Source: a virus
IMG/VR virus record: IMGVR_UViG_3300005067_000011
Coordinates: 1 to 30,132 of that record
Length of the DNA stretch: 30,132 bases
Direction: 5' to 3' (one strand)
The notes below the pieces were generated by a model. The model was not told the origin of the DNA. It ran no database searches and saw only the letters and a list, made by a program, of their open reading frames with translations. This document shows positions 1-30,132 of this stretch, piece by piece; within the stretch, counting starts at the first letter, position 1; each line of letters opens with the position of its first letter. Both the position numbers and the translations under genes were made by a program.

Positions 1-1
1 G

Positions 2-307
2 AAAGATTTAGAAAAGATTCAAAAAAGTTTGCACTTCGTTTGGGGACTTATGGCATACGAATACATGGAAGAGGAAAAAGTGGAAGATTTTAGAGAAAAT
101 GGATATATCGGATTCATGTTCGGCTTTGAAACTGAAGAAAAATATGTATTGATAAGTGGAGGATTTAGCAGGGAGGAAGTTATACAAGCTATGAAAAGCG
201 GAAATGTTTGGATGAAAAGCGATTTAAGAATAGCTTCCGAGAGCACTTTAAATGATTACATCGAATTTGAGAAAAAATCACGGAAATATGGAATGCCGAT
301 AATATAA
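2..307 (+). CDS. Hypothetical phage protein, 5' end outside window
   Basis: The frame is open from the first full codon of the window, with no stop before 307, so the gene most likely starts upstream of the window. A TTG at 29 and an ATG at 47 are the only in-window starts, and neither has a clear SD. The visible part is an acidic, aromatic-rich small protein (HFVWGLMAYEYMEEE near the start). I recognise no domain. It is followed 15 bp later by the next gene, with a strong SD in the gap, so it belongs to an operon of small early phage genes. Function unknown. Confidence 0.6.
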   Translation, partial: KDLEKIQKSLHFVWGLMAYEYMEEEKVEDFRENGYIGFMFGFETEEKYVLISGGFSREEVIQAMKSGNVWMKSDLRIASESTLNDYIEFEKKSRKYGMPII

Positions 308-322
308 AAGGAGGTAAGAAAG

Positions 323-676
323 ATGGATAAAAGAGAATGGCTGAAGATGGCAAAAGAGGAAAAAGAAAATATTTTAATAACTTTAAAAGAAGCTCAAAAA
401 TTAGTTTTAGAAAGTGATGGAAGATTGGAAGTTCAAACTGTTATGTTGGAAGATCATGAGATTTTTAATCGTTTAGACAATGAACCTGAAATTGATAACT
501 GGTGGCTTGGAGAATATGTAGTTATAGATGAAAGAGCAACGTTTGATTATGATATGTCAGAAATAAGAACTATGTCAGAAGAGGAAAGAAAAGAAAAAGT
601 TGATTGGGAGAATTTTAAAAAATATCCGGAAATAGCTTATGAAAGCTTTATCGAAAGATTAGAAAAAGAATTTTAA
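323..676 (+). CDS. Small unknown protein of a family repeated in this phage
   Basis: 117 aa, with a strong SD (AAAAGGAGGTAAG) ending 6 nt before the ATG. It begins with an amphipathic helix of the type (E/K)W-x-K-x-x-x-E-x-(K/R)-x-x-I, has a central W-W-L-G-E-x-V-V-I-D segment followed by F-D-Y-D, and ends in an acidic helical tail. The same plan appears in the genes starting at 732, 4255 and 8290, so these are probable paralogues. No enzyme motif, signal peptide or membrane segment is seen. Family similarity is judged by eye. Function unknown. Confidence 0.75.
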   Translation: MDKREWLKMAKEEKENILITLKEAQKLVLESDGRLEVQTVMLEDHEIFNRLDNEPEIDNWWLGEYVVIDERATFDYDMSEIRTMSEEERKEKVDWENFKKYPEIAYESFIERLEKEF

Positions 677-680
677 CTCG

Positions 681-700
681 GGAGGGGCGATCGCCCTTCC
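681..700. other. 20-bp palindrome between early genes
   Basis: GGAGGGGCGATCGCCCTTCC is self-complementary apart from one G/T pair, and its centre is GCGATCGC. It lies just after the stop at 676 and is followed by an A-rich, not T-rich, stretch, so it is not a standard + strand terminator. It could be a protein-binding palindrome, an RNA hairpin, or a weak terminator read from the other strand. Its GC content contrasts with the surroundings. Confidence 0.4.
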
Positions 701-731
701 ATTAAATAAAAAAACAAGGAGAGTGGGAAGA

Positions 732-1232
732 ATGGAAAACAGAAAATGGATAAAACTTATTGAGGAAAACAGAGATGAGATTTTGGAAAAAATGGAAGAA
801 GCGTTGAAACAAGCTTTTGAAGCAAAAAGTGGAGTATTTGAAGTTATTCTCGATGAAGATGGCAAGGTAGATATAGCAAACTATGTTTCAGAAAATACTA
901 CAGATGGGGACGTATGGACTGGAAAAGCAATCTCAATAAGAAGATTCAACGCAGAAGATTATAGAAAATGTGAAAGTGTGTATGATTTGGATATAGAAGA
1001 TTTAGAACGGCTGTTAAAAAATATTCCAAACGGATTAGAAACAGTCGAAAAGTATCAAAAAGAGCATAAAGAATTCAATATAGACGAATTTCTTAACAAT
1101 TTAGATTCTGAAGTAAAAGAAAAACTTTTAAACATTGTTTTTGAGAATGAAATAGATTGGTATTCAGCAGAATTCGATATTGGCCTTGATTTATACATTG
1201 AACAGCTTGTGGAAGAGGAAAAATATAATTAA
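732..1232 (+). CDS. Small unknown protein, paralogue family member
   Basis: 166 aa. The ATG at 732 is preferred over the GTG at 723 because the SD AAGGAG at 716-721 lies 10 nt before the ATG but touches the GTG. Its N-terminus (RKWIKLIEENRDEIL) and centre (WTGKAISIRRFNAEDY) match the plan of the proteins starting at 323, 4255 and 8290. It is longer than those by an acidic helical C-terminus of about 60 residues. No catalytic motif is seen. The operon seems to end here: a fresh promoter lies 20 bp downstream. Function unknown. Confidence 0.75.
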   Translation: MENRKWIKLIEENRDEILEKMEEALKQAFEAKSGVFEVILDEDGKVDIANYVSENTTDGDVWTGKAISIRRFNAEDYRKCESVYDLDIEDLERLLKNIPNGLETVEKYQKEHKEFNIDEFLNNLDSEVKEKLLNIVFENEIDWYSAEFDIGLDLYIEQLVEEEKYN

Positions 1233-1251
1233 TTAAAAAATAAAAAAACTA

Positions 1252-1280
1252 TTGACAAAGTAATAAAAATATGATATAAT
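1252..1280 (+). promoter_or_regulatory. Near-consensus housekeeping sigma promoter
   Basis: TTGACA at 1252-1257 and TATAAT at 1275-1280 are separated by exactly 17 bp. Both hexamers match the sigma-70/sigma-A consensus perfectly. The gene at 1306 starts 26 bp after the -10 box, with an SD (AAAGGAGGTGAA) in between, so the leader is very short. This should be a strong promoter recognised by the unmodified host polymerase. Confidence 0.88.
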
Positions 1281-1305
1281 ACTATTAGAAAGGAGGTGAA
1301 AAAGA

Positions 1306-1746
1306 ATGAGAGATATAACAATCTACTACGAAGATACAAAAGCCTGTGAAGAAAGTGGAAATCGAAGATGGGGATCAGACTTTGATGTAGAAGCTCCATA
1401 TCCAATACAACGCTTGTACGAGACCGAACATGATGATGGAGAAAATTGGAGAAAAGAGTACGAAATTCTTACAAAAGAGTCTGTATGGAAAGAAACTTTT
1501 CGATGGGGCGGAGCTTTAGAAAGACAATCAGAAGAGTATTTTATGCACAAAGATTGTCTGACAACGGGGCTTTTACCGGATGAAATAAAGTTTCTAAATG
1601 CCTATCGAAATCGATTTCTTCTTATCAGAGACAAAGGAACTTTATACATCTATGACTCAGGAACAAGAAATACATATCCGATGGAAAAACAAAGCACAAG
1701 TTTCAAAGATTTCAAAGAACAACTCAAAAATCTAAATCTGATTTAA
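1306..1746 (+). CDS. Unknown acidic protein, own transcription unit
   Basis: 146 aa with a perfect SD (AAAGGAGGTGAA) 5 nt before the ATG. It is rich in Trp, Tyr, Glu and Arg (RWGSDFDVEAPYPIQRLYE near the N-terminus; RWGG in the middle) and has no membrane segment or recognisable motif. It lies alone between a consensus promoter (1252-1280) and an intrinsic terminator (1769-1800), so it is probably expressed strongly and early. That isolation is typical of phage proteins that alter the host or counter defences, but this is inference from layout only. Confidence 0.8.
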   Translation: MRDITIYYEDTKACEESGNRRWGSDFDVEAPYPIQRLYETEHDDGENWRKEYEILTKESVWKETFRWGGALERQSEEYFMHKDCLTTGLLPDEIKFLNAYRNRFLLIRDKGTLYIYDSGTRNTYPMEKQSTSFKDFKEQLKNLNLI

Positions 1747-1768
1747 AAATCTCAACCAATAACAGGTT

Positions 1769-1800
1769 AGAGGTTATCCGAGAAGGATAGCCTCTTTCTA
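1769..1800 (+). terminator. Intrinsic terminator
   Basis: AGAGGTTATCC at 1769-1779 pairs with GGATAGCCTCT at 1785-1795 (11 bp with one G-U pair) around a short loop, then a TTCTAATT tail. It ends the single-gene unit started at 1252. Confidence 0.75.
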
Positions 1801-1828
1801 ATTAAAAACAAAATTTGGAGGTGAAAAA

Positions 1829-2065
1829 ATGAGCAATACAAAGTTTTACACTATGAAAGAAACAATGGAAATTTTGGGGTTAACTTATCGTGGATTATAT
1901 AGCAATATCATGCGTGGAAATATAAAGACTATCAAATCAAGCTCAGGAAGGCTATTTATCCCTGAAACTGAAATAAAAAAGTTTTTGGAAACTCATATTG
2001 TAACAAAGACAAATCGAGGGAAGAGATACGATTCCATACCTGAAAAAACTAAAAAAGGAGAGTGA
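1829..2065 (+). CDS. Excisionase/MerR-type HTH DNA-binding protein
   Basis: 78 aa, with SD GGAGGTG before the ATG. The N-terminal half reads as a helix-turn-helix of the HTH_17 (excisionase/AlpA) type: FYTMKETMEILGLTYRGLYS gives the two helices, and a wing with GRLFIPETEIKKFLE follows, the usual end of this fold. The C-terminus is short and basic. Such proteins bind DNA as excisionases or small regulators. It overlaps the next gene's SD region and starts the unit that leads to the annealing protein. No integrase is in view, so an excision role is unproven. Confidence 0.75.
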   Translation: MSNTKFYTMKETMEILGLTYRGLYSNIMRGNIKTIKSSSGRLFIPETEIKKFLETHIVTKTNRGKRYDSIPEKTKKGE

Positions 2066-2070
2066 GGAAA

Positions 2071-2490
2071 ATGGAAAAGAAGAAAACACCGGAGGAACTT
2101 GTAGATGCTATAAGAAAAATAAAAGATGTAGAAAAAGAACTGAAGGAAAAAAGGCAGAAACTTGAGGAGATGCTTTTTGAAAGCGTAGAAAAGCCGATCG
2201 ATGGAAAGCCGCTTTGGATTGGAGATGACGTGAAAATAGTATGGCGTACGAATGCAAAAATTTCACAGAAGCAAGCTAAAATCTGGTTTGATAGAAATTT
2301 AGAACTTTGCAAAAGAATATTTTCAATGTCGTTCAAGCCAAAAATTTCTGTAATTTCAAAGTTTGAAAGAACAACATCCAAAGAACGCCCTGAATGGATG
2401 AAAGATTTTGATGAAATCAAAAAAGATATTGAGATTGAAGAAAAACCGGTGTTGGAGGTTGTGAAAAATGAAGAGGAGGTCGAGGAATGA
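2071..2490 (+). CDS. Unknown charged protein upstream of Bet
   Basis: 139 aa. The ATG at 2071 is chosen over the GTG at 2062 because the SD AAAGGAG (2054-2060) is 10 nt from the ATG. It has an N-terminal Lys/Glu-rich coiled coil (about residues 8-45), a middle segment with KPLWIGDDVKIVWR, and a very acidic tail. Its stop overlaps the ATG of the bet-like gene, so the two are probably made together. In similar operons this slot often holds an exonuclease or nuclease inhibitor, but I see no nuclease motif here and do not assign one. Confidence 0.75.
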   Translation: MEKKKTPEELVDAIRKIKDVEKELKEKRQKLEEMLFESVEKPIDGKPLWIGDDVKIVWRTNAKISQKQAKIWFDRNLELCKRIFSMSFKPKISVISKFERTTSKERPEWMKDFDEIKKDIEIEEKPVLEVVKNEEEVEE

Positions 2491-3434
2491 TGGCAGGAAA
2501 GAATGAGATGGAGACTAAGAAAAACAGTGAAATGGAAAAGAAAGAAGATACAGAATTTATAAAAAAAATGTTTGCACCAGACGCTACACAAGAAGAGTTT
2601 AGATTGTTTTTGGAACTTTCAAAGCGTTATAATCTTGATCCATTTAAACGTCAGATTTTTTTGATAAAAAACAAAAAGCGTCCAAATGAGCCAGCTACAA
2701 TAATGGTGAGCCATGCAGGAATGTTACACTTAGCTCATGAAAGTGGAAAGTTTGGAGGAATGGAAACGTATGTAATTACAAAAGATGGGAAAACAGCTTT
2801 GATTTGCAATCAAGACGAGATTGCAGGTGCTGTGTGTTATGTTTATAGAACAGATTGGAATAAGCCACTAATGCATGCAGTCTCACTTAAAGAATATTAC
2901 AGAAAAATGCCTCCCGGATATAAAAATATTTGGGACGAAAAAAGAATAACAATGATTAAGAAAGTTGCTGAAGCAGGAGCTTTAAGGAGAGCTTTTGATA
3001 CAGGTGGATTATATACGGAAGACGAAATGGATACAAACTATGTATCTACTGAAGTTGAATATGAAGAAAAAACAGAAGAATCTACAAAACAGTCTGTAAA
3101 GAAAGAACTTCCAAAAAACAATATGACTTTACTGGCTTTATTAAAACGAATAGAAGAAGTTGAAGAAAGATTTGGTTTGAAGAATATACGTAAAACATTA
3201 GAAAAGAAAATCGGAAAGTCCATAGAGCAATTTTCTGAGCCTCAGTTAAAGCAAGCTATTAACGCTGTTGACCGCTTGGAGGCAAAGAAAATTAAAGAAA
3301 GTATGTACACGGATGCAGATTTCATAGAAGAAGAACCTGCACAACCTGAAGAATCTCAGGAATTGGGAAAGCCTGATGATGTCGATACAATAGAAGAAAG
3401 ATTAAAAGAGATTAACGAAATATTTGATGACTAA
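2487..3434 (+). CDS. bet: Bet/RecT-family single-strand annealing protein
   Basis: 315 aa. Residues about 25-185 match the Bet (lambda Red-beta/RecT superfamily) pattern: LELSKRYNLDPFKRQIFLI, a VSHAGMLHLAHESGKFGG segment, then MIKKVAEAGALRRAFD and GGLYTEDEMD. These proteins anneal complementary single strands during phage recombination and concatemer repair. The C-terminal third is acidic and variable, as is common for tails that contact SSB or other partners. The ATG overlaps the upstream stop (ATGA). No partner exonuclease is seen in the window; one could lie upstream. Confidence 0.9.
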   Translation: MMAGKNEMETKKNSEMEKKEDTEFIKKMFAPDATQEEFRLFLELSKRYNLDPFKRQIFLIKNKKRPNEPATIMVSHAGMLHLAHESGKFGGMETYVITKDGKTALICNQDEIAGAVCYVYRTDWNKPLMHAVSLKEYYRKMPPGYKNIWDEKRITMIKKVAEAGALRRAFDTGGLYTEDEMDTNYVSTEVEYEEKTEESTKQSVKKELPKNNMTLLALLKRIEEVEERFGLKNIRKTLEKKIGKSIEQFSEPQLKQAINAVDRLEAKKIKESMYTDADFIEEEPAQPEESQELGKPDDVDTIEERLKEINEIFDD

Positions 3435-3440
3435 TGTAGA

Positions 3441-3470
3441 AACAGGCCCGCTTTGGGCCTGTTCTATTTA
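3441..3470 (+). terminator. Intrinsic terminator after bet
   Basis: AACAGGCCC (3441-3449) and GGGCCTGTT (3455-3463) form a perfect 9-bp GC-rich stem with a 5-nt loop, followed by CTATTTAT. It lies 7 bp after the bet stop. Confidence 0.85.
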
Positions 3471-3600
3471 TCAAATCTATCTAAAAAGGAGGTGAGGAGT
3501 GGATTGAGGAATCCAGATCTTCATTTATATTATAGCACTTTATTTTTGAAAAAGTCAAGCTACTTTTTAATAGAAGATTTGCTATAATAGTGAAATTATG

Positions 3601-3609
3601 TGTTATAAT
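3601..3609 (+). promoter_or_regulatory. Extended -10 promoter before RHH gene
   Basis: TGTTATAAT at 3601-3609 is an extended -10 element, with only a weak -35 upstream. The 14-bp string ATGTGTTATAATAG around it (3598-3611) recurs exactly at the promoter at 5272-5300. A second TATAAT lies at 3583-3588. The region from the terminator to this point holds an SD-like AAAAGGAGGTG at 3483-3493 but no convincing gene, only a possible 30-codon frame ending at the TATAAT at 3583. Confidence 0.55.
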
Positions 3610-3643
3610 AGATATATAAAAATTTATGAGGAGGCATAAAAGT

Positions 3644-3811
3644 ATGAGCAAAGAACGTTGGTACACCACTATAATCATAGGAAAACGATGGCATAGGCGA
3701 CTAAAAGTTGAAGCAGCAAAACGTGAAGTAACTATGACTGAAATTTTGCATGAAGCACTTGACGACTGGTTTATGAGCCATTCTGAAGAAAAAGAAAAAG
3801 AAAAGGAGTGA
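3644..3811 (+). CDS. Ribbon-helix-helix (CopG/Arc-like) regulator
   Basis: 55 aa. The ATG at 3644 is preferred to the one at 3626 because the SD GAGGAGG lies at 3628-3634, inside the longer version. The protein has a short strand (WYTTIIIGKRW), then helix-turn-helix pieces (LKVEAAKREVTMTEILHEAL), the arrangement of RHH DNA-binding dimers. The C-terminus is a run of Lys and Glu. It is the first gene after the promoter at 3601, so it may autoregulate this operon. No toxin partner is evident. Confidence 0.7.
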   Translation: MSKERWYTTIIIGKRWHRRLKVEAAKREVTMTEILHEALDDWFMSHSEEKEKEKE

Positions 3812-3818
3812 GTATAAC

Positions 3819-4241
3819 ATGGAAACAGCTTTAAATCATTTGAGAAGGCAAGGAAAATTAGATCCGCTATTAAAAAAAATTAAAAACGGATATGTTAAAG
3901 AATTTCATAACATACTAATTGATGAATTTGGAAAGTTTTTAGAAAAAATAATCTTACCAAACGACTGGCACTTAGAAACAGACTTTTATTCTTATGCGTA
4001 TAGAGATGATGAACATGATTTTTTAAATATTTCTTTTGGAAGAAAAGATAAATTCGATTTAGTATCAGCAAAAATTCAATTATATATTCAAGCTAATAAA
4101 TGCGAGTTTTATTTAAAAGATTGTGTTGCGTTCTTTGAGTATGGTGAGATAAGATTTGAGAACTGTGAGCCCGAAAATATCAAGGTTGTTTTAGAAAGCT
4201 ATGATGATTTTGATAGAATATTTGAGAAAATTTTTTCTTGA
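3819..4241 (+). CDS. Unknown protein, similar to gene at 10648
   Basis: 140 aa, with SD AAGGAG inside the end of the RHH gene. No known domain. The layout (N-terminal helix, W near residue 50, strand with NKCEFYL, ending in a YDDFDRIFEKIF helix) resembles the protein at 10648, which has NRCEFEV and YDELEKIFDGVI at matching places. I infer a paralogous pair. Acidic and soluble. Function unknown. Confidence 0.7.
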   Translation: METALNHLRRQGKLDPLLKKIKNGYVKEFHNILIDEFGKFLEKIILPNDWHLETDFYSYAYRDDEHDFLNISFGRKDKFDLVSAKIQLYIQANKCEFYLKDCVAFFEYGEIRFENCEPENIKVVLESYDDFDRIFEKIFS

Positions 4242-4254
4242 AGGAAGCAAATAA

Positions 4255-4587
4255 ATGACAGGCGAGGAATGGATTCAATTAATTGAAAAAAGAAGGAACG
4301 AATTTCATCAAGCGGTGAATATGATGTTAGAGGAAATACCCGAAAGTGAGTGGCAAGCTTATGAAATTTTACTTTATGAAGATGGAAGAATTATTTTGCA
4401 AAGATATGCTTTCACAAATACTTATGATAAAAGATGGCTAAATGGAAAAGCAGTATCATTTTTAAGAATTTACACAAAAGATTATAAAGAAGATGGAAAA
4501 GCTTTATTGTATATAAAAGAGCATGCTGATGATTATATTGAAAATGCTATCAGTTTTATAAGAGATAAAGAAATTATCAAAGATTAA
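4255..4587 (+). CDS. Small unknown protein, paralogue family member
   Basis: 110 aa, with SD AAGGA upstream. It carries the family plan of the genes at 323, 732 and 8290: EWIQLIEKRRNEF at the start, YEILLYEDGRIILQRYAF in the middle, WLNGKAVSFLRIYTKDY, then a helical tail. It sits directly after an unknown gene in the 3.6-5.3 kb operon. The conserved W-x-x-G-K-A-(V/I)-S core is the clearest shared feature. No function can be assigned. Confidence 0.72.
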   Translation: MTGEEWIQLIEKRRNEFHQAVNMMLEEIPESEWQAYEILLYEDGRIILQRYAFTNTYDKRWLNGKAVSFLRIYTKDYKEDGKALLYIKEHADDYIENAISFIRDKEIIKD

Positions 4588-4613
4588 AATTATTAAAAAG
4601 GAGGTAAGATAAA

Positions 4614-4949
4614 ATGAGCAATAATATTAGTACAAGATTTAAACTTGAAAGAACTTTGCCTATACAGTTAAATACTGAAAAGTTAACAGTTATTTGGAGT
4701 TCAGCTTACGAGAAAGGCAAGCAAAGAAAAGACGAATGTTTATATGTTGATGAGAAAGAAAAAAGATATTATTGGATTTATAGCAACGATGTGCTAAATG
4801 ATAATAATCACCAAATATATCCATCTTTTTCAATAGAAGAAGTGCCCAAAGAATCAGTGATAAGGACTTTAATGTTAAGCAAAAATTATAAATTATTGGA
4901 ACGCTTCTTTCCTGATTATCAATTATCTTTAAAGAAAGAAGGTGAATAA
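4614..4949 (+). CDS. Unknown small phage protein
   Basis: 111 aa with a strong SD (AAAAGGAGGTAAG) before the ATG. It looks like a mixed alpha/beta soluble protein (ERTLPIQLNTEKLTVIW; KEKRYYWIY). No recognised motif. Its last codons overlap the GTG start of the small membrane protein that follows, so the two are probably coupled. Function unknown. Confidence 0.7.
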   Translation: MSNNISTRFKLERTLPIQLNTEKLTVIWSSAYEKGKQRKDECLYVDEKEKRYYWIYSNDVLNDNNHQIYPSFSIEEVPKESVIRTLMLSKNYKLLERFFPDYQLSLKKEGE

Positions 4950-5133
4950 AATAGTAATTTTAGGCATAATGTTATTAATTACAGGCTTTATTTTAGCAAT
5001 TTTTGAAAACATCATTTGTGTTGTCATCGGCGTTAACATGCTTTGGGCTGGAATTGTATTCATTCTTGTAGGCGATTACTGGAATTGCGAAAAAGAAAAA
5101 AGAGAGGTGAAAAATAAATATGAGCAAAAATAA
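4942..5133 (+). CDS. Small two-helix membrane protein
   Basis: 63 aa from a GTG overlapping the previous gene by 8 bp. Residues about 3-20 (IVILGIMLLITGFILAIF) and 24-46 (IICVVIGVNMLWAGIVFILV) are two hydrophobic spans with a short turn between them, followed by a charged tail. It should be a hairpin inner-membrane protein. Its position in an early or middle operon, not a lysis cassette, argues against calling it a holin. The SD is weak (GAAGG) and the GTG start is inferred from coupling. Confidence 0.55.
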   Translation: MNKIVILGIMLLITGFILAIFENIICVVIGVNMLWAGIVFILVGDYWNCEKEKREVKNKYEQK

Positions 5134-5275
5134 AGCAGTAAAGAAATTCATGCAGTTTATGCCTTTTGCTATTTATGGAAGTAGAAATTATAAATCTTGG
5201 ATGGAAGTAGAAACAAAGTATGAGAATCAAAAGAATTTTAGAAAATTTATAAGGCATAATAATAAAAGGCATTGA
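5120..5275 (+). CDS. Short basic protein, 51 aa
   Basis: The ATG at 5120 follows SD GAGAGGTG (5102-5109) at about 10 nt and overlaps the end of the preceding membrane-protein frame. The product is strongly basic (ends RHNNKRH), with aromatic residues in the middle (FMQFMPFAIYGSRNYKSW). No domain is recognised. Its stop lies inside the -35 box of the next promoter, which supports a real gene end at this point. Confidence 0.5.
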   Translation: MSKNKAVKKFMQFMPFAIYGSRNYKSWMEVETKYENQKNFRKFIRHNNKRH

Positions 5276-5300
5276 CTTTTTTAAATTAATGTGTTATAAT
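5272..5300 (+). promoter_or_regulatory. Strong promoter for replication genes
   Basis: TTGACT (5272-5277) and TATAAT (5295-5300) have a 17-bp spacer and a TG extended -10 (TGT just before TATAAT). The gene at 5331 starts 30 bp downstream, with SD GGGAGGTAAG between. The string ATGTGTTATAATAG is shared exactly with the promoter near 3601, pointing to a reused promoter module. Confidence 0.85.
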
Positions 5301-5330
5301 AGTAAAAAACAATAATAGGGAGGTAAGAAT

Positions 5331-5690
5331 ATGAAGGTTAAAGAGGCCAAGGAATTAGAAAGACAAATTTTAAAAAGTGATAGGCATTATGTTATTAGAA
5401 AAGAAATTATTAGAAAGTATGATTTAAACACATCTTTGTTTTTAGCACTTCTTTGGGAAGCAGAATACAAAGCAGAAATGGATGGTACTATCCAATCTGG
5501 ATGGTTCCATCTTGGAACAAACGAAATAAAAGAAAGAATAGAAATGTCTTACTATACACAAATGAAATGTATTAACAATTTGCAAAAAGCCGGAATTTTG
5601 GAATGGAAGAATGAAGGAATTCCACGCAAAAGATATTTTAGAATTGATTGGGATAAATTTAGTGAAATAATTGAGGAGGAGGTAGAATAA
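5331..5690 (+). CDS. Winged-helix protein, replication region
   Basis: 119 aa, first gene after the promoter at 5272. The C-terminal half reads as a winged helix: LGTNEIKERIEMSYYTQMKC (helix-turn-helix), INNLQKAGILEW, then a wing with GIPRKRYFRIDW. This is the usual form of small phage HTH proteins next to replication initiators. It ends 1 bp before the next gene, and its own final codons (GAGGAGG) supply that gene's SD. It may assist initiator loading or regulate the operon; neither is shown by the sequence. Confidence 0.72.
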   Translation: MKVKEAKELERQILKSDRHYVIRKEIIRKYDLNTSLFLALLWEAEYKAEMDGTIQSGWFHLGTNEIKERIEMSYYTQMKCINNLQKAGILEWKNEGIPRKRYFRIDWDKFSEIIEEEVE

Positions 5691-5691
5691 A

Positions 5692-5958
5692 ATGGCAATT
5701 TATACGATTAAAACAGGAAACATTTTAGGAGATAGATTTGGAATTGTTCCAAATGAAATCATAATATCGAAAAATTTAACAATGCCCGAAAAAGTATTAT
5801 ATGCTTATCTTTCAAGTCTTTTATCAAATGGCAATATAGAATTACCTTCTTTTGAAAAAATAGCTGAAGATTTGAACATTAGTCAAGCAACAGCAAAAAA
5901 ATATTTTAATAATTTAATTGCAAATGGCTATATAGAAAAAACTGATAAGGAGGATTAA
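5692..5958 (+). CDS. Winged-helix protein similar to initiator N-terminus
   Basis: 88 aa. IGDRFGIVPNEII-type strand, then PEKVLYAYLSSLL, LPSFEKIAEDLNISQATAKKY (helix-turn-helix) and LIANGYIEKTDKE. It closely follows the plan of the first 90 residues of the next gene (FRSVMRDTSLSIGAKAVYAY, FPSRKLMCHELGINKDTLTKY, LLDAGYIKKEQ). It may therefore be a duplication of the initiator's DNA-binding domain, free of the C-terminal part. If it binds the same iterons it could act as a competitor or regulator; this is inference. Confidence 0.75.
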   Translation: MAIYTIKTGNILGDRFGIVPNEIIISKNLTMPEKVLYAYLSSLLSNGNIELPSFEKIAEDLNISQATAKKYFNNLIANGYIEKTDKED

Positions 5959-5963
5959 ATAGA

Positions 5964-6995
5964 ATGCCAAGGGATGAATTAGATCGACGATTCAATGATG
6001 GCTATGGTATTATTTTTAGATCTGTAATGCGGGACACAAGTTTGTCAATAGGTGCTAAGGCTGTTTATGCTTACCTTTGTACCTTCGCTGGAAATAAAAA
6101 AACAGCTTTCCCTTCAAGAAAATTAATGTGTCACGAACTTGGAATAAACAAAGACACTTTAACAAAATATATGAGGAACTTGCTTGATGCTGGCTATATA
6201 AAAAAGGAACAAAAAAAAGTCAGTGGTAAATTTGCGCATAATGTTTATACAATTTACGACTTCCCAGAAAGCCCATCGACCGAAAATACCGTGTCCGAAA
6301 ATTTCCGACTCCGAAAATTTCCGACTCCGAAAATTTCGCCCACTAATAATAACAGTAATTCTAATAATAACATAGATCTAAATAATACATATATAGTCGA
6401 GAACGTAAAATTCAAAGAAGAAAAAGCGATTCCAAATCCAAAAACGGATGATATAGAAGCAATAACAAATAATAAAGATGTATACATGACCGAGATTGAT
6501 AAAAAGCAAGAAACAGAGCAAATCCCTTACAAAGAAATAGTAGACTATTTAAACGAAAAAACCGGTAAACAATATAGGTATACTACACCGAAAACAAGGG
6601 AACTTATTAAAGCCAGGTGGAAGGAAGGTTTCACACTGGAAGATTTCAAGAAGGTAATTGACAATAAAACGCTATTATGGAAAGGTGAAAAAGAAGAAAT
6701 TTACCTACGACCTGTAACGCTTTTTGGAACTAAGTTTGAAAGCTACTTAAATGAAGACCCAGACATTATTTTGAAAATGAAGAAGAAAGAAAAGCAAAAA
6801 GAAGAATACAATATTCAAGAATTCTTTGATGACCTTGAAATTGACTACATTATTGAACTTACTGGTAATGAATACAATGCTAAACGTCGTTTCAATGAAT
6901 ACGCTGAAAAATATGGTGTAGACAAAAACCAAAGAACATTGTTTAAAGAATTCAGTACATGGTGTAGAAAGCTTAGGGACGGTGAACGTGTATGA
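5964..6995 (+). CDS. Phage replication initiator, wHTH plus Phg_2220 C-domain
   Basis: 343 aa, SD AAGGAGGAT. Residues 1-95 form a winged helix-turn-helix. Residues about 100-185 are a low-complexity linker whose DNA holds tandem iterons and an AT-rich tract. Residues about 186-270 match the conserved C-terminal domain of phage initiators (Phg_2220_C): YKEIVDYLNEKTGKQY, ELIKARWKEGFTLEDFKKVI, YLRPVTLFGTKFESYLNE. Such proteins bind the origin inside their own gene and recruit the helicase loader or helicase. Its stop overlaps the ATG of the DnaB-like gene. Base composition changes sharply at about codon 185 (start of the GAG-poor island). Confidence 0.88.
   Translation: MPRDELDRRFNDGYGIIFRSVMRDTSLSIGAKAVYAYLCTFAGNKKTAFPSRKLMCHELGINKDTLTKYMRNLLDAGYIKKEQKKVSGKFAHNVYTIYDFPESPSTENTVSENFRLRKFPTPKISPTNNNSNSNNNIDLNNTYIVENVKFKEEKAIPNPKTDDIEAITNNKDVYMTEIDKKQETEQIPYKEIVDYLNEKTGKQYRYTTPKTRELIKARWKEGFTLEDFKKVIDNKTLLWKGEKEEIYLRPVTLFGTKFESYLNEDPDIILKMKKKEKQKEEYNIQEFFDDLEIDYIIELTGNEYNAKRRFNEYAEKYGVDKNQRTLFKEFSTWCRKLRDGERV
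6279..6400 (+). other. Putative replication origin: iterons plus AT-rich tract
   Basis: A 16-bp unit TCCGAAAATTTCCGAC occurs at 6294-6309 and 6310-6325, followed by a 3'-diverged copy at 6326-6338 and preceded by a degenerate copy (ACCGAAAATACCGTG, 6279-6293). From 6339 to 6400 the sequence is almost only A and T, with CTAATAATAAC and CTAATAATAAC-like words, suited to strand opening. Iterons followed by an AT-rich region inside the initiator gene is the known layout of lambda-type origins. The assignment is inference from this layout. Confidence 0.65.
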
Positions 6996-8290
6996 ACGTT
7001 ATAGAACAAAAGTCAGAACAAATAATAATAGCTTCCATTCTAGCAAAGCCTGAACTTTTTGATGAAGCCATAAAAAAAATTTCCCCCGAAGACTTCATCA
7101 ACCAGAAAAATAGGGACATTTTTCAAGCGATGAATGAAGCTTTTCTAGGGGGAAAACTGCCTACTTTCATGAATATTATACCACACATTAAAGCCACTAG
7201 TCAAGAATATTTCATAAAATTGATGGAAGTTACACCGCTATATTTGGACTTTTCACTGGCTTTAGAAGAAATACGTGAATATAGCAAAAAAAGAAAGCTA
7301 AAAGAAGCAGTTGTAGAAATGAATGCAATGCTTAGCAGAAACGAATTCAAACCTGAACAGTTAGCAAGCCTGTATAGTGAAAAGCTTGGGAACATAAAAA
7401 ATGTAGATGAAGAAGAAAGTAACGATGTAACTGAACTTGTTGATGACATTCTAGAAAGAAAAAGAAAGCTTGAAAATGGTCAAAGTCTTATAGAAATAAC
7501 TACTGGCTATAATAGTCTAAACTGGCTAACGGATGGCTTTCATAAAACAGAATTGACTATTATAGCAGCTAGACCGGCTATGGGGAAAACAAGTGTAATT
7601 TTGAACTTTATGTTAAGACAACTTAAAGAAAACATTCCTATTTTATTCTTTTCTTTGGAAATGTCTAAGAATTCACTGTACAAGCGTTTGCTTTCAATTA
7701 TTTCGGGTGTAGATGCAAGCAAAATAAATAAGGGGCAGCTGAATGAAAATGAAGTAAAAAAAATAATAGCAGCTGCTGACTTTTTAGAACAAAAACGTGA
7801 CAAGCTTTTCATAATTGACAAGTCAAGTATAACTATAAATGACATGATCGTAGAAGCTAAAACAATGAAGAATAAAGGTATACAAGTAATTTATATTGAC
7901 TATTTACAGCTGTTGAATACGGAAAGCGTGTACAAAAACAGGGCTATTGAAATGGGTGAAATTAGCAGAAATTTGAAAATATTGGCAAAAGAACTGGACG
8001 TTGCTGTTGTAGCCGTAGCACAGTTAAACAGGGAAGTAGAACACAGAACAAACAAAAGACCGAATTTAGCCGATCTTAGGGACAGCGGGGAAATAGAGCA
8101 AAACGCAGACAACGTTTGGTTTTTATATAGGGAAGGCTATTACTTAGAACAAAAAGGGGAAAGTGAAGGAAATGGGAAAAGCAGCCAAACAGAACTTAGC
8201 ATAGCAAAGCACAGGAACGGACCGACTGGAACTGTGAGCTTATATTTCATGAAAAAAACACTTGAATTTTTAGAGGAGGGGAAAGTATAA
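6992..8290 (+). CDS. dnaB: DnaB-like replicative helicase
   Basis: 432 aa. The N-terminal helical domain (residues 1-100; SEQIIIASILAKPELFDEAI) is the DnaB primase-interacting domain, followed by a linker and a RecA-like motor. Walker A is ARPAMGKTS at about residue 192. Walker B is VIYIDYLQLL near residue 300, then VAVVAVAQLNREVE and RPNLADLRDSGEIEQNAD, all standard DnaB motifs. It unwinds DNA at the phage fork as a hexamer. The ATG overlaps the initiator stop, which ties it to that gene. Length is typical for phage DnaB proteins. No primase is seen nearby, so the host primase is probably used. Confidence 0.93.
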   Translation: MNVIEQKSEQIIIASILAKPELFDEAIKKISPEDFINQKNRDIFQAMNEAFLGGKLPTFMNIIPHIKATSQEYFIKLMEVTPLYLDFSLALEEIREYSKKRKLKEAVVEMNAMLSRNEFKPEQLASLYSEKLGNIKNVDEEESNDVTELVDDILERKRKLENGQSLIEITTGYNSLNWLTDGFHKTELTIIAARPAMGKTSVILNFMLRQLKENIPILFFSLEMSKNSLYKRLLSIISGVDASKINKGQLNENEVKKIIAAADFLEQKRDKLFIIDKSSITINDMIVEAKTMKNKGIQVIYIDYLQLLNTESVYKNRAIEMGEISRNLKILAKELDVAVVAVAQLNREVEHRTNKRPNLADLRDSGEIEQNADNVWFLYREGYYLEQKGESEGNGKSSQTELSIAKHRNGPTGTVSLYFMKKTLEFLEEGKV

Positions 8291-8637
8291 TGGCAAAAAG
8301 CCCATCGAAATGGTCAAGCTTACTATATGCGAAAAAAGAAGAGCTTAAAACACAAACTAAAAAAGCTTTAGAAATGGCAAAAGAAACTACTGAAGATGCT
8401 TTTTTCACAGTATGCTTGACAGAAACTGGTAAGTGTGGTATTGAAACTAAACCGGGCGATTCTATTAGTAAAGAAAAGCACCTTAGATTCGTGGCTTTTA
8501 GATCTTTTGGTGAAAATAAAAATGATTATTTAAAGGCTTTTGATTTGTGGTTTGAAATGTTGTGGCAAAAAACTATGGATTGCATAGGTGAAATTGTTAT
8601 AACAGAAATAGAAAATAATAAAGGGGTGAAAGAATGA
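8290..8637 (+). CDS. Small unknown protein, distant paralogue family member
   Basis: 115 aa. The ATG overlaps the helicase stop (TAATG), and a strong SD (GAGGAGGGG) lies in the helicase 3' end. It has the general plan of the genes at 323, 732 and 4255: KWSSLLYAKKEELK, FFTVCLTETGKCGIET and HLRFVAFRSFGENKNDY. It is the most diverged of the four. Its stop overlaps the ssb start (ATGA). Its SD and N-terminus contain several of the few GAG triplets of the island. Function unknown. Confidence 0.72.
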   Translation: MAKSPSKWSSLLYAKKEELKTQTKKALEMAKETTEDAFFTVCLTETGKCGIETKPGDSISKEKHLRFVAFRSFGENKNDYLKAFDLWFEMLWQKTMDCIGEIVITEIENNKGVKE

Positions 8638-9083
8638 ATTTCAACAAAATTATTATAGCAGGCAGGTTAGTAAGGGATCCGGAAAAGAAAATTTCAAACG
8701 ATGGTAAAACATTTGCAAATTTCACAATAGCCGTAAATAGAAATTTTAAGGCAGATGAAGCAGACTTCTTTGACTGTGTAGCTTTCGGAAATACGGCTGA
8801 TTACATTTTGAACTATGTTAGAAAGGGCTATTTGGTGCTTGTGGAAGGCAGTCTACAAATAAATAAGTGGACTGACCGAAACAATGTGAACCATTCAAAG
8901 CCCGAAATAATCGCAAATGTAGTCAAGAACTTTGAAACTAAGAAGAAAGAAAACGCAGAAGAATATGCAGAAAAAGAAGAAAAAAGTACCAAAACAGAAG
9001 AAGAAAACGAATTTGAAGAAGAACAGCTTTTTGAAGGTTTGGAACTTGACGATTTGGACGATGGATCACCACTAGGCTATTAA
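8634..9083 (+). CDS. ssb: Single-stranded DNA-binding protein (SSB)
   Basis: 149 aa. Residues 1-105 are an OB fold of the bacterial SSB type: NKIIIAGRLVRDPEKK, FANFTIAVNRNF, FDCVAFGNTADYILNYVRKG, VEGSLQINKWTD. It coats single strands during phage replication and can work with the Bet-like annealing protein. The tail is acidic (ELDDLDDGSPLGY) but ends in LGY, not the usual DDxPF, so binding to host SSB partners may differ. SD is AAAGGGGTGA. It overlaps the previous gene by 4 bp. Confidence 0.93.
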   Translation: MNFNKIIIAGRLVRDPEKKISNDGKTFANFTIAVNRNFKADEADFFDCVAFGNTADYILNYVRKGYLVLVEGSLQINKWTDRNNVNHSKPEIIANVVKNFETKKKENAEEYAEKEEKSTKTEEENEFEEEQLFEGLELDDLDDGSPLGY

Positions 9084-9102
9084 AAGGGGGCGGAAAAATG
9101 GA

Positions 9103-9372
9103 ATTGAAGAAATCGACATAAAACAAATAGTAGAAGAAACTATTAACAAGGAACGGGACAGCTTAGTAACAGAAACAATAGTTAAAATAGGTGAAAAGCT
9201 TAAGTCGTTGAAAGAATTAGAAGAAGAAAATAGGTCGTTAACTTGGGAAGTTGCAAAACTGAAAAGCGAAATACTACAGCAAAATGGGCAAATAAATCGG
9301 TTGGTTAATGAAAGGGACAAACTACGGAAAGAAGTTCAAGAATTAGAAAAGGGGGTAAACGAAAATGGGTGA
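9103..9372 (+). CDS. Coiled-coil protein with irregular start (ATT or frameshift)
   Basis: The frame GIEEIDIKQIVEETINKE... runs to the TGA at 9370-9372 and codes a long Glu/Lys coiled coil of about 89 residues. The expected ATG (9098, after SD AAGGGGGCGG) is in another frame and stops after seven codons. Two readings fit. Translation could begin at the ATT at 9103 (IEEIDIKQ...), or one base is missing after the ATG (a one-base shift gives ME-IEEIDIKQ). The next coiled-coil gene overlaps its end by 8 bp with its own GGGGG SD, as normal operon genes do. Function unknown. Confidence 0.55.
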   Translation: MEEIDIKQIVEETINKERDSLVTETIVKIGEKLKSLKELEEENRSLTWEVAKLKSEILQQNGQINRLVNERDKLRKEVQELEKGVNENG

Positions 9373-9928
9373 ATTCAATTTGGAAAAGAACTTAGACAAA
9401 TTGGCAGATGTTATAACAAATAGAATGTTGGAAGCTATGAAAGGGAAAGAAAAGTTAGAAGAAGAAATTAAGGAATTGGAACAAACTAATCATGAATTAG
9501 TGGCAAAAAACAAGGTACTTTTACAGGAAAACGAAAGTTTAAAGCACTGGTATGAACAGCTTCAAAAAGATGTAGAAGCATTGCAGAAAGAAAAGAAAAA
9601 ACTGAACGAAGTAATTATGCAATATGAAAGTCAGAATATAAAATTAATGAAAGAAAATAGTTTGTTAGAAAAAGAAAAAGAACATTTGCAAGGTGTATGT
9701 AACGGCCTAAGGGAAGCAATGATAGAAGATTACCAGAAAAGTATTTTAAAGGAAGGAAACAAAGCTGACAAAGACATTTTATTTTACCAAGAACAGAACA
9801 GGAAATTGATGGAAAGTAATAAGTCGTTGGTTGAAGAAGTGGAACGGCTTAGAAAAGAAAACAAATATTTGGAAAGGGAAAACGCGAAGCTTAGGGAAAT
9901 AAAAGGAAGACATATATTAGACTGTTAG
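9365..9928 (+). CDS. Long coiled-coil protein
   Basis: 187 aa, SD AAAAGGGGGTAAAC 4 nt before the ATG. Almost the whole protein is a charged heptad-like helix (for example LEEEIKELEQTNHELVAKNK and LRKENKYLERENAKLREIKG), ending in HILDC. It probably forms a rod-like dimer. It overlaps and resembles the shorter coiled-coil gene just upstream, which may be a paired partner. Glutamate is GAA at every position, in line with the GAG-poor island. No enzymatic part is seen. A role in replication-complex scaffolding is only a guess. Confidence 0.78.
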   Translation: MGEFNLEKNLDKLADVITNRMLEAMKGKEKLEEEIKELEQTNHELVAKNKVLLQENESLKHWYEQLQKDVEALQKEKKKLNEVIMQYESQNIKLMKENSLLEKEKEHLQGVCNGLREAMIEDYQKSILKEGNKADKDILFYQEQNRKLMESNKSLVEEVERLRKENKYLERENAKLREIKGRHILDC

Positions 9929-9939
9929 GGGGTAGGCGT

Positions 9940-10251
9940 ATGGAAGAAAATGGTAGTAATTTTGAAGAAGTCTTAAATGAAGTAGTAAGTGATCTAGAAA
10001 AACTGTTATTAAAAAAGAATAACGACTATGGAAGTAAGAACCTGTTAACTTTTGGAAACTTGGGAATATTAGTTAGAATGTCAGACAAACTGGAACGTTT
10101 GAAAAACTATGTTTTAGGTGGTGCTGAATTAACTACGGACACATTAGAAGACACATTGCAAGACATTGCAGGGTATGCTGTTATGTGGTTAGTATTGGAA
10201 AAACAAGGGTACAATCTGGATTATAAAGAAATTGCTAACAATAGGGGGTAG
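9940..10251 (+). CDS. Nmad1/DUF1599-like protein
   Basis: 103 aa, SD TTAGGGGGTAGG. Residues 20-85 carry the pattern of the nucleotide-modification-associated domain 1 (DUF1599) family: KNNDYGSKNLLTFGNLGI, VRMSDKLERLKNYV, then DTLEDTLQDIAGYAVMWL. This all-helical fold is related to MazG-like NTP pyrophosphatases, and family members often lie near DNA-base-modification genes. A role in nucleotide pool or modified-base metabolism is possible. No hydroxymethylase or glycosyltransferase is in the window to confirm modification. Confidence 0.75.
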   Translation: MEENGSNFEEVLNEVVSDLEKLLLKKNNDYGSKNLLTFGNLGILVRMSDKLERLKNYVLGGAELTTDTLEDTLQDIAGYAVMWLVLEKQGYNLDYKEIANNRG

Positions 10252-10255
10252 TAAA

Positions 10256-10651
10256 ATGGATAATGAAGAAAAAAGAAAGCAAATATTTGAAGAAATAGAA
10301 AAATTGGAAGGGAAACTTAAAGGTTGGAAGTGTAGGAATAAAGAAAAGATTTTAAGGGGTGACAATGAAATAACAATAAAATTTGAAAAAGTTGTAAGTC
10401 AAAGAATGGGCTTCCCGGATTATGATGTTGAATTTTATGGAAAGATTAATGAAGAACCTTTATTTAGCCATTGTTTTGTGGAAACATGGGACAGCACTGG
10501 TTCTTATAGTTTGATGGTAACATATAGATTTCACGGCTATGCTGAAGATGAAAAAATGAATATAAAACAGCTTGGAAATATTTTAGAAAACATAGAAAAA
10601 ATTGAAAATCTTGGAAAAGAATTTAAAAGAATATTGGAGGTGGGGAAATGA
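10256..10651 (+). CDS. Unknown protein
   Basis: 131 aa. The ATG at 10256 is preferred over the upstream TTG at 10232 because SD AGGGGGTAG lies 5 nt before it. N-terminal helix (KRKQIFEEIEKLEGKLKGW), a beta-rich centre with FPDYDVEFYGKI and SHCFVETWDSTGSY, and a C-terminal helix (LGNILENIEKIENLGKEF). The plan suggests a small alpha-beta-alpha protein, but no family is recognised. It overlaps the next ATG by 4 bp. Confidence 0.7.
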   Translation: MDNEEKRKQIFEEIEKLEGKLKGWKCRNKEKILRGDNEITIKFEKVVSQRMGFPDYDVEFYGKINEEPLFSHCFVETWDSTGSYSLMVTYRFHGYAEDEKMNIKQLGNILENIEKIENLGKEFKRILEVGK

Positions 10652-11094
10652 AAAGTGTACTTGAAATTGCAAAAGAAAACGGGCAGTGGGAAAAGTTTAC
10701 ACAGGAAATTAAAAGGCAGTATACGCATAAAGAAGTACAGGAAGGGCACTTAAAAAATATGGAAAGGTTTCTTGAAGGAATACAAATAAAAGAAAATTGG
10801 AAGGTGGAAATTTGGGCTGACGCAAATGACAATATATATGGTGATGATATGTTTATTGACGCCGTTATAAAAGATGAAAAAGATGAATATATTCTTTTTA
10901 TGGCAATTGAACTAGATACATTCAGTAATAGATGTGAATTTGAAGTCATTCAAATGATGATGTATTTTGATTACTACAATATTGACATAGAAACTACTTT
11001 TACAGAAAAAATTGAAGACAAAACGGATCTTACCAAACTTTTAGAAAAATATGATGAACTGGAAAAAATATTTGATGGGGTGATAAAATGGTAG
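10648..11094 (+). CDS. Unknown protein, probable paralogue of gene at 3819
   Basis: 148 aa, SD GGAGGTGGGG (one of the rare GAG-containing sites in this stretch). It has a Trp-rich N-terminal helix, a strand region with WKVEIWADANDN, then AIELDTFSNRCEFEVIQ and a C-terminal LLEKYDELEKIFDG helix. The NxCEF and YDEL-x-x-IF elements line up in order with those of the 140-aa protein at 3819, so I infer common origin. Overlaps both neighbours by a few bases. Function unknown. Confidence 0.7.
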   Translation: MKSVLEIAKENGQWEKFTQEIKRQYTHKEVQEGHLKNMERFLEGIQIKENWKVEIWADANDNIYGDDMFIDAVIKDEKDEYILFMAIELDTFSNRCEFEVIQMMMYFDYYNIDIETTFTEKIEDKTDLTKLLEKYDELEKIFDGVIKW

Positions 11095-11576
11095 AAAACA
11101 AAACTTCATTGGTTAATGATGAATTTTACAGGGGAACCGGGCATATTCTTGACAGAATACAAAGAATAATTTGGGAAAGAATAACAATGGTTGCTGGGTT
11201 GAAACTAAACAAAGAACTTGTTTTGTTTAATTTTATTTCAAATGCTTTAAAAAGGTATAATGAAGATCCGAAGTCAGACAATTGTAAAATCGAAATAGTA
11301 ACATATGACATGTGGGTAGAAATACGTTTAAAGACATACGATACAAAAACACTTATAGCATATGGCTTGGTCTTTGACAAAGATGCATTTGAAGAAAACA
11401 AGAAACAATTTGACAACGTTTTTGCCTTTGATCCTTCTGGATTGTGCTATTATAAATACGTAAAAGATGAAGGTGCATGGGCAGCGGTAATTGAAGCAAG
11501 GGTATTAGAACAGTTGGAAGTTTTAACGGATGTTTTTTATATGGAACTAAATTATTGGAAGGAACGCAAATTTTAG
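11088..11576 (+). CDS. Unknown protein
   Basis: 162 aa, SD ATGGGGTGAT 5 nt before the ATG, overlapping the previous gene by 7 bp. The first half is helical (RGTGHILDRIQRIIWERI; FNFISNALKRY), and the second is beta-rich, with IEIVTYDMWVEIRLKTYD and FDPSGLCYYKYVKDEGAW. No known motif, signal peptide or membrane span. It belongs to the middle-gene operon of the GAG-poor island. Function unknown. Confidence 0.7.
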   Translation: MVENKTSLVNDEFYRGTGHILDRIQRIIWERITMVAGLKLNKELVLFNFISNALKRYNEDPKSDNCKIEIVTYDMWVEIRLKTYDTKTLIAYGLVFDKDAFEENKKQFDNVFAFDPSGLCYYKYVKDEGAWAAVIEARVLEQLEVLTDVFYMELNYWKERKF

Positions 11577-11600
11577 AAAGAACAAAAGGGGGTGAAGTGA

Positions 11601-12131
11601 ATGTTTACTAAGGAAGTTGTTATGAAGGCATTTCAGAAGTTGGAAAAGAAATTAGATGATATAGAAAAAAGTATACAAAGTTTAAAAGAACAATATTCAA
11701 GTGAACAGGTATATTTTACAATTGAAAGCAAAAGTATCAAAAATACTGCTAGAATAGACTTGAAACTACACAAGGGTGACGTCGGGGTAGTAAGACTGCC
11801 TATAAAATATATGACGGGGAAAATGCATACAGACAATAACGGTTATTACGTACAAGAATGGAATATTAGCACAATGGCTATTTCAGCGCCCTTAAAAAAG
11901 AAACTCGAAAGCTTTTCTATTACACCCGAAGGTGAAGAAAATTTCTTAAAAGAACACACTTTTTATGATGAAAATAAATTACCAGATTGGTTTTATGAAA
12001 CAAAGTTGTATCTGGAAAATGGTACAGTAGTGCCTGTAAGACATGTGGGGTATATAACTTTCGTAATGGACGGGGTTTTTGAAGAAGGCAAATACTGGAA
12101 CGTTGATATGAAAGTAGAAGAAATTATTTAA
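11601..12131 (+). CDS. Unknown protein with N-terminal helix
   Basis: 176 aa, SD AAAAGGGGGTGA. Residues 1-35 form a coiled-coil helix (FQKLEKKLDDIEKSIQSLKE), and the rest is beta-rich (TARIDLKLHKGDVGVVRLPI; TVVPVRHVGYITFVMDGVF). It contains ACTCGA, one of the two or three CTC triplets seen in the island. No domain is recognised. It may be a soluble middle-phase protein. Confidence 0.68.
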   Translation: MFTKEVVMKAFQKLEKKLDDIEKSIQSLKEQYSSEQVYFTIESKSIKNTARIDLKLHKGDVGVVRLPIKYMTGKMHTDNNGYYVQEWNISTMAISAPLKKKLESFSITPEGEENFLKEHTFYDENKLPDWFYETKLYLENGTVVPVRHVGYITFVMDGVFEEGKYWNVDMKVEEII

Positions 12132-12151
12132 AAATTAAAGGGGGAAATAAA

Positions 12152-12391
12152 ATGAATGATGGTAGAAGCCAAGTAGGTGAAGAAATTAAAATGTTAGACA
12201 TGTTGTTGGAACTTGTGAATTCTAAATTAAAAAGCAAATTTGCTGAAAGGGAACTAATGCAACGTTTTTATTTTTCTAAAGAACTTGATTATGAAATGAC
12301 TAAGGAAATTCTTGAATACCAACGACTGTATAACTACGTTGATGAATGGAAGATGGCAATAATGGCTATAGCAAGTGAAAGCGACAAATGA
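12152..12391 (+). CDS. Small helical protein, unknown
   Basis: 79 aa, SD AAAGGGGGAAAT. Predicted almost fully helical: EEIKMLDMLLELVNSKLKSK, RFYFSKELDYEMTKEILEY, YVDEWKMAIMAIAS. No motif is recognised. Its last four bases overlap the start of the DUF1064 gene (ATGA), so the two are probably translated together. Function unknown. Confidence 0.68.
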   Translation: MNDGRSQVGEEIKMLDMLLELVNSKLKSKFAERELMQRFYFSKELDYEMTKEILEYQRLYNYVDEWKMAIMAIASESDK

Positions 12392-12723
12392 AGTATAACA
12401 AATATAATAACAAGAAAGTAGAATATGATGGGTATAAGTTTGATAGCAAAAAAGAAGCTGACTTTTATAAGAAGCTGAAAGCGTTGCAGAAAGCTGGTAA
12501 GGTTAAAAAAATAGAAGTACACCCGAAGTTTGAACTACAACCAAGTTTCAAGAAAAACGGCAAAACGTACAGGGCAATAAACTACTACGCTGACTTTCTT
12601 GTTTATTATAGTGATGGTATTACAAAACTGTACGACACGAAAGGCAAAAGAACAGAAGTGTACAAAATTAAAAAGAAGCTGTTTGAATACAAATATAAAG
12701 ATCTAACAATAGAAGAGGTTTAA
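12388..12723 (+). CDS. DUF1064 family, nuclease-like protein
   Basis: 111 aa. It matches the phage DUF1064 family over its whole length: KYNNKKVEYDGYKFDSKKEA at the start, then FELQPSFKKNGKTYRAINYY, ADFLVYYSDG and a final KIKKKLFEYKY. The E of KKEAD, the D of YADF and the lysine-rich segment after it fit a PD-(D/E)xK-type core, so a nuclease or Holliday-junction activity is often proposed for the family. Catalysis is not established from this sequence. It is the last gene of the middle operon. Confidence 0.85.
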   Translation: MKYNKYNNKKVEYDGYKFDSKKEADFYKKLKALQKAGKVKKIEVHPKFELQPSFKKNGKTYRAINYYADFLVYYSDGITKLYDTKGKRTEVYKIKKKLFEYKYKDLTIEEV

Positions 12724-12742
12724 CAGCCTCTTCTATTTTTTT
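12709..12742 (+). terminator. Intrinsic terminator of the middle operon
   Basis: ATAGAAGAGG (12709-12718) pairs with CCTCTTCTAT (12727-12736), a 10-bp stem with an 8-nt loop, followed by a run of T residues. The stem overlaps the last codons of the DUF1064 gene. It holds one of the few GAG/CTC pairs of the island. Confidence 0.88.
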
Positions 12743-12753
12743 ATACATATTAC

Positions 12754-12780
12754 TTGCATTTATAAAATTTGTGGTATAAT
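12754..12780 (+). promoter_or_regulatory. Promoter for packaging and structural genes
   Basis: TTGCAT (12754-12759), then an extended -10 TGGTATAAT (12772-12780), with a 15-bp spacer between hexamers. The short spacer and weaker -35 are offset by the TG motif. It lies directly after the terminator at 12742 and 71 bp before the small terminase gene. It may need a phage activator, but no such site is evident. Confidence 0.65.
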
Positions 12781-12850
12781 TGTATATAGTATGTACATTT
12801 GCATATTATAATTGTCTTTATTAACGTTTTAAAAAAAAGAAGGTGATGGC

Positions 12851-13228
12851 ATGGCAAAAACAAAGTTAACAGAAGAAAAAATAAAACATGCTGTCCAGTT
12901 AGTTGAAAAAGGTCACATGTACAAAGACATATATGGTGTTTTAGGAATTTCTAAAACAACATGGAATAATTGGCTTAATAAAGGTAGACACGCTAAAAGT
13001 GGAATATATAGAAAATTTTATGAAGAAATAGAAAAAGCAGACAGCAGGGGTGAAACTTACCTTGTTGACAAAATGATGGAAGTCGGCAAAGAAGAATGGC
13101 AAATGTATATGACTATACTTGAAAGAAAATACCCCGATCGATGGGGTAAACATGAACGTATGAACATAGGCAGTGAAGAAGGTACTGAAATAATAATTAG
13201 GAAAGTCGATGCAAGTGAAAAAGAATGA
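12851..13228 (+). CDS. terS: Terminase small subunit
   Basis: 125 aa, SD AAGAAGGTGATG (no GAG). The N-terminal half is a helix-turn-helix of the phage TerS type: EEKIKHAVQLVEKGHMYKDI, YGVLGISKTTWNNWLNKG. It continues with FYEEIEKADSRGETYLVDK and KEEWQMYMTILERKYPDRWG, a common TerS ending. TerS binds the packaging site and hands DNA to the large subunit. Overlaps the large subunit gene by 20 bp. Confidence 0.85.
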   Translation: MAKTKLTEEKIKHAVQLVEKGHMYKDIYGVLGISKTTWNNWLNKGRHAKSGIYRKFYEEIEKADSRGETYLVDKMMEVGKEEWQMYMTILERKYPDRWGKHERMNIGSEEGTEIIIRKVDASEKE

Positions 13229-14411
13229 AATTCAGGTTAATAAGAAAATATACGACTTCCTTGAACAAACAAATTATAAGATCTACGTTATTTATGGCGG
13301 TGCTGGTAGTGGGAAGTCGTACACGGTCACACAATTCTTAATTGTTGACAAGTTGCTGAAATACAAAAATAAACGGCTTCTTGTAACCAGAAAGTACAAC
13401 CCGTCGTTGAAACAAACGGCGTATAGCTTGATGTTAGAATGGTTACAAAAATTGGAAGTTAAATACGAAGAAAAGAAGTCAGAACAAGTTATTAAGCTTC
13501 CGAACGGCAGTGAAATTCTTTTTCGTGGAATGGACGACGCTGAAAAGATCAAGTCAAGTGAATTCAACTATATATGGATGGAAGAAGCAACAGAATTCAC
13601 TATGCAGGACTTTCTACAGCTACGACTTAGACTTAGGCGTGCTAACGCCGGGCAACGTAACCAAATGTTTTTAACATTCAACCCAGTGTCTTCTTGGGTA
13701 ACTGATCATTTCTTGAAGCAAGAACAAGAAGACGTCGGAATTCTACAGACTACCTACAAAGACAATATACGTTTTCTTGATGATGACTATGTCAAAGCTT
13801 TAGAAGGTTTGGCAAACCAAGATCTTAGCTTTTACCAAATTTATGCATTAGGACAAGTTGCAGAATTGAAAAATAAAGTGTATAATAATTATGTGATTGT
13901 AAAAAATATACCCAGTAAGTTTGACGAAATTGTTTATGGGCTTGACTTTGGATATAACAATCCAACAGCTTGCTTGAAGATTGGGATAAAAGATGATGAA
14001 ATCTATATACTTGATGAACTGTACGAAACTCATCTAACAAATGCGGATTTGATTGAAAAATTGAAAGATTTTATTGACAATAAATATAATGAAATATATT
14101 CCGATGTTGAACCCGATAGAGTGAGAGAAATTCATTTGGCAGGATTCAATATCAGACAGGCAAAGAAGCATGTTAAAAACGGTATTGATTTTCTGAAAAG
14201 AAAAAAGATTTATATAAACGAAAAATGTACAAATACAATTGAAGAAATTAAAAGCTATAAATATAAAGAAGATAAAAGTGGAAATGTATTAGATGAACCT
14301 GTGAAATTCAAAGATCATGCGATGGACGCTATGAGATATGCCGCTGAATACTTTATGAATTACGATGAGACGGCGAGAAATATTAAAATCAAATTAAAGA
14401 GGAGCGTCTAA
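13209..14411 (+). CDS. terL: Terminase large subunit
   Basis: 400 aa. ATPase domain: Walker A VIYGGAGSGKSYTV near residue 30, a TRKYNPSLKQTA segment, Walker B YIWMEEATEF near residue 121, and MFLTFNPVSSWVTDHF. RNase H-like nuclease domain: VYGLDFGYNNPTACLK near residue 242 and FKDHAMDAMRYAAEYF near residue 369. The PBSX/SPP1-type arrangement fits headful packaging (inference). The GAG-poor island ends inside this gene near codon 274: before that point I find no GAG or CTC, and after about codon 304 GAG is frequent. Confidence 0.95.
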   Translation: MQVKKNEIQVNKKIYDFLEQTNYKIYVIYGGAGSGKSYTVTQFLIVDKLLKYKNKRLLVTRKYNPSLKQTAYSLMLEWLQKLEVKYEEKKSEQVIKLPNGSEILFRGMDDAEKIKSSEFNYIWMEEATEFTMQDFLQLRLRLRRANAGQRNQMFLTFNPVSSWVTDHFLKQEQEDVGILQTTYKDNIRFLDDDYVKALEGLANQDLSFYQIYALGQVAELKNKVYNNYVIVKNIPSKFDEIVYGLDFGYNNPTACLKIGIKDDEIYILDELYETHLTNADLIEKLKDFIDNKYNEIYSDVEPDRVREIHLAGFNIRQAKKHVKNGIDFLKRKKIYINEKCTNTIEEIKSYKYKEDKSGNVLDEPVKFKDHAMDAMRYAAEYFMNYDETARNIKIKLKRSV

Positions 14412-14413
14412 AA

Positions 14414-15592
14414 ATGAATAGAGTTATATTTGAGAAATTGACGAAAGGTGAAGCATACGATGAGATATACAAAAATCTCCGTGGACTTTTGCCTCGTGTA
14501 AAACAAATATACAATCCTGTACCTGTTATCATTGATACAGATGTTTCTCTTATACGAAATTCGGTGAAAGTTAGAGCAGATGAAATCACTTCTCAAATAG
14601 ATTGGAATTATATCAAATCAAAAATAATAAAAGAGCAATTGTATGATAGAGCTTACATAGATATTGAAATAGTCAATCAAAAACCTGTTATCTTCATTTA
14701 CTCCTCAGATCAAATCGCTTGCGAATACGACTCACAAGGAAATATTATCAACGCTAAAATAAGTAGAGAAAGTCCGTTCAAGCATAAAGAATATTTCATT
14801 GACAAAGATAACAAAAGATGGATGAGAATTGGAGAAGAGCAAGCTACACCGATACTTTATGAAAATATGATCTTCCCCATTTTTGAAATTTCTGGCAAAG
14901 ATGAAGAGGGAGATATTGAAAGCATTTCAAGAATTGAGAATCTACCTGATTTGCTAGATCTTATTAACAGATATGAGGCGGATATGGAAATAATTTTCAA
15001 TAAGCATGCAGATGCTCCAACTTGGGGGCAAATGAAAATACAAAGATCGGCGTCAGAAATTGAAGATAACGAAATAGAACATTTGCAAGTCGAAGAAGGC
15101 GGAGAAATTAAATATTTAGAAATGCAGGGAAATGTTGTCAATATTTTGAAAGAAAAAATAGAAGAATTGAAAAAAGAAGTGAAAGAACAATATCCAGAAC
15201 TTAAAATTCAAGAAGCTATACAGGGAAGTGGTGAAAGTGGATATGCAATCTCTTTGAAGTTATTAAGTTTAATTTCAATTGTTGAATTATATAGAGATAA
15301 CTTTGCGAAGGGCGTTAGAAAACTGTTTAACTATATTCAAAGAATGATGAATTTAGAAACTTCTTTTGAAATTGAAACTTTTGATATTATTCCACAGAAC
15401 GAAAAAGAAGAAATAACAGAAATACTCACGCTTTATCAGAGCGGTATAATCCCACATGAGATTGCACTGGAGCAAATAGCGGAACTTAAAAGTTGGAGCA
15501 ACGAATTAATCGATAGAATAAAACTTTTGTTAAAAAATGATATTGATGAATTGGAAATAAGAATGAGGCAAGAAGCAGAGCAGGGAGAATAA
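14414..15592 (+). CDS. Portal protein (SPP1 gp6-like)
   Basis: 392 aa, SD AGAGGAGCG. It follows TerL directly and precedes the MuF-like head gene, the normal portal position. Features: VIIDTDVSLIRNSVKVRADE near residue 40, KQPVIFIYSSDQIACEYDS, a DLLDLINRYEADMEI segment, then AIQGSGESGYAISLKLLSL. The acidic C-terminus with repeated E residues is typical of SPP1-type portals. It forms the dodecameric DNA channel at the capsid vertex. It is somewhat shorter than the 450-500 residues common in this family. Confidence 0.85.
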   Translation: MNRVIFEKLTKGEAYDEIYKNLRGLLPRVKQIYNPVPVIIDTDVSLIRNSVKVRADEITSQIDWNYIKSKIIKEQLYDRAYIDIEIVNQKPVIFIYSSDQIACEYDSQGNIINAKISRESPFKHKEYFIDKDNKRWMRIGEEQATPILYENMIFPIFEISGKDEEGDIESISRIENLPDLLDLINRYEADMEIIFNKHADAPTWGQMKIQRSASEIEDNEIEHLQVEEGGEIKYLEMQGNVVNILKEKIEELKKEVKEQYPELKIQEAIQGSGESGYAISLKLLSLISIVELYRDNFAKGVRKLFNYIQRMMNLETSFEIETFDIIPQNEKEEITEILTLYQSGIIPHEIALEQIAELKSWSNELIDRIKLLLKNDIDELEIRMRQEAEQGE

Positions 15593-15595
15593 ACT

Positions 15596-16567
15596 ATGGA
15601 TTGGAGACGAGAAAAAGAATTCATTGATAACTTTGAGAAAGCTTATACAAAATATGTTGAAATACCGATGGAAAACGAAATTAGAAAATTAATCTTAAAC
15701 AGCAGTTTTGAAATTAGAGGCACGATTAATCCGCAAGTTATATTTCCAAATGATTTTAGAAAAGAATTGACAAAGATAGCGGAGAGTTGGGGATTAGGCA
15801 CAGAGAAATTGTTTTTAGATTATTTGAATGATGTTGATAAAGAAGTTTTAGATTCATTTCAAAGAGAATTGAAAAGACTACTTCCAAAACAGTTTAGATA
15901 TAAAAGAACGGAGTATAAGTTTAATTATAATCAATTGCTTAAAAAAGTTGGAGATAAATGGAGAAGTGCTATAATAGTTAATGAATTTGCCTCAAAGTGG
16001 TATACAAGAAAATATTATAACGATGGATTATCTTTGTCTGATAGAGTTTGGAAGTATGCGAACGAGTCGGCTCAAAAGATACAAAATCAAATAGCTTTAA
16101 ATCTTAGATTAGGAAACTCGGCTTTGAATACTGCAAGGCAAATTCAAGAAGCAAATGAGCAAGTAATTAGAATTCCAAAATATTTACAAAAGCAAATTGA
16201 TTTATTAGATAATAAAAACTTAGCTTCAAGTCTAATCGATAACTATGTAAAGAAAACACTTCATTATAACGCAATGAGAGTAGCGAGAACAGAGATAAAC
16301 AATGCTTGGAAAGGAAGCTATAAAGAGAAAATGGATCAATTGGATTTTGTGGAAAACGTGAAATGGAACTTGTCACGAAGTCATAAAGAGCCATGTAATT
16401 GCGAAACATATGCGAGTCAGGATTTGTACGGATTGGGAGCTGGTGTATATCCAAAAAACGCAGTTCCACATAACGGATTAAGTGCTCATCCGAATTGTTT
16501 ATGCAATATAACGATGATTTTATCGCCTGTTGAAAAATGGATTGAAAATGAATATAGAAAAAGTTAG
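15596..16567 (+). CDS. Minor head protein, MuF/SPP1 gp7-like
   Basis: 323 aa, starting 3 bp after the portal gene. The C-terminal part (about 215-310) has the phage Mu F-like pattern: NAMRVARTEINNAWKGSY, then CNCETYASQDLYGLG and HNGLSAHPNCLCNITMI. The paired CNC and CLC cysteines plus histidines could bind a metal. Members enter the capsid with the portal and take part in head assembly. No toxin domain is fused at the C-terminus, unlike some MuF proteins. Confidence 0.88.
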   Translation: MDWRREKEFIDNFEKAYTKYVEIPMENEIRKLILNSSFEIRGTINPQVIFPNDFRKELTKIAESWGLGTEKLFLDYLNDVDKEVLDSFQRELKRLLPKQFRYKRTEYKFNYNQLLKKVGDKWRSAIIVNEFASKWYTRKYYNDGLSLSDRVWKYANESAQKIQNQIALNLRLGNSALNTARQIQEANEQVIRIPKYLQKQIDLLDNKNLASSLIDNYVKKTLHYNAMRVARTEINNAWKGSYKEKMDQLDFVENVKWNLSRSHKEPCNCETYASQDLYGLGAGVYPKNAVPHNGLSAHPNCLCNITMILSPVEKWIENEYRKS

Positions 16568-16578
16568 GAGGTTTAAAA

Positions 16579-17229
16579 ATGGATTTAAATTATGATTTGC
16601 AAATGTTTGCCGAGAATGAAAATTCAGAAAATGCAAATAAGGGAGATGATAATCAGAGTAAAACGGAAAATTCAAATGAGACAAATAAAACAAGTATGAA
16701 AGAAGAGAAGAGATTTAGCAAAGATGAAGTTGAAAATCTCATCAAAGAGTATGAACAAAAAAAGAAAGAAGAAGAAGAGAAAAGAAAAAAAGAACTTGAA
16801 GAAGAAGAGAAAATATTTAAAGAAAAAGAAAAAGAAGAAATCAAGAAATATTTTGAAGAAAAAAGAAAAGCATTAGAACAACAAAAAGAACAAGAGTTAT
16901 TTCAGGAAAGACTTAATCACAAAATCGAAGTTGTTGTATTGAAGAAGGGGCTCACAGAAGAACAAGCCGAGAAAGTTATGAAATATTTACGAAAAGACGA
17001 GATAAAAGAGCTAGATGAAGTAGAAAAGAAGATTGACGAAGTTATTCAAGATTTCAATATCTATTCTGAAAAAGACCAAGAGAATAAACAAAAAACAAGT
17101 ACAACTACGTATAGAACAAAAAACAATGAAGAGAAAAAAGAAACAATTGGAGAGAGACTGGCAAAAAAGAAACAAAAGACAAAAGAAACGGAAAGTATCA
17201 TAAAAAAATATTTTAGAGGAGGCATTTAA
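16579..17229 (+). CDS. Scaffold protein (DUF4355-like)
   Basis: 216 aa, SD TTAGGAGG. It begins MDLNYDLQMFAENENSE, the usual opening of DUF4355 scaffolds, then has a long Lys/Glu coiled coil (residues about 45-110) and a charged tail ending in YFRGGI. It is located between the minor head gene and the capsid genes. It should guide procapsid assembly and then leave. The N-terminal LQMFAE motif is often a processing or capsid-contact site in this family (inference). Confidence 0.85.
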   Translation: MDLNYDLQMFAENENSENANKGDDNQSKTENSNETNKTSMKEEKRFSKDEVENLIKEYEQKKKEEEEKRKKELEEEEKIFKEKEKEEIKKYFEEKRKALEQQKEQELFQERLNHKIEVVVLKKGLTEEQAEKVMKYLRKDEIKELDEVEKKIDEVIQDFNIYSEKDQENKQKTSTTTYRTKNNEEKKETIGERLAKKKQKTKETESIIKKYFRGGI

Positions 17230-17231
17230 AA

Positions 17232-17630
17232 ATGGGATTTTACGCTGAAACAAGTTATTCAAACACGAAACAGATTTTACTCTGCGATCACAAAGTAGCG
17301 ATAAACGTTTTAGTATCTGATGATGGAGTTGTTGCAAATTCAGATGGAAAGAAAATAGTCCCAGCAGGCACTATAGTCGGAGGTAAAACACAACCAGTTC
17401 TAACAAATCGTGGTGAACCTGTTGCAAAAAAGAACACTCAAGCTGTTGACGGATCTGCAGCTGAAGGTGTATTGCTATATGATGTTGATGTAACTCATGG
17501 GGCTAACACTGGAGCTATGATTATTCATGGATTTGTACTATTAGACAGACTCCCAGAGGCTCCATGCGCAGACGCTATTGCAGCTTTGAAAGATATTACA
17601 TTTGTAGCAGAAGCTAAGGAGGTCGTATAA
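17232..17630 (+). CDS. Capsid decoration/stabilisation protein
   Basis: 132 aa, SD AGAGGAGG inside the scaffold 3' end. A compact beta-rich protein with ALPHA-free segments such as DGKKIVPAGTIVGGKTQPVL, GVLLYDVDVTHGANTGAMII and HGFVLLDRLPEAP. Proteins of this size and plan between scaffold and major capsid genes are head decoration proteins of the lambda gpD/SPP1 gp12 functional class. Assigned from position and general character, not a clear motif. Confidence 0.72.
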   Translation: MGFYAETSYSNTKQILLCDHKVAINVLVSDDGVVANSDGKKIVPAGTIVGGKTQPVLTNRGEPVAKKNTQAVDGSAAEGVLLYDVDVTHGANTGAMIIHGFVLLDRLPEAPCADAIAALKDITFVAEAKEVV

Positions 17631-17631
17631 A

Positions 17632-18651
17632 ATGGCAACTATATTTGATTTAGTTACTCCGAAGTACATAAAAGATTATTGGATCAATGCTGGATATGAT
17701 AATGTTGATTATTTGGGATTTGCTTTATTCCCATCTATGAAACAAATGGGTTTGACGTTATCATTCTTGAAAGGCAATTCAGGATTACCAGTTGCTCTAA
17801 AGAGTTCAGCGTTTGACTCAGAAGTTCCATTGAGAGAAAGACAGGGGCTAACAAAAATTGAGAGTGAAATGCCGTTCTTCCGTGAAGGCTTGATGATTGG
17901 TGAAAAAGATAGGCAAGAATTGTTGAAGGTGTTAGACACCGGAAATCAAGTTCTGATTGATGCTGTTGTAAATAGAATATACGACGATGCAACTTCTTTG
18001 TTGAGATCTGCTTATGTTACAAAAGAAAGAATGATCATGCAATTGTTGGGATATGGAACTATAACAATGAATTTTGAAGGATCTCCGATAAGTTACGATT
18101 ATAGTTTTGATACAAGTCATAAACTCGGACTCACTGGAACTGCTGCATGGACAGACTTTGTGAACTCAAATCCATTAGAAGATATTAGAACAATGCAGGA
18201 TAAGGTTGAAGAAGATACGGGAGAAAGACCAACGAGAGCTATTTGTACTCAGAAAACATTCAACGATATTTTACAAAATGAGAAAATAAGAACTGCTTTA
18301 TCTTCTATGCAATTGTATCCAAGTACAAATAACTTATCTGAATTTATGTTGAACGAGCTCGGATTATCAATCGCTATTTACAACAAGAGACACGCTACTG
18401 GCAAATTCTATCCTGATAACAGAATGACTTTGATACCTGAAGGCGACTTAGGAAACTTCTATTATGGAACTACTCCGGAAGAAGCTGATCTTATGGGCAA
18501 AGTTGATTCTCAAGTTGAACTCGTTGATGAAGGTATAGCTGTTTCCGTTCAGTATAAGAGAGAGTCTCCTGTGAACGTCAAGACTATCGTATCGATGATT
18601 GGACTTCCAAGTGCCGAGACAATGGACAAATGGGCAATAATAAGTTATTAG
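17632..18651 (+). CDS. Major capsid protein (phage capsid E family)
   Basis: 339 aa, SD AAGGAGGTCG. It has the features of the major capsid protein E family (lambda gpE/HK97 fold): FREGLMIGEKDRQELLKVLD, EDIRTMQDKVEEDTGERPTR, then GNFYYGTTPEEADLMG and a VSVQYKRESPVNVKTIVSMI C-terminus. It builds the icosahedral shell. The gene is followed immediately by a terminator, which may raise its relative transcript level. GC is slightly higher than in its neighbours, as expected for a highly expressed gene. Confidence 0.92.
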   Translation: MATIFDLVTPKYIKDYWINAGYDNVDYLGFALFPSMKQMGLTLSFLKGNSGLPVALKSSAFDSEVPLRERQGLTKIESEMPFFREGLMIGEKDRQELLKVLDTGNQVLIDAVVNRIYDDATSLLRSAYVTKERMIMQLLGYGTITMNFEGSPISYDYSFDTSHKLGLTGTAAWTDFVNSNPLEDIRTMQDKVEEDTGERPTRAICTQKTFNDILQNEKIRTALSSMQLYPSTNNLSEFMLNELGLSIAIYNKRHATGKFYPDNRMTLIPEGDLGNFYYGTTPEEADLMGKVDSQVELVDEGIAVSVQYKRESPVNVKTIVSMIGLPSAETMDKWAIISY

Positions 18652-18653
18652 TA

Positions 18654-18688
18654 ATAGGGGGACGTTGAGTCCCCTATATTGCTTTTTG
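18654..18688 (+). terminator. Terminator after the capsid gene
   Basis: ATAGGGG (18654-18660) pairs with CCCCTAT (18671-18677) with possible G-U extension, then ATTGCTTTTT. Because the remaining head and tail genes lack their own obvious promoter, it may be partial, letting some transcripts through. Confidence 0.7.
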
Positions 18689-18698
18689 GAGGTGAAAT

Positions 18699-18968
18699 AT
18701 GAAAGTTAAAGCAATAATGGGAACTAAATACAAGAATAAGTATTATTTCACAAATCAAATTTTTGAAATAGATGATAAAGATTACAAAGCTATGAAAGAT
18801 GTTGTTGAGAAAATGGAAGTTGAACAAAAAGAACTCTCTGATTTAAGTTTGAAAGAATTGAAAGATTTAGCCGAAGTAAAGCATATAGAATATCCTTCTA
18901 ATATAAGAAAAAATGAGTTAATCGCTTTGTTGGAAGGTGCAAACGATGACAAATCTGGAGATGCTTAA
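18699..18968 (+). CDS. Small protein with Rho-N/SAP-like C-terminal motif
   Basis: 89 aa, SD TTTGGAGGTG. The N-terminal half is a short beta domain (KVKAIMGTKYKNKYYFTNQI). Residues about 46-82 (LSDLSLKELKDLAEVKHIEY, then NIRKNELIALLEGA) match the Rho N-terminal/HeH helix-turn-helix type that is common in small phage head proteins just after the capsid gene. It probably aids head completion or binds DNA at the head. It overlaps the next gene by 23 bp. Confidence 0.75.
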   Translation: MKVKAIMGTKYKNKYYFTNQIFEIDDKDYKAMKDVVEKMEVEQKELSDLSLKELKDLAEVKHIEYPSNIRKNELIALLEGANDDKSGDA

Positions 18969-19242
18969 AAATCTTGTGCCTGATCCAAGCAATGAATTAT
19001 TTAGTGATGAGCAATACAAAGCTTTTTTATTGATAAGTAATTTAAACGCTGATGATTTATATGAAAACGATAAACAAACGGATCTCATGCTTTGCCTTGC
19101 TGATGTATGCGATGCTATTGATAGAAAAAAGTATCAATTAGTACGCTCATACTCAAAAGGGCAAATCTCAAGAACATTTCTTGAAACTGATTGGAAGGAA
19201 CACGCAAGGAAAATAAGAATGCGATACAGGATAGTGAGCTAA
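18946..19242 (+). CDS. Head-tail connector (gp6/gp15-like adaptor)
   Basis: 98 aa from the ATG at 18946, with SD GGAAGGTG at 18932-18939; the in-frame GTG at 18937 lies inside that SD. Mostly helical (EQYKAFLLISNLNADDLYEN; LMLCLADVCDAIDRK), with a basic C-terminus. Size, helical content and order after the capsid gene fit the adaptor ring that joins the portal to the stopper. No sequence-specific motif makes this certain. Confidence 0.72.
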   Translation: MTNLEMLKNLVPDPSNELFSDEQYKAFLLISNLNADDLYENDKQTDLMLCLADVCDAIDRKKYQLVRSYSKGQISRTFLETDWKEHARKIRMRYRIVS

Positions 19243-19243
19243 T

Positions 19244-19576
19244 ATGTTGACGTTGAAAGTTTTTCAAGAAAGTGTACAAGAGCCATACTATGATGAGAAT
19301 GGAAATCTCGTTATTCCTGAACCTGCAACGGTCGAACTTACTTTTGAAATAGAAAACGAAAATTTTCAAAAAGCAAGTAGTGGAGAGTATATAAAGATAG
19401 AAGATACTGGAGAAATTATTCATGATTACTCAATTTTATTCGTAGAAAATCAAGCTTTATTCAATTACTTGGAAGTTGGAAATACGATATACGTCGATGG
19501 AAAACAGTATAAGATTATACGAAAAAACTACGACCAAGAAGATCATAAAGAAGTGATATTGCTTGCCGTTCAATAA
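19244..19576 (+). CDS. Probable head-closure (stopper) protein
   Basis: 110 aa, beginning 1 bp after the connector gene. Beta-rich: ATVELTFEIENENFQKASSG, VGNTIYVDGKQYKIIRKNY and EVILLAVQ at the end. The KQYKII-type final strands are commonly seen in stopper proteins, which plug the portal after packaging. The assignment rests on order (connector, stopper, gp10-like, terminator, tail tube) and fold impression. Confidence 0.65.
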   Translation: MLTLKVFQESVQEPYYDENGNLVIPEPATVELTFEIENENFQKASSGEYIKIEDTGEIIHDYSILFVENQALFNYLEVGNTIYVDGKQYKIIRKNYDQEDHKEVILLAVQ

Positions 19577-19967
19577 GAAAGTTGAGTTAACAAAAATGCT
19601 TTTGAAAAGAAAAGATGAAGGATTGTTAGCTGCTTTAAATCGAATCGGAGTTGAAGCAGTGAATTGGGCGAGAGAGAATGGAAATTATACTGATAGAACT
19701 GGAAATCTTAGAAATTCAATTAATTATGCTATATTCAAAGGCTCAAAATTGTTGCAGGATAACGGAAATTTGACTTCTGAGCAAATAAGTGCGATAAGTA
19801 ATGAAATAGAGAAAGTAAATGGATACACACTAGTAATTTATGCTGGAATGTACTATGGAGTATATGTAGAAGCTCGTGGATATGTTGTTCTTAGCGGATC
19901 TTTGGAGGCTTCTGAAACTTCCAAACTATTAGTTGAAGCTTTAGGAAATGCTGTGAGGCGATTATAA
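19563..19967 (+). CDS. HK97 gp10-like tail completion protein
   Basis: 134 aa from a TTG overlapping the stopper gene by 14 bp; an ATG at 19596 is an alternative start. It has the family signature: NYTDRTGNLRNSINYAIF followed by MYYGVYVEARGYVVLSGS, equal to the T-G-x-L-R-x-S and Y-x-x-Y-V-E pattern of HK97 gp10. These proteins complete or seal the tail end. The coupled TTG start is inferred from overlap and a weak SD (GAAGTGAT). Confidence 0.8.
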   Translation: MPFNKKVELTKMLLKRKDEGLLAALNRIGVEAVNWARENGNYTDRTGNLRNSINYAIFKGSKLLQDNGNLTSEQISAISNEIEKVNGYTLVIYAGMYYGVYVEARGYVVLSGSLEASETSKLLVEALGNAVRRL

Positions 19968-20392
19968 TGATTGAAAATATGCTTGATGATGAAATTATCA
20001 CAGGAATTTATCAACGTTTGAAAGATATAAACAATATAGCTGGATTTGAAAACGTGCAAATCAAGAAATATGAAACGACTGGAATGGGTGAAAGAATAGT
20101 AATTCTGAATAAAAATGTTGATAAGCCAGTTAAGTTGCAACATAACGATATTTGGCTAAACATTTATGTGCCTCATCTAATATATAATAATCAAACTTAT
20201 AGAAATTATCAACGATGTTTTGAAATCAAGAATCAAGTTAATCAATTGTTAGACGCAAGTATAGTTTTGACTGGCGGAGTGTTTATCGATATTGATTTTA
20301 CAGGGCAATTGTCGGATCCGTTCGTTGATCCTGACAAGCCAGATGAGTTATGTTATGTATTGAAATACAAAGTATTAACAAATATAATTTAG
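19967..20392 (+). CDS. Probable tail terminator protein
   Basis: 141 aa, with the ATG overlapping the previous stop (TAATG). Plan: N-terminal helix (DDEIITGIYQRLKDI), strands (RIVILNKNVDKPVKLQHNDI; WLNIYVPHLI), a helix (CFEIKNQVNQLLDA) and final strands (LCYVLKYKVLTNI). This order fits the tail terminator family that caps the tail tube. Position immediately before the major tail protein supports it. Confidence 0.7.
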   Translation: MIENMLDDEIITGIYQRLKDINNIAGFENVQIKKYETTGMGERIVILNKNVDKPVKLQHNDIWLNIYVPHLIYNNQTYRNYQRCFEIKNQVNQLLDASIVLTGGVFIDIDFTGQLSDPFVDPDKPDELCYVLKYKVLTNII

Positions 20393-20410
20393 AAAAAGGA
20401 GTGATTAAAA

Positions 20411-20935
20411 GTGGCAGGTAAAATATTATTTAGGCCGTTGAAAATGGAAGTTATAGAGCCAGCAACAGATATAAACACGATATTGGAAGATACAGCTTGG
20501 ACAGTAGCTGAAGTCTGGGGACGTACACAGGGTGGCGTTACGTTATCCCAGCCAATCGAGCTAACTGAAATAATGGCAGACGATTCAAAAGAGCCCGTTT
20601 ACAAATATCGTGAAATAACTGGAAGCACTTTAACAGTGAATTTGCTAGAAGTCGATAAAGAAAAACTCATGACAATATTTGGAGGTGAAGCAGCTACTAC
20701 AACAACTACAACTGGATTTATAGTAAATAAACAGCCAGTATCAACTAAGAAAGCAGTGAGATTTACAACGCAAGATATTCAAACTGGAGATAAAATGTAC
20801 ATAGTATATCCAAACGTTGAATTCACTTGCGAGGCAGATCTTGAATTAGCTGACGCTGAGACAGTTGTCCCATTCACATTAGACGTACTCAGTGATAGCA
20901 ATGGATATAAATGGGGATACTATGAAGCTATTTAG
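20411..20935 (+). CDS. Major tail (tube) protein
   Basis: 174 aa, GTG start with SD AAAAGGAGTGAT. Beta-rich with a Thr-rich loop (ATTTTTTGF near residue 98), and typical lines such as WTVAEVWGRTQGGVTLSQPI and VPFTLDVLSDSNGYKWGYYE. It is located between the terminator gene and the tail chaperone/tape measure genes and is followed by a transcription terminator, as is common for abundant tube proteins. It stacks into hexameric rings forming the tail. Confidence 0.82.
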   Translation: MAGKILFRPLKMEVIEPATDINTILEDTAWTVAEVWGRTQGGVTLSQPIELTEIMADDSKEPVYKYREITGSTLTVNLLEVDKEKLMTIFGGEAATTTTTTGFIVNKQPVSTKKAVRFTTQDIQTGDKMYIVYPNVEFTCEADLELADAETVVPFTLDVLSDSNGYKWGYYEAI

Positions 20936-20942
20936 TAGATAA

Positions 20943-20977
20943 GGGGGATTTTCATATCCCCCATTATTCTTATTTTT
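20943..20977 (+). terminator. Terminator after the tail tube gene
   Basis: GGGGGAT (20943-20949) and ATCCCCC (20956-20962) form a 7-bp GC-rich stem with a 6-nt loop, followed by ATTATTCTTATTTTT. Confidence 0.75.
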
Positions 20978-20988
20978 GAAAAGAGGCG

Positions 20989-21396
20989 ATTACTGCGGAG
21001 TTTGAGAGAGAGCTTAGAATAGATATTGATAAAATCCCCGTATCAGTAAATGCACTCTACAAAAGAGCAAGATTGAGCTCTGGAAAGCAAGGCATGTTTA
21101 TGACAAAAAGGGCAAAAGAATTCAAAGAAATGTTGGCATGGAAAGCAAAAGAAACGGCGATAAAAAACAAATGGAAAATGTTCAATGAAGAAAGATTTTT
21201 CTTTGTAGATTTATACTATACTTTCAAATCCAAGAAAAAATTTATTGATCCCAACAATTCTCACAAAATAGTTTTAGACGCACTGGAGGGCATAATCTAC
21301 AAAAACGATAAATGGGCTTTGACAAGAGATATGGGAGCGAAATTTGCAAATAAAGAACATTTTACTATTATTATCCGAATTCCGTATATAGACTAA
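20989..21396 (+). CDS. rusA: RusA-like Holliday-junction resolvase, apparent ATT start
   Basis: 135 aa if begun at the ATT at 20989 (ITAEFERELRIDIDKIPVSV). The frame opens at 20980 after a stop, and no ATG, GTG or TTG lies in frame before the TTG at 21073. RusA signatures are clear: PVSVNALYKRAR near residue 17, then TKRAKEFKEML, FIDPNNSHKIVLDALEGI (D87, N90, K93, D97) and YKNDKWA (N106, D107). Starting at 21073 would lose the conserved P-x-S-x-N, so an upstream start is needed. SD AAAAGAGG lies just before the ATT, rather close. It resolves branched DNA before packaging. It is unusual among tail genes. Confidence 0.8.
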   Translation: MTAEFERELRIDIDKIPVSVNALYKRARLSSGKQGMFMTKRAKEFKEMLAWKAKETAIKNKWKMFNEERFFFVDLYYTFKSKKKFIDPNNSHKIVLDALEGIIYKNDKWALTRDMGAKFANKEHFTIIIRIPYID

Positions 21397-21662
21397 ATTT
21401 GAGTCTCTTTATATTTCGAGCTATAAGCGATTTTATTTTGAGTTGAATATAATTATATATAGAGTTTCAAATTGAGCCGTATACAACGATGCGAAAACAC
21501 ACTGTTAATAAGCATTACAGAGATTTAGCAATTTTTATTAAAAACATTATTTTTAAAACTATTATAAATAGTGGCTTTTAAAAGTTATAAGATATAAACG
21601 AATGATAAAGTTGATATAAAACAAGAATAATTATTTTTGGATAAAATTTAGGAGGTTAAAAA
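21397..21662. other. AT-rich intergenic region, 266 bp
   Basis: I see no supported gene here. A 30-codon frame at 21489-21581 has no SD. The region is very AT-rich, with words such as TATAATTATATATAG near 21448 and a small inverted repeat ACTAT-TATAA-ATAGT near 21558. It probably carries a leader or promoter for the tail chaperone and tape measure genes, but no pair of hexamers with good spacing is convincing. SD TTAGGAGG precedes the gene at 21663. Confidence 0.4.
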
Positions 21663-22271
21663 ATGAAAGGTGCACTGTTAAAACAAATAGAAGAATACTT
21701 TGAAAAAGAAAACAACGCTGATATGCTCAATAAAGTTAAGCAGTTGGAAGAGTTGCTCAAGCCCGATCCCGTAAAAGTTTTGGCAAATGCTCCGGAAGAA
21801 GTAATCATCGGAGATAAGAAGTTTCAGATTAAAGAAGCTTCTTGGCTTATAAAAGCTTTAGTTACTGAAAAAGTAGCTAAAATAATGAATTTGCTTAATT
21901 ATGATCCAAGCGATTATAAAAAATTCGATGAAGCAGTTTTAAACTTTTTATACGGAGTTAAAAAAACTGATATGGTGGAAGTAACTAATTTATTCTGTGA
22001 AATTATTTATTTGCTAATCAATCAAAGACCTGTAAGAAAAAGCGAATTAGATAGATTTGATTTAGACAATCCGGATAAAGCTTTAGCAAAAGAACAGATA
22101 AGTCTTGATGATATAAAAATGAAATATACAGGCAAAGACTTTTTTAATTTAGCTTGGAAAGTACTGGAGATGTCTGATTATATAAATTTTATACGTCCGC
22201 TCAAGGCGGCTCTGGAAATGAAAGATCTAACGGGAGAGCTAAAAAAACAAACAAATTCTTCTACAAAGTGA
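21663..22271 (+). CDS. Tail assembly chaperone, gpG-like
   Basis: 202 aa, SD TTAGGAGG. An acidic, helical protein (VKQLEELLKPDPVKVLANAP; KFDEAVLNFLYGVKKTDMVE; DDIKMKYTGKDFFNLAWKVL), placed between the tube and tape measure genes. This is the place and size of the tail assembly chaperone that coats the tape measure protein. A short second frame follows at once in the -1 frame, and an A7 run near the end allows frameshifting into it, as for lambda G/GT. The short form would be this protein. Confidence 0.8.
   Translation: MKGALLKQIEEYFEKENNADMLNKVKQLEELLKPDPVKVLANAPEEVIIGDKKFQIKEASWLIKALVTEKVAKIMNLLNYDPSDYKKFDEAVLNFLYGVKKTDMVEVTNLFCEIIYLLINQRPVRKSELDRFDLDNPDKALAKEQISLDDIKMKYTGKDFFNLAWKVLEMSDYINFIRPLKAALEMKDLTGELKKQTNSSTK
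22241..22247 (+). promoter_or_regulatory. Slippery A7 heptamer for -1 frameshift
   Basis: In the reading frame it reads ctA AAA AAA caa, the X-XXY-YYZ form of an efficient bacterial -1 slip site. A -1 shift here continues in frame with the next gene through its stop at 22456, giving a fusion of 264 residues. A weak stem, TCTTC (22257-22261) with GAAGA (22273-22277), starts 9 nt later and could stimulate the shift. Confidence 0.65.
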
Positions 22272-22456
22272 TGAAGAGCTATTGTCAAGCTTTTCAAATG
22301 TTGCCGTCAGAGTTTCTTACGAAAACAAATCCAGTTATGTTGGTTGCATATGGAGAAGTTTTCAACATTGACAATGAAGATGAAGAAGAAATCCCGCAAA
22401 CAAAAGAAGATATTAAAAGCACGATGCAGTCTATTTTTGGGCCTATCAAAATGTAG
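22271..22456 (+). CDS. Second part of tail chaperone (gpT-like), -1 frame
   Basis: 61 aa if started at the ATG at 22271, which overlaps the stop of the chaperone (TGATG); there is no good SD. Contents: CQAFQMLPSEFLTKTNPVML, VAYGEVFNI, then an acidic stretch and TMQSIFGPIKM. The sequence is continuous in frame with a -1 shift at 22241-22247. I infer that it is made mainly as the C-terminal part of a G-T fusion, not alone. In known systems the T part binds tube subunits and the G part coats the tape measure protein. Confidence 0.7.
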   Translation: MKSYCQAFQMLPSEFLTKTNPVMLVAYGEVFNIDNEDEEEIPQTKEDIKSTMQSIFGPIKM

Positions 22457-22468
22457 GGAGCGAATAAT

Positions 22469-25400
22469 ATGGCAAAAATAGATACTCTTATTTATGAGCT
22501 TGGAATTGACGAAAAAGATTTTAAACGAGCTTTGGAAGCTGCTGAAATAAATTTTAAACAATTTCAAAAAACAGTAGAACAATCCGGAGATAATCTCAAA
22601 GTTGATGCCGATACTACTCCATTTCACAAAAACTTACAAAACGCCGAAAATCAATTTAAAACATTCACAAAAAATATAATAAAATTAGCTGGAAGTATAG
22701 TTATCGGAGCTGGGATAGCGTCTCAAGTAAAAGACGCTGTAAACTCTTTCACAAGCTTTGAGGAAGCTATGAAGCAAGTTGCTACTTTATCAGATGCTTC
22801 TGATGAAGAATTGAGACAAGTTGAAGATACTTTGCTGGAAATAGCAAAAGCCGGAGACTTCTCAGCTACAGAATTGGCAAATGCTTTTTATCAAGCTCTT
22901 TCTGCAACTGGAGATCTAGCTGAAGCAATGGCAGTCTTACAAGAAGCTAACAAAGCTGCTATTGGAGGTAATGCTGATTTATTTCAATCCGTCGATGGAT
23001 TGACTTCTATGTACAATGCTTGGAAACTTTCAATTGACGATTTGGCAAAAACGAATGATTTGCTTTTTACTGCTGTTAGAATGGGAAAAACAACAGTCGA
23101 TGAAATAGCTGGCAGTATAGGCAGAGTCGCTCCGTTGGCAGCTCAAGCTGGAGTAGGAATTGATGAAGTTTTGACAGCAGTTGCAGCTTTAACGTTGCAA
23201 GGTTCTTCTACTGCTGAAGCTATGACTCAGTTACGAGGAATTTTTTCATCTATGACCAAACCTTCCGAACAAGCTAAGAAAATGGCTGAAGAGCTTGGAA
23301 TACAATTTGATGTTACGGCTTTGAAATCGAAGGGATTGCAAGGAGTCTTGAATGATATAGCTGAAGCCACTGAAGGCGATTCTGCAAAAATGGCTATGCT
23401 TTTTGGAGAAGTTGAAGCTTTGAACGGAGTTTTGGCTCTTACTGGAAAAGGAGCTGAAGATTTTGCTGCTATATTAAGCGATATGGAAGTTAGCGCTGGT
23501 GCAACTAATGAAGCCGTCGCAAAAATGGAGACAGGATTAAAAGATACATTAGATAGACTTACAGGCTTAATCGATGTTATGAAAATTGAAGCTGCGAGAG
23601 CTTTTGCTCCATTCTTGACAAACGTTGTGGAAATAGCAACTGGATTTTTTGAATGGATACAAAATATGTCAGATGCCGAAAAAGCTATTCTCGGAGTTTC
23701 AAGTTCGTTGATAGTTATTATTCCACTCGTGAAGCAAATGTATACTTGGGTAACACTTTTGAAAACGGCTACAATGGGCTGGGTCGGAGCTTTGCAAGCT
23801 ATCGCTGGAGTTACAATCGCTGTAACTACGATAAAAGGCATATCCGATGAAATGAAAAAGCTTGAAGAAGCAACTACTGGGGCTAAAGACAGTGCAGAAG
23901 GATTTACTGATACTTTCAAATTCGATTCTCAAGCTGTTACTGATGTTTCAAATGAGATGAAAGCTATTAGCTCCGAAATTGAAACGGCGAGAAGAAACGC
24001 AAATAATTTGAACAATGCTCTTATTGATCTACAAGACGCTATTATTGACTACAATACGGAGTTGGCAAATGGAACTGAAAATTTAGATGATTCAAAGCAA
24101 AGAATTGATGATATATTAAATACTTATCCATCGTTGCAAAAAGCCGTTGAAATTGTCAATGGGCAGTATACAATTCAAAAAGAAGAATTACAAAACATAA
24201 TAGATTTAGAAAAGCAAAGATTAGAAGCTGAATTAGAAACATTGAGAAGTAGAAGAGATATGCTCGTGTGGCAAATGAATTCAGAATATTATCAAAGCCA
24301 AAGAAAAGGCATTGAAGAAAATCTAAAAGTAACTGAAAACGCTTTAAATCAATTAAAACAGGATATTGATAAAGTAGGCAGTTCTTTCAATGAGCTATTA
24401 CAACTTTCTAGTGGAATGTCTTATTTAGATATGCTTGGAGAAGCTTCTCCGTTGCTTAAAGAAATAGAGGAACTAGCTCAAGAGTGGGGAATAGATATTG
24501 AAGATACAATGAAAAAAGTTGAAAGTGGAACTGTTAGTATTGGTGAAGTAGTTAGAGTTTTTACTGATGAGCTAATTCAAAAGCAAATGGATTTAGAGAA
24601 GCAGATTTTTTCAAGTAAAGAAGCTTTGAATGAATTTGCAGCTCAAGAAGCAGAAATTGAATTACTAGATATTAGAATGAACGGATTAGAAAACACTATG
24701 GGGACATTAGAACAAACTGCGGAGAATGTATCAGAAGCAACATTAAAAACTACGATAGTTGAAAACGAAAGATTAAAGCAATTACAACAAGAAATTGAAT
24801 ATCACAAGGGACTTTTAGAACGATATAAAGAAGAAGAGGAAATCCAAGCCGAAACTTTGCAAAATATTATAAAATTAACTGAAAGCCTGAGAGATGAAGA
24901 AATTTCTCAAGCTAAGTCGGTTGAAGAGAAAATAGCAATATACGATTCATATATTCCTGTTATAGAAAATTATGAAGCTCAATTGGAAGATTTGGGAATC
25001 GAGACTAAAAAATCGCTTGAAGAAGTAAATAAAGAAATTGAGGATACTCAATCACTTCTGGCAAATGTTAAAGAGCCAGAAAGACAAGTGGATTTGCTGA
25101 ATGATTTAATCTCACTTACACAAAATCGTATGGATTTGGAAATGGAGTTAGCAAAAACTGAAGAGGAAAGAATATCAATTTTCACTCAATATCAAGATGA
25201 AATTGATATTTTGGAAGATAAAGTTAAATCTTTGAGCGAAACTGAAGTTGAAACAGAAGATAAAAGAGTAAAACTGCTAAATGATAGAATAGAAGCTAAT
25301 AAGAAATTAAAAGAAACTTACAAAGAAGAAGAAGATCAAAAATATTTCTTGAATGAAATTATTTCTGCATATGAACAATTGAGAGACGCTGAAGCCGATA

Positions 25401-27625
25401 ATGCTGATACTGTGGAAGGTCGAATAGAAGCTTTTAATAAATACTACGATATAATTCAAATGTATAAAAACGAATTAGAAGAAATAACTGAAACAGAAGA
25501 AGCTGCTACTGAAAGTACAATTGACAAAATAAAAGCTGATATAGAAGATTGGAACACAATGCTAAACAAAACAGAAAATATTGACAATCAAATAGAAGCT
25601 TTGAACAATTTAATCTCATTGACAGAGCAGTTAAAAGATGAAGAAATGGATGCTGCAAAAAATAGAGAAGAAGCTTTTGCTATTTGGGAGCAAAGAAATG
25701 CAGAAATTAAAATATATCAAGATAGATTGGAAGCGTTATCTGAAGCACAATCAAAAAATATTGATAATATCGAGAAAGAAATAGAAACTCAGCAAAGATT
25801 GCTGGATCAAGCTACCTCAATTGAGAAAAGAATAGAACTTTTGAACAATCTTGTGGGGCTTTATGAACGACTACGAGATACTGAAATACTGGCTGCAAAG
25901 TCAACAGAAGAAGCCGATGCTATTTACTGGAGTTATGAAAACACAATAAATAATTTAAAGAATGAAATTGAAGAATTGTCAGATACTGAGATGCAAAGAA
26001 TAAAAGCATTAGAATCTGAATTTGGAAAAGCAACTGGTGAAAGAAAAAAGTTAATAGCTGAAGAATTGCAAGCTTATTATGAAAGACAGGCAAAACTAAA
26101 CTTAATCGATGAAGAAGAATATAATCGTTTGATAAGCAATGCAAATGAATATGAAAGTTATTTAAATAGTTTAGTTGGCATGGAAGGAACTTATATTGAG
26201 CAAGCTAAAGAATTGCTAAGCGTTTTAGATGAACATCCTGAAACGATGAAAGAATTAGAGACTCAAATAACAAAAATCAAAATAGCTTTAGAAGAGTTAA
26301 ACAAGATTAGAAACGAGCTTGTGAGTAAAGAACTTGATACTTCTGAGATTGACAATTTTATAGAAGATTTAAATAACAAGCTTGAAGATACACAAAATAG
26401 AATAGCTGAGATAAATAAAGAACTTGAGAATCTTGTTAAAAGTCAGTTAGAAAAGGGCTTACAGGAAGTCGGAGACTTGCTCGTGTCGATTGGTCAAGCT
26501 TTGGGGCAAGACTGGAGTTTCTTTGCCGATATACTTAGAGAAATACCTGCGTATCTTGAACAAATTAAAATAGCTCAGGAATTGATGAACTTATCAAATC
26601 CGCTTGGCTGGATTGTTTTAGTTATTGATTTAGTTGAAAGAGTTATAAGTCTTGTAGACATTTGGAATAACGAATCGGCTAAATCTGAACAACTCGCAGA
26701 AGCAATAGCTGAACAACAAAGAGAAATAAACGAATATGTAAAAGAAAGAATTGACTTGAATAAAATTGAAGAAACGAGTTTGCAAAAAGTTTGGAATCAA
26801 TATCAGAACAATCAAAAAACAGTTGCAGAAATAGAAAAAGCTGAAGATGAACTAACCAAAATGATGGAGAAAAGAAAGAAAGTTCTTCAAGAAGCAAAAG
26901 AAGAAGAAGACAAATGGGATTTTTTGTGGTGGGGCACAGATGAAGAAAGAGTAGAACAGCTTGAAAATGAAGCTGCTCAGCTTGATGAAAAAATAGAAGA
27001 ACAAAAAAGAAAAATAGAAGAATTGAAAAATGAATTAATAACGTCTGGAGAATTTGCCTCGGCACTTGGAGTTGGAGCTGAAGATATAGAAAGTGATATT
27101 ATATCGGCTTTGGAAAATGCTCTTTCAGGAACGAATACATATGAGGATTTTGTAAGAAACTTCTCGGAAAGTATGGAAGAAAGTTTGAGAAACGCAATAA
27201 TAAAAGCAATGGTGGCAAAAGCACTCCAACAACAGATTGATGCTCTTGTTCAAATGATTTCAGAAAGTTATTCCGATGCTGAACTCACACAGGAAGAGCT
27301 AGAAGCAATTCGAGCCATGTACGAAGCTTTGATTGCACAATCCGAAAGCGTTTATGAAGACATAAAAGCTTTGGGATTTGATTTAGGAGAAACTGGCGGA
27401 GGGCAAGGAGAATATTCAGGAGCTGCAGAAATCTCGAGAACGATAACAGAAGAAACAGCAAATAGAATGATAGACTATCTTACAACGTTTCTTATACATT
27501 TGCAAAACATAGAGAGAAATACTTATGAAACTGCGAATGTTTTGAAAAATGGGATTATAAAAGTCAGTATCCAAGAATCAATCGGATTAACTATTGAAGA
27601 GATTAAGCAAGCTCAAGGCACATAA
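22469..27625 (+). CDS. Tail tape measure protein
   Basis: 1718 aa, SD GTAGGGAGCG. Residues about 95-300 are the TP901-type tape measure core (ATLSDASDEELRQVEDTLLE, ALSATGDLAEAMAVLQEANK, GIDEVLTAVAALTLQGSSTA). Hydrophobic spans occur near 70-85, 405-465 and 1370-1395 and may enter the host membrane at DNA delivery. Residues 766-1178 consist of five tandem ~84-residue coiled-coil repeats. More coiled coil lies near 1280-1345 and 1420-1530. Length sets tail length; at about 0.15 nm per residue (family rule) this gives a tail of very roughly 250 nm. No lysozyme or peptidase domain is seen. Confidence 0.95.
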   Translation: MAKIDTLIYELGIDEKDFKRALEAAEINFKQFQKTVEQSGDNLKVDADTTPFHKNLQNAENQFKTFTKNIIKLAGSIVIGAGIASQVKDAVNSFTSFEEAMKQVATLSDASDEELRQVEDTLLEIAKAGDFSATELANAFYQALSATGDLAEAMAVLQEANKAAIGGNADLFQSVDGLTSMYNAWKLSIDDLAKTNDLLFTAVRMGKTTVDEIAGSIGRVAPLAAQAGVGIDEVLTAVAALTLQGSSTAEAMTQLRGIFSSMTKPSEQAKKMAEELGIQFDVTALKSKGLQGVLNDIAEATEGDSAKMAMLFGEVEALNGVLALTGKGAEDFAAILSDMEVSAGATNEAVAKMETGLKDTLDRLTGLIDVMKIEAARAFAPFLTNVVEIATGFFEWIQNMSDAEKAILGVSSSLIVIIPLVKQMYTWVTLLKTATMGWVGALQAIAGVTIAVTTIKGISDEMKKLEEATTGAKDSAEGFTDTFKFDSQAVTDVSNEMKAISSEIETARRNANNLNNALIDLQDAIIDYNTELANGTENLDDSKQRIDDILNTYPSLQKAVEIVNGQYTIQKEELQNIIDLEKQRLEAELETLRSRRDMLVWQMNSEYYQSQRKGIEENLKVTENALNQLKQDIDKVGSSFNELLQLSSGMSYLDMLGEASPLLKEIEELAQEWGIDIEDTMKKVESGTVSIGEVVRVFTDELIQKQMDLEKQIFSSKEALNEFAAQEAEIELLDIRMNGLENTMGTLEQTAENVSEATLKTTIVENERLKQLQQEIEYHKGLLERYKEEEEIQAETLQNIIKLTESLRDEEISQAKSVEEKIAIYDSYIPVIENYEAQLEDLGIETKKSLEEVNKEIEDTQSLLANVKEPERQVDLLNDLISLTQNRMDLEMELAKTEEERISIFTQYQDEIDILEDKVKSLSETEVETEDKRVKLLNDRIEANKKLKETYKEEEDQKYFLNEIISAYEQLRDAEADNADTVEGRIEAFNKYYDIIQMYKNELEEITETEEAATESTIDKIKADIEDWNTMLNKTENIDNQIEALNNLISLTEQLKDEEMDAAKNREEAFAIWEQRNAEIKIYQDRLEALSEAQSKNIDNIEKEIETQQRLLDQATSIEKRIELLNNLVGLYERLRDTEILAAKSTEEADAIYWSYENTINNLKNEIEELSDTEMQRIKALESEFGKATGERKKLIAEELQAYYERQAKLNLIDEEEYNRLISNANEYESYLNSLVGMEGTYIEQAKELLSVLDEHPETMKELETQITKIKIALEELNKIRNELVSKELDTSEIDNFIEDLNNKLEDTQNRIAEINKELENLVKSQLEKGLQEVGDLLVSIGQALGQDWSFFADILREIPAYLEQIKIAQELMNLSNPLGWIVLVIDLVERVISLVDIWNNESAKSEQLAEAIAEQQREINEYVKERIDLNKIEETSLQKVWNQYQNNQKTVAEIEKAEDELTKMMEKRKKVLQEAKEEEDKWDFLWWGTDEERVEQLENEAAQLDEKIEEQKRKIEELKNELITSGEFASALGVGAEDIESDIISALENALSGTNTYEDFVRNFSESMEESLRNAIIKAMVAKALQQQIDALVQMISESYSDAELTQEELEAIRAMYEALIAQSESVYEDIKALGFDLGETGGGQGEYSGAAEISRTITEETANRMIDYLTTFLIHLQNIERNTYETANVLKNGIIKVSIQESIGLTIEEIKQAQGT
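24764..26002 (+). repeat. Five tandem ~84-codon repeats in the tape measure gene
   Basis: Units start at 24764, 25016, 25268, 25520 and 25760: three exact 252-bp steps, then 240 bp. Each unit has a leading helix of x-I-E-x-x-x-x-L-L type, a centre of L-x-N-(L/I)-I-x-L-x-x-x-L-R-D-x-E with A-K-(T/S)-x-E-E, a Y/W-rich turn, and a closing L-E-x-L-(S/T)-E-T-E. The DNA has diverged well beyond recent duplication. Confidence 0.8.
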
Positions 27626-27643
27626 TAGAAAAGAGGTGAAAAT

Positions 27644-28702
27644 ATGTCAGGTTTGATATTTGATGGAATCGATTTGCATAGCTTGAATTTTTATGTAACG
27701 TCAGATAGTAGAAGTGCTGAATATGATGAGGAAATACTTGAAATTGATGGAATGAACGGAGCTATTTCATTAAGTGAGAGATTGACTTCGAGAAATATAA
27801 CAGTAGGAGGCTTTGTTTTTGGAGAAGATACAAAAATAGCTGGCACAGTATCGGCAAAAAGTGGAAGTTATGAGCTAAATGGAGTTGGAACGAAATTCAC
27901 AAATTTAAGAATTGGGAACGATTTAAAAATAAATGGCAAAGTTTATAAAATCGCTAAAATAGTATCCGATACAAAATTGGAAATCGAAGGAACTTTTGAT
28001 ATAACTTTCACAAATGCAGAAGCTTGGCTAAAAGATTATTCTGTATGCATGAACAATTCAACAAAGTTATCGGAGTTAATCAGTACAGCAACAGCTAAAA
28101 CTCCAAAAGAGCTATTTTTTCCTGACACAAGTAAGTCTATATTTGTGAAACGTGGAACTACTCCGTTTATTTCAAGCGTATTCTCTGGAGCGACTTTTAA
28201 AGCATCGGCACAGAAAATTACTCTAAACTTCATAGCTCACGATCCATATTTCTACGGAGAAGAGTGGGCTTTAAATGGGGCTGTTTTAAATACGAAGTTA
28301 ATTGAAAGCGATGTATCGTATCCACTATTGGCAGCGTTTCATTCAGAAGATATTGAGTTCATGGCTATTACAAGTGCAAAAACAAAAGATGGCTGGGACT
28401 TAATCGATAGTAACGGATTTATTATTATTGATAGTACTTTTATCCCACAAACAGATTTTGCAATAACTTCATACAATGGCTTTGGTGGAAATGGCTTTGA
28501 GTGGCTACTATATATTGATGGAGCTGGAGACGGATTTGAATGGGAGTATACAAATCCGAGCACAATATTAACAATGATAACAACTGATATTGTTGGGAAT
28601 CCCGCAACAAGTTTAAATTTAGTAGATCATGTAGCTGAAGAGGGATATTGTATTTGGGAAATGGAAAATTCAAAAACAACTCTGGAGGTGCAAAATGTTT
28701 GA
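27644..28702 (+). CDS. Distal tail protein (Dit-like) with insertions
   Basis: 352 aa, SD AAGAGGTGAAA. The N-terminal part has Dit features (LIFDGIDLHSLNFYVTS; DGMNGAISLSERLTSRNITV), and KITLNFIAHDPYFYGEEWAL near residue 200 is the typical Dit ending of the ring domain. Residues 67-129 are an inserted small beta domain with the phage pattern ELNGVGTKFTNLRIGNDLKI and KIVSDTKLEIE. A C-terminal extension of about 130 residues, Gly/aromatic-rich (GFGGNGFEWLLYIDGAGDGF), may bind carbohydrate (inference). It overlaps the diversified target gene by 8 bp. Confidence 0.82.
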   Translation: MSGLIFDGIDLHSLNFYVTSDSRSAEYDEEILEIDGMNGAISLSERLTSRNITVGGFVFGEDTKIAGTVSAKSGSYELNGVGTKFTNLRIGNDLKINGKVYKIAKIVSDTKLEIEGTFDITFTNAEAWLKDYSVCMNNSTKLSELISTATAKTPKELFFPDTSKSIFVKRGTTPFISSVFSGATFKASAQKITLNFIAHDPYFYGEEWALNGAVLNTKLIESDVSYPLLAAFHSEDIEFMAITSAKTKDGWDLIDSNGFIIIDSTFIPQTDFAITSYNGFGGNGFEWLLYIDGAGDGFEWEYTNPSTILTMITTDIVGNPATSLNLVDHVAEEGYCIWEMENSKTTLEVQNV

Positions 28703-29738
28703 TTTCAGTAGAATAAAGTTTATTAGTGTAGACAAGATTACAGGTGCAAAAGTTGGTGAATACTCGAATACGTCAACGATAACGAGTGCCGATAACGATG
28801 TTGTAGATTATAAAGTAGAAATTCCACCAATTTATTACAAAACAGCTCTTGACGGAAACAAATGGAAACATTATCTTAGCTGGGATTATAAAATAGGTTA
28901 TGAGCTACATCCCGCTTTTATCCACAATGGCAAAGTTTGCATGAGAAGGCTCGGAGCTTTTGAAGCATCCATTGACGTGGATAATCGCTTGCGTTCAATT
29001 CCATTTGTGCAACCAACAACAGAGAAAACAATTGATGAATTTAGAACTGCTGCAAAAAATAGAACTCCAAACGCTGGAACCTATTATGGATTGAAAAACG
29101 GATACGACTATGGACTACTCGGATTATTATTTGCTCTGAAATATGGAAATTTAAACTCGCAATCATCTCTTAGTCAAGGAATAACAAATTTAAATTCTGG
29201 AACGGTCAATCACAGTCAAAATACTGGTCATACTCTATCACTTGGTTCGAACTCAGATGGGCAGGTAGAATTGACTACTCTCGAGAATGGCGCTACTTTT
29301 CAATCAGGGCAAACTGCAACACATCCATTCAGATTCTTATGGATGGAGAATTTATGGGGCAACGTTTGGGAATTTCTTGATGGCTTTATAAAAACAGCAG
29401 ATGGATTACATTTTGATGAAGAGAACAATAACGCAAATCCATCGGCTATGAAAGAATTTTATCCAAGAGAAGATGTTACAGAATATAAATTTGGATATGC
29501 AGATAAAGCAGATAAGAGAATCGGTTGGGGAATAGTTCCAGAATACAGCTTTAATGGAAGTTCCAGTACATATTTAACTGATTATTTATGGCTTAATACT
29601 GGCACTCGAGTCGCTCTGTCGGGTGCGTATTGGTATAATGGCTCTCTGGCCGGTTTGTTTTCGTTGCATCTGAGTAGTCTTTTGTCGTATTCTGTTCGGA
29701 ATATTGGCGCTCGTCTTGCTTCTTATGTTGAAATTTGA
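28695..29738 (+). CDS. DGR-diversified C-type-lectin/FGE-fold tail protein
   Basis: 347 aa, SD CTGGAGGTG, overlapping the Dit-like gene. The N-terminal third contains GYELHPAFIHNGKVCMRRLG AFEAS-type lines seen in phage DGR targets. The centre has FLWMENLWGNVWEFLDGF, as in formylglycine-enzyme/C-type-lectin folds. The last 39 variable residues (306-344) lie in the variable repeat and end GARLASYVEI. Variable positions cluster around GAYWYNGSLAGLFSLHLSSL, the surface loop of Mtd-like proteins. Most likely it is the receptor-binding tip protein. No Tal/gp18-like gene stands between it and Dit. Confidence 0.9.
   Translation: MFDFSRIKFISVDKITGAKVGEYSNTSTITSADNDVVDYKVEIPPIYYKTALDGNKWKHYLSWDYKIGYELHPAFIHNGKVCMRRLGAFEASIDVDNRLRSIPFVQPTTEKTIDEFRTAAKNRTPNAGTYYGLKNGYDYGLLGLLFALKYGNLNSQSSLSQGITNLNSGTVNHSQNTGHTLSLGSNSDGQVELTTLENGATFQSGQTATHPFRFLWMENLWGNVWEFLDGFIKTADGLHFDEENNNANPSAMKEFYPREDVTEYKFGYADKADKRIGWGIVPEYSFNGSSSTYLTDYLWLNTGTRVALSGAYWYNGSLAGLFSLHLSSLLSYSVRNIGARLASYVEI
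29610..29726 (+). repeat. DGR variable repeat (VR) in the target gene
   Basis: 117 bp, codons 306-344 of the target, 81% identical to 29801-29917. All 22 differences are at codon positions 1 or 2; none of 39 third positions differs. The invariant end CTCGTCTTGCTT (29710-29721) is probably part of the initiation-of-mutagenic-homing region. Confidence 0.9.
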
Positions 29739-29757
29739 CGGTTTATGCAAATTTCAA
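29728..29757. other. 9-bp inverted repeat just 3' of the VR
   Basis: TTGAAATTT (29728-29736) and AAATTTCAA (29749-29757) are perfect complements around a 12-nt loop. They begin one base after the last variable codon and include the stop codon. Hairpin or cruciform structures right after the VR stimulate retrohoming in studied DGRs, so a similar role is likely here. It is AT-rich and has a longer loop than the classical examples. Confidence 0.6.
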
Positions 29758-29800
29758 TAGATTTTTGTTGATTCTTTGAATTTTGGGGAAGAAAAAGTAA

Positions 29801-29917
29801 GTCGCTCTGTCGGGTGCGATTTGGGCTTATGGCTCTCCGGCCGGTTTGTTTGCGTTGGGTCTGAATTATCTTTTGTCGTCTTCTTCTCGGGCTCTTGGCC
29901 CTCGTCTTGCTTGTATT
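29801..29917 (+). repeat. Second DGR repeat: VR-like copy at the template position
   Basis: It begins right after an in-frame TAA and has no target-gene homology before or after the 117 bp, so its limits are those of a template repeat. It lies 108 bp before the reverse transcriptase start, the normal template place. Yet it contains only six or so adenines, and the mismatch pattern with the VR excludes it as the VR's direct adenine template. It resembles a mutagenised product of the same lost or distant template. No long frame codes through it. Confidence 0.85.
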
Positions 29918-30025
29918 TGCGCCTTTTTCTTTCCCGACCACTCGGTCAAATATAAAAATTGAGAAATTCACGTTAGTAAATGCAACTTATTGAAAGCGTG
30001 AAAAGTACAACAAGCAAGGTGATAT

Positions 30026-30132
30026 ATGAAAAGATATGGAAATCTTTTTAATCAAATAGTAGATATTAACAATTTATTATTAGCACATTCAAATGCGAGA
30101 AAGAATAAAACTTTTTATGAAGAAGTAAAAAT
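30026..30132 (+). CDS. DGR reverse transcriptase, N-terminus only
   Basis: The ATG at 30026 follows SD CAAGGTGAT. The 35 complete codons read MKRYGNLFNQIVDINNLLLA then HSNARKNKTFYEEVK, matching the opening of DGR reverse transcriptases (MKRYGNL-x(5)-I-x(3)-N-L-x-x-A-x-x-x-A-x-x-x-K). The gene is cut by the window end, so the catalytic YxDD and the adenine-error motif cannot be seen. It would copy the template RNA with errors at adenines. No Avd-like accessory gene lies between target and enzyme. Confidence 0.88.
   Translation, partial: MKRYGNLFNQIVDINNLLLAHSNARKNKTFYEEVK

Follow-up and report, generated by a model that had tools for sequence, protein, structure and literature searches.

A phage DGR whose template slot appears to hold an A-depleted, independently mutagenised product

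The DGR locus at the right end of the window

The stretch of DNA analysed, here called the window, is a virus record of 30,132 bases. At its right end lie genes for terminase, portal, head morphogenesis and tape measure proteins, followed by the gene for a 347-aa tail protein that contains the VR. The features relevant to this work are as follows.

28695–29738, plus strand: target gene, encoding the 347-aa phage tail protein with the VR at its C terminus (PHROG 5302, E = 7e-49)
29610–29721, plus strand: VR, 112 bp, one member of the repeat pair and homologous to the VRs of the related contigs L001–L004
29728–29757, plus strand: inverted repeat of the DGR recipient site (TTGAAATTTG / CAAATTTCAA), which folds as a hairpin directly 3' of the VR
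29785–29800, plus strand: sequence bordering the slot on its 5' side, with unchanged adenines (GGGGAAGAAAAAGTAA), where relatives have GGGGAGAAAAAGTAA directly upstream of their template
29801–29912, plus strand: template slot with an A-depleted, mutagenised copy of the repeat; 19 mismatches against the VR, 18 of them on adenines of the relatives' template
29902–29912, plus strand: 3' end of the copy, CGT CTT GCT, which is VR-type; the codon tables give CAC CTT ACT for the relatives' templates
29913–30025, plus strand: spacer between the template slot and the RT, conserved (79% identity to L002)
30026–30132, plus strand: start of the DGR reverse transcriptase (RT), 35 codons, the rest being cut off by the contig end (MKRYGNLFNQIVDINNLLLAHSNARKNKTFYEEVK)

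The VR occupies the 3' end of the target gene, as in a DGR, and residues 302 to 342 of the encoded protein give a weak profile match to PDB 5vf4 (E = 0.018). The hairpin is placed after the stop codon of the target gene and is retained in the relatives via compensatory changes (GAGATTTG / CAAATCTC). As in other DGRs it follows the VR only: we detected no hairpin after the template slot, nor any coding frame belonging to the copy in it. The intergenic, near-identical repeat adjoins the RT, with the position and flanks seen in L002–L004, and the stretch between target gene and RT, where a candidate Avd gene was sought, has no plus-strand open reading frame of at least 60 aa. An RT family search of the window itself gave no match, the gene being cut at the contig end, whereas the full-length RT of L002 matches RVT_1 (E = 1.5e-17) and PHROG 1423 (E = 4e-123). 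Over the 35 visible codons, the differences between the window and L002 are synonymous at 11 codons and non-synonymous at 3 (32 of 35 residues identical), a pattern of purifying selection on the RT during most of its history after the two lineages split.

Aligned without gaps, 29610–29726 and 29801–29917 differ at 22 of 117 positions: 10 of these show A on the VR side, 4 on the copy side and 8 on neither side. This count, given in a previous reading made from the sequence only, was reproduced exactly, but its boundary was not: from about position 29912 onward the window aligns with the post-template sequence of the relatives (TTGTTTTTGCGCCTTTTTCTT), the true repeat of 112 bp ends at 29912, and the mismatches at 29913, 29915 and 29916 lie outside it. 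The 112-bp repeat itself accounts for 19 of the mismatches, of which 9 show A on the VR side, 3 on the copy side and 7 on neither side. The 22 mismatches all fall on codon positions 1 and 2, as the same reading had stated, and none on position 3. A chance origin of the pair is excluded, since the window holds two copies of the repeat, and no third, where none is expected. The slot copy contains 5 adenines in 112 bp (4.5% A) as opposed to 30 in the L002 template, and it has A at only 3 of the 19 mismatches, against an average of 95.8% A-facing mismatches in the 247 control loci described below. On this ground we file the locus as a derived, probably inactive DGR, and not as a working one.

The template of related phages

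A search with the target protein identified four related contigs, L001–L004, whose proteins are 79–85% identical (83–85% at the amino acid level for L001–L003), and a more distant relative, a phage of Oceanotoga (Thermotogota), at 69% amino acid identity. L002, L003 and L004 carry identical A-rich templates at the same slot, each followed by an intact RT, while their VRs differ. Their templates are flanked by GGGGAGAAAAAGTAA on the 5' side and TTTTTGCGCCTTTTTCTT on the 3' side, and the spacing between VR and template is 192 in these contigs versus 191 in the window. Each contig of the relatives (the longest reaching 49 kb) contains a single template and a single VR, with no further repeat copy downstream of the RT. 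The template-like borders ascribed to the copy, and its place next to the RT, gained support: both of its flanks are the template-locus flanks of the relatives, and the RT begins at 30026.

Eighteen of the 19 mismatches between copy and VR fall on adenines of the relatives' template (Fisher p = 5e-12); the lone exception is codon 34, for which the ancestral first base is not known. Template A occurs at 27 sites, all of them first or second codon positions; there the copy has G at 9, C at 7, T at 6 and A at 5, and the VR has A at 11, T at 7, G at 7 and C at 2, whereas at the remaining 85 comparable sites the two differ once. Because an A-rich template stands in the same slot in relatives and 18 of the 19 mismatches lie on its adenines, we conclude that 29801–29912 is the template slot and that a further product of A-mutagenesis, independent of the VR, now fills it. 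The sequence-only reading had traced VR and copy to separate mutagenesis events on a third template rich in AAT codons, and had suggested that related phages be searched for it at this locus; such a template is what L002–L004 carry. Its more specific forecast of AAT at codons 7, 9, 10, 20, 22, 23, 29, 31 and 39 is borne out by the relatives' template for the first eight, codon 39 being outside the repeat, and AAT stands also at codon 27, beyond the predicted set.

Copy and VR share many silent differences from the relatives' template. Since they agree with each other at the non-adenine sites where both differ from that template, the slot sequence derives from the phage's own lineage, not from another phage, and the change arose within that lineage. 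The relatives are approximately 80% identical at the DNA level, and the window lineage's own ancestral template was not among the matches. A search of IMG/VR with the pattern GTCGCTCTGTCGGGTGCG for a closer relative of the exact repeat gave no matches, and pattern searches with the template flanks recovered only contigs already known.

In its organisation the window resembles L002–L004 and, functionally, Bordetella phage BPP-1, that is, a phage-type DGR with the order VR, TR, RT. It shares with them the C-terminal VR in a tail protein, the hairpin after the stop codon, the intergenic repeat upstream of the RT and the conserved spacer. It departs from them in that the slot repeat is A-depleted, its mismatches do not face A and its 3' end is in the VR state.

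A survey of DGR loci and a second case

DGR loci drawn from IMG/VR and from genome contigs were surveyed for the composition and mismatches of their TR/VR pairs. The 247 control loci (309 distinct pairs, 222 distinct templates) have 95.8% of their mismatches facing A; their templates have a median A content of 26.8%, the lowest being 19.3%, and their VRs a median of 8.9%. Among the roughly 250 loci whose slot could be read, two had an A-poor one, namely the window (4.5% A) and L204 (10% A), and template overwriting is on our reading of the sequences present in these two. L204 (IMGVR_UViG_3300037044_000018) has its repeat pair at 2611–2692 and 2805–2886 and an intact RT open reading frame of 322 aa, its RT lineage and the window's being unrelated. 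All ten mismatches between its copy and VR fall on adenines of its relatives' templates (p = 5e-7). Its copy is in the VR state at positions 1, 14, 20 and 68, where A is fixed in templates and G in VRs, and ends in the template-type CAC CTATGC where the L204 VR has CGC CTTTGC. The other outliers of the survey, L052, L089, L109 and L230 among them, proved on inspection to have A-rich templates or unrelated repeats. L230 has three DGR repeat copies (at about 2645–2905 and 4297–4397); two of them are neighbours at a distance of 160 bp, and each of these two is rich in A.

Roux et al. (2021) describe, within a very large set, only 7 clusters of genuine DGRs with fewer than 75% of mismatches facing A (PMC8144416). 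These clusters share with the window a slot repeat that lacks A-directed mismatches in an otherwise genuine DGR; they differ from it in that the A-rich ancestral state of the window is seen in relatives, and their cause may be a different one.

In BPP-1, which way sequence is transferred depends on the difference between IMH and IMH* (PMC3240598, PMC5006420). In the RT clade of the window, VRs have an Arg codon (CGC or CGG) close to their 3' end that is CAC or CAG in templates, with nearly no exceptions, and by analogy we take this marker to correspond to the IMH/IMH* difference. L204 has the marker in the template state. In the window, the copy has CGT, and over codons 35 to 37 it equals the VR, so that the difference is absent here. 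The marker of the window may either have changed along with the rest of the slot or have changed first and made the template a recipient. Throughout this clade, in L002–L048 and similar loci, templates have A (CAC/CAG, AGC AGT) at places that are almost always G in VRs, near both the 3' and the 5' ends, and this fixed A/G difference costs viable products if it is mutated at random.

Probable self-retrohoming and competing explanations

The explanation we favour, with somewhat better than even confidence, is that the template was overwritten by mutagenised cDNA via the element's own retrohoming. By the comparison with relatives, copy and VR both go back to one lost A-rich template through A-directed mutagenesis; on the favoured explanation, an A-mutagenised cDNA made from the template RNA would have been installed at the template locus instead of, or besides, the VR. 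Template adenines mutated in this way would be lost permanently while other bases are untargeted, each self-homing event would reduce mutability, and with 5 adenines remaining the tail protein would no longer be usefully diversified, leaving the element frozen. Pointing to homing are the same slot, the same flanks and the near-equal spacing as for the A-rich templates of L002–L004, the A-to-N spectrum of the copy's bases at the 27 template-A sites, and L204 as an independent second case in an unrelated RT lineage. Such a cDNA also matches the template locus better than it matches any VR. The cDNA is thought to anneal to a single-stranded target during replication; in a reconstituted DGR, target accessibility during replication matters and the hairpin is not strictly required, its loss not abolishing homing (PMC12875486). 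Standing against homing are the copy's last codons, which have bases of VR type (CGT and GCT for CAC and ACT), its VR-type codons 5 and 6 near the 5' end, and the lack of a hairpin 3' of the template slot. Self-retrohoming had been raised by the sequence-only reading as a real possibility; the comparison with relatives makes it the preferred mechanism, short of proof and with gene conversion as its competitor.

Gene conversion, in which homologous recombination would have copied an earlier VR allele into the slot, so that the sequence was made by the DGR but reached the slot without retrohoming, seems to us less likely than homing. VR-type end bases are not predicted by simple homing upstream of IMH* and are predicted by conversion from the VR; the window copy is in the VR state at the fixed template-A/VR-G sites of codons 5, 6, 35 and 37, the L204 copy has its four VR-state positions, and the converted stretch is confined to the VR/TR repeat. 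However, normal TR and VR are just about 75–80% identical, in short blocks, recombination between them is rare in the reconstituted DGR (PMC12875486), and codon 34 of the copy is Pro (CCT), which the tabulated VRs do not have there. Moreover, unselected cDNA of the reconstituted system shows a strong preference for A-to-G at NAG sites, the VRs of our survey show an A-to-G preference at NAG and CAC sites, and mutagenesis itself could yield some of the VR-type bases without any conversion; this context bias of the RT explains the A-to-G sites in part. Given the A-to-G bias at NAG sites in both the published unselected data and the survey, we no longer count as decisive the case for a passage of the copy through a selected VR, which had been built on its VR-type bases at constrained sites. 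The template-type 3' end kept by L204, for its part, is what is expected of a homing tract that stopped before the IMH zone. A further inference, that the low A retention (5 of 27) reflects several rounds of self-overwriting, was also dropped, as 7% of the surveyed VRs retain equally few.

Three other explanations, two of which the sequence-only reading had listed, fare worse. An assembly artefact, by which a VR variant was joined into the slot although the phage itself has an A-rich template, would be conceivable in a metagenomic contig that ends 220 bp further on and whose VR reads would be many and variable; we consider it improbable, since the longest exact stretches shared with the VR region, 19 nt on the 5' side and 12 nt on the 3' side, are too short for usual assembly k-mers. 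The changed bases reach to within these distances of the unique flanks, a true template like the relatives' would bring the overlap down to about 7 nt, and the independent case L204 comes from another data set. That the copy is an orphan or second VR, with a working template past the RT or elsewhere in the genome, is more improbable still. Some DGRs do have several VRs, and the window ends inside the RT with the sequence beyond unseen; but both flanks of the copy are template-locus flanks, the slot copy has no hairpin or coding frame of its own, and the relatives, with contigs of up to 49 kb, have one template, one VR and nothing after the RT, so that neither the orphan VR nor the downstream template proposed before found support. 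The explanation to which we give the least credence is that the A-poor copy still works as a template, almost without mutagenesis, and so keeps resetting the VR to a single sequence. Conservation of the spacer and of the visible start of the RT speaks for it, but the VR differs from the copy at 16 of 19 mismatches (9 + 7) where the copy has no A, and the present VR is therefore not derived from the copy.

Returning to self-retrohoming, the claim that the copy is not a usable template was itself an inference: RNA could still be copied from the slot, but only 5 adenines are left to mutate. With so few variants to be had from 5 adenines in 112 bp, and with a VR of other descent than the copy, the window's tail protein is probably frozen. 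We propose tentatively, at slightly less than an even chance, that retrohoming-driven overwriting of the template is a recurrent natural route of DGR death that freezes a phage host-binding protein and has been taken independently in at least two RT lineages, those of the window and L204. DGRs are described as one-way systems, with the template as the invariant source, the VR as the recipient and the direction set by IMH versus IMH* (PMC3240598, PMC5006420). If templates can be overwritten in nature, this direction is not absolute and the template adenines are a consumable that needs protection; a DGR could then be lost without any deletion. Detection that requires A-facing mismatches misses loci with overwritten templates, and their frequency is thus probably underestimated. 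For the laboratory, the question raised is at what rate a reconstituted DGR mutates its own template locus.

Diversification has been lost with the VR gene intact also in L001 and in Oceanotoga phage vB_OteS-UFV02; there, however, the template is truncated and the RT deleted, whereas the slot of the window is full-length and rewritten. In L001 (7108–7180) the template breaks off at about position 59, where it is fused to what follows the RT in L002. In vB_OteS-UFV02 (L010, 7095–7150) a template remnant of about 20 bp is left, with no RT after the VR gene, and this loss is probably independent of that in L001, the breakpoints being different.
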